Source: Polyangium mundeleinium (lineage in GTDB: Bacteria > Myxococcota_A > Polyangia > Polyangiales > Polyangiaceae). Taken from it: a stretch of 64,000 nt of DNA. Below, piece by piece: positions 1 to 64,000 of this stretch (the first letter of the stretch is position 1; each line of letters starts with the position of its first letter). The position numbers and the translations under genes were made by a program. The stretch is from NCBI RefSeq assembly GCF_028369105.1, contig NZ_JAQNDO010000001.1, positions 9,146,501 to 9,210,500 on the forward strand, in the 5' to 3' direction. Under the pieces are notes generated by a model. That model was not told the origin of the DNA. It saw only the letters and a list, made by a program, of their open reading frames with translations, and did no database searches.

Positions 1-1902
1 ACGCTGGCCGTCGGGCCGGGGTGCGCCGAGGTGGAAGAGGTGGGGACGGAGGAGATGGCCGAGGCGGAGATGGCCGAGGGGGAGACGGCGGAGGCCCCTG
101 CGGCGGTCATCAGCGCGCCGAGCCGCGTCGGGCCTTACGGGGTGGCGAAGCTCGCCGATGGGACGCCGGCGATCGTCGATGGGAATGGCAATCGTGTGGT
201 CTTCCACGGGGTCTCGCGGCCTGGCCTCGAATCGACGTGGCACGGCGAGGGGCCGAGCCAGCCGAGCCTCTACATCCCCGTCCCGGATCCGCAGATCCCC
301 GGCGGCGCGCGCCTCACGCCGGGCATCCACCCGGACGAATATGCCCACATGAAGCAATGGGGCTTCGATACGGTCCGGCTGCCCGTGTCCTGGGATTACC
401 GCTGTTATGGCGACCGCCTCGCGGACGCCCTCAGCGCGGATCCCGACGCCGATCTGCCCTGCAACAACCCCGCGGTGTGGGAGATCTACTGGCAGATCAT
501 CAAGGACAACGTGAGGAAGATCCAGGCCCAGGGGATGGACGTGATCCTCGACGTCCGCTCCGACGCGAGCGTGCGGGGCTCGAATGGGGTCAAAGAAAAC
601 GACTGGAATCACATGCCGCACGTCTGGACGGCCGAGGACGGGACGGCGCAAAACGTCTTCATCGGCCGGAACCTGCAAGGTCAAAACCTCTACGGCAACG
701 CCGGGGTCGGGAACTTTTTGCGGCGGCTCGGGCACGAGCTCGGGCACAAGCCAGGGCAGCCGAACGACGGGATCGATCGATCCCGCGTGGTCTTCGAGAT
801 CTTCGACACGCCGCACGTGCCTTGCACGAACACGGCGGATTGGTCCGAGGACGAGATCTGGCGGATCTGGCTCGACGGCACGAAGAACCCGGACGGGTCC
901 TACGGGACCAAGAACTGCACGTTGCCCAAGGCGGACGGGAGCGGGAGCGTCACGAAGAGCTTTACGTACGCCGGGATGCGGGTGCTGTACGAGCGCGTGC
1001 GCGAGTTCGGCGCGCAGAACGTGGTGCTCGTGCCCGCGATCGACGGGGTCGACCTGCGGCGCGTGTGGCAGCCGCAATACCAGATCACGGGCGCGACGAA
1101 CCTCGCCTACGCGGCAAAGCCGTACTTCTGGTTCGCGAAGGACAACGGCGTCGCGGGCGTCGAGAACCTGGCCACGTTCGAAGCCCTCTTCGATCAGTAC
1201 TTCGGCTACCTGGCGACGCAGGCGCGCCTGTTCCCGGTGGTGATCACGGAGTTCGCTTCGGGCGAGGCGACGAGCTGCACGAATGACGAGGAGGTCGATT
1301 TCCTGCATTCGGTGCTGCTGTATGCGACGCGCCCGAACAGGCAGTTCGGGTGGGCGGCCTGGTCGTGGTTCTTCCCCGATACGCCGGCCTTGCGATGCGG
1401 CTATTACAGCTCGCTCCTCGACGGCTGGCGTGGCCCGGGGGGCGGGGCGCCGGGGGCGAGCCTCCTCGGGCGCGGGGTGCTCGAGTTCCTGAAGGCCACG
1501 CAATACATCTGGCCCGAGGTGACGGTGCTGAACGATTTCACCTGTGACCCGAACGTGCCCGGCACGCTCACCTGGGCGATGAAGCACGCGCTCCCCGGGC
1601 AATGGGTGCGCTTCGCCGTGCCGCGCGACACGAATGGCAACACGACCATGCATACCAGGTGCAACCTCCCGCCCATGAAATGGGGCGTGCGTATGGTCGG
1701 AAATTCGCCCTATGCGCAAGGCGTTTGCTCGGGGGGGCGCACGACGATCGACGGCACCGTCGCCTCCGGCCACGGGCTCGTGCTGGAGGGGAACAACGAC
1801 CTCACGAACATCACGGTGCAGCATTTCCCCGGCACCGAGATCATCGAGCTCTCGCCGTACCAGAGCAGCAACAAGTCCTGGTGCGTGCAGGTCTCCCCGT
1901 GA
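1..1902 (+). CDS. GH5-like secreted lipoprotein, 5' end missing
   Basis: The frame is open from the first base and reads ...AVGPGC just before a Glu/Ala-rich linker. This looks like a lipobox, so the true start and signal peptide lie upstream of the window; a GTG at 31 is the first internal candidate. Numbered from that GTG, residues ~35-480 resemble a glycoside hydrolase family 5 (cellulase-like) TIM barrel, with VRLPVSWDYR near 115 and a nucleophile-type strand PVVITEFA with Glu407. The strand that normally carries the acid/base Glu in an NEP motif reads VVFEIFDTPH (254-262), so that Glu is replaced by Thr260. Residues ~500-620 (GTLTWAMKHALPG, TTIDGTV, GLVLEGNNDLTNITV) look like the start of a right-handed beta-helix. 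The role is probably binding or processing of extracellular polysaccharide, but the altered active site makes catalysis doubtful. Confidence 0.75.
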   Translation, partial: TLAVGPGCAEVEEVGTEEMAEAEMAEGETAEAPAAVISAPSRVGPYGVAKLADGTPAIVDGNGNRVVFHGVSRPGLESTWHGEGPSQPSLYIPVPDPQIPGGARLTPGIHPDEYAHMKQWGFDTVRLPVSWDYRCYGDRLADALSADPDADLPCNNPAVWEIYWQIIKDNVRKIQAQGMDVILDVRSDASVRGSNGVKENDWNHMPHVWTAEDGTAQNVFIGRNLQGQNLYGNAGVGNFLRRLGHELGHKPGQPNDGIDRSRVVFEIFDTPHVPCTNTADWSEDEIWRIWLDGTKNPDGSYGTKNCTLPKADGSGSVTKSFTYAGMRVLYERVREFGAQNVVLVPAIDGVDLRRVWQPQYQITGATNLAYAAKPYFWFAKDNGVAGVENLATFEALFDQYFGYLATQARLFPVVITEFASGEATSCTNDEEVDFLHSVLLYATRPNRQFGWAAWSWFFPDTPALRCGYYSSLLDGWRGPGGGAPGASLLGRGVLEFLKATQYIWPEVTVLNDFTCDPNVPGTLTWAMKHALPGQWVRFAVPRDTNGNTTMHTRCNLPPMKWGVRMVGNSPYAQGVCSGGRTTIDGTVASGHGLVLEGNNDLTNITVQHFPGTEIIELSPYQSSNKSWCVQVSP

Positions 1903-1913
1903 CCGTCGAGGGC

Positions 1914-1941
1914 GGGCGGCGGCCATCGATGGACGCCGCCC
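1914..1941 (+). terminator. Hairpin after the GH5-like gene
   Basis: Two 11-base arms (1914-1924 and 1931-1941) pair with one G/A mismatch around an ATCGAT loop, 12 bases after the stop codon. There is no T-run, so termination is inferred from the position and stem only. Confidence 0.4.
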
Positions 1942-2007
1942 GCGGCTCGAAGTAAACAGCCAATCGAACCCTCATCGCCGCAGATCATCACCCGGACGGA
2001 GGATTTC

Positions 2008-2856
2008 TTGCTCAACGGACCGTTTGCCGACAACACCACCCTCGAGGTCGTCCTCCAGGGCAACGTCGTGGGGTATGTATTCGCATGCCCACCGAGCCTT
2101 CGCGATGAGCGCGTGCACCAGGAGCAGCGCTGGGTGCTCTACGAGGGCGCCCTGCCCTTGCCTCCCACGGGGATCGTGCTTCGCACGCCGATCACGCTGC
2201 GAGAGCCCGTCACGACCCTCGCGGACTGGAATGCGACCTGGCCGGGGCTCTGGCGCAAAGGGGCCCATTACGTGAAGGTGTACAGCGCGAGTTACGACTC
2301 CATCCGCACGGCGGTGCCCCCTCCGGCGCCGCCCCTGTCCGACGCGCGGTCGGCCGGCATGACGACCGGCGTGTCCCTACCGACGAAGCGGACCTCGAAG
2401 GCGCTCGACGGCGGAACGGGAGAAAGGACGGAATGGGGAGCCGAAGGCGGAGAGCAGACGGATGGCGACAAGCGCGACCAGATCGATTATCGCTTCCAGT
2501 CGGGCGTACCCATCGCGACGTACGACGCCACGACCTATGGGCAAATCCGTGGATACGTCTTCGGCACGGCCATCCCCGCGACGAGCGGCTACCGAACCAA
2601 CATGGAATGCTGGACGCTCCTGCCTGGATATGCCCCCCCGGGGAGCCGGAGCGGCGCGAGCCAGATGCCGCTCGAGAAGGTGGCGCGAGACGAGTCAGGG
2701 CTCGTCGGGGTCGTCACCAATCCCGGCCAGATCTTGCCCACGACGGTGAACAGCCTGGGGACCTTCCAGCAGTTCTCCAGCGCGGTCTGGAAGGAAGGCT
2801 CGACCTATGTAATCGCCACGTGCGCTTATCTCGACGCGCCGCCCGCCGACCCCTGA
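2008..2856 (+). CDS. Unknown protein with a possible internal duplication
   Basis: 282 residues from a TTG start. GGAGGA at 1998-2003 lies four bases upstream and decides this start. No family is recognised. The N-terminal half contains VVLQGNVVGYVFACP followed by WRKGAHYVKVYSASY. The C-terminal half contains YGQIRGYVFGTAIP followed by VWKEGSTYVIATCAY. The two halves look like degenerate copies of one ~90-residue module joined by a low-complexity linker (~115-160). There is no obvious signal peptide. It lies in the same frame as the preceding GH5-like gene, with only that gene's TGA between them. Its last 31 bases overlap the convergent kinase gene. Confidence 0.6.
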   Translation: MLNGPFADNTTLEVVLQGNVVGYVFACPPSLRDERVHQEQRWVLYEGALPLPPTGIVLRTPITLREPVTTLADWNATWPGLWRKGAHYVKVYSASYDSIRTAVPPPAPPLSDARSAGMTTGVSLPTKRTSKALDGGTGERTEWGAEGGEQTDGDKRDQIDYRFQSGVPIATYDATTYGQIRGYVFGTAIPATSGYRTNMECWTLLPGYAPPGSRSGASQMPLEKVARDESGLVGVVTNPGQILPTTVNSLGTFQQFSSAVWKEGSTYVIATCAYLDAPPADP

Positions 2857-5800
2857 TCCCCCTCGATGGCCGCGCGCGCCTCGTCCACCGAGAGCACCTC
2901 CATCCGCATCGACCCATACGCCGGCGGGACCCCCGCGCAGAGCTCGGCCAGGGCCCCACGATAGCGATCACGTACGTCCTGGAACACGAGGGCCAGCATG
3001 CCGAGCATCTGGATCCCGAGGCCCGGCACCGGGCACGCGGCGACCTGCATTGCAAGCTCCAGGCCCTCCCCCTCGCCCACGCGCCGGCCACAGGTCACGG
3101 AAAGGCAACGCGCGAGGAGCGACGCCCAGCGTTTGCCCATCCCCGTCCAGATGCGATCCGCTCGCTCGGCGAGCGCCCGCGCGAGGTCCCGATCGCCGCC
3201 ACGGAAAGCGACCGCGGCCTCGTTCATGCAAACGAGCCCCTCGAGATCCGGGACACCGAGCCGCTCGACGGCGTCGATCAACTCCCGATCGGGCCGCTCG
3301 ACCCGGCACGCGCGATAACCGACCGCGCGCAGGAGCCACTCCGCTCGCGCCTCGAGATGCGCGTGCCGGCACCTCTGCGCGAGCGCACGCGCCTCCGCCG
3401 CGTACGCCGCGGCCTCGTCGAATCGAAAGGTCTCCATGCGCGCCGAGGCCGCATTGTCGAGCGCGGCGATACGCGCGGCGAGGAAAGGTTCCGCCGCAGC
3501 GACACGGAGGTGCAGCCGCGCCGCGTCCTCGAAATGGCCGTCCTGGTACGCCTTTCGCGCGAGCCCCGCGTCGAGCACCACGCGCGCCGCGCGCTCCCCG
3601 GACGAAGCGGCCCACGCCTCGACCTCCCGGAGCACGGCCGCGAGTCGCTCCGGTGAATCCGGCCCGCGCCGCGCGCTCGCGATGCGCAGGCGCTGCCGCC
3701 ATGCCTCCAGGCGAACCTCGGCGAACGGAGCGACGGCGTCGGCCATGGCAAAGGCGCGATCGGCGCCCGCCGCGAGGGCGAGCGCCGCGCGCACGAGCGC
3801 CTCGAGGTGCGCCACGTCGAAGGTAGGCGGGCGCGTGCGGCAGAGTTCGTAGAGGATCCGATCGAGCGCAACAGGCGTCCCCTCGGAGAGCGCGATTTCG
3901 GTCCACGAGGAAAGCAAGGAATGCTCGCGCGCGACGGCGCGTGGATCCTGCGCGAAGGGGCTTTGCCGGACGAAAAGCAACCCCTCGCGGATGGCCGTCA
4001 CCGCGTGGCCGAGCCGCCCCTCCTCGGCAGACCGGCGCCCGCTGGCCTCGGCCTCGAAGGTGATTTCGAGGCACTCGTCGATCGAGCCGCCCTCGGCCCC
4101 GCGGAGCAGGCGCAAGAGCCGTCCCTCGGTGCCACGCGCGCGGCGCGCGGCGAGGGCGCGGTGGATCGCCCGCACGCGCGCCGTCGGCAGGCGCGGCGCG
4201 AGGCCCAAGTGCATTTCGGAAGGACCTTCTCCCCGTCGATGCGGCCCTACCCCGAGGCCCCTGAGCTCGGCGACGAGCGCCTCCGCGGCCCAGGGGGGTT
4301 TGCCCATCGCCATGGCGACCTCCAGCGGAGGATACTCGGGCAATCCAAGCTCGATCGAGGCCACGAGCTCCTCCAGGTGGGAAGGAATCGCCGGGGGTTT
4401 GTCTGCGGACGGCGGCGAAGGCGCGGGCGGCATGGCTTCGAGTTGATCGAGCGCGTCCCGATCGATCACGAACACCGCGCCATCCCAGCGCGCGAGCCCT
4501 GCGCGTGTCCAGGCTTCGAGCTCGTTCACGACACGCGCGGCCACGCCCCCCGTCCGGGCGTCGAGCACGCGCGCCGCGTCGGTTTGCAGGTGAAAGAGCC
4601 GATCCGGTCCGGCGAACAGCGGGCGGAGGTCGGCCGCGTCGAGCGGCCGGAGCGGGATCTCCTCGAAATCGCGCCAATGCCCTCGACCCGTGGCCAGGAT
4701 CGCGCCCGATCCGCGTGCGCGCTCGAGCGCCTCGCGGGACCAGCGATCGAGCTCTTCCACGTCGTCGACGGCGAGGACCACGCCCTCTCGGAGCAAGGAG
4801 CGCAGTCGCTCGTCCACCCACGACGCGACGGCGCGGAGCGCACCCTCGCGCGGGAGCGGCCCGATCACGGGCGTGAGGCTCTCGTAAGGCCAGGGCGAGG
4901 GCGGGGCGCGAAGCACCACACGTCCCTCGCGGGAGAGCGCCTCGGCCGCCTCGGCGAGGGCGCGGGTGCGACCCGTGCCCGGCTCTCCCACGAGGTACAG
5001 GAATTGGTTTGTCCGGGCAGCCTCGACGAGCGCACGCACGGGACCGTGGCCCCCGAGGCGAGGCAGGGCCGTCCTCTGCGCGGCTTTTTGCCCCCCGAGG
5101 CTCCCGAGCGCCTCCGCCGCTCCGCGCGGCCGATCCTCGGGCTCGATCGCGAGCATTCGCTCGACGAGCGCGGAGACCTCCTCGGGGACGCCGGGGGAGA
5201 TCCGCACGAGCGGCTCCGGGCGCTCGGTGAGACGCGCGACCATGAGCTCCTGGAGGCTCCCTGCGCGGTGCGGCAGTCGCCCCGCGAGCGCCTCATAGAG
5301 GAGCACGCCGAGCGCATAAAGATCGGTCTCCGGCGAGGCCGCCTCGCCGCGGAGCTGCTCGGGCGCGAGGTACGGGAACGTGCCCTCGATGTAGCCGGCG
5401 GGTGTATCGTCCTCATTCGACAAACGCCCCGAGGAGAGGCCGAAATCGAGGATCGTGGGCCTCCCGTCTGCGCCGACGAGCACGTTATCGGGCTTGAGGT
5501 CGCGGTGAACGATCGCCGCGGCGTGGATCCGCGCGAGCGTCTCCAGCACGGCGACCGTGGTGCGGGCGATCGCGGGCCACGGAACGGGGCGATCGGCTCC
5601 GGGGAAGGGCAACCCCGCGACGCGCTCCATCACGAGGAACGGGCACCCCTCTTCCGTCCCCTCGTCGAAGAGGCGCACCACGCCGGGCAAGCGCAAGAGC
5701 CGCAGCGTGGAGATTTCCCTGCGCGCGCGGGCCGGATCCGCGGCCCCTGCGCGCAGGAGCTTCACCGCCACGAGCTCCCCCGCGAGCGTGTCCCGCGCCT

Positions 5801-5927
5801 CCCACACCTCGCCGTGCCCGCCGCGCCCGAGCTCGCGGAGCAGCTCGTAACGATCGGCGATCCGGGCGGCGGGCCGCGGTTGAAAACCTACGCCGGGATC
5901 ACGGTCAGCCGAGGTGTGCGGGGACAT
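2826..5927 (-). CDS. Ser/Thr protein kinase with AAA-type ATPase and TPR-like C-terminus (PknK-like)
   Basis: 1033 residues. Residues ~25-280 form a Hanks kinase domain: glycine loop GRGGHGEV (34-41), catalytic Lys56, HRDLKPDN (141-148), DFG (161-163) and APE (188-190). A P-loop ATPase module follows, with Walker A GEPGTGRT (314-321) and Walker B VVLAVDDVEELD (383-394), as in the PknK and MalT/STAND regulator families. The remaining ~500 residues are Ala/Arg/Leu-rich helices that look like TPR repeats. No membrane segment is seen, so it is likely a cytosolic signalling hub. The start is the ATG at 5927, just before the kinase fold; an upstream in-frame ATG at 6098 would add a low-complexity stretch running into the divergent sod promoter region. 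The 3' end overlaps the convergent gene. Confidence 0.88.
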   Translation of the reverse strand: MSPHTSADRDPGVGFQPRPAARIADRYELLRELGRGGHGEVWEARDTLAGELVAVKLLRAGAADPARARREISTLRLLRLPGVVRLFDEGTEEGCPFLVMERVAGLPFPGADRPVPWPAIARTTVAVLETLARIHAAAIVHRDLKPDNVLVGADGRPTILDFGLSSGRLSNEDDTPAGYIEGTFPYLAPEQLRGEAASPETDLYALGVLLYEALAGRLPHRAGSLQELMVARLTERPEPLVRISPGVPEEVSALVERMLAIEPEDRPRGAAEALGSLGGQKAAQRTALPRLGGHGPVRALVEAARTNQFLYLVGEPGTGRTRALAEAAEALSREGRVVLRAPPSPWPYESLTPVIGPLPREGALRAVASWVDERLRSLLREGVVLAVDDVEELDRWSREALERARGSGAILATGRGHWRDFEEIPLRPLDAADLRPLFAGPDRLFHLQTDAARVLDARTGGVAARVVNELEAWTRAGLARWDGAVFVIDRDALDQLEAMPPAPSPPSADKPPAIPSHLEELVASIELGLPEYPPLEVAMAMGKPPWAAEALVAELRGLGVGPHRRGEGPSEMHLGLAPRLPTARVRAIHRALAARRARGTEGRLLRLLRGAEGGSIDECLEITFEAEASGRRSAEEGRLGHAVTAIREGLLFVRQSPFAQDPRAVAREHSLLSSWTEIALSEGTPVALDRILYELCRTRPPTFDVAHLEALVRAALALAAGADRAFAMADAVAPFAEVRLEAWRQRLRIASARRGPDSPERLAAVLREVEAWAASSGERAARVVLDAGLARKAYQDGHFEDAARLHLRVAAAEPFLAARIAALDNAASARMETFRFDEAAAYAAEARALAQRCRHAHLEARAEWLLRAVGYRACRVERPDRELIDAVERLGVPDLEGLVCMNEAAVAFRGGDRDLARALAERADRIWTGMGKRWASLLARCLSVTCGRRVGEGEGLELAMQVAACPVPGLGIQMLGMLALVFQDVRDRYRGALAELCAGVPPAYGSMRMEVLSVDEARAAIEGDQGSAGGASR

Positions 5928-6128
5928 GGCCGATCTTGCCGAGCCTAGAGCATCGGCCGGTTCGATGCTCGGACGATCGCGAAGCGCTCTTCCCTCGGGA
6001 CAGAAGCGCAAGCGCATCCAGCGCATCGGCGAGCGTGCCAAGCGGTTGGAGGTCTGCCCACGCATTGGAGGCTGCCTTGCGCCGCATTGCTTTCGCACCT
6101 ACGAGAAGAAGCGAAAGAGGAGGCGAAC

Positions 6129-6722
6129 ATGGCCATCATCCCGGCGAAGTACACGGCGAAGGACTATTCGGCGCTCAAGGGTCTGCAAGGCATCACCGAC
6201 GATCAGGTCGCCGTCCACCTGACGCTTTACAATGGGTACGTCACGCGCTCGAACAAGCTGAACGAGACGCTCGCGTCGATGGTCGCCGAGAACAAGGCGA
6301 GCACGTTCGAATACAACGAGCTGAAGCGCCGCGCGGGCTGGGAGATCAACGGCATCCTGCTCCACGAGTATTACTTCGACAACCTCACATCCAAGGCCAC
6401 GGACGGCAAGGACACGCGGTTCGCGGAGGCCATCGCGCGCCAGTACGGCAGCTTCGACGACTGGAAAAAGGACTTCCTCGGCGTCGCCAAGATGCCGGGC
6501 GTCGGCTGGGCCATCACGTATTTCGACCCCACGCGCGGCCAGTTCGACAATTACTGGATCGACCGCCACGACGTCGGCCACCCCGCCGGGCACCGCCCGA
6601 TCGTGGTGCTCGACCTCTGGGAGCACGCGTGGAGCGCGTACCTCAAGCCCACCGAGCGCGCGAAATACCTCGAGGACTTCTTCGCGAACGTGAACTGGAG
6701 CGTCGTCGACGGGCGGCTCTGA
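6129..6722 (+). CDS. sod: Fe/Mn superoxide dismutase
   Basis: 197 residues. It dismutates superoxide to peroxide and oxygen in the cytoplasm. The four usual metal ligands are visible: His in VAVHLTLYNGYV (~34), His in GILLHEYYFDNL (~83), and Asp and His in LDLWEHAW (~162-166). The common HHxxHHxxYV N-terminal motif is replaced by HLTLYNGYV, so it belongs to an atypical Fe/Mn-SOD subgroup; metal preference cannot be read by eye. The ATG at 6129 is preceded by GAGGAGGCGAAC, a strong ribosome binding site, which rules out the in-frame upstream ATG at 6087. It is divergent from the PknK-like gene across a ~200-base shared promoter region. Confidence 0.92.
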   Translation: MAIIPAKYTAKDYSALKGLQGITDDQVAVHLTLYNGYVTRSNKLNETLASMVAENKASTFEYNELKRRAGWEINGILLHEYYFDNLTSKATDGKDTRFAEAIARQYGSFDDWKKDFLGVAKMPGVGWAITYFDPTRGQFDNYWIDRHDVGHPAGHRPIVVLDLWEHAWSAYLKPTERAKYLEDFFANVNWSVVDGRL

Positions 6723-6803
6723 TACGGGCCCAGGCGATCCCCCTCCGCGAACGCTCCCACTGATTTTTGGAACTCGGTGCGGCCTCGTGGTATGGCCGCT
6801 GTC

Positions 6804-7727
6804 ATGCGATCCAGTGTATTAGGGTTCGTCGCCGGCGCCGCGCTCCTCCTCGGAGCGATTCCCGAGGCGTCGGCGGACGGCGGCCAAGCATCGGTTCCCG
6901 ACATCGTGCTCCTGAAGGACGGCGGGATGTTGCGCGGGACCATCGTCGAGAAAGACCCGGAAGGGTCCGTCACCATCCTGCTACCGTCCGGGAAAAGTCG
7001 CACGGTGGACATGGATGATGTCACCTATGCCGGCGCGGAGTCCGCGAGGCCGAAGGCGAAGCCGGACGAAGACGACGAGGACGAGGACGAGGACGAGGCT
7101 CCGGCGCGCAAGGGTCGCCGCAGCAAGACCAAGCCCTTCATCACCGTCAAAGCCGGCGAAGCCTCGCTCAAGCTCGAATCGGACGAGCCCAATGCGACGT
7201 ACCACGTCCGCTCGGGCTCGGCGTACGTCGTCGGGTCGCGAGGATCTGCGGTCGGGCAGTCGTTCACGGAGATCTGCACGGCCCCGTGTGAGGCGAGCTT
7301 GCCGGTGGGGACCCATTACCTCGCCCTGTCCAAGCAGGGGGGCGTGCCGGTCCTCAGCGCGGATCCGGTGCGCCTTGACGGTCCCTCGCGCATCGTCGGG
7401 TCGTACACGTCGAACGCGGGCACGCGAATGGCGGGGCTCGGCGTGCTCGTCGGCGGCATCGTCGTCGGGGGGGTGGTCATGCTGGTGCCCATCATGACGC
7501 GTGACCCCGGAGAGGAGTTCAGCTCCGCTCCGCTCGTCATCGGAGGCGTCCTGCTGCTCGGCGGGACCTTCGGCGGCATGCTGCTCATGATGCGACGCGA
7601 CGACGTGAAATTCGAGATCACGCCGCTCGAAGAGGCGCGCGGGGGTCCCACGACCCCGCGCGCGACGATGGCCGCGCTCCCTGCGCGGGGCATCACGACC
7701 GGCGCAGGGTTGCGCGTTTCTTTTTAG
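6804..7727 (+). CDS. Exported or membrane protein of unknown function with an acidic linker
   Basis: 307 residues from ATG 6804; ATG 6792 and GTG 6777 are alternatives that only lengthen the signal peptide n-region. The N-terminus is a signal peptide (VLGFVAGAALLLGAIPEASA). A short beta-rich stretch (IVLLKDGGMLRGTIVEKDPEG) is followed by an Asp/Glu run (EDDEDEDEDED). A central segment ('FITVKAGEASLKLESDEPNA') resembles PEGA-like surface proteins. Two hydrophobic helices (GLGVLVGGIVVGGVVMLVPI and APLVIGGVLLLGGTFGGMLL) lie near the C-terminus. No enzyme motif is recognised. It is probably an envelope protein; proteins of this build are common in myxobacteria. Confidence 0.65.
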   Translation: MRSSVLGFVAGAALLLGAIPEASADGGQASVPDIVLLKDGGMLRGTIVEKDPEGSVTILLPSGKSRTVDMDDVTYAGAESARPKAKPDEDDEDEDEDEAPARKGRRSKTKPFITVKAGEASLKLESDEPNATYHVRSGSAYVVGSRGSAVGQSFTEICTAPCEASLPVGTHYLALSKQGGVPVLSADPVRLDGPSRIVGSYTSNAGTRMAGLGVLVGGIVVGGVVMLVPIMTRDPGEEFSSAPLVIGGVLLLGGTFGGMLLMMRRDDVKFEITPLEEARGGPTTPRATMAALPARGITTGAGLRVSF

Positions 7728-7737
7728 CGGCCACTCG

Positions 7738-8211
7738 TCAGGGAGGCGGCTCCGCCGGGGGCAAACCCACGCGGAGCATGGCCTTGTTCGGCACCGTCTC
7801 CACGAGGCCGATCCATACCCCCGTCGCCTGCTGATAACACACCTTCCCGCCCGGCAATTCGCGCCCGATGCTCACGTCTTTCGTCTCGCTCCCGCGGCGA
7901 ATCGTGATCCGGGCCATGGCGAGGTTCCGGTCCGCGGCGACGGGCGTGTATTTCACTTCCCGCACCGTGACCTCGACGCCTTGTTCGAAGGCGAGCGCCT
8001 TGTTCACCTCGACGCCCACGCCCGCGAGCGGCGCGTTGCCCGGGGCCGACGCGGGACCGAGCCAGCGCACGTTCTGCACGACGGGCGGCTGCGGGCCCTC
8101 GCATTGCATTGACGCCTGCGTGGGCGCCTCCGGACCGTCCAGCGTGGCCTCGGACGAGGCCCCGCATCCGAGGAGACCGAGCCCGAGCATTGCCGCCAAA
8201 AACCCCCGCAT
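7738..8211 (-). CDS. Small lipoprotein, unknown function
   Basis: 157 residues. The signal peptide MRGFLAAMLGLGLLGC ends in a clear LLGC lipobox, so the mature protein should be lipid-anchored. The ATG at 8211 is chosen because CGGAGGA lies seven bases upstream. The mature part has a short acidic/Thr linker, then a beta-rich domain with one Cys (GKVCYQQATGVW). No known family is recognised. It is the last gene of a minus-strand set (GST, phosphotransferase, this gene), 26 bases after the phosphotransferase stop, and ends 10 bases from the convergent gene. Confidence 0.65.
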   Translation of the reverse strand: MRGFLAAMLGLGLLGCGASSEATLDGPEAPTQASMQCEGPQPPVVQNVRWLGPASAPGNAPLAGVGVEVNKALAFEQGVEVTVREVKYTPVAADRNLAMARITIRRGSETKDVSIGRELPGGKVCYQQATGVWIGLVETVPNKAMLRVGLPPAEPPP

Positions 8212-8237
8212 GATGTTCCTCCGTGCTCCCATGGTGA

Positions 8238-9317
8238 TCAACCCGGGCGAACCCCGGCGATGTTGCATCCGAGATCGGCCAGCGCGAAAACCGCGGCCCC
8301 GAACGCGCCCGCGCTCTCGGAGCTCGCGTTGCCTTGCAGGCTCCGCTTGTAGACGCCCTGCGCGATCGCCGCCAGCCGAAAGATGCCGAACGCCATGAAA
8401 TAAGGCCAGTCCTCGATCGCGCCCCGGCCCGTGAGCTTGCAATACGCCTCGACGATCCCCGGTTCGTCCGGAATGCCGAGCGCCCCGAAATCCGCGCCGA
8501 CGAGGCTGCCGCGCCCCGGGAGCGCGAGGTGATACCCCATGCAGAGATACGCGAGATCACTCACCGGATGCCCCAGCGTCGAGAGCTCCCAGTCGATGAT
8601 CGCGAGCGCCCGGGGCTCGCTGCCCGCAAAAATCACGTTGTCGATGCGGTAATCGCCGTGGACGAGCGTGGTCTCGTCGTGCTTCGGCGCGCTCTTGCCG
8701 AGGAAGGCCATGAGCGCCTCCATCGCGGGCACGTCGCCGGTGCGCGACGCCTCGTACTGGCGCGACCAGCGCTGCACCTGGCGCGGGACGAATCCGCCGA
8801 TCTTGCCATAATCGCCGAGGCCGACGGCGGCGTACTCCACGCGGTGGAGCGCGGCGAGGGCCCGGACGAGGTCGTCGTAGATCGCCCGGCGTTCGTCCGG
8901 GCCGCTCGTCCCGGGGAGCTGCGGATCCCAAAAGATCCTGCCCGGGACGTGGCGCATGACGAAAAACGGTGTGCCGATCACGGCCGGATCCTCGCAGAGC
9001 GCCAAGGCCTCGGGCACGGGCACGTCCGAGCCGGCGAGCGCGCGCATGACGCGGTATTCGCGCTCGACGGCGTGCGCCGAAGGCAAGAGCTCCCCCGGCG
9101 GCTTCTTGCGCAGGACGAGCTCCTGGTCGCCGTCCGGGCCCGAAAAACCGATCCAGTACGTGGGGTTTGACTGGCCGCCCTGGAACTGGAGCGCGGTGGC
9201 GGAGCCGCCGCCGCGACAAGCGTCCACGTTCGCCACGAGCCAGCGCGTGAGCGAGGCTTCGTCGATGCGGTGGGCTTCACGCGGAGGGCGGGCGCTCTTC
9301 GGCGGCACGAGGGGCAT
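8238..9317 (-). CDS. APH-family phosphotransferase (ACAD10/11-type kinase)
   Basis: 359 residues. The fold is aminoglycoside-phosphotransferase/choline-kinase-like: an N-terminal nucleotide-binding lobe (GGQSNPTYWI, ELVLRKKPPG), the catalytic loop VHGDYRIDNVIF with Asp and Asn, and the metal-binding IIDWELSTLGHP. These motifs are closest to the kinase domains that occur with acyl-CoA dehydrogenases (ACAD10/ACAD11 and bacterial homologues), which act on hydroxy-acyl-CoA substrates, rather than to antibiotic kinases. Substrate assignment here is inference. The start at ATG 9317 immediately precedes the conserved domain. It lies between a GST and a lipoprotein gene on the same strand. Confidence 0.8.
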   Translation of the reverse strand: MPLVPPKSARPPREAHRIDEASLTRWLVANVDACRGGGSATALQFQGGQSNPTYWIGFSGPDGDQELVLRKKPPGELLPSAHAVEREYRVMRALAGSDVPVPEALALCEDPAVIGTPFFVMRHVPGRIFWDPQLPGTSGPDERRAIYDDLVRALAALHRVEYAAVGLGDYGKIGGFVPRQVQRWSRQYEASRTGDVPAMEALMAFLGKSAPKHDETTLVHGDYRIDNVIFAGSEPRALAIIDWELSTLGHPVSDLAYLCMGYHLALPGRGSLVGADFGALGIPDEPGIVEAYCKLTGRGAIEDWPYFMAFGIFRLAAIAQGVYKRSLQGNASSESAGAFGAAVFALADLGCNIAGVRPG

Positions 9318-9384
9318 GGCGAGGGGCTTATAACACGAACGCCCCCACCGTCGTCGATTGGAAAGGCGGTTCGTCGCGAAGGGC

Positions 9385-10041
9385 TCAGCCGCGGCGCGCG
9401 TTCGCCATGGCCCGCGCGAACGCCTCGCGGCTGTCTTCGAGGACCCGCGCGAAGTGGGGGCGCTGGCGGATCCGCTCGACATACGCCGCGACTTCGGGCA
9501 CGTCGGCGAAGGCGTCCGCGCCGAACACACGCGAGGTGGCCAGCGAGATGAGCGGGAAGTGCATGGCCGCGGCGCAGTCGGCCACGGTGAGCTCGGCGCC
9601 GGCGAGGAACGGATCGAACTTCGCGAGCTGCAAGAAGGCGCGGACGCCCTTGGCGAGATCGGCCTGGATCGCGGCCTTGGCCTCGTCGGTGAGCGTGCTG
9701 CCCATGAACGCGGCGGGATAGGTGCGGCGCGCGACGAGCTCGACGTTGAGCTCGAAGACCTGGACGAGCTCGCGGACCTTGGCGCGGGCAAACGGATCGC
9801 GCGGATAGAGGGGGTTGTCCGGGTATGCGTCCTCCAGGTACTCGCAGATCACCTGCGACTCGCAGAGCACCCCGTGCGGCGTCTCCAGGAAGGGCGCCCG
9901 GCCCATGGGGGAACGCGCGAGAAATGCGGGATCCTGGGAGGGCCAACAGCTCGGATCCTCCTCGTGGGGGATGCCCTTCTCCAGGAGGACGAGGCGGACC
10001 TTGTTGTGGTAGTTGCTGATGCGAAAGCCGCAGAGCTTCAT
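9385..10041 (-). CDS. Glutathione S-transferase family protein
   Basis: 218 residues with the usual two-domain GST layout. The thioredoxin-like N-terminus reads MKLCGFRISNYHNKVRLVLL and has a PMGRAPFL cis-Pro loop (~45-52) and a CESQVICEYLE segment that would bind the glutathione gamma-glutamyl group. An all-helical C-terminal domain follows, with LTVADCAAAMHFPL. The ATG at 10041 follows an AAAGGGGA ribosome binding site. It heads a minus-strand set with the phosphotransferase gene (67-base gap). The natural substrate is unknown. Confidence 0.85.
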   Translation of the reverse strand: MKLCGFRISNYHNKVRLVLLEKGIPHEEDPSCWPSQDPAFLARSPMGRAPFLETPHGVLCESQVICEYLEDAYPDNPLYPRDPFARAKVRELVQVFELNVELVARRTYPAAFMGSTLTDEAKAAIQADLAKGVRAFLQLAKFDPFLAGAELTVADCAAAMHFPLISLATSRVFGADAFADVPEVAAYVERIRQRPHFARVLEDSREAFARAMANARRG

Positions 10042-10202
10042 GCGTCGAAATCCCCTTTTCGTTCGGCAGGTGAGGAATGCCGGGGGCGCAGGATGGACCG
10101 GATGGGGGGCCGTTGGGAAGGGGCGCGCCAAAACCACGCGGATGCTCGCTCTTTTGAACGGGATGGTCGGGGGATGGGTTCCGCGCTAGGCTCGCCGGCC
10201 CC

Positions 10203-11198
10203 ATGGTTTTTCTCGTCGTCGGCGACGCCAACGCAGACCTCAGCAGCACGCTCGCGCGTTTCCCGGACGAGGGCGACGACGTGGCGATGACGGCGCTCGG
10301 GTACAGCAGCGGCGGCTCGGGCGCGAACGTGGCGACGGCGCTCGCCAAGCTCGGCGCGCGCGCCCGGCTCGTCACGGCGGTCGGGCGGGATCCGGGAGCC
10401 GACATCGCGCTCCAGGCGGCCAGGCAAGCCGGCGTAGATCTTTCGTTCGTCGAGACACACGCCACGCAGGCCACCGGGCACTGCATCGTGGCCATTTCCC
10501 CTGGCGGCGAGCGGACGTTTTTGAGCTTCCGCGGCGCGAACGCCGCGGTCGCGTGCCCCGATTTTGCGGCGGTGTTTCAGGACGTCATGCACCTGCACGT
10601 GGCGGGGCACGCGCTCCTCGAAGGTGAGCAGGGGACGACGACGCTCGCATTGATGGAAGAAGCGCGCTGCCGCGACATCCCCATTTCGCTCGATGTTTGC
10701 CTGCCGCTCGTCCGGACCCGCGCCACGGAGCTCCTCGCGCTCGCCCCGCGGTTTTCCGTGCTCTTCGGCAATACGAGCGAGCTCGGCGCGCTCGCCCCGC
10801 CGGATCATCATGCTTCCCACGAAGCCGCCATGGCGGCGCTCCTCGCGGCGGGCGTGCCGCTCGTCGTGGGCAAGCTCGGGGCGAACGGCGCCGTCGTGGC
10901 CGAAGGGTCCACACGAACGTTCCTGCCTGCATTCCCCGCCGACGTGCGCGACACGACGGGCGCAGGAGATGGGTTCGTCGCGGCATTCCTTTACGCCTGG
11001 CGCCGCGGCGCCTCCCACGACCATGCGGGCAGGCTGGGCAACGCCGCGGGCGCGCACGTCGTGAGCCGCCTCGGCGCGGCGGCGTCGCTGCCGGGGCGGG
11101 AGGAGCTCTTGCAAGTGATCTCCACGCACGGCGGCGAGCTTTCATCTTTGCGAATCTTGTTCACGGACGACAAACCATCGATCGGGAGAGACACATGA
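10203..11198 (+). CDS. PfkB-family carbohydrate or nucleoside kinase
   Basis: 331 residues of the ribokinase fold. The substrate-binding N-terminus has a Gly-rich GGSGANVATALAKLGA (37-52). The C-terminal anion-hole/catalytic motif is DTTGAGD (250-256), with Asp256 as the expected base. It should phosphorylate a sugar or nucleoside with ATP. Its stop overlaps the start of the next gene as ATGA, so it is translationally coupled to the BtpA-family gene; the pair probably acts on one catabolic substrate. Similar PfkB/BtpA neighbourhoods are known in sugar operons, but the substrate cannot be inferred here. Confidence 0.87.
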   Translation: MVFLVVGDANADLSSTLARFPDEGDDVAMTALGYSSGGSGANVATALAKLGARARLVTAVGRDPGADIALQAARQAGVDLSFVETHATQATGHCIVAISPGGERTFLSFRGANAAVACPDFAAVFQDVMHLHVAGHALLEGEQGTTTLALMEEARCRDIPISLDVCLPLVRTRATELLALAPRFSVLFGNTSELGALAPPDHHASHEAAMAALLAAGVPLVVGKLGANGAVVAEGSTRTFLPAFPADVRDTTGAGDGFVAAFLYAWRRGASHDHAGRLGNAAGAHVVSRLGAAASLPGREELLQVISTHGGELSSLRILFTDDKPSIGRDT

Positions 11199-12046
11199 CG
11201 CCTCCGTGGAAGGCGCGCCTCGACGCGCTCAAGCTCCGGGACCTCGGGGACCTCTTCGGCACGAAAAAGCCCGTCCTCGGAATGGTGCATTGCTGGCCGC
11301 TGCCCGGCGCGCCGGGGTATGCGGGCTACGGGATGGAGGTGCTCCTGGAGAACGCGATCCGCGACGCCCGCGCGCTCGCGGAGGGCGGCGTGGACGGGAT
11401 CATCGTGGAGAACATGTGGGACGTCCCGTTCCGCGCCGGATCCCACATCGCGCCCGAGAGCATTGCGGCGCACGCAGTCGTGGCGCGGGCCGTGGGGCAA
11501 GCCGTGCCCTTGCCGCTCGGCATCAACCTCGTGCACAACGGCGGGGTCGCGCTGCTCGGAATCGCGATTGCCGCAGGCGCGAAGTTCGTCCGGGTCTGCA
11601 TGCTCGCGGGCGCGGGCGTGTGGGAGGCGGGCTCGTGGGACGAGGGGTGCGCGGCGGAGCTTTTGCGGCGGCGCAAGGAGCTCGGCGCCGAGCACATCAA
11701 GCTGTTCGCCGACGTCGACAAGAAGCATTCGGTCAGGTTCCCCGGCATCGATCTCGCGACGCACATCGAATGGACGCGTTTTTCCGGGGCCGACGCGCTC
11801 ATCGTGTCGGGGAAAATGACCGGGGACGCGCCGGATCTCGCGAAGGTGCGGGAGGCCAAGGCGCTCGCCGGGGATTCGCCGGTGCTCATCGGCAGCGGCG
11901 CGACCGAGGAGAACGTGACTGCCTTCCTCGGCGCGGCCGACGGCGTGATCGTGGGGTCGAGCATCAAGGAGAACGGGCGCATCGAGGAGCCCGTCGATCC
12001 AGAGCGCGTGCGGAGGTTCGTACGGGCCGCGCGCGCCGCCGGTTGA
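11195..12046 (+). CDS. BtpA/SgcQ-family TIM-barrel protein
   Basis: 283 residues of the BtpA/SgcQ (COG0434) family: KPVLGMVHCWPLPGAPGY near the start, DGIIVENMWDVPF, INLVHNGGVALLGIA, IKLFADVDKKHS and SGKMTGDAPD. BtpA was named for photosystem I stability in cyanobacteria, and SgcQ sits in an E. coli sugar operon; the biochemical reaction is poorly defined. The ATG at 11195 overlaps the upstream kinase stop (ATGA). Its own TGA overlaps the next ATG (TGATG), so three genes are coupled in a row. Confidence 0.85.
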   Translation: MTPPWKARLDALKLRDLGDLFGTKKPVLGMVHCWPLPGAPGYAGYGMEVLLENAIRDARALAEGGVDGIIVENMWDVPFRAGSHIAPESIAAHAVVARAVGQAVPLPLGINLVHNGGVALLGIAIAAGAKFVRVCMLAGAGVWEAGSWDEGCAAELLRRRKELGAEHIKLFADVDKKHSVRFPGIDLATHIEWTRFSGADALIVSGKMTGDAPDLAKVREAKALAGDSPVLIGSGATEENVTAFLGAADGVIVGSSIKENGRIEEPVDPERVRRFVRAARAAG

Positions 12047-12966
12047 TGTCACGACGTTTCGAGCTACCCTCGCCCACCGTGCCTCCCTTCCGACGCGCCC
12101 TCCCGCCGACGTTATCGCTCGCGACAGGTTTGGTGTTGATCTCGCTCTCCGGGTGCAGCGCCTCGTCCACGCCCACGTCTCCGGGCAATCCCTCGGCGTC
12201 GCAGGAGCGCCCGAAGGCGAGCGTACCTGCGCCGTCGCAGATCGATTTTCACGACCTCTTCACGGGCGCGCCGCTGCGCGAGCGCGATGCGGAGACCGAC
12301 GAGCTCGTTGCCGTGCGCACGCGTCGGTTGGGCATCGGAATGCTCGTGGTGCCGACGGGAAAACTCATGGCGGGGGATCCGCTCGCGAACCTCTCGGCAA
12401 ACCACGTGCTTTCGCGCGCCGTCCCGCCGGGGCGTTACCCCGTCGAGCTGCTCCTCCAGGACGACGAGCGAGGCCGTGCCCATGAGCTATTGCTCGCGCG
12501 TGTCGTCTTTGGTGCCGGCCGCCCGGCGCGATGGGAGACGGCGGCGGTCGCGGGAGACAATGCCAAGTCGTCCCGCCCCGGCGCGCGCACGGGGTATCCG
12601 TCCGACGCCGCGACGGGCTGCTTCATGGATGCGAGTGTGTTCGCCGAATACATGCCGCCGGGCCAGGTACGAACGTCCGTGCGTAACGGCGTCGTCCACG
12701 AGGACTACATCCCTGACGGTCGCGCCGAGCGAAACAGCGGCGAGCTCATTCGGGCGCTCGGGGCGACGCGCGGCGCGGAAGGCGGGAGCCTCGGTCATGC
12801 CGAATGGAAAGGGACCGTCGGAAACATCGTCGCGTTCGGGCTCGGCGGGGATCAGGTGGTCCCGACGTACTGGGGGATCGACGCGAGCGGCGCGGCCGTG
12901 GAAATCGTGTCGGTGATCGACCTCTCGGAAAAGCGGTTTCCGGACGTGCGCTGGCCGGATGGATGA
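12046..12966 (+). CDS. DUF4241-like lipoprotein
   Basis: 306 residues. The signal peptide is followed by a lipobox-like SLSGC (~38) and a Ser/Pro-rich linker. The mature part carries DUF4241-type features: LVVPTGKLMAGDPL (~98-112), an 'AVPPGRYPVELLL' strand and 'AATGCFMDASVFAEYM'. The start ATG overlaps the BtpA stop, so it is read as part of that operon, although there is no good ribosome binding site. DUF4241 proteins have no established enzymatic role. A lipid-anchored protein coupled to two cytosolic sugar-type enzymes is unexpected. The 3' end is 10 bases from the convergent lipoprotein gene. Confidence 0.7.
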   Translation: MSRRFELPSPTVPPFRRALPPTLSLATGLVLISLSGCSASSTPTSPGNPSASQERPKASVPAPSQIDFHDLFTGAPLRERDAETDELVAVRTRRLGIGMLVVPTGKLMAGDPLANLSANHVLSRAVPPGRYPVELLLQDDERGRAHELLLARVVFGAGRPARWETAAVAGDNAKSSRPGARTGYPSDAATGCFMDASVFAEYMPPGQVRTSVRNGVVHEDYIPDGRAERNSGELIRALGATRGAEGGSLGHAEWKGTVGNIVAFGLGGDQVVPTYWGIDASGAAVEIVSVIDLSEKRFPDVRWPDG

Positions 12967-12975
12967 GAAAGCCGG

Positions 12976-13887
12976 CTACGGCTCGGCGAATGCGCGGTAC
13001 ACGGCCGGATCGGTGATCGAGCGCAGTTTGCCCGAGCCGCCCACGAAGACGTACCGCGTGAGCACGAGGCCGATCTTGCCGCCGAACCGCGTGATCTTGC
13101 GGCAATCGGCGGTATACGTCGTGTCGTCCGCGCCGGCCGAGAAATCGCAGAGCTCGTGCACGGTCGCGTAATCTTCGTATTTGCCAAACTCGTGCTCGAA
13201 GACGGCGACCGCCTCGGCGCGTGATTTTTCCTTGAGGAAGACGCGCACGCGCTCATCGAAGAAGCCCGCGAGCGCGGAGGCGCGACGCGCATTCAACGTC
13301 CGTTCGAGGTCGAGGACGTTTTTCGCCATCGCCCGAAGCATGGCCGGCTGGATGTCGCGGCCAGCCGCGGCGAGCGCGGGCGTGCAGCAGGCCCCGGCGC
13401 GGAAGGGACTCGCCTGGGCCCCGGGAGCGACGGTTTTTCGGGCGCAACCCGCGGCGCCGCCGCGCACGACGAACCCCGCGTCGCGCTCGGGCGTGAGGGT
13501 CCAGGTCTCGACCGCGGCGACGGCCGGATCGGCCTCGCAAGCGGCTTGCCATTGCGTGGCCGTGCAAAGGTGTTTTCCCGCGGCGACGCAGGCGTCCTCG
13601 GCGGCGAGCCAGGCCATGCCCTCGTCGCCCGCGGCGCGCTCGAAGGAAAACTCCCCGAGGAGGCTCCCGTCCACGAGCGTCTTGCTCGCCACTTTGCGGG
13701 ACGCAAGCGCGGGGAGCGGCGGCGCGGCGGGCGGCGGCGGCGCGGCGCTCGGCGGCGCGAGGGCCACGCTCGCGGGGGGTGATGCGGACGGCCTGGTCTC
13801 CGGGTCCTTCGTCGGGGACGCGCTTTCGTCCCGACAACCGACGCCAAGGGCGAACGAGAGGACGAGGAGCCCGACGCGGACGAACAT
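12976..13887 (-). CDS. Lipoprotein with partial FGE/SUMF1-like region
   Basis: 303 residues from ATG 13887 (MFVRVGLLVLSFALGVGC, with a lipobox at GVGC). A Pro/Ala-rich linker (~25-65) precedes 'AAEDACVAAGKHLCTATQWQ', which matches the Cys-bearing core seen in formylglycine-generating-enzyme-like domains of myxobacterial surface proteins; the rest of that fold is degenerate. The C-terminal ~110 residues are a separate alpha/beta region (AVFEHEFGKYEDYATVHELC, GLVLTRYVFVG). Function is unknown; an enzymatic FGE activity is unlikely. It is divergent from the rhodopsin-transducer homologue. Confidence 0.6.
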   Translation of the reverse strand: MFVRVGLLVLSFALGVGCRDESASPTKDPETRPSASPPASVALAPPSAAPPPPAAPPLPALASRKVASKTLVDGSLLGEFSFERAAGDEGMAWLAAEDACVAAGKHLCTATQWQAACEADPAVAAVETWTLTPERDAGFVVRGGAAGCARKTVAPGAQASPFRAGACCTPALAAAGRDIQPAMLRAMAKNVLDLERTLNARRASALAGFFDERVRVFLKEKSRAEAVAVFEHEFGKYEDYATVHELCDFSAGADDTTYTADCRKITRFGGKIGLVLTRYVFVGGSGKLRSITDPAVYRAFAEP

Positions 13888-13994
13888 TTCGACACAGCAT
13901 ACAAGCAAGCGCGGGGGAAGGGAACGCGGCGCGCGGGCACAGGCGCTGCAGGCGGCCTTTCTCGGGCGGGAGCGCCCGGACGAGGGGGACCTGG

Positions 13995-14372
13995 ATGAGC
14001 AAGCCGGCGGGGTGCAAACGGTGGTCGGTCGCAGAGGGGCACGTGGCGAAGCGGGCGGGCAGCATCGAGCTCGACGGCGCGAACGACGTGCTCTGGCTGC
14101 TCAATGCCTCCATGCACGAGGCGCACGTGGAGATCATGGTGTACTTCGAGCACCGCGTGCCGGCCGGGCCCTACCTGCTGACGCTGCTTCCCGAACGGAG
14201 CCGGCGTGTCCGCTGGCAGGACCTCGAAGGCCCGGAGCCGCTGCCGATCGGAACGGATTTCGCGAGCGTGATCGAGTCGGACGTCCCGATCGTCGTGCAA
14301 TACACGCGCGTCGGCGCCGGCGGCGCGGGCGCGATGACGACGATCGCGCACTCCGAGCGTTGTGGCATGTGA
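13995..14372 (+). CDS. Anabaena sensory rhodopsin transducer (ASRT) homologue
   Basis: 125 residues. The pattern WSVAEGHV, WLLNASMHEAHVEIMVYFEH, VPAGPYLLTLL, 'PLPIGTDFASVIESDVPIVV' and QYTRVG follows the soluble ASRT family (DUF1362) closely over its whole length. The Anabaena protein is a small beta-sandwich tetramer that receives a signal from sensory rhodopsin and can bind DNA. Homologues without a rhodopsin partner exist, some proposed to bind sugars. No rhodopsin gene is in this window. ATG 13995 follows a GAGGGGG ribosome binding site. It ends four bases before the convergent lipoprotein gene. Confidence 0.83.
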   Translation: MSKPAGCKRWSVAEGHVAKRAGSIELDGANDVLWLLNASMHEAHVEIMVYFEHRVPAGPYLLTLLPERSRRVRWQDLEGPEPLPIGTDFASVIESDVPIVVQYTRVGAGGAGAMTTIAHSERCGM

Positions 14373-14375
14373 GCC

Positions 14376-14822
14376 TCAGCGGATGGGGGTGCAATTCGGG
14401 TAGAGCCGCTGCATCGCGGTCGCGCTGCAGAGCGCGAGGATGTCGGCCTGCATGAGCGCGGTCTGCCGCGCGGCGCGCTCATAACAGTCGATCGGCGCGA
14501 GCGACTCGGCGCAGCGGCAGAGCTCTATCGCCTGCGCGGAGAGCAGGAGCCCGGCCGAGGCCCGCTCGTAGCAGGCGATCGGCGCGTCCGACGTCGCGCC
14601 GAGGCACAGGAGATAGGCGTCGTTCTGCGCGAGCAGCGTGCGATCCCGCGCGCGCTCGTAGCAGCCGAGCGCGGGGAACTCCTCCTCCGTCTGGACCGGG
14701 ACGAGCGCCGCGGCTTGCGGGCGCGCGCCGCGGGGTTCCTTGGAAATGGTGGGCGCGTCGCGCTCACAGGCAGCGAGCGAGGCGACGAGCGCAGCCCACG
14801 ACAAGGCGCTCCTCGTGCTCAT
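14376..14822 (-). CDS. Small lipoprotein with three CYERA repeats
   Basis: 148 residues. The signal peptide MSTRSALSWAALVASLAAC ends in a lipobox-like LAAC. The mature protein has three copies of a ~27-residue helical unit starting CYERA and ending in L/I-x-L-C (at about residues 58, 86 and 112), with further Cys residues between and after. The even Cys spacing suggests disulfide-linked helical hairpins outside the cytoplasm. No known family is recognised. ATG 14822 is chosen because the signal peptide begins there; an ATG 18 bases upstream only adds a polar extension. Confidence 0.6.
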   Translation of the reverse strand: MSTRSALSWAALVASLAACERDAPTISKEPRGARPQAAALVPVQTEEEFPALGCYERARDRTLLAQNDAYLLCLGATSDAPIACYERASAGLLLSAQAIELCRCAESLAPIDCYERAARQTALMQADILALCSATAMQRLYPNCTPIR

Positions 14823-15120
14823 GTCCGTCCACGTATGCAATGGTCAGGCGAGCGCGTATCGGCCGCGCCGGAAAGGCAGGCCGATGCGAAAAAGACTTCG
14901 CGCTCGTACCGCCTGAGCAAAAAAAAGCGCGCGAACGTAGGCAACGTCCCCTTGACACGATTGCCCTCCATGCGCCATGTACGGCCTCTCTGCAAAGTCG
15001 GACGATCGGACCGATCCGTGAAGACGGCAATGCAGTACACAAACGCTAGACACTGATTCTTCGATTACTTCGTTGACAGCCGAGACCACGAGGCGCCGGC
15101 ATTACAGGGAGCGGCACGGA
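14823..15120. promoter_or_regulatory. Divergent intergenic region upstream of the triterpenoid genes
   Basis: 298 bases separate the CYERA lipoprotein from the squalene-synthase fusion. TTGACA boxes occur at 14952-14957 and near 15072, facing the + strand genes. Their partner -10 elements are weak (CATGTA about 18 bases after the first), so promoter calls are tentative. The region is slightly richer in A/T (AAAAAAAGCG, GATTCTTCGATTAC) than its surroundings. No open frame or RNA gene is seen. Confidence 0.3.
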
Positions 15121-17430
15121 ATGGCCAGGCATGACGTTTCTGGGCTCCGCGACGTGGGGCTGCGGATTGGTTTGTCCGATGAGGGGGGCGGGGCCATGGC
15201 CGCCGCGCTGGAGGCGCTCGCCGCGCAGAGGGTCGCCGATCGCGATTTCTGCGTGCAGACGCTGCCGCGCGTCTCGCGGACGTTCGCGCTCTCGATCCTG
15301 TCGTTGCCCGAGGCGCTCTCCGAATCCCTCTGCGCCGCGTATCTCCTGTGCAGGGTCGTCGACAGCATCGAGGACGCGAATCCGATCCCGCCCGAGACCC
15401 GCGTATCGCTCTTCGACGCGTTCGACGCGCTCATGCGGGGCGAGGCGCGGTCTTTGTCCGAATTCGAGGCTCGGTTCGCGGACGAGGCCCTCGGCATGGC
15501 CGAGGCCGATCGCGCGCTCTGCAAGGGGGCGGGCGCGGTGTTTCGCGTGTTCCGCGGCCTGCCCGCCGCCGATCAGGAGGCGATCCGGCCGTGGGTGCTG
15601 GAGATGAGCCAGGGGATGCGCGAGTACGCGGGGCGCGCGGACGCCGAAGGAAAGACGCGCATCCGCGACGTGCGCGACCTCGAGCGATATTGTTATTTCG
15701 TGGCCGGCACGGTGGGCGAGCTGCTCACCTCGCTCTTCGAGCGCACGGTGCCCGGGGCGAGCGAGGAGGTTCGCAAGGCGGCCCGGAGCCGCGCGACGCG
15801 GTTCGGGCTCGGCCTGCAGATGGTGAACGTGCTGAAAGACGTCGCCGAGGATCTCGATCGCGGCGCGTGTTTCTTGCCGGAAGACGTGCTCGCCCGGCAC
15901 GGGGTTCGTCGGGACGTCCTGCTCGCGCCCGAGGCGCGCGCGGGTGGCCTCGCGGCCGTGTCCGAGGTGTGCGCGATCGCGCGGGGGCACCTCGACGCCG
16001 CGGTCGAGTACACGCTTTGCTGGCCCGGCCGCGAGGGCGCGGAGGTGCGCGCGTTCTGCGCGGTGCCGCTCGCGCTGGCGATCGCCACGCTGCGCGAGGT
16101 GGAGCGGGGCGATAACACGCTCGTCCGCGGGCGCGAGCCCAAGATCGACAAACGCCTCGTGGCCGAGGTTCTCGCCGGCGCGCGGCGCGCGGCCGAGAGC
16201 GACGCGGCGCTCAACGCCCTGTTCACCCGCGCGGCGGAGGCCGGGCCGAGCGCGCCCGCGGGCGTGTCCGGGCGCGGGGCGATGCCGCTGCTCCGCGCCC
16301 GGAGGCCGCCGGTGCCACCCGAGCGGCGCGCGTCGATGACGGTGATCCGCGGCGGCGCGGACACGAAAAAGACCTCGGGCGAGGCATCTCGGAGCGACGC
16401 GCGGACCCGCGAGGGGCGCGTGCTCGTCACGGGCGGCGCGGGGCACCTCGGGCAAAACCTCGTGCGGCGCCTCGTCGCCGAGGGCAAGGAGGTCCGCGTG
16501 CTCGTGCGGGGCGCGCGAGGCGCTTCGGCGCTCGCGGGTTTGCCCGTCGAGGTCGTGACCTGCGACGTGCGTGACGCGGACGCGCTCGGCGCGGCGACGC
16601 GCGGCGTGACGGAGGTGTATCACGCGGCGGCCATGGTGGCCGAGGGCGACGAGCAGGCGTTTTTCGAGACGAACGTGCTCGGGACACGCGCGCTCCTCGG
16701 CGCGTGCCGCGAGGCGGGCGTGCGGCGGGTCGTCGTGACGAGCTCGCTCGACGCCGTGCGGTACGACGACGCCCGCGGCGCGCCGATCGACGAGGCGACG
16801 CCGCTCGACCCGTTCTCCGCGCATTCGCCGCACGCGCGGACGAAGGCGCTCGCGGAGCACGAATGCTTGAAGGCCGTGGCCGACGGGCTCGACGTGGTCG
16901 TGGTCGCGCCGACGACGCTGGTCGGGCCCTTCGACGAGCGGCCGAGCGCGATCGGGCGGGCGCTCGTGGATCACGCGAACGGCAAGCTCCGCGCCTTCGC
17001 GCGCGGCGCGCTCCTGCTCACGTCGACGCGCGACGCGGTGGAGGCCCACCTCGCGGCGATGCGGAGCGGGCGCAAAGGGCAGAAATACGTGATCACGACC
17101 GAGCTCGTGTCGATCGACGATCTGCTCTCGTTCTTCGAGGAGGCGAGCGCGCGTCGCCGCCCGCCGTTCGCCGTGCCGGCCTTGCTCGCGCGGACGTCCC
17201 TCGCGCAGAAGCTCGCAGCCGCGCGGATGCTCGGAGGCGAACGCCCGCCCGGCGCGCCCGCGCCCGCGTCCTCGCCGCGGCGCGCGGATACCTCGAAGGC
17301 GGAGCGCGAGCTCGGCTTCGTGCCCACGTGCGTGCGGAGCGCGATTTACGACGCATACGCCGATTTCTTCCGTCGGGCGCTCGTGCCCGAGGGCCCCGCG
17401 TCGCGCGGGGCCCACATCACGCGGCCGTGA
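15121..17430 (+). CDS. Fusion of squalene/phytoene-type synthase and SDR epimerase/dehydrogenase
   Basis: 769 residues. Residues ~30-365 are a head-to-head prenyl synthase: SRTFALSI (52-59), first Asp motif DSIED (81-85), MSQGMREY (162-169), ERYCYFVAGTVGELLTSLF (188-206) and second Asp motif NVLKDVAEDLDRG (236-248). The YCYFVAG and MSQGM stretches point to squalene synthase rather than phytoene synthase. A Pro/Arg-rich linker (~375-430) joins an extended SDR domain with Rossmann motif TGGAGHLG (437-444), as in HpnA or 3-beta-hydroxysteroid dehydrogenase/C4-decarboxylase proteins. The usual YxxxK is HARTK (571-575), so the catalytic Tyr appears replaced by His. ATG 15121 is preceded by GGGAGCGG. 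The next gene, 134 bases on, acts on squalene, supporting one pathway. Confidence 0.85.
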   Translation: MARHDVSGLRDVGLRIGLSDEGGGAMAAALEALAAQRVADRDFCVQTLPRVSRTFALSILSLPEALSESLCAAYLLCRVVDSIEDANPIPPETRVSLFDAFDALMRGEARSLSEFEARFADEALGMAEADRALCKGAGAVFRVFRGLPAADQEAIRPWVLEMSQGMREYAGRADAEGKTRIRDVRDLERYCYFVAGTVGELLTSLFERTVPGASEEVRKAARSRATRFGLGLQMVNVLKDVAEDLDRGACFLPEDVLARHGVRRDVLLAPEARAGGLAAVSEVCAIARGHLDAAVEYTLCWPGREGAEVRAFCAVPLALAIATLREVERGDNTLVRGREPKIDKRLVAEVLAGARRAAESDAALNALFTRAAEAGPSAPAGVSGRGAMPLLRARRPPVPPERRASMTVIRGGADTKKTSGEASRSDARTREGRVLVTGGAGHLGQNLVRRLVAEGKEVRVLVRGARGASALAGLPVEVVTCDVRDADALGAATRGVTEVYHAAAMVAEGDEQAFFETNVLGTRALLGACREAGVRRVVVTSSLDAVRYDDARGAPIDEATPLDPFSAHSPHARTKALAEHECLKAVADGLDVVVVAPTTLVGPFDERPSAIGRALVDHANGKLRAFARGALLLTSTRDAVEAHLAAMRSGRKGQKYVITTELVSIDDLLSFFEEASARRRPPFAVPALLARTSLAQKLAAARMLGGERPPGAPAPASSPRRADTSKAERELGFVPTCVRSAIYDAYADFFRRALVPEGPASRGAHITRP

Positions 17431-17564
17431 ACGCGTGAGACCCGGGGTGGTCCTGACGCACGGTTTGTCCGGGCGTCCGGGCCGCCCTCGATTCGACAGG
17501 GGGGGACCAGTTCAGGGGTGCCGCCGGCGAACGCCGCGGCCGTGGATGACGAACGAGGTCCTGC

Positions 17565-20500
17565 ATGAATGGGAAGGCAGAGAGGATCGACTACGACATC
17601 GCCGTGATCGGCGCAGGTCCGGTCGGATGCGTGTCGGCGCTCGCGTTCGCCAAGCGAGGCGCGAGGGTGCTCTTGCTGGAGTCGAACCCGCGCGCGGTCG
17701 AGCGGCTCGCCGGCGAGTGGCTGCATCCGCCCGCCGTGGACATCCTCCGCGGGCTCGGTGTGGATCTGGCGGCCGGCGCGACGCACGAGACGGGGCGCGG
17801 ATTCGTCCTGTACCCCGACGACGGCACGAACCCGATCGCGCTCCCGTATCGCGCCGGCAACGTCGGCCACGCAATCGAGCACGTCCGGCTCGTCGAGCGG
17901 CTGCGCGAGCGCGTGATGGGCGAAGCGCTCATCGATTACCAGCCCGGATCCCGCGCGACGAGCATCGTCGATCAAACGCTCTCGTACCAGCAAAAGGGCT
18001 TCGGGGAGCGCATGGTGCGCGCCGGGCTCGTCGTGGGCGCGAGCGGCCGGAGCGGCGTGGCGCACGCGGCGCTCTCGATCGATCGGAGCGCGGCGACGTA
18101 TTCGCGCATGGCGGGGCTCTTGCTCGAAGGCGTGCGCATGCCGCTCGAAGGGCACGGCCACGTGTTCCTCGGCGGCCCTGGGCCGGCGCTCGCGTATCGG
18201 CTCGACGATCGGCACGTGCGGCTTTGCCTCGACGTGCCTCTCTCGATGCGCGTGCAGCGCAGCAAGGCCGCGACGCTCTGGGACGCGTTCTCGCCCGTCC
18301 TGCCCGAGGCGCTGCGGGGCGCGCTCCGCAAGGCGCTCGAGAGCGGCGAAATCGCATGGGCGACGAACCAGATCCGCCCGCGCGTCGATTACGGCCGCGA
18401 GGGGCTCGCGCTCGTCGGCGACGCGGTGGGCCACCACCACCCGCTCACGGCGCTCGGCATGACGCTCGGCTTCCAGGACGCGATCGCGCTCTCCGAGGCG
18501 AAAAACTTCCGCGCCTACAGCCGCGGGCGCACGATCCAGAGCCGCGCGCCGGAGATGCTCGCGGTCGCGCTCTACGAGGTCTTCGCCGACACGTCGGACG
18601 AGACGGCGGCGATCCGCAGCGGGATCTACGACCTCTGGCGCGAGCAACCCGCGGAGCGGATGCGCACGATGGGCTTCCTCTCGTGCGAGGATACGAACCC
18701 GCTGCATTTCGGCGGATCGTTCCTGAAAGCGCTGCTCCGCGCGTCGAGCGCGATCGTGCGCGACGGCGTGGTGCGGCGGGATCCGCGGCACGCGGCCGAG
18801 GTCGCGAGTGAGCTCGGCATGCGCATCCGCTGGCTCATGCGGGCGACACTGCACCTCACGCCGGCCGAGCCCACGCAGAATTTTCCTCGCTCGGCCGAGG
18901 ATCGATATGGCGCAGCGCTGAAGGCGGCGGCCGGGCGCGCGGAGGTGCTGGAGCACCCGGCGGCCGAACGCGCGACGCGGCTCGGCAAGGCGCGGCTCGA
19001 GCCGCGGACGGCGCTCGCGCGGGGCGTGCGCGCGCTCGTGGCCGAGCAGGCCGAAGACGGGTCGTGGGAGGGCGAGGTCATCTGGAACCCGATGCTCGCG
19101 GCCCAGTACGTCATGGCGTGCCACGTGATGGGCTTGCCGATCGATCCGGTGCGTCGGGAGCGGCTCTTGCTCCAGTTCGCGCGGACGCGTTTGCCGGATG
19201 GAACGTGGGGCATGCACGAGCTCTCGCAGCCCTACCTGTTCGTCACGACGCTCGTGTACGTGGCAGCGCGCCTGCTCGGCGTGCCTGCGGAGGATCCGCT
19301 CGTCGCCAAGGGTCTCGCGTTCCTCCGAAAGGAGGGCGGCGCGGCGGCGATCCCGAGCTGGGGCAAACTCTGGCTTGCGCTCTGTGGCCTGTATGGCTGG
19401 GAGGGCGTGCCGAAGGTATTGCCCGAGGCGTGGCTCCTCCCGCGATCGTGGGCGCTGCACCCGTCGAAGTATTATTGCCACACGCGGTACATCTACCTCG
19501 GCATGTCGCTGCTCGTGTCCGCGCGGCGGAGCGCGCCCGAGACGGCGATCACGCAGGCGCTGCGGAACGAGCTTTATCCGGGCGGGTTTGGCGCGGTCGA
19601 TTTCGCGGCGGCGCGGCGGCAGCGGCGCGCGGCGGAGCTGCAAACGCCGCCGAGCCTGGCGCTCGAATTCGCTTACCAGGCGTTCGAGGTCGTCGATCGG
19701 GTGCGGACGCCGAAATCACGGGCAGGTCTGCTTTCGGCGCTCCGGGAAGAGGTGCGTTACGATCTGCGCGCGAGCGGGCACACCGCTTTGTCGCCGGTGA
19801 GCGGGCTGCTCGGGATCCTGGCGCTGTGGATGAACGATCCGAAGGACCCGGACGCGCTGCTCGCGCTGGATCGGTTCGAGGGCTGGATCTGGGAAGACGA
19901 CACGGACGGCGTGCGGATCGCCGGGGCGCGCAGCGCGTCGTGGGATACGTCCTTCGCAGCGCAGGCGCTCGTGGCCGCATCGAAGCACGTGGACGTCGCC
20001 GAGCCGCTCACGCGCGCGGATCGATTCCTGGAGGACCAGCAGATCCGCGAGGCCATCGGAGACGCGGCGGCGCACGATAGGCTCGATCCGCGCGGCGGAT
20101 ATTGCTTCGCCGGGGTCTGGCACGGCTGGCCGGTGAGCGATTGCACGGCCGAGGCAATGCTCGCGCGGCTGGAATCACCGCATGCGCGCGCCTCGGCCGA
20201 GGACATGGCAGCAGCGGCGCGGTTCGTGCTCCGGTGCCAGAATCCAGACGGCTCGTTCGGCAGCTACGAGGCGCGACGCACGCGCGTGCCCCTCGAATGG
20301 CTGAACCCCGCGGAGATGTTCGGCGATTCGATGAGCGAAGCAGCGTACGTCGAATGCACGGCCTCGTGCATCGCAGCGCTCGCGGCGTTCCAGACGCATC
20401 ACCCGGAGATCCTGCGGAGCGAGGTCGACACCGCCATCCGCCGCGCCGCAGCGAGCCTGCGTGCGCTCCAGCACGCGGACGGGTCGTTCCCGGCAGCCTG

Positions 20501-20975
20501 GGGCGTATGCTTCATCTATGGCACGATGTTCGGCGTACGGGGCCTGCTCGCCGCGGGCGCCCCGCCGCACGACCACGCCATTCGCAAAGCATGCGCGTGG
20601 CTCAAGGCACGGCAACGCCCGGACGGCGGCTGGGGCGAGCATCACGAGAGCGCCATCGGCGGGCAATACCGCGAAAACGATCGGAGCCAGGTCATCCAGA
20701 CAGCCTGGGCCATCACAGCGCTGCTCGAAGCCAAAGATCCGGACTGGGACGCCATCGATCGCGGCGCGCGCTTCCTCGCCGCCGCCCAACGCGACGACGG
20801 CACCTGGCCCGCAGAAGAGCCGGCCGGTCTCTTCTTCCGCACAGCGCTCTTGCATTACACGCTGTACCGAAGTTACTTCCCGGTCGCCTCCCTCGGCCTC
20901 TACGAAACCCGCAGAGTCGAGCGCGAAGCCTGGGGACGCGAGCGCACAGCCGCATTCGAGCCAGCGTTCGGTTGA
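17565..20975 (+). CDS. Fusion of squalene monooxygenase and oxidosqualene cyclase
   Basis: 1136 residues. Residues ~8-430 are an FAD-dependent squalene-epoxidase-type enzyme: GAGPVG (16-21), RLAGEWLHPPAVDILRGLG (47-65, the GELLQP-like motif) and GDAVGHHHPLTALGMTL (285-301, the signature FAD/substrate motif). Residues ~470-1130 are a full-length triterpene cyclase with several QW-type motifs (such as QNPDGSFGSYE, QRPDGGWGE, QRDDGTW), YCHTRYIYLGMS (~637) and the catalytic SDCTAE motif (858-863, acid Asp859). DCTAE marks oxidosqualene cyclases; squalene-hopene cyclases use DxDDTA. A single polypeptide could therefore epoxidise squalene and cyclise 2,3-oxidosqualene. ATG 17565 has a weak GAGG upstream. 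There is no signal peptide; membrane association is expected from both families. Confidence 0.88.
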   Translation: MNGKAERIDYDIAVIGAGPVGCVSALAFAKRGARVLLLESNPRAVERLAGEWLHPPAVDILRGLGVDLAAGATHETGRGFVLYPDDGTNPIALPYRAGNVGHAIEHVRLVERLRERVMGEALIDYQPGSRATSIVDQTLSYQQKGFGERMVRAGLVVGASGRSGVAHAALSIDRSAATYSRMAGLLLEGVRMPLEGHGHVFLGGPGPALAYRLDDRHVRLCLDVPLSMRVQRSKAATLWDAFSPVLPEALRGALRKALESGEIAWATNQIRPRVDYGREGLALVGDAVGHHHPLTALGMTLGFQDAIALSEAKNFRAYSRGRTIQSRAPEMLAVALYEVFADTSDETAAIRSGIYDLWREQPAERMRTMGFLSCEDTNPLHFGGSFLKALLRASSAIVRDGVVRRDPRHAAEVASELGMRIRWLMRATLHLTPAEPTQNFPRSAEDRYGAALKAAAGRAEVLEHPAAERATRLGKARLEPRTALARGVRALVAEQAEDGSWEGEVIWNPMLAAQYVMACHVMGLPIDPVRRERLLLQFARTRLPDGTWGMHELSQPYLFVTTLVYVAARLLGVPAEDPLVAKGLAFLRKEGGAAAIPSWGKLWLALCGLYGWEGVPKVLPEAWLLPRSWALHPSKYYCHTRYIYLGMSLLVSARRSAPETAITQALRNELYPGGFGAVDFAAARRQRRAAELQTPPSLALEFAYQAFEVVDRVRTPKSRAGLLSALREEVRYDLRASGHTALSPVSGLLGILALWMNDPKDPDALLALDRFEGWIWEDDTDGVRIAGARSASWDTSFAAQALVAASKHVDVAEPLTRADRFLEDQQIREAIGDAAAHDRLDPRGGYCFAGVWHGWPVSDCTAEAMLARLESPHARASAEDMAAAARFVLRCQNPDGSFGSYEARRTRVPLEWLNPAEMFGDSMSEAAYVECTASCIAALAAFQTHHPEILRSEVDTAIRRAAASLRALQHADGSFPAAWGVCFIYGTMFGVRGLLAAGAPPHDHAIRKACAWLKARQRPDGGWGEHHESAIGGQYRENDRSQVIQTAWAITALLEAKDPDWDAIDRGARFLAAAQRDDGTWPAEEPAGLFFRTALLHYTLYRSYFPVASLGLYETRRVEREAWGRERTAAFEPAFG

Positions 20976-21001
20976 CGACCCCGGTCTCCGCGGAGGCCGT
21001 C

Positions 21002-21319
21002 GCGCCGGGGCGCTGCCCCGGACCCCGCGGGGGCTGTTCGCCCCTCGACCCGAACCAGGGCCAGCCCTGGACCTTTTGGGGAAGAACTGCGCAATGCGCA
21101 GTTCTTCCCACAGGCCGGTGGCAAGACCACGAAGGTCGTCGCACGCAGCGGCACGTTGCCGGTTGCACCGTCAGCGCTGCGGTCTTGGTCGGCAGTCTTG
21201 ACCTGGCTGTTCGATGAACTGCGCACCGCGCAGTTCATCGACCCCGCGTCCAGCGCTTGCGCTGGTCCGGGTCCAGGGGTGGACAACCCCTGGTCGGGGC
21301 CCGGGGTGAAACCCCGGCG
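21002..21319. repeat. Hairpin-rich intergenic repeat, copy A
   Basis: About 318 bases filling the gap between the convergent cyclase-fusion and TerB-like genes. It contains a near-perfect palindrome with 15-base arms (21078-21092 and 21094-21108, around AACTGCGC/GCGCAGTT), a second one (TCGATGAACTGCGC and its complement, near 21210-21241), and G/C-rich inverted repeats at both ends (GGGGCGCTGCCCC; CCGGGGTGAAACCCCGG). The same modules recur at 38112-38268 and 45556-45935. It could act as a bidirectional terminator or as a REP/MITE-like element; no coding capacity is seen. This accounts for the whole 20976-21331 gap. Confidence 0.85.
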
Positions 21320-21331
21320 CGGCGCGGCGCC

Positions 21332-21865
21332 TCAGCCGTGGGCCTTGCTCATGATCTTGTGCAGTTCGTCGATCGAGAAGCCGAATGCGCGGGCGAGGGA
21401 CTGGAGGGCGAGGCCTTCCTTCTGACCGACGCCGCCGTCGAGCCATGCGACGGCGGAGGCGACGAGCAAGGTTGCGCGGCGGAGCTCCGGATCGGGCAGG
21501 ATTTCTGCGATGGCGCGGGCGCGGGCGTCGATGCCTTCGGAGGCGCGGCTTTGGGCTTCGTCGGCCATCGCGGCGAGCTGGTGCGAGGCGAACTTGTCCT
21601 CCGTCAGGGCGCCGACGCGCTCGACCAGCCGCTCGGATTCGCTGCTCGTGTAGCGCCCGTCTGCGGATGCGACCAGGTACGCGGCTTCGACGAGTGCGCC
21701 GATCTGGGCGCCCACGTGGGCCTCCTCGGCGGCGTGTTGGGCCTCGGCCTCGGCCTTCGCGGCGGCCTCGCGCTCGAGCATTTCCTTGTATGCGTTCGCT
21801 TGCGCGAGGGCCTCTTGCACTGCTGCGACATTCCCCAGGCCCTGCAGCCGCTTCACTTCCGCCAT
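21332..21865 (-). CDS. TerB-like protein with N-terminal coiled coil
   Basis: 177 residues. Residues ~15-55 are an Ala/Glu/Lys-rich coiled coil. Residues ~60-175 are a TerB/DjlA-type helical domain with the typical metal-site motif VEAAYLVASADGRYT and a second half-repeat 'LLVASAVAWLDGGVGQKE'. TerB domains occur in tellurite-resistance and envelope-stress proteins; the exact role is not defined. No signal peptide is seen, so it is cytosolic. ATG 21865 has AAAGGG upstream. Confidence 0.75.
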   Translation of the reverse strand: MAEVKRLQGLGNVAAVQEALAQANAYKEMLEREAAAKAEAEAQHAAEEAHVGAQIGALVEAAYLVASADGRYTSSESERLVERVGALTEDKFASHQLAAMADEAQSRASEGIDARARAIAEILPDPELRRATLLVASAVAWLDGGVGQKEGLALQSLARAFGFSIDELHKIMSKAHG

Positions 21866-21961
21866 GACGACCACCCTTTCTTTCTGGCAGGGACCTTCGC
21901 ATGCCGGCGGCGGCATTGTCCACGCCCTTCCGGCGCGGGGGCGATACGATACCTGGCCCCC

Positions 21962-23764
21962 ATGTCCAAGGCGTACCGCTCGAAGGCCTCCGCTTGGCTC
22001 GCCGCGCTCCTGCCTCTCGCGGCCTGTGATCTCGGCACCGCTGCGCCGGAGCCCGTCGCTCGAACGGCCGCGGCGCTCGTCGTGACCGAGGCGATCGAGC
22101 TCGTGGCACCTGATGGCGATCCGAGCGACTTCTGCGGCTACTCCGTGGCGCTCTCGGGGGACACTGCGATCCTCGGCGCGCCCGACGAGGACACGAAAGG
22201 CACGGACGCGGGTGCGGCGTATGTGTTCGTTCGGACGAACGGGGCTTGGGCGTTCGAGCAGAAGCTCGTGGCGAGTGATGGGGGGCCGGGGAAATGGTTC
22301 GGGCACGCGGTGGATGTCGACGGGGACGTGGCCGTCGTTGGTTCGCCGAGGAGTGATGGCGTGACGCTCGCGTCGGGCGCCGTCTACGTGTTCGTCCGGA
22401 CGAATGGGGTGTGGACGCAGCAGCAAAAGGTGTTCGGGAGCGACGGGAAGCCGGGCGACAAGATGGGCCAGGCGGTCGCTGTCGCGGGCGGGACGATCGT
22501 CGCGGGGGCGCCTTCCGAGGACACGAAAGGCGCGGAGGCCGGCGCGGCGTACGTTTTCGGTGAGAATGCGGGCGTGTTCGCGCAGCAAAAGAAGCTCCTC
22601 GCGGCGGACGGGCAGGCGGGGGATCGATTGGGCGCGTCGGTCGGTTTTTCCGGGCAGACCGTGATCGCGGGCGCGCCGGGGGATGACGACGCGGGGGCGG
22701 ACGCGGGCGCGGCGTATGTGTTCGTGGGCGCGGGGCCGGTGTGGAGCCAGCAAAAGAAGCTCGTCGCGGCGGACGGACAGACGGGGGATACGTTCGGTGC
22801 GGCGGTGGCGATCGAAGGGGACACGGCGATCGTCGGCGCGCCGCTCGCGAATGCTGCTGGGACCGACGCGGGGGCGGGGTATGTGTTCGCGCGCGCTGGG
22901 CTCGTGTGGGCGGAGGCGGGCAAGCTCGTGCCGGTGGGGCTCGGATCGGACGATCGGCTGGGGACCAGCGTGGCGCTCACGAAAGGCCGGGTGATCCTCG
23001 GCGCGTTGCTCGACGATACGAAAGGCTCGAATGCGGGCGCGGCCTACGTGTTCACGGAGAGCGGGCCCGGCTGGTCCGAGGATCTCCTGCTCGTGGCGGG
23101 CGACGGGACCGCGGGCGACGCCTTTGGATTCTCGGTGGCGATGGACGGGGAGACGGCGATCGTCGGCGCCTATCTGGAGGACGATGCCGGGACGAATGCC
23201 GGGTCGGCGTACGTGTTCGTCCTGAAAAGCGAAAATGGGGATCCCTGCGCGACGGCCGCGTCGTGCGCGAGTGGGTTCTGCGTGGATGGCGTATGCTGCG
23301 ACAGCGCGTGTGATCTCGGCGTATGCGACGCCTGCGCGATGGCCGCGGGCGCCAGCATGGACGGGGCGTGCACGCTGCTCACGGGGACCGCGTGTGACGA
23401 CGGGGACGCCTGCACGGTCAGCGATACCTGCGCGGAAGGCGTATGCACGAGCGGAGCGCCCAAGGATTGCGACGCGGGGACGTGCATGGACGGCCAATGC
23501 ATGACGGAAGCAGACGCGGGCCCGGACGCGGATGCCGAGGCGGATGCGGGCCCGGACGCAGCGGTGGACGCGGAAATGGATGCTGGCGCGGATGCCGAGG
23601 CGGACGCGGAGGAAGGTGTTCGCCTTTCCGGCGGCGCTTGCCACACGAGCCGCGGCACCGGCGATCGCGCCGGCTGGTTTTTCCTGCCGCTCTTCGCCGC
23701 CACGCTCCGGCGGCGCGTCAGGTCCGATCGAGGATCGCCGCGAGGGATTCGAACTGCTCCTTGA
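21962..23764 (+). CDS. FG-GAP repeat surface lipoprotein with Cys-rich segment and MYXO-CTERM-like tail
   Basis: 600 residues. The signal peptide ends at a LAAC lipobox. Residues ~40-420 contain about seven ~50-residue FG-GAP-type beta-propeller repeats, each with DTAIVGAP/AGAAYVFV-like strands. A Cys-rich stretch follows (~425-500, Dickkopf-like: CASGFCVDGVCCDSACD), then an Asp/Ala-rich linker (DAGPDADAEADAG). The C-terminal tail GGAC...GWFFLPLFAATLRRR is reminiscent of MYXO-CTERM sorting signals. It is likely exposed at the cell surface. The last 47 bases overlap the convergent arsenate reductase gene. Confidence 0.8.
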   Translation: MSKAYRSKASAWLAALLPLAACDLGTAAPEPVARTAAALVVTEAIELVAPDGDPSDFCGYSVALSGDTAILGAPDEDTKGTDAGAAYVFVRTNGAWAFEQKLVASDGGPGKWFGHAVDVDGDVAVVGSPRSDGVTLASGAVYVFVRTNGVWTQQQKVFGSDGKPGDKMGQAVAVAGGTIVAGAPSEDTKGAEAGAAYVFGENAGVFAQQKKLLAADGQAGDRLGASVGFSGQTVIAGAPGDDDAGADAGAAYVFVGAGPVWSQQKKLVAADGQTGDTFGAAVAIEGDTAIVGAPLANAAGTDAGAGYVFARAGLVWAEAGKLVPVGLGSDDRLGTSVALTKGRVILGALLDDTKGSNAGAAYVFTESGPGWSEDLLLVAGDGTAGDAFGFSVAMDGETAIVGAYLEDDAGTNAGSAYVFVLKSENGDPCATAASCASGFCVDGVCCDSACDLGVCDACAMAAGASMDGACTLLTGTACDDGDACTVSDTCAEGVCTSGAPKDCDAGTCMDGQCMTEADAGPDADAEADAGPDAAVDAEMDAGADAEADAEEGVRLSGGACHTSRGTGDRAGWFFLPLFAATLRRRVRSDRGSPRGIRTAP

Positions 23765-24158
23765 TCGCGTCCCGCGCGCGGCGGAAACGAGCGAGCATCT
23801 GCTCGCGCCCGAAGCTCGGATCGTCGCTCGCGGGATCCTCGATGGGCACGTAATAGTGCTGCTTGTCGCTCAGGCTCACGGGACAAACCTCCTCGTCGCA
23901 GAGGCGGATCACCGTGTCCACCGAGTCGGGGTCGATCGTGCCCACGTATTTCGACGTTTGTCCGGTAAGGTCGATGCCGATCTCCCGGCACACCTCGATC
24001 GCCCACGGGTTCACGTGCGAAGGCTCGCTGCCCGCGCTCTGGACGCGGATGTCGCCGCCGAGAATGGTCCGCCCGAGCCCCTCGGCCATCTGGCTGCGCG
24101 CGGAGTTTCGTACGCACAAGAAAACGATGGACCGCATCTTCGGACGTTGGAACGTCAT
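23718..24158 (-). CDS. arsC: Arsenate reductase, low-molecular-weight phosphatase family
   Basis: 146 residues with the LMW-PTP signature FLCVRNSARSQMAEG near the start (nucleophile Cys15, Ser/Arg loop), 'GSEPSHVNPWAIEVCREIGI' and the Asp-containing 'YYVPIEDPASDDPSFGRE'. The family reduces arsenate to arsenite using thioredoxin, or acts as a tyrosine phosphatase. The resolving Cys pair of the S. aureus type is only partly evident (DEEVCPV). The ATG overlaps the SelB stop as ATGA and GAGGGGG lies just upstream, so it is probably co-translated with selB. No arsR or arsB gene is nearby. Confidence 0.8.
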   Translation of the reverse strand: MTFQRPKMRSIVFLCVRNSARSQMAEGLGRTILGGDIRVQSAGSEPSHVNPWAIEVCREIGIDLTGQTSKYVGTIDPDSVDTVIRLCDEEVCPVSLSDKQHYYVPIEDPASDDPSFGREQMLARFRRARDAIKEQFESLAAILDRT

Positions 24159-26104
24159 TTCCCCCTCACCCGGCTGTCATCGGCCTCGCGCCGCGTGACG
24201 CCCTCTCGGTCGAACAATTCGAGCAGCGGAATCGCCTGCCGCCGCCCGAGGCCCGATAGATCCTTGAAATCGGCGATCGACATGCGGCCGTGCTTTTCGA
24301 GGTGCGCCTTCACCTTGGCCCGGAGCGCGTCGATGTCGGCCCGGTAAAACCAGAGTTCGCCAGCGTGCGTCGCGTGGCCCTCGCGCACGAGCTTCGCCAG
24401 GATCGCCTTCACTTCCTTGGGCGAAGCGCCCGAGGCCTCCTTGACGCCGAACTCGGTGATCCCCTTGAGCTGCGCCTTCTCCAGCGCCGTGAGCGCCGCG
24501 CCGACCGCGCCGACCGCGCCCGAGGCCGACGCGGCCGTGATCTGCGGGGCGCGCACGACGTCGCCCTCGACGACGATGGGCTCGCCGGCGACGCTGCCGC
24601 TCTTCGAAGCCGCGAGCTTGATGATCTCGTCGGCCGCCTCGGCCCCGGTCCGCGCGGCGAGGCGCGCGCGCAAGGTTTCGAGGACCATGCCACGATCGAG
24701 CGGGTTCTTCTTTTGATGCGCGGCGACGAGCCCACGCGCCTCCACGGCGAGCTCGACGAGCGCAGCCCGAGGCACCCAGCCGAGGCGTTTGATGCGCGCG
24801 AGCTCACCCTTGTCGCCGAGCTTGTCGGCCGCGCGTTCGAGCTCGGCCGCGGGCAAGGAGAACCGCGAGGGCAAGACGTCGCGCGGGAGCGGGCGCGGCG
24901 AGGATTCGAGGGCGAGCGCGCGCATGACCGCCTGGGAGTCGCGCGAGACGAAGAGCGCTTCGAGGACGGCGAGGCGCGCGGCGCGGCCGCGTTTGCGTAG
25001 GCTCTGCGGCGGGCGCGCGTCGAGGACCTCACCGCCGCCAAGGACGGCGCCCGCGGGGCCGTCGACGTCCGAGCCGCGGAGGACGAGCCGATCCCCGCCG
25101 ACGACGGCGAGCGCGTCGGCGATGCGCAGCCGGGCGAGGCGGCGGCCGTCTTCGAGGGGCTCGCCGAGCAGGTCGAGCTTGCCCGCGGAGCGCGCGGTGC
25201 CGATGTACACGGAGACGCTCATGCCGCTGCGCACGGGGGCCGTGGCGCGGAGCGAGACATCGATGCGGCGCGTGGGGACGACGCTGGGATCGTCGGTGAC
25301 GAGGTCGCCGCGGTGCACGGATTCGAGCGGCACCCCCGCGAGGTTCAAGGCGAGGCGGGTCGGCGCCTCGGCGAGGTCGACGGCGCGATCGTGGATGTGC
25401 AGGCCGCGCGCGCTCGTCTTGTGGACCTCGCCCTCGGCGCTGCGCTCGCCGGCGCGGCCGGTGCCGACGACGAAAAGAGGCGCGCCGAGCGGGATCTTTC
25501 CCTCGACGAGCGTGCCCGTGACGACGGTGCCCGCGCCCCGCACGGAGAAGACGCGGTCGACGCCGAGGCGCGCGCGCGGCGCGGCGGCGGGCGGCGGGAG
25601 CGCGATCAAGGCGCGCCGGACGGCGTCACGGACCGCATCGAGGCCCTCGCCCGTGCGCGCGGAGCAGAGCACGACCTCGGCCTGCATGCGGCCGGCGACG
25701 AGCTCCACGGCCTCGTCGCCGGCGAGGCCCGCGAGTTCCTCGCCCACGCGATCCGTCTTCGTCACGACCACGACGGCGCGACGAATCCCGAGCAGCTCGC
25801 AAGCGGCGACGTGCTCGCGGGTCTGCGGCATGACGCCCTCGTCCGCAGCGACGACGAGCATCACGACCTCCATGCCGATCGCGCCGGCGATCATGGTGTG
25901 CACGAGGCGACGATGGCCCGGCACGTCGATGATGCTGACCTCGATGCCGTCGCCCAGGTTCCAGGGCGCGAAACCGAGCTCAATCGTGATGCCGCGGCGT
26001 TTTTCCTCGGGCAGACGATCGGTGTCGATGCCCGTCAGGGCGCGGACCAGGGTGGTCTTGCCGTGATCGACGTGACCCGCAGTGCCGAGGACGAAGCGGC
26101 GCAC
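24155..26104 (-). CDS. selB: Selenocysteine-specific elongation factor SelB
   Basis: 649 residues, close to the family's length. It delivers Sec-tRNA to UGA codons that carry a SECIS element. G1 GHVDHGKT (10-17), G3 DVPGH (60-64) and G4 TKTD (115-118) are intact. Beta-barrel domains II-III follow, and the last ~250 residues carry winged-helix elements (GITEFGVKEASGASPKEVKA; FKDLSGLGRRQAIPLLELFD) that would read the SECIS hairpin. The tRNA-Sec gene lies 47 bases away, divergently transcribed. selA and selD are not in the window. Confidence 0.93.
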   Translation of the reverse strand: MRRFVLGTAGHVDHGKTTLVRALTGIDTDRLPEEKRRGITIELGFAPWNLGDGIEVSIIDVPGHRRLVHTMIAGAIGMEVVMLVVAADEGVMPQTREHVAACELLGIRRAVVVVTKTDRVGEELAGLAGDEAVELVAGRMQAEVVLCSARTGEGLDAVRDAVRRALIALPPPAAAPRARLGVDRVFSVRGAGTVVTGTLVEGKIPLGAPLFVVGTGRAGERSAEGEVHKTSARGLHIHDRAVDLAEAPTRLALNLAGVPLESVHRGDLVTDDPSVVPTRRIDVSLRATAPVRSGMSVSVYIGTARSAGKLDLLGEPLEDGRRLARLRIADALAVVGGDRLVLRGSDVDGPAGAVLGGGEVLDARPPQSLRKRGRAARLAVLEALFVSRDSQAVMRALALESSPRPLPRDVLPSRFSLPAAELERAADKLGDKGELARIKRLGWVPRAALVELAVEARGLVAAHQKKNPLDRGMVLETLRARLAARTGAEAADEIIKLAASKSGSVAGEPIVVEGDVVRAPQITAASASGAVGAVGAALTALEKAQLKGITEFGVKEASGASPKEVKAILAKLVREGHATHAGELWFYRADIDALRAKVKAHLEKHGRMSIADFKDLSGLGRRQAIPLLELFDREGVTRREADDSRVRGK

Positions 26105-26151
26105 GGGCGCGAGGGTAGCCCTGCGCGGAGAAACCCGCTAGAAGGGCGGGT

Positions 26152-26246
26152 GGAAGCGCGCGGTCGGCTGGTGCCACCCCCGGTCTTCAAAATCGGTGCG
26201 GGGCAGTTCCGCTGTCCTGGGCAGGTTCGATTCCTGTGCGCTTCCG
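26152..26246 (+). tRNA. selC: tRNA-Sec (anticodon TCA)
   Basis: The acceptor arms GGAAGCG (26152-26158) and CGCTTCC (26239-26245) pair, with G as the discriminator base. The anticodon loop CTTCAAA carries TCA at 26187-26189. A long extra arm follows, and the T-arm reads GGGCAGGTTCGATTCCTGT, close to bacterial selC. The 95-base length and long acceptor/variable arms fit tRNA-Sec and not a serine tRNA. The 3' CCA is not encoded (TCG follows). It lies beside selB. Confidence 0.95.
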
Positions 26247-26259
26247 TCGCCTTCGACGC

Positions 26260-27642
<1,383 letters not shown>

Positions 27643-27658
27643 GGCGTCACCCGATTCG

Positions 27659-28756
<1,098 letters not shown>

Positions 28757-28910
28757 GGACCAGGTATCAACGACCGTACCAGCGATGGCCCGGGCAGTGG
28801 AAGGAAGAAACGCGGCGTGTGTGCCTCGGGGAACGATGCCCGCGCGGGCGCGGAAAAGTGTTCGGATCCCCTCGACCCTGCCTTGCACTGCCAGTACGCT
28901 CCGGCCGGCC

Positions 28911-29300
28911 ATGCCGCGAACCGCCGAGGACGTAGAGAGCTTCCTCCTGCAACTGAGCCGCCACTTCGAGATCGACGGCGGCACTTACCTCGTCTCCGCA
29001 GGCGCGGAGATGCCGCCGATCGCGATCCGCGTGGCGCCGCCGATCCTCGCCGTGCGCGTGGCGATCGGCCCGCTGCCGAAGGATCCCGAGCACCAGAACA
29101 AGCTGTTTCGCCGGTTGCTCGAGTACAACGCGACGGACCTGATGCACGCCGCCTACGGCATCGACGATCACACCGTCGTGCTGTCGGCCGCGTTGCCCCT
29201 CGACAACCTCGACCTCAACGAGCTCGAGGCCACGCTGAGCGACCTCGATCTCGCGTTGGCGCGACACGTGCCGACGCTCCACGATCTCGCCACCACCTAG
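28911..29300 (+). CDS. YbjN-like protein
   Basis: 129 residues. The compact alpha/beta domain (FLLQLSRHFEIDGGTYLV, IAIRVAPPILAVRV, LLEYNATDLMHAAYGIDDH, TVVLSAALPLDNLD) resembles the YbjN/CesT chaperone-like fold. No catalytic motif is seen. It stands 52 bases upstream of the PspA gene on the same strand and is divergent from the kinase/sigma-54 operon, suggesting an envelope-stress module. Start ATG 28911. Confidence 0.7.
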   Translation: MPRTAEDVESFLLQLSRHFEIDGGTYLVSAGAEMPPIAIRVAPPILAVRVAIGPLPKDPEHQNKLFRRLLEYNATDLMHAAYGIDDHTVVLSAALPLDNLDLNELEATLSDLDLALARHVPTLHDLATT

Positions 29301-29352
29301 GTCACGTAGCCGTAGCTCGGGAGACCAGTTCTCGGACGAGAGGCCAATCGAG

Positions 29353-30180
<828 letters not shown>

Positions 30181-30196
30181 TCGAGTAGTACCTGCC

Positions 30197-33028
30197 ATGA
30201 GTGAAGCTGGGACGACGGGCACGGGATCCGTCCGCCCCTCCGAGCAGCGCGCGCCTGCAAGCAAGGCGCAGCCGCCAGCCCTCGGAGGGAAGGACGGGCC
30301 CGTTTACGCAGAGGACATCGACGCCCTCCTGGGTCGACTCGACGCGAGTTCGAGCGGCGGGCTCGACGAAGCCGAGGCCGAGGCGCGGCTCGCGAAGTAC
30401 GGCAAGAACAGGCTCCCGGATCCGCCGCAGAAGAGCGCGCTCCGGAGGCTGCTCGAGCAGTTCGCGAACCCGCTCGTGCTCACGCTGCTCGCGGCGGCCG
30501 CGATCGCGGTCGTCGTTGGCTTCACGGATCACGAGGGCGGCATTTTGCATCGCTTCGGCGACGCGATTGCGATCCTCCTGATCGTCATCCTCAACGCGTT
30601 CCTCGGCTACTACCAGGAGCGCCGCGCCGAGGCCGCGCTCGACGCGCTGCAGAAGCTCAGCGCGCCCTCCGCGCGCGTGCGTCGCGGCGGCAAGGTGAAG
30701 GTCATCGCGGCCGAGGAGGTGGTCCCGGGCGATCTCCTGGAGCTCGAAGCGGGCGACGCGATTGCGGCCGACGCGCGGCTCGTGCAGACGATCGACCTCG
30801 CGACCGAAGAAGCGGCGCTGACGGGCGAGAGCACCGCCTCGATGAAGGACGCGCTCGCGCCGGTCGCGGCGGACGCGCCGCTCGGCGACCGCGTGAACAT
30901 GGTCTTCACGGGGACGACGGTCGTGCGCGGCAAGGCGCGCGCCGTCATCACCACGACGGGCAGCGGCACCGAGCTCGGCAAGATCGGCGAGATGATCCGG
31001 TCCGTCGGCGAGACGAAAACGCCGCTCGAAGAGCGCCTGGAGTCGTTCGGTACGACGATCCTGCGCGCCTGCCTCGTGCTCTCGGCGGTGCTCCTCGGCT
31101 GGGGCTTTTTGCGCGGCGGAAGGCCGTGGCACGAGCTCTTGCTCGAAGCCGTGAGCCTCGCGGTCGCCGCGATCCCCGAGGGTCTGCCGGCGATCACCAC
31201 GATCACGCTCGCGCTCGGCATGCAGCGCATGGCGAAGCGCGGGGCCATCGTGCGCAAGCTGCCGGCGGTCGAGACGCTCGGCGCGGCGACGGTCATCGCC
31301 TCGGACAAGACCGGCACGCTCACGCAGAACGAGATGACCGTGCGGTTCGTCTACGCCGGCGGCACGCGCTACCAGGTCACGGGCGAGGGGTACGATCCGC
31401 ACGGCGCCTTCCGGCACGAGGGCGAGATCGACCTCGACCTCGACAAGCTCCCCGCGCCGCTCACGTACACGCTCGCCACGGCCGCGCTCTGCAACAACGC
31501 GCACCTCGAGCAGGACAAGGAGACGAAGAAGTGGCGCATCGTCGGGGATCCGACGGAAGGCGCGCTGCTCGCGCTCGCGGCCAAGGGCAACCTCGCCCGC
31601 GAGTCCGTCGCCCCCTCGCACCAGTTCGTCCACGAGTTGCCCTTCGACAGCGACCGCAAGCGCATGACCGTGATCACGCGCGACAAGAACGGCCGCGAGA
31701 TCGCGCACGTGAAGGGCAGCGTCGACGTGCTCCTCCCGCTCTGCGTGAAGTACGCGAGCGACGACGGCGTGCGTGGCCTGACCGAAGAGGATCGACGCAC
31801 GATCACCCACGTCGCCGAGGAGATGAGCGGGCAGGCGCTCCGCGTGCTCGCGATCTGCCGCCGCGTGCGCAAGGACGGCGTGGCGGACGGCGACGTCGAG
31901 CGAGAGCTCACGTTCCTCGGCCTCGTGGGCATGATGGATCCGCCGCGCGCGGGCGTGAAGGAAGCCGTCGCGACCTGCAAGCGCGCCGGCATCCGCGCGG
32001 TGATGATCACCGGCGATCACAAGCTCACGGCGACCGCGATTGCCAAGGAGATCGGCCTCTGGGACGAGGGTGACGAGGCGATCACGGGCTCCGAGCTCGC
32101 GAAGATGACGGACGAGGAGCTGACGAAGCGCGTGGAGCACCTGCGCGTCTTCGCGCGGACCACGGCCGAGCAGAAGCTCCGCATCGTGCGGGCCTTCAAG
32201 GCGAAGGGGCACGTCGTGGCGATGACGGGCGACGGCGTGAACGACGCGCCGGCGCTGCGCGAGTCGCACATCGGCGTGGCGATGGGCCTCGGCGGCACGG
32301 ACGTCGCGCGGCAGGCCGCCGACCTCGTGCTCGCGGACGACAACTTCGCCACGATCGTCGAGGCGGTACGCGAAGGCCGCGCGATCTACCGCAACATCCA
32401 GAAGTTCATCTTCTTCTTGCTCTCGTCGAACATGGGCCTGCTCGTGGCCGTGTTCGTGGTGTCGTTCTTCGGCAAGTGGCCGCCGCTGACGCCGCTCATG
32501 ATCCTGTGGATCAACCTCGTCACGAACGGCCTGCCGGCCCTGGCGCTGGGCATCGATCCGCCGGATCCGCACCTCATGCGCGAGCCGCCGCGCGACACGA
32601 GCGAGGGCCTGCTGAACCGCCGCGACTACCTCGGGATCCTCTACGTCGGCGGGATCATGGGCGCCGCCGCGGTCGCGCTCTACGTGCTCTCGCCGCAGGA
32701 CGAGCAGGGGCTCCTCCAGACGCGGGCCCTCGCCTTCTCGCTGCTCGCGCTCTCGCCGCTCTTCCACGCGTGGAGCTGCCGGAGCCCGGTCCTCTCGGCC
32801 TTCTCCTCGAAGCCGCTCGTGAGCCTCCCGCTCCTGCTCGCGTGCGCCGCGAGCGCGGCGATCCACCTCGTCGCGATCCTGGTGCCGAGCCTGCGCCCGG
32901 TGTTCCGGACCTACGCGATGTCGCCGAACGAGTGGATGATCCTGCTCGTCCTGTCGGCGCTGGTGGTGCCGGCCGTGGAGATCGCCAAGGTCATCGACCG
33001 GGCGATCCGCAAGCAGACCGCCCGCTGA
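30197..33028 (+). CDS. P2-type cation-transporting ATPase (Ca2+-ATPase-like)
   Basis: 943 residues. The layout follows SERCA-like pumps: N-terminal cation-ATPase domain, TGES (~209), PEGLPA in M4, phosphorylation site DKTGTLT (Asp370), TGDGVNDAP (~678) and ten membrane helices. M5 reads SSNMGLL where SERCA has SSNVGE, and M6 reads NLVTNGLPALALG where SERCA has NLVTDGLPATALG. Two calcium-site carboxylates (SERCA Glu771 and Asp800) therefore appear as Leu and Asn, so ion specificity is uncertain. It lies 16 bases after pspA and probably supports envelope ion homeostasis. It ends one base from the convergent Rpn gene. Confidence 0.9.
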   Translation: MSEAGTTGTGSVRPSEQRAPASKAQPPALGGKDGPVYAEDIDALLGRLDASSSGGLDEAEAEARLAKYGKNRLPDPPQKSALRRLLEQFANPLVLTLLAAAAIAVVVGFTDHEGGILHRFGDAIAILLIVILNAFLGYYQERRAEAALDALQKLSAPSARVRRGGKVKVIAAEEVVPGDLLELEAGDAIAADARLVQTIDLATEEAALTGESTASMKDALAPVAADAPLGDRVNMVFTGTTVVRGKARAVITTTGSGTELGKIGEMIRSVGETKTPLEERLESFGTTILRACLVLSAVLLGWGFLRGGRPWHELLLEAVSLAVAAIPEGLPAITTITLALGMQRMAKRGAIVRKLPAVETLGAATVIASDKTGTLTQNEMTVRFVYAGGTRYQVTGEGYDPHGAFRHEGEIDLDLDKLPAPLTYTLATAALCNNAHLEQDKETKKWRIVGDPTEGALLALAAKGNLARESVAPSHQFVHELPFDSDRKRMTVITRDKNGREIAHVKGSVDVLLPLCVKYASDDGVRGLTEEDRRTITHVAEEMSGQALRVLAICRRVRKDGVADGDVERELTFLGLVGMMDPPRAGVKEAVATCKRAGIRAVMITGDHKLTATAIAKEIGLWDEGDEAITGSELAKMTDEELTKRVEHLRVFARTTAEQKLRIVRAFKAKGHVVAMTGDGVNDAPALRESHIGVAMGLGGTDVARQAADLVLADDNFATIVEAVREGRAIYRNIQKFIFFLLSSNMGLLVAVFVVSFFGKWPPLTPLMILWINLVTNGLPALALGIDPPDPHLMREPPRDTSEGLLNRRDYLGILYVGGIMGAAAVALYVLSPQDEQGLLQTRALAFSLLALSPLFHAWSCRSPVLSAFSSKPLVSLPLLLACAASAAIHLVAILVPSLRPVFRTYAMSPNEWMILLVLSALVVPAVEIAKVIDRAIRKQTAR

Positions 33029-33029
33029 T

Positions 33030-33914
33030 TCAAGGAAAGCGACGCTCGCGCCGCAGGTGCGCGAGCAACGCTTCGAGCCCGGCTGCGTCGAGCGCGGCGA
33101 GCCGGGCTCGGCGCTCGTCGTCCATTTCGATGCCGAGCACGTCGCACGTGGCCATGATGCCCTGACGAATCCCCTCTTCAAGCCCCTCTCTGCGCGCCAG
33201 CGTGAGCGCGCCGCGCTCGTTCTGGATCGCCATGCCCGAGGCGATGTACGCGTCCCACTCCTCGCGCGTGAAGCTCGCCGTACGCGCGGCCTCCAGCGCC
33301 GCGACGAGCGGCGGGTGCTGGAGCGAGGGCGGGATCATCGTCAGGTTGCGCGCCTCGCGGAAGAAGTACGCCCACTTCTCGACGAGCGACTCGGGCTCGC
33401 GCGACGTGTCGTACTTGGGCAGTTCCAGGAAGACGAACTGGAGCTCGGGCAGCCCACGCACGCCGCTCGTCTGCTCCTGCATACGCCACCGGCTGAGCAT
33501 CGGGACCGACGCGCCGTCCTGGCGCGGCCACAGCTCGAAGTCGCAGATGCTGATGCCGATGACGTCGTCGAGCTCGGGGTAGTCGTCCCCCACTTCGAGC
33601 TGGTTCGTGTAGGCCTTCGCGACGTTGTAAACGACGCGCTTCTCGAAGGCTTCGACGTTGAGCACCTGCATCTCGACGACGTAGGTCGTCCCGCGCGCAT
33701 CGACACACTTCACGTCGACGATCGAGTACTTGAGCTCGCTCACCTTGGGACGATGCTCGGCCGGCAAGAACGAGACGTCCGTGATGCGGTGGGCATGATC
33801 AAGGCCGAGCACGTCGTTCAGGAAGCCGATCAGAGCGGACTTGTGCTCCTCGGAGCCGAAGATCCGCTGGAAGACGAAGTCGGTCTTGGGATCCGCGAAC
33901 ACGGGGCGGCTCAT
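33030..33914 (-). CDS. Rpn/PD-(D/E)XK nuclease family protein
   Basis: 294 residues of the Rpn/PD-(D/E)XK 'transposase-like' nuclease family. It has 'PKTDFVFQRIFGSEEHKSAL' at the N-terminus, then FLNDVL and the nuclease core YSIVDVKCVDARGTTYVVEMQ (~65-85), where the Asp and the E-x-Q pair would be catalytic. The C-terminal region is rich in Arg/Glu helices. Members promote RecA-independent recombination or act as nucleases. They often multiply in genomes but are not themselves mobile; no flanking inverted repeats are seen. Start ATG 33914. Confidence 0.83.
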   Translation of the reverse strand: MSRPVFADPKTDFVFQRIFGSEEHKSALIGFLNDVLGLDHAHRITDVSFLPAEHRPKVSELKYSIVDVKCVDARGTTYVVEMQVLNVEAFEKRVVYNVAKAYTNQLEVGDDYPELDDVIGISICDFELWPRQDGASVPMLSRWRMQEQTSGVRGLPELQFVFLELPKYDTSREPESLVEKWAYFFREARNLTMIPPSLQHPPLVAALEAARTASFTREEWDAYIASGMAIQNERGALTLARREGLEEGIRQGIMATCDVLGIEMDDERRARLAALDAAGLEALLAHLRRERRFP

Positions 33915-33986
33915 GGGGATCTTCTAGCGCGAGGCGAGGACCTTGGTGGGTTTTCAGGAGTATGCGGCCTTGGCCCTGCCGTCCCC

Positions 33987-34730
33987 TCACCCCCGCGCAA
34001 GCCACGTATCAAAGCGAAGGCCACCAAGCCGCGCCCCCGGACCGGGCGTCAGCGAACGATCGTCCAGCTCTGCACCGAAGTACCCAGCTGCGGCGTCCGT
34101 CACGACCTTGCGCGGGTCCTTCTTCGCCGCGAGCCAAAGGCGGCCGATCTCGTCGCAGCCCACCGCCTCCGGGCCGGCGATCTCGACCATCCCATTCTTC
34201 GGTGCCTCTTCCACGACGGCCGCCAGTGCGGCCGCCACATCATCGGCCGCGATCGGCTGGAGCAGAGCCGGCGTCAGCATGACCGCATCGCCCTTCGTCC
34301 CAGCGTCGACGATCGCGGGCACGAACTCGAAGAACTGGGTCGCGCGCACGATCGTGTACGGCACGCCGGCCGCGCGGATCGCCTCCTCCTGCGCCACCTT
34401 CGCGAGCATGTACCCGCTCGTCGGCAGGCGGTCGGCGCCCACGACGGAGAGCGCGACGTGATGGCGAACGCCCGCGGCAACCTCGGCGGGCAGGCACACG
34501 CTGGCCGCCTGCTGGAAGAAGCTCATCACGGCTTCGGCCTCGAACGAGGGCGAGTTCACGACGTCGACGACGACCTCGGCGCCGCGCAGGGCCTCCGCGA
34601 CGCCGGCGCCGCTCAGGATGTCGACGCCCGTCGACGGCGACGCGGGTGTAACCTCGTGCCCCTTCGCGCGAAGGATCCCGCAAAGCTTCTTCCCGATAAG
34701 CCCGCTCCCCCCGAACACGACGACCTTCAT
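33987..34730 (-). CDS. NmrA-like NAD(P)-binding SDR protein
   Basis: 247 residues, an atypical SDR. The Rossmann motif is VVVFGGSGLIGKKL (3-16), then VDILSG, VVVDVVNSPSF, HHVALSVVGADRLP, YMLAKVAQEE (Y-x-x-x-K preserved) and 'PYTIVRATQFFEFV'. It is likely a sugar- or redox-sensing dehydrogenase/epimerase. CAGGAGGG lies just upstream of ATG 34730. It is divergent from the ECF41-type sigma gene; oxidoreductase/epimerase partners of this kind are the standard neighbours and targets of ECF41 sigma factors. An ECF41-like promoter precedes it. Confidence 0.85.
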   Translation of the reverse strand: MKVVVFGGSGLIGKKLCGILRAKGHEVTPASPSTGVDILSGAGVAEALRGAEVVVDVVNSPSFEAEAVMSFFQQAASVCLPAEVAAGVRHHVALSVVGADRLPTSGYMLAKVAQEEAIRAAGVPYTIVRATQFFEFVPAIVDAGTKGDAVMLTPALLQPIAADDVAAALAAVVEEAPKNGMVEIAGPEAVGCDEIGRLWLAAKKDPRKVVTDAAAGYFGAELDDRSLTPGPGARLGGLRFDTWLARG

Positions 34731-34780
34731 GACGACCCTCCTGGTTCCTGCATCCCGATCGGATGCTCCGTTGCGGGGAG

Positions 34781-34807
34781 GACCGGACAGCCCGTCGCCC
34801 TGTGACA
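34781..34807 (-). promoter_or_regulatory. ECF41-type promoter for the SDR gene
   Basis: On the minus strand TGTCACA (34807-34801) is followed by exactly 16 bases and then GGTC (34784-34781). The published ECF41 consensus is TGTCACA, 16-base spacer, CGTC, so it matches in full at -35 and in three of four bases at -10. The 5' leader to ATG 34730 would be about 45 bases. Confidence 0.65.
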
Positions 34808-34823
34808 GGTCAACGCAAAAAAA

Positions 34824-35714
34824 GTGACAGCGCCCCGGATCCCCGAACCTCCGCAGCCTGCCGCCGACCCGTTCGTCGCGTTGCGGCCGCGGCTCCTCGG
34901 CATTGCGTATCGGATCCTCGGCAGCCGGGCCGAGGCAGAGGACGTCGTGCAAGACACCTGGGTCCGCTGGCAGGCGACCGACCGGGCGACCGTGCAGGAG
35001 CCGACGGGATTCTTGGTGACGGCCACCACGCGCCTGGCGATCAACGTGGCCCAGTCTGCCCGTGTGCGCCGCGAGGTGTACGTCGGGCCCTGGCTCCCCG
35101 AGCCGATCGACACGAGCCCGAGCGCGGAGCTCGGCGCCGAGACGCAGGAAGGCCTCGCCTTGGCCGTCCTCGTGCTCCTCGAAAAGCTCTCGCCCACGGA
35201 GCGCGCGGCGTACGTGCTCCGCGAGGTGTTCGATTACCCGCACGAGGCGATCGCCGGGATCCTCCAGCTCAGCGAGGCGAACGTTCGCCAGCTCGTCACC
35301 CGCGCGCGCAAGCACCTCGCGGGCGAGCGTCGGGCCTCGGTGGGCGTCGAGCAGCAGCGGCGCCTCCTCGAGAACTTCCTCACCGCCGCGCAGACGGGAG
35401 ACCTCTCCGCGCTCGAGCGCCTCTTCGTGGCCGACGTCGCGTCGTACACGGACAGCAACGGACAGGCGCGGATGGCCGCCCGCGCCCCGGTGCACGGCCG
35501 CGAGCGCGTCGTGAAGCTCATCGCCGGCGGCGCGGCCCGCTTCTGGTCGGGCACCACCCTCACGTGGCTGGAGACGAACGGTCAGCCGTCCGTCCTCCTC
35601 CGCCGGGACGGCGTCCCGTTCGCGCTCGCGTCCATCGACGCGTCCGCCGAGGGCATCGAACGCCTCTACTGGATGATGAACCCCGAGAAGCTCGTGGCCT
35701 TCGGGACGCCGTGA
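34824..35714 (+). CDS. ECF41-type RNA polymerase sigma factor with SnoaL-like C-terminus
   Basis: 296 residues. Sigma region 2 (LGIAYRILGSRAEAEDVVQD, ~24-43) and region 4 (LSPTERAAYVLREVFDYPHE, then LSEANVRQLVTRARKHL) are clear. The linker VGPWLPEPID matches the WLPEP signature of ECF41. The C-terminal ~120 residues form a SnoaL-like domain (ARAPVHGRERVVKLI), which in ECF41 factors replaces an anti-sigma factor and tunes activity. It starts at GTG 34824 next to its presumed target, the divergent SDR gene. Confidence 0.9.
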   Translation: MTAPRIPEPPQPAADPFVALRPRLLGIAYRILGSRAEAEDVVQDTWVRWQATDRATVQEPTGFLVTATTRLAINVAQSARVRREVYVGPWLPEPIDTSPSAELGAETQEGLALAVLVLLEKLSPTERAAYVLREVFDYPHEAIAGILQLSEANVRQLVTRARKHLAGERRASVGVEQQRRLLENFLTAAQTGDLSALERLFVADVASYTDSNGQARMAARAPVHGRERVVKLIAGGAARFWSGTTLTWLETNGQPSVLLRRDGVPFALASIDASAEGIERLYWMMNPEKLVAFGTP

Positions 35715-35773
35715 GGAATCCGCCCTTTTCGCCTCGGAGCCGGCGCCGACCACGCCCGCACGCTCTCTCGTGC

Positions 35774-36074
35774 GTCTCCAAAGCTTCAAACCCCCTCGGT
35801 CCACGCTGACGCGAGGGTCTCCAAACGTTCAAACACCCTCGCGTCACGGTGACGCGCGCGTCTCGAAACGTTCAAACACCCTCGCGTCACGCTGACGTGG
35901 GGGTCTCCAAGCCTTCGAACACCCTCGCGTCACGGTGACGCGCGCGTCTCGAAACGTTCAAACACCCTCGCGTCACGAGGACGCGCGCGTCTCGAAACGT
36001 TCAAACACCCTCGCGTCACGATGACCTGCGCCGGTCGGAACGTTCCGACCCCCTGGGCACACGATTGACCGCCT
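35774..36074. repeat. Tandem array of 43-bp units
   Basis: Six contiguous units begin at 35774, 35817, 35860, 35903, 35946 and 35989, plus a degenerate seventh from 36032. The consensus starts GTCTCGAAACGTTCAAACAC. Each unit contains AACGTT and a near-palindrome CGCGTCACGGTGACGCG. The period is not a multiple of three and there are no spacers, so it is neither coding nor CRISPR. It fills most of the 463-base gap 35715-36177, upstream of the next + strand gene; tandem operator sites or simple satellite DNA are both possible. Confidence 0.9.
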
Positions 36075-36177
36075 CCCCGGGGGGACATCGGCCGGGTATC
36101 TTCGCGGGAACAACCGGCTTCGCGGGGCCTCACACCCCGGTGAACAAAGGTCCCCTGCCCCCGTCCATACCCTGCTC

Positions 36178-38106
36178 ATGACGCCCCACCGCGCTCGCCT
36201 TGGCTCCGCCCTCACCGCCCTCGCCGTCCTCGCGGGGGCCCTCTTCGCCACCTCGCCCGCGGCCGCCGATGGGTCGGCCGTGCGCGCCTCGCTCGTCGAG
36301 ACCAAGTCCATCAAGCTCGACGGCGTCCCCAAGGAGTGGCCCTCCCTGATGGCGCTCTCGTACGCCACGAAGGGCCAGCCGTCGAAGACGGACCTCGAAG
36401 CCAAGGCCGCCCTCTCCTACGACGGCACCACCCTCTTCGTCGCCGTCGACGTCACCGACGACGCCCTGCGCGGCGGCGGCGGCGACCACGTCGCCCTCAC
36501 GCTCGGCTTCCCGGGCGGCGTCGTCCACGAGGTGCTCCTCTACCCCGGCGACCCCGGAAAATCCCCCGGCGCGGCCAAGACCAAGGACGGCAAGGCCATC
36601 ACGGGCGCAAAGGTCATCGAGGCCCCGCGCAGCGGCGGCTGGACGCTCGAAGCGACGATCCCCTGGACCGCCTTCCCCCCCGCCGCGACGACCCGCGTCG
36701 GCCTGCGCGGCGCAATCCACGTGCACGACGCCGACGCAGGCAATGCCATCGAGTCGTCGGTCGGCACCGCACCCTCGACGAAGTACGAGTCGCTGCCGCC
36801 GGTGTCGATCGAGAGCGAGCAAGCGCTCGCCGAGGGGCTGCTGAAGGAGAAAAACGTCCGCGGCGCGCCCAAGTTCAATCTGATCGCAGACGTCGCGGGC
36901 GACACGCTGAAGGAGCGCGTGCTCGTGTGGGATCGGTACCTCGTGGTCCTCGGGCCGACGTTCCGCAAAGGCACCGAGTATTACTGGAACGATCTCAGCG
37001 TCGACGTCTCCGCAGGCATGTTGCCCTCGTTCGAGGCGCGCGATCTGACGGGCGACGGGCAAGCGGAGATCCTCCTGCGCAAGCGTCTCGGGACGCCGAA
37101 GAAGTACCGCGAGTACCTGCAGGTCTTGCAGTTCGGCAAGTCGGACGTGCCCACGACGCTCTTCCAGCACGAGATCGCGGTCGTGACGGAGAAGGGCGCC
37201 GTGGAGAACGAGGTCCGCTTCGACAACGACGGCGCGAAGGTCGCGATCACGATCCTGCCCGGCAAGGCGAAGGAGTTCCACGCGGGCACCTACAACGAGC
37301 CGCGCGAGAACACGATGGATCCCGTGCTCCTGCCCTGGGAGACGATCGCCTCCCAAACGTACAAGTGGAACGGGAAGGCCTTCACGAAGGCCGGCGAGAC
37401 GACACAAGCCGCGACGCCTGCGCCGGTCTCCGCGTCCAAGCCGTCCGGCGAGACGGTGAAGCCCGAGGCGCCCAAGGGTCCAAGCGCCGGCGAGCTGCTG
37501 GAGCAGGTCTACGCGCTCTACAAGAAGGAGCGGAGCGTGACAGGCAAGGCGCGCTTCAACGTGTCCGCAGATGTTTCAGGCGACAAACAAGCCGAGACGA
37601 TCCTGCTGCACGATCGGGACCTCGTGATCTTCGGCAAGGGCTTCAAAGGAGGAACGGGCTACTCGTTCCTCGCGCTCTCGCAGTTCACGAAGGGCACGGA
37701 CATCACCGAGATCAGCGCGATGGATCTGACGGGCGACGGCAAGGCCGAGATCATCGTGCAAGGCACGCTGCACGCAAATGCCTCCCCCGAGGCAGGCGGC
37801 GGCACCGTCGATCGCGACGTGCTGCTCGTCTACAAGATCGAAGGCGAAGGCCTGAAGCGCGTGTTCGCCGCCGAAATCGGCCGCGCCATCGGCAAGAAAA
37901 AGGTGAGCGGCGCCCACCGCTTCGTAAAAGCCGGCAAAGGCGTGGAGATCGAGCTCGCCTCCGGCAAAGCCACCGAGTGGACCGCCGCAACCTACCCCTT
38001 CACGCAAGACACAACCGCCAACAGTGGCATCGAGCCACTGCTCCTCCCCTGGAGCAACCTCAGCCCGGTGCGATACCGCTGGACCGGCTCCGCGTTCGGC
38101 CGCTGA
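36178..38106 (+). CDS. Secreted protein with CBM9/DOMON-like and two repeated VCBS-like modules
   Basis: 642 residues. The signal peptide ends around ATSPAAA. Residues ~40-200 look like a CBM9/DOMON beta-sandwich (IKLDGVPKEWPSL, TTLFVAVDVTDDAL, WTLEATIPWTAFP). Two homologous modules follow: 'FNLIADVAGDTLKERVLVWD' with DLTGDGQAEILL, and 'FNVSADVSGDKQAETILLHD' with DLTGDGKAEIIV. They resemble VCBS/FG-GAP calcium-loop blades and each ends with an LLPWS/E-type strand; a Pro-rich linker separates them. It is likely a periplasmic or surface binding protein. A 43-bp tandem array precedes it and repeat copy B follows five bases after its stop. Confidence 0.72.
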   Translation: MTPHRARLGSALTALAVLAGALFATSPAAADGSAVRASLVETKSIKLDGVPKEWPSLMALSYATKGQPSKTDLEAKAALSYDGTTLFVAVDVTDDALRGGGGDHVALTLGFPGGVVHEVLLYPGDPGKSPGAAKTKDGKAITGAKVIEAPRSGGWTLEATIPWTAFPPAATTRVGLRGAIHVHDADAGNAIESSVGTAPSTKYESLPPVSIESEQALAEGLLKEKNVRGAPKFNLIADVAGDTLKERVLVWDRYLVVLGPTFRKGTEYYWNDLSVDVSAGMLPSFEARDLTGDGQAEILLRKRLGTPKKYREYLQVLQFGKSDVPTTLFQHEIAVVTEKGAVENEVRFDNDGAKVAITILPGKAKEFHAGTYNEPRENTMDPVLLPWETIASQTYKWNGKAFTKAGETTQAATPAPVSASKPSGETVKPEAPKGPSAGELLEQVYALYKKERSVTGKARFNVSADVSGDKQAETILLHDRDLVIFGKGFKGGTGYSFLALSQFTKGTDITEISAMDLTGDGKAEIIVQGTLHANASPEAGGGTVDRDVLLVYKIEGEGLKRVFAAEIGRAIGKKKVSGAHRFVKAGKGVEIELASGKATEWTAATYPFTQDTTANSGIEPLLLPWSNLSPVRYRWTGSAFGR

Positions 38107-38111
38107 GCTGA

Positions 38112-38268
38112 GCGCTGCCGTCTTGGTGGGCAGGGTCGTGGCTGGTCTTGACCTGGCCTGTTCGATGAACTGCGCATCGCGCAGTTCATCGACCCTGGGT
38201 CCAGCCCCTGGCTGGTCCGGGTCCAGGGGCGGATAGCCCCTGGTCGGGCCCGGGGTGAAACCCCGGCG
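38112..38268. repeat. Hairpin-rich intergenic repeat, copy B (right half only)
   Basis: 157 bases matching the right half of copy A: a GCGCTGCCGTCTTGG-type lead, the TCGATGAACTGCGC palindrome with 14-base arms, the GGTCCGGGTCCAGGGG inverted repeat and the final CCGGGGTGAAACCCCGG hairpin. The left module with the GAAGAACTGCGC palindrome is absent. It fills the gap between two convergent genes. Confidence 0.85.
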
Positions 38269-38279
38269 AAACGCCCCTC

Positions 38280-39725
38280 TTACAGAGCGATCTTCTTCCA
38301 GTCACCGCTTCGGAATTTGAAGACCATCACGCCTGCGAGGAGCAGGGCGTAGACCACGCCGGCGGTCCAGATTCCCATCAGGCCGAAGTCGAGCGTGATG
38401 CCGAGCAGCCAGGCGAGGGGGACGAGACAGAGGAAGTGGAGCACGAGCTCCACGAGCATCACGAATCGTGTGTTGCCTGCGCCGAAGAGGGCTTGCGTCA
38501 GGATCATTCCGATCGCGATGATCGGCGTGCAGATGCCCATGAGCCGCATCGGCCCGAGGGCGACGTCGCGCACCACGTCGCTGTGCGAGACGAAGGCCAG
38601 GATTTGCGGGGCGAAGACCGCCTCGCAGAGACCCACCACGCCAAAGATCAGGAGACCGAGACGCACCGACGTCCAGCCGAACGTCTCGGCTTTGTCGCCG
38701 TTGCGCTCGCCGAGTGACTGCGCGACGAGCGTCGCCGTGGACGTGCCGAAGGCGAGACAGGCGGTGAATGTCAGCTTGAGGACGCCGACGATCACCGTTG
38801 TTGCGGCTCCGTTGACTGGCTCGGCTTTGCCGCCGGGGCACATCGCCGAGACCACGCCCATCGGGTGCACCTCGTCGAGCTTGCCTGCGATCATCGCGAA
38901 GAGCGCGAAGCCCGTCATGACGGCGATGGTGGCCACGCCGCTCGGGATCGACAGCTTCAGGATCGACCAGGTGAGACCGCGGTCGAGGTTCTGAAAGCGG
39001 AACGGGGCGTAGAGCTTCCGGAACTGCGGCAGCAGCGCGTAGCCGACCATGATCGCCAGGCCTACGTACGTGGAGACGAACCCTGCGATGCCTGCGCCGG
39101 CGATGCCCATCTTCTGGATGCCGAGCGTGGTGTTGCCGAAGATGAGCAGGAAGCAGAGCACGATGTTCAGCGCGTTCATCACGACGGCTGAAACGAGGTG
39201 GATGTGCGTCTTGCCGATGCCGTCGAAGAAGGCCTTGAAGGCGAACGTCGTCGCCATCGAGGTCACGCCGAGCAGACGCCAGCGCAGGTACTCGTCTGCG
39301 GCCGTGCGAGCGCCCTCGACCTTGATGATCGCGCCGAGGATGTGCGGCGTCGCGAGGTAGCCGATCGCGGAGAAGAGGACGCCTGCGACGAGCGCGAAGA
39401 GCGCCGCGTTGAACAGGACGGCGCCTGCGTCCTCGTGGTTCTTTTCGGCGAAACGGCGGCCGACGAAGGCCTGCGTCCCGACCGAGATGGAGGACAACGA
39501 GCCGCCGAAGAGCCAGAGGACGATCAGCGAGGGCAGGAGTGCGGCTTGCGCGTTCGACGACTCCGGACAGGGCAGCCGGGCGAAGAAGACGATGTCGATC
39601 TCGTTGACGACGCTCTGTGTGAGCATCGCGCCGACCGTGGGGAGGGCCAGCTTGAGAATGGCCCGGTGCGGTGGGCCGGAGGTGACCACGTTTTCGCCCA
39701 CGGCGGGCGGAGCAATCTGGGCCAT
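38280..39725 (-). CDS. MATE-family efflux transporter
   Basis: 481 residues with about twelve membrane helices in two pseudo-symmetric bundles, as in MATE/DinF antiporters: [20 protein letters not shown] at the start of bundle one and '[20 protein letters not shown]' at the start of bundle two. MATE proteins export drugs or metabolites using Na+ or H+ gradients; the coupling ion cannot be assigned by eye. A ~25-residue polar loop with two Pro/Gly stretches ([20 protein letters not shown]) interrupts bundle two and is longer than usual. ATG 39725. Confidence 0.9.
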
Positions 39726-39796
39726 CGAGTGTGCGCGGTATACAACGTGGCGGCGCTCGATCGAGCAAAATGAGCGGAGCCGGGGGAGCCGGGCGG

Positions 39797-42526
<2,730 letters not shown>

Positions 42527-42631
42527 ACGCTAGGAATGTAAGACAAGGTGGGCCAATAATTCGGCATCTGGAGGGCGCGACTTGGGTGGAGGACCGCAGG
42601 CAATTGCCGCAGGCCCTCCGGTCGGCTATGA

Positions 42632-43162
42632 ATGGGTCGGATGTTGCGGTTCGCGGTTCTTCGTGCGCTGGCCGTCGCGGCGGTATTCGCCGTGGCGTGG
42701 CTCGTGCCGCTCCGCGCACACGCAGCGATCGTGCCGGCTTGCGAAGAAGATGCTTCGTCGTCGCTGGGGTATGCGCCGCGTGTGGCGCAACCGGAGAGCG
42801 AGGACGAGGTGGACTGCACCGCGCCCACAGCGCCAAACGACGAGGTCGATCCTCAGATCGCGGCGATGTGTGACGAGCGCGGCGCCACGGCGGTCGCGCC
42901 AGGGCGGATCCACCCAGAGACCGACGCGCGCATCGACGCGGGGGTCTCGTGTGACGGGACGGCGTTTGGTCCGGCCCTCGGTCCCTCCCACGGCGAACAG
43001 AGCCCCCTCGCGTCGTTCTTCGCGACCGTACCGGACGCCATGCTTTCGGCGTCCTTCGATCTCCGACCGGCATACGCCGTCGAGCTCCCGGCGTACCCGC
43101 CGGTGGAGGGCGCCCCGCTTCGGGGTGTTCGCCGAGAGATCGATCGGCCTCCTCGCGTCTAG
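42632..43162 (+). CDS. Small secreted protein, unknown function
   Basis: 176 residues. ATG 42632 is followed by a signal peptide (LRALAVAAVFAVAWLVPLRAHAA). The mature part is polar and has three Cys residues in its first ~80 residues (ACEED, VDCTAP, AMCDERG), a further one at VSCDG, and no recognised domain. It is divergent from the double-kinase gene and followed by a strong hairpin terminator, which supports it as a real transcription unit. Confidence 0.6.
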   Translation: MGRMLRFAVLRALAVAAVFAVAWLVPLRAHAAIVPACEEDASSSLGYAPRVAQPESEDEVDCTAPTAPNDEVDPQIAAMCDERGATAVAPGRIHPETDARIDAGVSCDGTAFGPALGPSHGEQSPLASFFATVPDAMLSASFDLRPAYAVELPAYPPVEGAPLRGVRREIDRPPRV

Positions 43163-43167
43163 TTGTG

Positions 43168-43199
43168 GTCGTTGTCGCGCGGGATCGCGCGACAACGAC
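43168..43199 (+). terminator. Hairpin terminator after the small secreted protein
   Basis: Perfect 14-base arms (43168-43181 and 43186-43199, GTCGTTGTCGCGCG and its complement) with a GGAT loop, six bases after the stop codon. It is followed by GGGCCGTTTTGAT, a short T-run. Confidence 0.85.
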
Positions 43200-43484
43200 G
43201 GGCCGTTTTGATCGCGCGCGCGTGCAGATGGCGTGCGTGTGGCGAGCTCCGACGGCCTTCGTGACGGAACGCGAAGAGGAAAAACTCGCGAATCGGCTTT
43301 GCGCCCCTTCTGGTTGAAGGCAGGGGGGCGCCGTCGGTCCGCACGTGTCACGGCAGCGTCGATCGAAAGACGACGCGCGAGATCGTGGATTTTCGCCCTG
43401 TCGGGGCGATCAAGGTGTCGGCTCTCGCGGCGCGAAAGGAGCGCCACGCGGGCAGCACCGTGCCTGGAAAGAAAGAGAAGAAAC
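43200..43484. other. Intergenic region before the triple-DsbA gene
   Basis: 285 bases with no gene or RNA recognised. It presumably carries the promoter of the next gene; no convincing -35/-10 pair is visible by eye. An AGAGAAG sequence just before ATG 43485 can serve as the ribosome binding site. Confidence 0.5.
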
Positions 43485-45470
43485 ATGAACAAAGGAACCG
43501 CCATCGTCGGCTTCCTTCTCTGCTTCATGGCAGGGATGGCGCTGATGTGGGGCATCGATCGCGGCGCCGGTGGCCACACGGCCAGCGCCGAAGCGACGCA
43601 GGAGTACGTCGCCGGCGGGACGTGGGATCACAGCGACGCGTCGGTCCCCGTCTCGTCGAAGGATCCCACGTGGGGCAGCCCGAACGCGCCCGTCACGCTG
43701 GTGCTCTTCAGCGACTTCGAGTGCCCCTTCTGCAGCAAGGTGGAGACGACGTTGACGCAGCTCCGCGAGGCGTACGGCCCGCAGAAGCTCCGCATCATCT
43801 GGAAGTCGAACCCGCTGCCCTTCCACAAGAACGCGCGTCCCGCGTCCGTCGCGGCCGAGACCGTGTTCCGCATCAAGGGCCCCGAGGCCTTCTGGAAGTT
43901 CCACGAGGTGGCGTTCCAGAACCAGCGCGCCCTCACGCCCGAGAACTTCGAGCAGTGGGCCGTGCAAGCAGGCGTGGACAAGGCCAAGTTCAAGGCCGCC
44001 TACGACAAGCAGGAGTTCGCCGCGAAGGTGGACGCCGACCTCGCCGCCGGCAAGGCCGCGGGCGTCTCCGGCACGCCGGCAGCGTTCATCAACGGCATCC
44101 TGCTCAGCGGCGCGCAGCCGATCGACAAGTTCAAGTCCGTCATCGACGAGCAGCTCAAGGCCGCCGACGCCGCGATCAAGGCCGGCACGAAGCCGGAGAA
44201 GGTCTACGCCAAGCTCTCGCAGGAGAACAAGGCGAAGGCGCCTCCGCCGGCAAACCGCGACCAGGCGCAGCAAGAGGACAAGACCGTCTGGAAGGTGCCC
44301 GTCGGCACGTCGCCCGCGAAGGGCCCCGAGACGGCGCTCGTGACGATCGTCGAGTGGTCCGATTTCCAGTGCCCCTTCTGCAGCCGCGTGGTCCCGACGC
44401 TCGACGAGGTCGTCAAGACCTACGGCGACAAGGTCCGCCTCGTCTGGAAGGACAACCCGCTGCCGATGCACCCGCGCGCCGAGCCGGCCGCGGAGCTCAC
44501 GCGTGAAGCCCGCGCCCAGAAGGGCGAGGCAGGCTTCTGGGCCGCCTACGATCTGCTCTGGAAGAACCAGCAGAAGCTGACCGACGACGATCTCCTCGGC
44601 TACGCCAAGGAGCTCGGCCTGAACGTCGACAAGGTGAAGACCGCGATCCTCGACAAGAAGTACGGCGCCGAGATCACGGCCGACCAGGACCTCGCCGACG
44701 AGCTCCAGGCGAGCGGCACGCCGCACTTCTTCATCAACGGCCGTCGTCTCGTCGGCGCGCAGCCGATCGAGAAGTTCAAGGCCGTCATCGATGAGGAGAT
44801 CAAGAAGGCGCAGGACCTTCTCTCGAAGGGCGTCGCCGCGAAGGACCTCTACAACGAGATCATCAAGGACGGCAAGACGCCGCCGCCGCCCGAGAAGAAG
44901 ACGGTCGACGTGGCCCCCGCCGACTCCGCCTGGAAGGGCAGCGACAAGGCGAAGGTCGTGATGCAGATCTTCAGCGACTTCGAGTGCCCCTTCTGCAAGC
45001 GCGCAGAGGACACGGTCGCCCAGGTCGAGAAGGCCTACGGCGACAAGGTGAAGATCGTGTGGCGCCACAAGCCGCTGCCGTTCCACAAGAGCGCGATGCC
45101 CGCCGCCCTCGCAGCCGAGGAGGCCAAGAAGCAGAAGGGCAACGAGGGCTTCTGGAAGATGCACACCGCGCTCTTCAAGGGCGCCGGCACGCCGGACGCT
45201 TTCGCCCGCACGACGCTCGAGAAGTACGCCGAGGAGCAGGGTCTCGATCTCGGGAAGTTCAAGTCCGCCCTCGACTCCGAGGCGCACAAGAAGTTCATCG
45301 AGAGCGAGAGCGCCGTGGCCGACAAGGCCGGCATCAGCGGTACGCCCGGCTTCCACATCGCAGCCGCAGGCAAGACGGAGGGCTACTTCATCAGCGGCGC
45401 CCAGCCGTTCCCGAAGTTCAAGAAGCTGATCGATCTCGTCATCAAGGAGAGCGGCGCCGCAAAGAAGTGA
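43485..45470 (+). CDS. Membrane-anchored protein with three DsbA-like thioredoxin domains
   Basis: 661 residues. An N-terminal membrane helix (6-24, IVGFLLCFMAGMALMWG) leads into three thioredoxin_4/DsbA modules. Each has CPFC (80-83, 296-299, 501-504), a conserved LPFH/LPMH insertion, and a cis-Pro loop SGTP (195-198, ~410-413, ~634-637). Short Lys/Pro linkers join the modules. The domains should face the periplasm and oxidise or isomerise disulfides. Single DsbA domains are the norm, so three in one chain is unusual. Cys-rich secreted proteins elsewhere in the window (MopE types) are plausible clients (inference). A textbook terminator follows. Confidence 0.9.
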   Translation: MNKGTAIVGFLLCFMAGMALMWGIDRGAGGHTASAEATQEYVAGGTWDHSDASVPVSSKDPTWGSPNAPVTLVLFSDFECPFCSKVETTLTQLREAYGPQKLRIIWKSNPLPFHKNARPASVAAETVFRIKGPEAFWKFHEVAFQNQRALTPENFEQWAVQAGVDKAKFKAAYDKQEFAAKVDADLAAGKAAGVSGTPAAFINGILLSGAQPIDKFKSVIDEQLKAADAAIKAGTKPEKVYAKLSQENKAKAPPPANRDQAQQEDKTVWKVPVGTSPAKGPETALVTIVEWSDFQCPFCSRVVPTLDEVVKTYGDKVRLVWKDNPLPMHPRAEPAAELTREARAQKGEAGFWAAYDLLWKNQQKLTDDDLLGYAKELGLNVDKVKTAILDKKYGAEITADQDLADELQASGTPHFFINGRRLVGAQPIEKFKAVIDEEIKKAQDLLSKGVAAKDLYNEIIKDGKTPPPPEKKTVDVAPADSAWKGSDKAKVVMQIFSDFECPFCKRAEDTVAQVEKAYGDKVKIVWRHKPLPFHKSAMPAALAAEEAKKQKGNEGFWKMHTALFKGAGTPDAFARTTLEKYAEEQGLDLGKFKSALDSEAHKKFIESESAVADKAGISGTPGFHIAAAGKTEGYFISGAQPFPKFKKLIDLVIKESGAAKK

Positions 45471-45501
45471 GCGGTCCGCATTCCTGACGATCGATGAACC
45501 A

Positions 45502-45537
45502 CCACGAGGGGGCCTCACCGCCCCCTCGTGGCTTTTT
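45502..45537 (+). terminator. Intrinsic terminator after the triple-DsbA gene
   Basis: Arms CCACGAGGGGGC (45502-45513) and GCCCCCTCGTGG (45520-45531) with a six-base loop, followed by CTTTTTGT. It is 31 bases after the stop codon. Confidence 0.95.
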
Positions 45538-45555
45538 GTCTACCCGCAGGCGGTT

Positions 45556-45935
45556 GCGCCGGGGCGCTGCCCCGGACCCCGCGGGGGCTGTTCGCCCCTC
45601 GACCCGAACCAGGGCCAGCCCTGGACCATTTGGGGAAGAACTGCGCGATGCGCAGTTCTTCCCACAGGCCGGTGGCAAGACCGTGGACGTTGTCGCACGC
45701 AGCGGCACGTTGCTGGTGGAGACGTCAGCGTTGCGGTGTTGGTTGGCAGGGTCGTCGCCGGTCTTGACCCTGGCTGTTCGATGAACTGCGCATCGCGCAG
45801 CTCATCGACCCTGCGTCCAGCGCTTGCGCTGGTCCGGGTCCAGGGGTGGACAACCCCGGGGTTTGGGGCGTAGCTCGGCTTGCCGAGCGTAGCCCCATCG
45901 TTGAACAGACGGGGCCCGGGGTGAAACCCCGGCGC
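45556..45935. repeat. Hairpin-rich intergenic repeat, copy C (with insertion)
   Basis: About 380 bases. It matches copy A from GCGCCGGGGCGCTGCCCC to CCGGGGTGAAACCCCGG, including the GGGAAGAACTGCGC and TCGATGAACTGCGC palindromes (the second with one mismatch). About 50 extra bases are inserted before the last hairpin; they hold their own inverted repeat, GCTCGGC TT GCCGAGC. With the terminator at 45502 it accounts for the whole 45471-45940 gap between convergent genes. Confidence 0.85.
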
Positions 45936-45940
45936 AGCGC

Positions 45941-48900
45941 TCAACTGCGCTTCTTGTGGCGGCCTTCTTGCTCCCACCAGAGGACGTAGCGGACTTGCGT
46001 GGCTTCGCGTTCGTCTTCGGGGAGATCGTCGTAGTAGCCGAGATCTCGGCCGACGATGGGCGCGAGTTCCTCTGCTGCGGCGCGACGGATCGTGGGTGAT
46101 TCGGAGAGGAGTGCGTCGATGAGCCACTCGACGCGGCTGCGTGTGGCGTTTGGGGTCCACCAGTCGTTCCACGCGCGGGCGTCGCGGCGGAAGTCGTGCC
46201 GCGTGACGTGTACGAGCGCGCGGTGTGCGGCTTCGACGAGCTCTGCGGTCGTCTCGCCGAGCGTCGCGATGAGCACGGGGACTGATCTCGGTATCGCGAG
46301 CTCGCCGAGGGTCTCGATCGCGAGCAGGCGCCGGCCGGCGCGTTCGGTTGCGTTTCGCGCGAGACGCTCGAGTGTCGGGAGGAGCAGCGCCTCCATTGCG
46401 GGGCCTGCGGTGATGAGCGCTGCGGCTGCGCGACGCGCGACCCGACGAACGGGGGCGGTGTCGTCGAAGAGGCGCACGAAGACGGGTTGCGCGCTCTCGG
46501 GGTAGACGAGTTCGCCGAGCAGGTGCGTCGCCCAGAACCGGATGTCGGGATCGCCGGCTGTGCTGCGCACCTCGAGGAAAGGCACGGCGGGGCGGCCCAT
46601 CGCGACGAGCAGCGCGAGCAGAGGGCCGCTGCGCGAGGCGAGCGGGAGCTCTGCGCCGCGCGAGAGGACACGCGGGTCGATGCGCAAAGGGCCAGGGAAG
46701 CGGGCCATGATGGCCTGCATCGCGGCCTCGCCGAGACGGACGATCTCCTTCTGCGCCTCGCCGTCCTCCGTGCCGGATTCGAGGTACCTCTGCACGAGGG
46801 TGACGGGATCTGCGCCCGCTGCGCGTGCGCGGCTCGGAAGCGTGCTGCCCACGGGAGCGACGTTCCAGTCGGCGGACGGAGCCGCGCTGGGCTCGTTCGT
46901 GGCCGAGCGGTGGACCCATCCATCGAGCGGCGGGCCCGGGAGCGTCTCCGGCGGGCCCGGCGTGTACTTGTCGCCGCCTGGGGGCGGGACGCGCACGGGC
47001 GGCGCGGGCGTGGCTGGGGTCGGGGGGACGTCGGGCGGGGGCGCGAAGGCGTCGGGCGGAGGCGCTGGCGCGGTGGGCACGACGGGCCGCACGGGGGGCA
47101 CGGGAGGTGTGGGCGGCGCGGCGATGGCGTTCGGCGGCGGCTCCGGGGGCAAGGGCTGCGCGCCGAGGCCCAGGGAGGCCTTGCTGCGGCCGCCGAAGCT
47201 CGGTGCGACGGCGCGGCGGGCGGCGCGCGGGGGGGGCGCCGCGGGCGCAGGGCCGGCCTCCGGAAGCCGGGCGACGTCCGTGATGGGCGGGGGCGGTGGT
47301 GTGGTGGGGCCGAGGCGCAGACGGCCCGTGGCGACGACGCCGAGGGGCGTGCGCCGCCGACGGGACGCGGGGCCGCCGCGACGGTTGGAGAGGTCCCAGG
47401 TGCTGTCGGAGTCGGGCGGGCGCGGGGCGAGGGGCTCGGCGCGGGGGACGACGGCGTCCGGCGCGGGCGTGGGGCTCTGGAGCGTCTCCACGAGCGCCGG
47501 GGCCGACGGAGCCGGGGCCGGGGGCGCAGGGGCCGCAGACGCGGAGCGCGGGGGCGCGGGGGCGGGCCGGGGCGCGGCGCTCGGCTGGCTCGAAGCGATG
47601 CCCGCGAAGGAGGTCTCGTCCGTGCGCGGCAAGGCCGCAGACGGCGGGCTCGCGTGGAGCACGGCCGGCGCCATCGCCGAGGCGGACGGCAAGGTCACGG
47701 CGATCGAGGAGATGGCCGCCGGCGGGGATTTCGGCTCGGCCGCGGGCAGTTGTGCAGGATCGGCGGCGTCCGCGGGGCGCGCGGGCAGCTCGAAGGCGCG
47801 CGCGAGCGCAACGAGGCCGCCCTGCCGCGCCGCGCCCTGGGCTTGCGGCGGAGGCGCGGGCCTGGGCGCGCGCTTCGCCGGGGCGTCGTCGACGGCTCCG
47901 CCGCCGCGCTTCTTGCGCAGGATGGCGCGCTCGATTGCCTCGGCGGTGAGCCCCGCGATGGCGATGACGTCCCCGAGCGCCGAGAGCTCGACGTCGACGG
48001 CGCCGTCGTCGCCGTAAAGCAACGCGACGGTTCGGTTTCGCACGACGATCGGCAGGACCAGCACGGCCGCGGCGCGCGTGCCGGCTTCGGTGCGGCCCGA
48101 TCGACCGAGCTCGGAGATGATCTCGACGTCGAGGTCGCCGACGGCGGGCGGCATGATCACGGGCGCCCTTCGCTCGCGGGCGAGGGCGAGCAGGCTCGGG
48201 CGGCCGAGGGGCACGGCGAGGGACATGAGCCGCGCCGCGCCCGCGCCGGGGCCCGCGGCGTCACGCCCGTCGGCGACGTCGCCGTGCACGACGAAGAGCG
48301 ACGTGTACTCGAAAAACTGGTGGGCGAACGCGAAGAAGATGTCGAGGACCGCGTCGGTCGTGGTCGCCTCGCCGAGCTCCTCCTCCGCCATCGCCGCGGT
48401 GAACGGGCCCTTGCGGCGAGGTCGCGCCGCGCGGCGCTCGGGCCCCTCGACGACGCGTGTCTTGCGCTCGCCGGTGACCGCGCGGCGGAGCACGCTGGCG
48501 CTCGTCCGGGTGCGGTTCGACTCGCGTCGCACGAGCCGCTCGGGCCGGCGCGAGACGGGCGCCTCTTCCTCGTCGGCCGCGTCCGCGATCGGCGCGGGCT
48601 CCGGCGGCGCGGCGATCGTCTCGGGCATCTCGTCGCTGGTGAGCGGGCGCGGTGCGGGCGCAGGCGCGGCGACCGGCTTCGGCTCGATGACCTCGACGGT
48701 CGGCACGGGCTTCGGGTGATCCGAGCGCGCGGCGCGCGCAGCCAGCGGTGTGGCCGAGAGCCTCGTGCGCGTCGGCGCGAGCGGCGGAGGCGCGCCCGCG
48801 ACGAGCGTGTCCGGCGTCTGCGTGGGCGGCTGCGGCGTGGCGACGGGAGGCTCCGCGATGCGCTCGGGCGGCGGGCGAAAGGTGCCGCGGGGAGGCTCCG

Positions 48901-49402
48901 TGCTCCGCGGCGGCGGCACCACCGTCGGGCTCGGATCGGGCCGGCTTTCAAGCTTGGCGACGAGCCGGAGGAAGCGACGATCGAGCGGGATCTGGTAGGC
49001 CTCGGCGATCGCCTGGCGGATCCGCACGAGCGGCGCGACGCTCTGCCGGATCTCGACGGCGAGCGCGAAGGCGAGGTCCCCTTCGACGGCGGGCGAGAGG
49101 GGCTCGGCGGTGGCGATCGTGAGGACACGTCGCGTGAGCGCGAGCGGGAAGATGCCGTGCCTGATCGCGAGATCCCCGGGCACGAGGCGTAATACCGGCG
49201 CGGTCGGCAGCGGGAGCTTGCCCGAGGGCGCCTCTTCGAGGCCGAGCACCTCGGCGAGCAGCGGCACGAGCATCTCCTCGCGGGCGCCGCCGACCTCGAG
49301 CAGGTTCGTCACGAGGTCACCGCCGTGCACGACCTGCCGCGCGATCGCCTCTTCGAGGGAACGCATCGGCACGCCACGCTCAGCGAGCGCGGAGCTCAAC
49401 AT
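45941..49402 (-). CDS. MshEN-type domain, GAF-like and HEAT-repeat regulator
   Basis: 1153 residues. Residues ~1-150 resemble the GspE/PilB N-terminal MshEN domain (LEEAIARQVVHGGDLVTNLL; LRLVPGDLAIRHGIFPLALT; LTIATAEPLSPAVEGDL), a c-di-GMP-binding module in related ATPases. Long Pro-rich disordered linkers follow. The centre (~340-530) looks GAF-like (VLDIFFAFAHQFFEYTSLFVV; AVLVLPIVVRNRTVALLY). The last ~330 residues are HEAT repeats (FWATHLLGELVYPESAQPVF; 'LLAIETLGELAIPRSVPVLI'). There is no ATPase domain, so it is not a type II/IV secretion motor; a c-di-GMP-responsive scaffold is a guess. ATG 49402. Confidence 0.75.
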   Translation of the reverse strand: MLSSALAERGVPMRSLEEAIARQVVHGGDLVTNLLEVGGAREEMLVPLLAEVLGLEEAPSGKLPLPTAPVLRLVPGDLAIRHGIFPLALTRRVLTIATAEPLSPAVEGDLAFALAVEIRQSVAPLVRIRQAIAEAYQIPLDRRFLRLVAKLESRPDPSPTVVPPPRSTEPPRGTFRPPPERIAEPPVATPQPPTQTPDTLVAGAPPPLAPTRTRLSATPLAARAARSDHPKPVPTVEVIEPKPVAAPAPAPRPLTSDEMPETIAAPPEPAPIADAADEEEAPVSRRPERLVRRESNRTRTSASVLRRAVTGERKTRVVEGPERRAARPRRKGPFTAAMAEEELGEATTTDAVLDIFFAFAHQFFEYTSLFVVHGDVADGRDAAGPGAGAARLMSLAVPLGRPSLLALARERRAPVIMPPAVGDLDVEIISELGRSGRTEAGTRAAAVLVLPIVVRNRTVALLYGDDGAVDVELSALGDVIAIAGLTAEAIERAILRKKRGGGAVDDAPAKRAPRPAPPPQAQGAARQGGLVALARAFELPARPADAADPAQLPAAEPKSPPAAISSIAVTLPSASAMAPAVLHASPPSAALPRTDETSFAGIASSQPSAAPRPAPAPPRSASAAPAPPAPAPSAPALVETLQSPTPAPDAVVPRAEPLAPRPPDSDSTWDLSNRRGGPASRRRRTPLGVVATGRLRLGPTTPPPPPITDVARLPEAGPAPAAPPPRAARRAVAPSFGGRSKASLGLGAQPLPPEPPPNAIAAPPTPPVPPVRPVVPTAPAPPPDAFAPPPDVPPTPATPAPPVRVPPPGGDKYTPGPPETLPGPPLDGWVHRSATNEPSAAPSADWNVAPVGSTLPSRARAAGADPVTLVQRYLESGTEDGEAQKEIVRLGEAAMQAIMARFPGPLRIDPRVLSRGAELPLASRSGPLLALLVAMGRPAVPFLEVRSTAGDPDIRFWATHLLGELVYPESAQPVFVRLFDDTAPVRRVARRAAAALITAGPAMEALLLPTLERLARNATERAGRRLLAIETLGELAIPRSVPVLIATLGETTAELVEAAHRALVHVTRHDFRRDARAWNDWWTPNATRSRVEWLIDALLSESPTIRRAAAEELAPIVGRDLGYYDDLPEDEREATQVRYVLWWEQEGRHKKRS

Positions 49403-49538
49403 CGATGAAGGGGCTCGGTCAGCCAAGGCGTTTCGAGCGATGGTAAACGAAGTTCGCCCGGGAGGCACAAGGGCGAAAGGGGGCCCGGGGCGTCGAGCGC
49501 GGCGCGCCCACGCCAAGCCCCCACGCGCGGGACGACGT

Positions 49539-50702
49539 TCAGGGCACGGGCAAGAGCGACACGGGCGGAAGGCGCTCCGGCACGAGGGAGCCGACCTCGC
49601 GGCTCGACGCGCGCTCGAAGATGTGAATCGCAGGCGCGCCGTGGGCCTTATCGCCCAAGAAAACGTGGCGCCCCACCACCGCGAGGCCCCCGTAGTCGTA
49701 GTTACCGCCCTGCCCACCTTCCCGCGTATCGGCCAGGACGATCGGTTCGGTTTTTCCGGACGGATCGAAGCGCACGAGGCGCGTCGCATTCTCGAGCCCT
49801 GTGCCCGCGATGATCGCATACGCCTCGTCCGGCGCGGCGAGCTCGATTTCGGCGATGGAACCCTCGAACGCGCTCTCCTCGGCGATGCCCGTCACGGAGA
49901 GGGTGTCGAGATCCACGATCGCAGCCGCGTACCCGTCGTCGATCGCGTAAAAATCGCCCGGCATCGCCAGCACCATGGTCCTGCCCGCGGGATCCCATGC
50001 GACCGGCCTCATGCGGCCGAACGGGTTTTTCCCGCCGAGGTCGACGGAGCCGACGACGCTGCGCGAGGCCACGTCGATCGCCACGAGCGCGCCGTTCTCC
50101 GCGGGTTTCCACGTGCGGCGATCGAGGCGCTGCACGGTGACGAACACGCGATCGCCGACGACACGGAGCGCCTCGACCTCGGGCAGGCCGTCGATGTCGG
50201 CGAACATCGAGAGATCCACCGTCCCGCCAAAGCTCCCATCCGGCTCGATCACCGCGACGCCGGGCTGCTCATACCGCGCGACCCACAACCTCCCTTCGGC
50301 GTCGAGGTCGGCGTCGTGCGGGTTGTGCGGGCCGCCTGCCTTGCCGCCCGTCGCGAGGTCGAACGTCGTCTCGGATTCGCCAAACCCGACCCACGTCCGC
50401 GTGAGCGCGAGCGAATCCGGATCGACGCGGCGGACGAGCCCTTGATCACGCACGCACACGAACGGCCCGCCGGAGCCGAACGAGAGCAGCGGATCGACGC
50501 CGAGCGCGATGTCCGGGATCTCGGTCAAGCAGCCGGCTTCGTCGATGCGCCCGAGGCCGCTCGCTTGCAGGTTCGTCGCGAGCATCACGAGGGCGCCGTC
50601 GAGCGCGACGCCGCTACATGTGTGTGCGGCCCCGGCAGGCTCGGAGCAGCCCGCGAGGAGCGTGAGTCCAACACCCAGGAAGAAGACCGCAGCGCGTGCC
50701 AT
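49539..50702 (-). CDS. Beta-propeller lipoprotein
   Basis: 387 residues from ATG 50702; the signal peptide MARAAVFFLGVGLTLLAGC ends in a lipobox. The mature protein has repeated ~45-residue blades (CSGVALDGALVMLATNL; FVCVRDQGLVRRVDPDSLAL; DLDAEGRLWVARYEQPGVAV; AIDVASRSVVGSVDLGG), typical of YncE/SMP-30-like beta-propellers. No enzyme residues are recognised. It lies on the same strand as the downstream MshEN/HEAT gene and the upstream histidine kinase. Confidence 0.8.
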   Translation of the reverse strand: MARAAVFFLGVGLTLLAGCSEPAGAAHTCSGVALDGALVMLATNLQASGLGRIDEAGCLTEIPDIALGVDPLLSFGSGGPFVCVRDQGLVRRVDPDSLALTRTWVGFGESETTFDLATGGKAGGPHNPHDADLDAEGRLWVARYEQPGVAVIEPDGSFGGTVDLSMFADIDGLPEVEALRVVGDRVFVTVQRLDRRTWKPAENGALVAIDVASRSVVGSVDLGGKNPFGRMRPVAWDPAGRTMVLAMPGDFYAIDDGYAAAIVDLDTLSVTGIAEESAFEGSIAEIELAAPDEAYAIIAGTGLENATRLVRFDPSGKTEPIVLADTREGGQGGNYDYGGLAVVGRHVFLGDKAHGAPAIHIFERASSREVGSLVPERLPPVSLLPVP

Positions 50703-50742
50703 GCGGGCGAGCGGAGCATGCCCGTCTGGTCGTCGCAAGCGA

Positions 50743-51483
50743 CTACCCGGCGCGCGCCTTCTCGGGCTCGGGCGGGATCTCGGAGGCCTTGCGCAAGGAA
50801 ACCACGCCGCGGAGCGTGAGCCCCGACTCGCCCGGCTCCACGACGAGCGAGCCGCCGTGCGCTTCGAGGATCGCTCGCGCGATCGGCAAGCCGATGCCGA
50901 GCCGCAGCTTGCGCCGGCCGTGCGTCTCGCGTGCGACGATCTCCCGCTCGACGAAGGGCTCGAAGAGGCGCGCGAGCACGTCCTTGGGCACGGCGTCGCC
51001 CTCGTCCCGCACGCGTATGATCGGCGCGCCGTCCCGGACCTCGACCGTGACGTGCACCGTGCCCGCAGGCGCGCGCAAGGTCGCCAAATCGACGACCGAG
51101 GTGAGCGCCGTGGCGAGCAGATCCACGTCGCCGACGAGCGTGGAAGCGGCGTCGGCGTCGTTCGATTCGAGGACGAGCCTCACGCCGCGCGTCTTCACGG
51201 TCGGCTCGATGCGCGACATCACCTCGTCGATGAGCTCGCCGAAGCGGATCGGCGCGAGCACGAGCGGCTTCTGGGTGTCGAGCAACCAGACGGCGTCGTC
51301 GAACTCCGCGAGCATCCGCGTGAGCCGCTCGCCGGCGCCGCTCACCCGCTCGAGCATCTCGCGCGTCGGAGGCGCGAGATCACGGCCGAACCGGAGCAAG
51401 TAGTGGACGCCGGCGAGCATCGTCGAGAGCTCGCCACGCAGGTCGTGGGCCACGCGGTCGAAGAAAACCTCGTCGACACTCAT
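50743..51483 (-). CDS. Cytosolic sensor histidine kinase
   Basis: 246 residues. Almost no input domain: the dimerisation helix begins at once (FFDRVAHDLRGELSTML, phospho-His13), followed by a GHKL ATPase with an N-box-like region, DEGDAVPKDVLARLF and the G2 box 'LRLGIGLPIARAILEAHGGS'. No membrane helix is seen, so the signal must come through partner proteins. It is divergent from a stand-alone receiver (51753) across 269 bases, forming a likely pair. ATG 51483. Confidence 0.88.
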   Translation of the reverse strand: MSVDEVFFDRVAHDLRGELSTMLAGVHYLLRFGRDLAPPTREMLERVSGAGERLTRMLAEFDDAVWLLDTQKPLVLAPIRFGELIDEVMSRIEPTVKTRGVRLVLESNDADAASTLVGDVDLLATALTSVVDLATLRAPAGTVHVTVEVRDGAPIIRVRDEGDAVPKDVLARLFEPFVEREIVARETHGRRKLRLGIGLPIARAILEAHGGSLVVEPGESGLTLRGVVSLRKASEIPPEPEKARAG

Positions 51484-51752
51484 GAAGCACACTCTAGAGC
51501 CCGAGAACGGGCGCGGTAAGCGTTGACCGAGCACACGACGCACACTGCGTAGCACGCAGGAGATGCCGAGGAACGAGGAGATCGCGGAGAGAGCCGCCGG
51601 ACGGATCGCGCGTCTCGCGAGGACGAAGATCGCAGAGACCGCGCCGCCGCATTGCGCATCGCGAGCGCCGGTCCAAGACATGGGGGAGCGAAGCGTCTCG
51701 TCGCGCGCGTTGTCGCGCGGACGTCGAGCTGCGCGCAGTCGGAGGGGGCGGG

Positions 51753-52181
51753 ATGGCGGAGACGATGGGCGGGGCGAGCGAGATGGAGCAGACGAGCGCG
51801 TTTCGCCCGCGGGTGCTCATCGTCGACGACGATCCCGACTTCCTCGCGATCGCCGAGGCCTCGCTCGAAGCACACGGCTTCCAGGTCGAGCGGGCGAAAG
51901 GCGGCCTGCGCGGCGTCTTCCTCGCCACGCAGGACGTGCCGGACGCCGTCCTGTGTGACTTGCGCATGCCCGGCATCGACGGGTTCGTCGTCGCCGAAGC
52001 GCTGCGCTCCGATCCCGCGACCCAACGCATGGCGCTCTTCGCGTGCACCGGGCGCCGTGATCTCTCCGCGCGCGCCAAGCTCGCGAACAGCGCGTTCGAC
52101 GCCGTGCTCGTCAAGCCAGTCGACTGGGACGAGGCTGCCCGCCTCTTGCGTGACGCCATCCGCGCGCACGCCCACCCGTGA
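51753..52181 (+). CDS. Stand-alone response-regulator receiver domain
   Basis: 142 residues consisting of one receiver domain: acidic pocket VDDDPD (24-29), phospho-acceptor Asp69 in VLCDLRMPGIDGF, Thr in ACTGRRD and Lys in LVKPVD. There is no output domain, so it is CheY/Spo0F-like. GGAGGGGG lies four to five bases before ATG 51753. It is divergent from the short histidine kinase. Confidence 0.9.
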   Translation: MAETMGGASEMEQTSAFRPRVLIVDDDPDFLAIAEASLEAHGFQVERAKGGLRGVFLATQDVPDAVLCDLRMPGIDGFVVAEALRSDPATQRMALFACTGRRDLSARAKLANSAFDAVLVKPVDWDEAARLLRDAIRAHAHP

Positions 52182-52234
52182 GCCCTCGGACGCTCTCATG
52201 TTCCCCCCCTTTTGCTCGTCGCCGGTTCGTGCGG

Positions 52235-52657
52235 CTATCGAGCTCGCTTGCCGAGGACGCGCTTGATCTCGTTCACCAGCGCGTCGGGCAAGCATGGCTT
52301 CGTCAAGAACGAGTCGCAGCCCGCTTCTTTGGCGTCCTTCGAGTGCCCCGCGAGCGCGTGCCCCGTGAGCGCCACGATCGGGATGCCCTTGGTGCGCTCG
52401 TCGTTCTTCAGGAACCGCGTCGCCTCGAGTCCGTCGAGCTCGGGCAACGACAGATCCATGAGGATCAGATCGGGCAAGAGAGAGAACGCCTGATCCAGCG
52501 CCTCCCGCCCCGTCGAAGCCTGCGCCACGCGGAACCCGGAGAACGAAAGAAACTCCGTGAACATCTCGCGGTTGTCATCGAAGTCGTCGACTACGAGGAC
52601 GAGCGGCGAGAGGCCGCCGTGTTGTTGCCCGAGCCCAGTTTCGTCTGTCGTCTTCAC
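52235..52657 (-). CDS. Stand-alone response-regulator receiver domain (second)
   Basis: 140 residues. The receiver domain has VVDDFDDNREMF, phospho-acceptor Asp68 in LILMDLSLPELDGL, Thr in ALTGHALAGH and Lys in FLTKPCLPDALV, resembling the receivers of hybrid-kinase systems. There is no output domain. GTG 52657 is chosen because a GGGGGT ribosome binding site precedes it and the sequence upstream is low-complexity. It is divergent from the second histidine kinase. Confidence 0.88.
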   Translation of the reverse strand: MKTTDETGLGQQHGGLSPLVLVVDDFDDNREMFTEFLSFSGFRVAQASTGREALDQAFSLLPDLILMDLSLPELDGLEATRFLKNDERTKGIPIVALTGHALAGHSKDAKEAGCDSFLTKPCLPDALVNEIKRVLGKRAR

Positions 52658-52935
52658 GACGTAAAACCCCCGGTCATTCGATGGAGCGCGTCGCCGCCGA
52701 CCCCTCACCCGCGGCGCGGCGTGCGTCGCGAGCAAGGGTCGATGATAGCCGCACGCGCGGAACCTCCGACACGGAATCATGCCCTTCTTGGGCCGTGGAG
52801 ACAGGCCTGAGCGGCATATCGGGAGAAACCCGACGCGATGCTTCCGGACATCGCAGCACGGATGGCGGAGTGAGGCGATCTCCGACTGCATCGGTCACAC
52901 GAGGTCGCGTTACCCTGCCAATCAAAGAGGCGATC

Positions 52936-53820
52936 GTGGCCGAAGCGAGGAAACGCAAACAAGCAAGCAAGTCGGCAAATGGGCCTTCGCGGAGCACGAC
53001 GCGCCCCGCGACGAAGCGCGCTCGCATGCCGGCGGTGCAAACCAAAGACGCGCGTTACGTGGCCGAGCTCGAGCGTCGATGCCGAGAGCTCGAGCGTCGC
53101 GCCAAAGCTTCCGAAGCGCAGCGCGCGGAGCTGCTCACCATCGTCTCGCACGACCTGCGCAACCCGCTCGGCGTGGTGATGGTGACGACGACGCTGCTCG
53201 CGCGCGAGCTCGGCGGAGATCCGGCGCATGATCGTCAGCTCCAGACGATCAAGCGCGCCGCGCTGGAGATGAACCAGATCGTCGAGGACCTCGTCGACGC
53301 CGCGCACATCGACGCGGGCAGGCTGCCGATCGGGCAGGAGGTGCACGACGCAGCGTCGATCGTGGAGGCCGCGACGCTCGCCGCCGCGCTCGCCACGGCG
53401 CAACGGCCGATCGCGGTCGTGAAGGAGGTCGCTCCGCACCTGCCGGCGCTCTACGTGGATCGCGCCCGCGTGCTGCAGGTGCTCTCACGGCTCGTCAGCA
53501 ACGCCGCGCGCTTCATGCAGAAGGGCGGGTCGATCACGATCCGCGCCGAGCCCATGCCCTCCGGCGCGCGCTTCTCGGTGACGGACACGGGGCCTGGGAT
53601 CGCCGAGATCGACCGGCCGATGTTGTTCTCGCGCAGGCCGCCGGAAGGGCGCCGCGCGTGCCAGGGCATGGGCCTCGGGGTCTACGTCGCCAAGGGCATC
53701 GTCGAGGCGCATGGCGGGCATATCGGCGCGCAGAGCGAGGTGGGGCGTGGGAGCACAATCCACTTCACGCTGCCCGCGGCCGACGGAGCCGCGCTCTCGA
53801 ATCACGATCGCAGGGATTGA
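52936..53820 (+). CDS. Sensor histidine kinase with N-terminal coiled coil
   Basis: 294 residues from GTG 52936, preceded by AAGAGGCG. A Lys/Arg-rich N-terminus leads into a coiled coil (VAELERRCRELERRAKASEA), then the H-box LLTIVSHDLRNPLGVVM (phospho-His72) and an ATPase domain with DTGPGIAEIDRPMLF and GMGLGVYVAKGIVEAHGG. No membrane segment is seen. Longer in-frame starts (ATG 52681) would add only low-complexity sequence. It pairs divergently with the receiver at 52235. Confidence 0.87.
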   Translation: MAEARKRKQASKSANGPSRSTTRPATKRARMPAVQTKDARYVAELERRCRELERRAKASEAQRAELLTIVSHDLRNPLGVVMVTTTLLARELGGDPAHDRQLQTIKRAALEMNQIVEDLVDAAHIDAGRLPIGQEVHDAASIVEAATLAAALATAQRPIAVVKEVAPHLPALYVDRARVLQVLSRLVSNAARFMQKGGSITIRAEPMPSGARFSVTDTGPGIAEIDRPMLFSRRPPEGRRACQGMGLGVYVAKGIVEAHGGHIGAQSEVGRGSTIHFTLPAADGAALSNHDRRD

Positions 53821-53871
53821 ACGAGGCGCGGAGGGGGCGCGAGGGATACGCCTTCGCGAGGGGAACGCGGG

Positions 53872-53905
53872 ATCGAGCGGGCGCCGCGAGAGGCGCCCGC
53901 TCGAT
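53872..53905. terminator. Bidirectional hairpin terminator
   Basis: Perfect 14-base arms ATCGAGCGGGCGCC (53872-53885) and its complement (53892-53905) with a GCGAGA loop, between the convergent histidine kinase and MopE-repeat genes, followed by TCGTTTCG. Confidence 0.85.
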
Positions 53906-53913
53906 TCGTTTCG

Positions 53914-56900
53914 TCAGCCGGGGTTCTGCGAGAAGCAGCAGCGGAAGCCGAGGTCGAAGAGCTTGAAGTTCTGATCGACCGTGTAGAACTGGAACGAGCA
54001 CGTCGCGCCGCCGGGGTCGCCGGTGTTGAACGCGCCGCCCATGAGCGGGTACGTGTTCGTCGCGCTCTTCGTGATCTCACGGAGGTTGCCCGTGATGTCG
54101 AAGATCTTGTTCGTCGCGACCGTGTTGCCCTCCAGGTTCAACCAGTCCGCCCAGCAGTTCTTCAGGCTGGTCGAGCCTGTGAAGAGCAGGCCGTCCTGAT
54201 CCCCAGGAATCGACGTGTTGAAGTCGAACTCGGGGCCGAGGTTGCAGAACTTCGTGGCGTCGTACGTCGATTTGCACGCCGCGCCGCGCGGGTAGTAGCC
54301 GTAGGTGCAGGTCAGGTTCGTCAGGCACGCCGTCGTCCAGTTGGCCGTCGGGCAGATGAACCCACCCATCGCGCTGCACGTCTGCTCGACCTCGGCCGGC
54401 GTGACGTTGAACCACGGCAGCTTGTTGGGCACCGAGCACGCGAGCGTCTTGTCGAGCGTCGTGCCCGCAGGCGCCGTCGTGTGGTAGCCGTTGCCGTTGC
54501 CGGGCGTGATGACGTTGTTCGCGACATCGGTCACGGCGTTCGGCCGGCTCGCCTCGTAGCTGTACATCCAGAGGCTCGACGCGATACGCGTGACCGCGGG
54601 TTTGACGTAGTTCGCTGCATTCGAGCCCTTCGACACGTACGTCTCGTCGATGAGCCCGTCGCAGTCGTTGTCCACGCCGTCGCACAGCTCGGTGCAGCCG
54701 CCGGGCAACGTCGCGCAGTCGGCCTTGACCGCGTTGCACGTCGTGGCGTTCGCGCCGCTGCACACGAACGTGCCGGGCTTGCGGCAGGCGCCGTGTCCGG
54801 GCACCGGGGCGGCGTCGTCGCTCGCGCACGCCTTGCCGTAGTTCGGCACGTTCTCGTTGAGGATGCCGTCGCAGTCGTTGTCGAGGTTGTCGCAGACCTC
54901 GGTGGCGCCCGAGCAGTAGTTCGGGGCCGCCCCGTTGCACACGCCCGCCGGGAACGTGCACTTCCACGCGCCCTGCGAGCAAGCGACCGTGACCTGCGAC
55001 GTGCACTCCGGCCGCGTGGCCGTGACGCTCACACCGCAGACCTGCACCGGCGTCGGGGCCACGACGCCCTCGTCGATCTGCCCGTCGCAGTCGTCGTCCT
55101 CGCCGTTGCAGATCTCCTGCGCCTGCTTGTACTGGCAGCTGTATTCGCAGGTCTTGTTGCCGTCGAGATCGTAGTAGCCGTTCTCGCAGCCCTGGAAGGC
55201 GCACATGCCCGTCGTGCACGACCAGATCGCGTGGACTGCGTTCGCGTAGCAGTTGTTGCCGCACGCGCCGCAGTTCGCGACGTCGTTCTGGAAGTTCGGC
55301 TGGCCGGTCAGCGCGCCGTCGCAGTTCGAGTCCACGCCGCAGGCGTCGACGCTGCTCGACGGTCCCGTCGAGTTCTGGCACGTCTGCACGCCGCCCACGC
55401 AGACGAACGTGCCCGCCTTGCAAGGCGACGTCGCGCCCGCGGGGGGCGCAGGCGGCACGTTGCAAGCGCCGAGGTTCAGGTTGTTGTCGACGATCCCGTC
55501 GCAGTTGTCGTCGAGGCTGTTGCACGTCTCCGTGCTCGGCCCGATGTACCCCGTGCACGCGCCGCCGCAGGCCTGCGTGCCCCTCACGCACTTGCTCAGG
55601 CCGCCATAGACGAGGTTTGGCGGCGCGCCGACGGGCACGCAGGGCTGGCTCGGGATGCCTTCGTCGACCTGCCCGTCACAATCGTCGTCGACCGTGTTGC
55701 AGGTCTCGACCGTCGGGTCGGTGTTCCCGACGCACTGGAGCGTCATGCCCACGCACTGGAGCGTGCCGAGCTTGCAAGGCGCCGTGCTGCTCTGACCGCA
55801 CGCCGAGCCCGTGCCCGCGACGTCGTCGACGAGCCCGTTGCAGTCGTCGTCCTGGCCGTTGCACGTCTCGGTCTTCGGCGCGATCTCACCGACGCAGGTC
55901 TTCTGGCCGCCGGGCTGGCACTGCTCCACGCCCTTCTGGCACGGACCGACGTCGGTCAAACCGCACGTCGCGCCCACGTCGACGGGCATGTCGTCGATCG
56001 CCCCGTTGCAGTTGTCGTCCTGGCCATTGCAGAGCTCGGCGGAGGGGTTCACCGCGCCCATGCAGACGAGCTGACCGTTCTGACACTGCTGCTTGCCGAA
56101 CTGGCAGGGGAAGATGTTGCTCTGGCCGCAGGCGTTGCCGGCGTCCGTGGGGCTGTCGTCGACCTGGCCGTCGCAGTCGTCGTCGAGGCCGTTGCAGATC
56201 TCCTGGATCTGCCCCTCGACGACGACGTTCGGCCCGGCGCACACGACTTTGTTTCCGACACACGCCGTCTTGCCAGCGGCGGCGAGCAGCCCGCAGATGC
56301 CGTCCGGATCGCCGAAGCAGTTCTTGCCGATCTGCGGATCCATCGAGAGGTCGTCGGCCTCGTCGATCTTGCCGTCGCAGTCGTTGTCGAGGCTGTCGCC
56401 GCACTTCTCGACGCCGCCGTTCGACGGGGTGCACTGGTACTCGCAGCCCGTCGCGACGGAGTTGTCGAGGTCGTACCAGCCCACGTCACACTGCTTGATC
56501 GTGCACTGCGTGTTCGCCGGGGAGCACGCCTCGCCGGCGCCCGCGGTCGTCGCGCACTCGGACGTGCCGTTGATGACGACGCAGTTGTTCCCGCACTTGC
56601 CGCAGTCCGTCGTGCTCGTGCAGAGGTTGACGTCCTCGTCCTTCACGCCGTCGCAGTCGTCGTCCTTGTTGTTGCACGACGCGTCGTCCTGCGTGTTCTT
56701 GATGCAGTAGTACTCGCAGGCCTTGTCGCCATCGAGGTCGTAGTAGCCCGACACGCACGTGCCCGTGCACTCGCCCGGCACCGTGCCCGGGTTCGGGCTC
56801 GGCACGCAGGTGATGGTCGCGGGATCGTTGTTGAGCAGCTTCGTGAAGCAGTTGTTGTCACACGTGCCGCACGTCGTCTTGGCCTCGAGGTTGATGTTCG

Positions 56901-57215
56901 GACCGTCGTCGACCACGCCGTTGCAGTCGTTGTCGAGGCCGTCGCACTTCTCGATGCCGCCGTTCGTCGGGACGCATGGGCCGCTGCCGCCAGCGCCTCC
57001 CGAGCCCGGGCCGCCGTCGGTGCCGCAGAACGGGAAGCAGTTGTCGCCGCCTTCGCCGCCCTGACCACCCGCGCCGCCGGAGCCCGAGCCGGAGCCCGAG
57101 CCCGTCGGCGTGTCGCCGGCGCACTTGTCGAAGCAGAACGCGTCCGTCGTGCACCCCGCGGTCCCGAGCGCGAGCGCCGAGACCACGAGGGCCGAGAGGA
57201 GCTTGCCGAGCGAGC

Positions 57216-57219
<4 letters not shown>
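53914..57219 (-). CDS. MopE-repeat Cys-rich lipoprotein with FGE-like C-terminus
   Basis: 1101 residues. The signal peptide ends at GTAGC (lipobox) and is followed by a Gly/Ser linker (GSGSGSGSGGAGG). About a dozen MopE/metal-binding motifs (CDGLDNDCNGVVDDG type) alternate with CGxCxNNC loops. The last ~200 residues are an FGE/SUMF1-like domain (PWFNVTPAEVEQTCSAMGGF; ITGNLREITKS; LGFRCC) without the usual complete catalytic set. It is a surface-exposed, probably calcium- or copper-binding adhesin-like protein. ATG 57219 overlaps the upstream gene's stop (ATGA); GAGGTG is the ribosome binding site. Confidence 0.85.
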
Positions 57220-61892
<4,673 letters not shown>

Positions 61893-62160
61893 GGGTAGCT
61901 CCGAAGGGCGCACCGAGGTGCACCCGCTCCACACGCCTTCCCGTCGAAGGCTCGACGTAGGCGAGTATCGTTCGTCAGGATCTCAGAGCCCTCGCCGCGC
62001 CACAAGCCCCGGACACGGCCCCGGCGCGCCCCTCCCCGCCCATTGCGCAGGGAATCAGGCGCGCCGAATGTGTCGGACGGTCGAGCCGGCGATCATCGCC
62101 GCGACGCGTGAGCACGAATACGCCGCGAACATCGGCCGCGGGGCGCCTACGGCCTTCGTT
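61893..62160. promoter_or_regulatory. Intergenic region upstream of the MopE-repeat operon
   Basis: 268 bases on the minus-strand side of the VWA gene, after the SBBP lipoprotein stop. It presumably holds the operon promoter. No clear consensus box or RNA structure was seen by eye. Confidence 0.3.
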
Positions 62161-63771
62161 TCAGGGCTTGACAGCGAAGAGGAAAGCGTCGTCGCCGGCC
62201 GCGGACAGCGGGCCGAGACCAAAATCGACCGTGCCCCCGAAGCTGCCGGTCAACACCACGTTGCCCGACACCGGATCAAACACGAGCGACTGCGGCGACT
62301 GCACGAGGGGCCCGCCATACCCGCGGCCCCAGACGAGGCAGCCGTCCTTCGCGTCGAACCGGCCGAGGAACATGTCGAACCCATCCGCGCTCGGGATGGC
62401 CCCGCCGCCGAGATCGATCGAGCCGGTGAAGGCGCCCGCGAGCAGCACGTCCCCGTTCGGCGCGAACGCCACGCCGTCGGCGCGCTGGAAGGTCGGATCG
62501 CCAAACCGCAGCGTGTACGTCTGCGCGCCGGACGAGGTGAGCACCGAGACGAACGCATCGTCGACATCGATGTTCGTCATGGGCTTGCCGCCGAGGTCAA
62601 ACGTGCCCTGGAACTGCCCGGCCACGGCCACCGAGCCCGAAGGCGACACGGCAATCGCGTTCGCCGAGGCCTTGCCCGCGCCCGCGCTGAGCTTCGCCCA
62701 GATCGGCGCGCCCTGCGAATCGAGCTTCGCGACGAACGCGCTCGGGTTGCCTTGGGCCATGAGCGCCCCGGCGCCGAAATCGATCACGCCCGACGCCTCG
62801 CCCGCGACGTACACGTTGCCCGCGCCGTCGACCGCGAGGCTCTTCGCCGACTGATCGGCCTCGTTGCCGTACTTCTTGCTCCAGAGGTGTTGCCCGGCTG
62901 CGTTGAACTTGGCGACGAACACGTCGAAGGCCTGGCCCGCCGCGGTGAGGACGCCGCCGCCGAAGTCGACCTGCTGCTGGAAGTAGCCCGAGATGACGAC
63001 GTTGCCGATGCCGTCGACCGCGAGCGCACGCGCGTACTGGATGTTCGAATCGCCGAACTTCTTGCTCCAGACATGGCTGCCGTCGGGCGCGAACTTCACG
63101 AGGAACACGTCCTGGAAGAAGTTCGTGTCGCTCGTGAGGTTCGTGCCGCCGAAGTTGACGGTGCCGATGAAGATGCCCGTGACGTAGACGTTGCCCTCGG
63201 CGTCGGCGCCGATGCCCGTCGCGCTCTGGTTCTGCCCGTCGCCAAAGCGCTTCGCCCAGAGCACCTGGCCGTTCGGGGAGAGCTTCGCGACGAACGCGTC
63301 CTCCTTGCCGCCGCTCGTGAGCATGGTCCCGCCCAGGTTCATCGTGCCCTGGAGAGCGCCGGCGAGGAGGATGTTGCCCATCTTGTCGGTCGAGACGGAC
63401 GCGCCACTCTGCGTTTGCGCGTCGCCGTACGCGGCGGCGAACACGGTGGTGCCGCCGTTCGGGTTCGGCGGGTCGCACATCGGCCCGGGATTCTGCCCGC
63501 CGGTCCCGGAGGAGCTCGACGAGCTGCTCGACGCGCTCGTCACGAAGTCCTGGAGCCCGTCGCCGCCCTGGCCGCCGCCCGTCGCGCCGGCGCCGCCCGT
63601 GCCAGCGCCCGAGCCCCCCGAGCCGTTGCTGCTCCCATCACCACACGCGGACGCGAGCGCCACGAGGGCTCCCGCGCAGACGAAGGAGGCCAGCAAGGTG
63701 CCCGTGCCGAGGAGCTTACCGGCGCCCGAAGGCCCCCTGAGGTTCAAAGGATGCGCGCGACGTGTCCGCAT
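62161..63771 (-). CDS. SBBP/beta-propeller-repeat lipoprotein
   Basis: 536 residues. A long n-region precedes the hydrophobic part and lipobox ALASAC, then a Gly/Ser linker (GSGGSGAGTGGAGATGGG). The mature protein repeats ~55-residue SBBP-type blades about seven times (GDAEGNVYVTGIFIGTVNFG; VDGIGNVVISGYFQQQVDFG; VDGAGNVYVAGEASGVIDFG), ending LFAVKP. Such proteins form surface beta-propellers in myxobacteria. ATG 63771 follows a GGGAGAAATGG sequence and begins a plausible long signal peptide. Confidence 0.85.
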   Translation of the reverse strand: MRTRRAHPLNLRGPSGAGKLLGTGTLLASFVCAGALVALASACGDGSSNGSGGSGAGTGGAGATGGGQGGDGLQDFVTSASSSSSSSSGTGGQNPGPMCDPPNPNGGTTVFAAAYGDAQTQSGASVSTDKMGNILLAGALQGTMNLGGTMLTSGGKEDAFVAKLSPNGQVLWAKRFGDGQNQSATGIGADAEGNVYVTGIFIGTVNFGGTNLTSDTNFFQDVFLVKFAPDGSHVWSKKFGDSNIQYARALAVDGIGNVVISGYFQQQVDFGGGVLTAAGQAFDVFVAKFNAAGQHLWSKKYGNEADQSAKSLAVDGAGNVYVAGEASGVIDFGAGALMAQGNPSAFVAKLDSQGAPIWAKLSAGAGKASANAIAVSPSGSVAVAGQFQGTFDLGGKPMTNIDVDDAFVSVLTSSGAQTYTLRFGDPTFQRADGVAFAPNGDVLLAGAFTGSIDLGGGAIPSADGFDMFLGRFDAKDGCLVWGRGYGGPLVQSPQSLVFDPVSGNVVLTGSFGGTVDFGLGPLSAAGDDAFLFAVKP

Positions 63772-63924
63772 GAAGCCATTTCTCCCGCAAAAGGAAATTT
63801 CGCCAGCCCCCGTTGATATCAACGGTCGGCGCGCGCGTGTAGAGGGGGCAGCGGGAAAAGGCGGGCTCCCCGGCGCGGCGCGCCCTCTGGCGCCGCAAGA
63901 TGGGGGGCGCAGAGCGCGCTCGGG

Positions 63925-63986
63925 GACCTGCGGCGCCGTCAAACGGGAGACGGCCTCACGGAGGGAGACTTGCAGCGCCGCAGGTC
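63925..63986. repeat. Nested inverted repeat near the window end
   Basis: GACCTGCGGCG (63925-63935) and CGCCGCAGGTC (63976-63986) are perfect 11-base arms. Within the loop, GCCGTC and GACGGC (63935-63940 and 63948-63953) form a second stem. It lies upstream of the SBBP lipoprotein; an RNA structure or repeat element is possible. The rest of 63772-64000 shows no gene. Confidence 0.5.
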
Positions 63987-64000
63987 GGTGTCTCCAGAGC

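Follow-up and report, generated by a model that had tools for sequence, protein, structure and literature searches.

The squalene monooxygenase (SQMO) and oxidosqualene cyclase (OSC) of Methylococcus capsulatus have been described as MCA2872 and MCA2873 (PMC4919349, PMC10070321), and the human SQMO, SQLE, terminates in a helical membrane-associated domain (PMC6327030). Sandaracinus amylolyticus produces lanosterol and zymosterol (PMC4919349), and cholesterol production has also been reported for this species. Most Osc proteins of the Polyangiaceae and Sandaracinaceae have been read as lanosterol synthases, with that of Polyangium placed sister to those of the Sandaracinaceae; fusion is unmentioned in that study (PMC12004948). 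The Methods of Brown 2023 (PMC10070321) state that 'fused SMO/OSC homologs' were trimmed ahead of tree building. A search of the open-access literature found no description, count or assay of an SQMO-OSC fusion and no sterol data for Polyangium, and within that literature the remark in the earlier note on this DNA that no natural example has been characterised holds. The locus described here, from the soil myxobacterium Polyangium, encodes this sterol-initiating enzyme pair as a single protein.

The SQMO-OSC reading frame and its distribution

The features of the locus, which lies in a 64,000-nucleotide stretch of DNA (the window), are listed in Table 1 together with two sets of genes from relatives. 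Analysis of the SQMO-OSC frame revealed a coding-type codon-position GC content (0.72/0.52/0.87). Pfam placed FAD_binding_3 at residues 10-310 of the protein, SE (squalene epoxidase, PF08491) at residues 171-389 (E 1.6e-23; 83.6 bits against a gathering score of 20.1), SQHop_cyclase_N at residues 486-779 (E 3.4e-46) and SQHop_cyclase_C at residues 790-1114 (E 1.6e-56). The earlier note had read both enzymes from one frame, and this frame is indeed open throughout, with both domains complete. The domain limits given there (approximately 8-430 and 470-1130) were correct to within a few residues, and the signatures were located at residues 16-21 (GAGPVG), 285-300 (GDAVGHHHPLTALGMT) and 857-863 (VSDCTAE). 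Structure prediction, which had been proposed as a check, gave an AlphaFold2 model (23 aligned sequences, mean pLDDT 83.7) with two confident domains and a disordered stretch between them at residues 431-476. The arrangement of the domains relative to each other carried no confidence in this model (pTM 0.60, linker pLDDT <50). Two helices (residues 379-404 and 407-428) closed the SQMO domain immediately before the linker and, in the model, occupy the place of the membrane-associated helical domain of SQLE.

The same stop-free frame was present in all six Polyangium genomes examined (90-98% identity), and the fusion was kept in more distant Myxococcota at 46-64% identity. A search for the same domain order, also proposed earlier, found it in 20 of 290 genomes sampled from the class, each with the full fusion in a single stop-free frame; one more ended at a contig edge, and 120 of the 290 had some match at E 1e-30. 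A sample of the phylum (284 genomes) added two fusion genomes from other classes (G385 and G396), and the fusion is common to approximately two dozen genomes overall. The chance that an assembly or sequencing error erased a stop codon separating two neighbouring genes is vanishingly small, as the frame recurs in independent assemblies of many species at 46-98% identity; its presence in 6/6 Polyangium genomes and in relatives rules this explanation out, and nothing was found in its favour. Within Polyangium, dN/dS was low in the SQMO (0.05-0.17), the linker (0-0.11) and the OSC (0.06-0.10), which indicates that all three parts are maintained by purifying selection.

Table 1. Features of the Polyangium sterol locus (positions in the window) and related genes in other genomes (locus and position)
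Feature	Position	Strand	Evidence or remark
Squalene synthase + SdmB/3bHSD-like SDR fusion gene	15121..17430	+	ORF, NCBIfam, Pfam; alternative TTG start 15073
Squalene synthase domain (SQS_PSY)	15241..16185	+	Pfam; Asp-rich motifs DSIED and DVAED both intact
SDR domain	16417..17379	+	Best NCBIfam model SdmB, under cut-off; YxxxK Tyr replaced by His
SQMO-OSC fusion gene	17565..20975, stop included	+	ATG start, 1136 aa, frame without internal stop
SQMO domain, residues 1-430	17565..18854	+	Pfam, PDB, AlphaFold model, fold search
GxGxxG FAD motif, GAGPVG	17610..17627	+	Motif inspection, alignment
DG-motif position, VVGASGRS, Asp replaced by Ser	18030..18053	+	Alignment; trait of main fused clade
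GD motif GDAVGHHHPLTALGMT, intact	18417..18464	+	Alignment
Interdomain linker, residues 431-476, disordered (46 residues)	18855..18992	+	pLDDT <50; dN/dS 0-0.11
OSC domain, residues 477-1130	18993..20954	+	NCBIfam, Pfam, PDB, AlphaFold model, fold search
Catalytic motif VWHGWPVSDCTAE	20115..20153	+	Asp as proton donor; human positions 449 and 453 occupied by His and Val
Damaged fused SQMO of Sandaracinaceae	L052:9653-13108; L055:5666-8083; L012:7989-11384	-; +; +	
SQMO-X-SQS	L052:4997-8473; L054:6408-9824; L013:12475-15822; L022:1132-4563	-; -; +; +	

Identity of the two domains

The best PDB match of the FAD part was human SQLE (6c6n, 1.7e-28); the second-ranked flavoprotein reached 2.7e-7. 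Foldseek against the PDB also placed human SQLE first among flavoproteins (TM 0.84), above halogenases and PqsL. These rankings put SQLE ahead of the halogenases and hydroxylases, which answers the objection that the N-terminal part might be an unrelated FAD enzyme; a halogenase or hydroxylase identity was ruled out, and the initial assignment to squalene epoxidase is borne out by both sequence and fold. A GEWLHPPA motif was also intact in this domain.

Flavoprotein monooxygenases usually have an Asp in the DG motif. An alignment showed that this Asp was replaced by Ser, Gly, Ala or Thr throughout the main clade of fused SQMOs, and that it was retained by four fusions branching outside that clade (L010, L092, L122 and L123) and by most SQMO-X-SQS proteins (described below). 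On alignment evidence, its absence would count against SQMO activity. The position varied (D/E/S) among the bacterial SQMOs compared, and L061, a stand-alone SQMO and the sole SQMO found in genome G040, has the same Asp-to-Ser change; the residue is thus no clean family-defining mark, and its replacement need not abolish function. In human SQLE the Y195F substitution removes >90% of activity (PMC6327030). The fusion has Phe at the position equivalent to human Tyr195, a residue shared by nearly all of the bacterial SQMOs in the alignment and therefore a property of the group and no mark of fusion; human Gln168 was His.

The cyclase part matched human lanosterol synthase in the PDB (1.2e-127), and human OSC was first overall in the Foldseek search (TM 0.84). 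The best NCBIfam model, TIGR03463 (2,3-oxidosqualene cyclase; E 4.8e-198), scored 659.4 bits, under its cut-off of 851, whereas TIGR01787 (squalene/oxidosqualene cyclase) passed with 471.8 against 322.7 bits, and so the fusion OSC is filed only in the wider OSC class. A hopene cyclase was ruled out by the TIGR01507 score, which was below cut-off (261.8 against 431.1 bits), and by the presence of DCTAE where hopene cyclases have DxDD. The reading of the C-terminal part as a triterpene cyclase with SDCTAE was accordingly upheld by NCBIfam and the PDB, and can be narrowed to an OSC. The motif WHGWPVSDCTAE contained the catalytic Asp and Val453 (human numbering), with His at 449. Val at position 453 leads to lanosterol by a rule tested in PMC4919349, under which lanosterol would most likely be the product of the fusion OSC. 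Genome G048 is probably that of Sandaracinus amylolyticus, and its fused OSC was its only OSC match; if the identity is right, the sterols of that species imply that the fused cyclase would be active there.

Neighbouring genes and fused sterol enzymes of relatives

A gap of approximately 135 bp separates the SQMO-OSC gene from a second fusion gene upstream, which encodes squalene synthase and an SDR (SQS-SDR). This fusion went unnoticed in the earlier note, as did the recurrence of fused sterol enzymes. The SDR part scored 251 bits against a cut-off of 600 for the SdmB model, and its catalytic Tyr was His (SPHARTK, window 16825-16845) in 6/6 Polyangium but Tyr in nearly all relatives; for these reasons it is called SdmB-like only. 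In Polyangium, the ordinary function of the SDR may have disappeared together with the demethylation genes. No close homologue of SdmA (Rieske) was found in the genome (best match 34% over the Rieske half), in keeping with the published finding that in most Polyangium the cyclase step is the only one present (PMC12004948). No second SQMO or triterpene cyclase homologue was found in this genome either, the other three matches being weak and the best of them an aromatic hydroxylase. As the fusion contains the sole SQMO and the sole cyclase found, lanosterol would most likely be made from squalene by the fusion alone. The HMG-CoA reductases sit elsewhere in the genome, and the one checked had no prenyl synthase fused to it.

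Elsewhere in the window, a SelB elongation factor gene (24155-26104, -) neighbours a predicted selenocysteine tRNA on the opposite strand (26152-26246, +). The window also encodes a protein with three tandem DsbA/thioredoxin-like stretches (43212-45467, +) and a single chain with two protein kinase domains (39800-42529, -).

Domain mapping and Pfam analysis of the sterol loci of relatives revealed further fusions. HMGR-FPPS fusions were found in L009 and L015, HMGR-SDR fusions in Sandaracinaceae (for example L052 and L054) and SQS-SDR fusions in Polyangium, L015, L088 and L089. A single 1579-codon frame of L014 (948-5684, +) encoded four isoprenoid/sterol enzymes as HMGR-FPPS-SQS-SDR; its segment between HMGR and SQS is a polyprenyl (FPP) synthase, distinct from the X of SQMO-X-SQS. 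In L092 (6328-7893, -; G143) squalene synthase was followed by polyprenyl synthase, the reverse of the L014 order, in a frame that reaches the contig end. SQMO-X-SQS proteins were encoded by L013, L022, L052, L054 and L057, and also by L016, L019, L020 and L096, which have a separate OSC. A profile alignment matched X to the C-terminal OSC half (hhalign probability 99.1%), and the best PDB match of X was squalene-hopene cyclase (8e-15), with the DCTAE acid lost. X therefore looks like a decayed cyclase, which suggests that SQMO-OSC-SQS proteins may formerly have existed. Enzyme fusion thus recurs in the sterol pathways of these bacteria, and the other fusions, several of them longer than SQMO-OSC, seem to be unstudied.

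Both SQMO-OSC and SQMO-X-SQS were present in SANDARACINACEAE. Relative to the Polyangium domains, the fused SQMO of this family was 41-49% identical and the OSC 60-62%. Its motifs were damaged, with GASIAG at GxGxxG and PPLP, PQLT or GPSL at GD/HPLT, whereas the second SQMO of the same family keeps them intact. A pseudogene was considered for the fused SQMO of Sandaracinus; the dN/dS of 0.04 between two close Sandaracinus-type genomes (a single pair) indicates strong purifying selection and argues against plain decay, and a structural role in the Sandaracinaceae is plausible.

In the OSC tree, 20 main-clade fusions grouped together (94/89), and L010, L092 (from G143, of another family), L122 and L123 fell outside this clade. 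L010 is a MAG labelled Chromatiales USCg_Taylor which carries an SQMO-OSC fusion, and its OSC stood beside that of the gammaproteobacterial MAG L017; the fusion in this gammaproteobacterial bin reflects either horizontal transfer or mis-binning. The trees need 3-4 changes, which means that the fusion either arose several times or is old and was lost in places. A broader reading, which we hold to be unlikely although worth stating, is that the multi-enzyme polypeptides of the Polyangia (HMGR-FPPS-SQS-SDR, SQS-SDR, SQMO-OSC and SQMO-X-SQS) would form a membrane assembly handing on intermediates, with SQMO-X-SQS derived from an ancestral SQMO-OSC-SQS and the fused SQMO reduced, in some lineages, to a mere scaffold for the cyclase.

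Proposed mechanism and comparison with known systems

We infer enzyme activity, a lanosterol product and membrane co-location for the fusion protein, and consider it likely that the SQMO-OSC gene encodes a bifunctional enzyme taking squalene to lanosterol with both domains together on the membrane. The N-terminal FAD domain would epoxidise squalene to (3S)-2,3-oxidosqualene, which the C-terminal domain would cyclise to lanosterol. OSCs are monotopic membrane enzymes that draw their substrate from the membrane. As the flexible 46-residue linker begins right after the helices that correspond to the membrane-associated domain of SQLE, the two domains probably share a membrane patch in a 1:1 ratio, and the epoxide could reach the cyclase by short-range lateral diffusion. 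Tying two membrane-facing enzymes at their membrane side gives such co-location; direct channelling of 2,3-oxidosqualene does not follow from it and, the linker being flexible, can only be conjectured. Together with SQS-SDR, the fusion would allow two polypeptides to take FPP to lanosterol.

It is distinctly unlikely that the fused SQMO is instead a dead or altered flavoprotein that serves the cyclase as membrane anchor or scaffold while another enzyme epoxidises squalene. Such a role would fit the missing DG-motif Asp of the main-clade fusions and the Sandaracinaceae, whose fused SQMO is both damaged beside an intact second copy and less conserved than the OSC. However, Polyangium has intact GxGxxG and GD motifs in an SQMO under purifying selection, and the Asp-to-Ser change is shared with the only SQMO found in G040. 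Since no backup SQMO was found in the Polyangium genome, activity is the simpler reading there. Separation of the two domains into individual proteins, by proteolysis of the linker or from an internal start, is more improbable still: the linker is disordered in the model and conserved GTG/ATG codons occur near residues 398-461, but inspection of these internal starts found no convincing ribosome-binding site, the linker is under purifying selection and the fusion has been retained across deep divergence.

A bifunctional SQMO-OSC would unite two sterol-committing steps, including the oxygen-requiring one, in one protein. It would allow the channelling of a reactive epoxide to be tested in a natural protein, would supply triterpene engineering with an off-the-shelf part and, as a rare marker, would help to trace how sterol genes moved among bacteria and possibly reached early eukaryotes. 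With the wider set of fusions, assembly-line sterol synthesis in bacteria becomes testable.

The enzymes are known; the fused architecture is a real and uncharacterised new arrangement of them, already visible in public genomes. It is not unique to this genome and not unrecorded, as the homologs of Brown 2023 (PMC10070321) have the same architecture by description and are undescribed, uncounted and unassayed in its main text. The SQMO domain shares with the human/yeast enzyme (SQLE/ERG1, 6c6n) the whole-length fold, the FAD motifs, HPLT..GMT and the C-terminal helices. It differs from human SQLE in sequence (approximately 22% identity by structural alignment), in having Phe and His for Tyr195 and Gln168 and Ser for the DG Asp, and in a C-terminus that runs on into the cyclase. 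The OSC domain shares both toroid domains, SDCTAE and the Val453 type with human lanosterol synthase (1w6k) and the OSCs of Methylococcus and myxobacteria, but its N-terminus is attached to the SQMO. MCA2872 and MCA2873 of M. capsulatus carry out the same two steps from neighbouring genes with consecutive locus tags, but as two polypeptides. Natural fusions that join consecutive partners are likewise known from the sterol and terpene routes, namely Cyp51-ferredoxin in M. capsulatus (PMC13277303) and class I/II diterpene synthases in bacteria (PMC11469919), but these involve other enzymes and steps.
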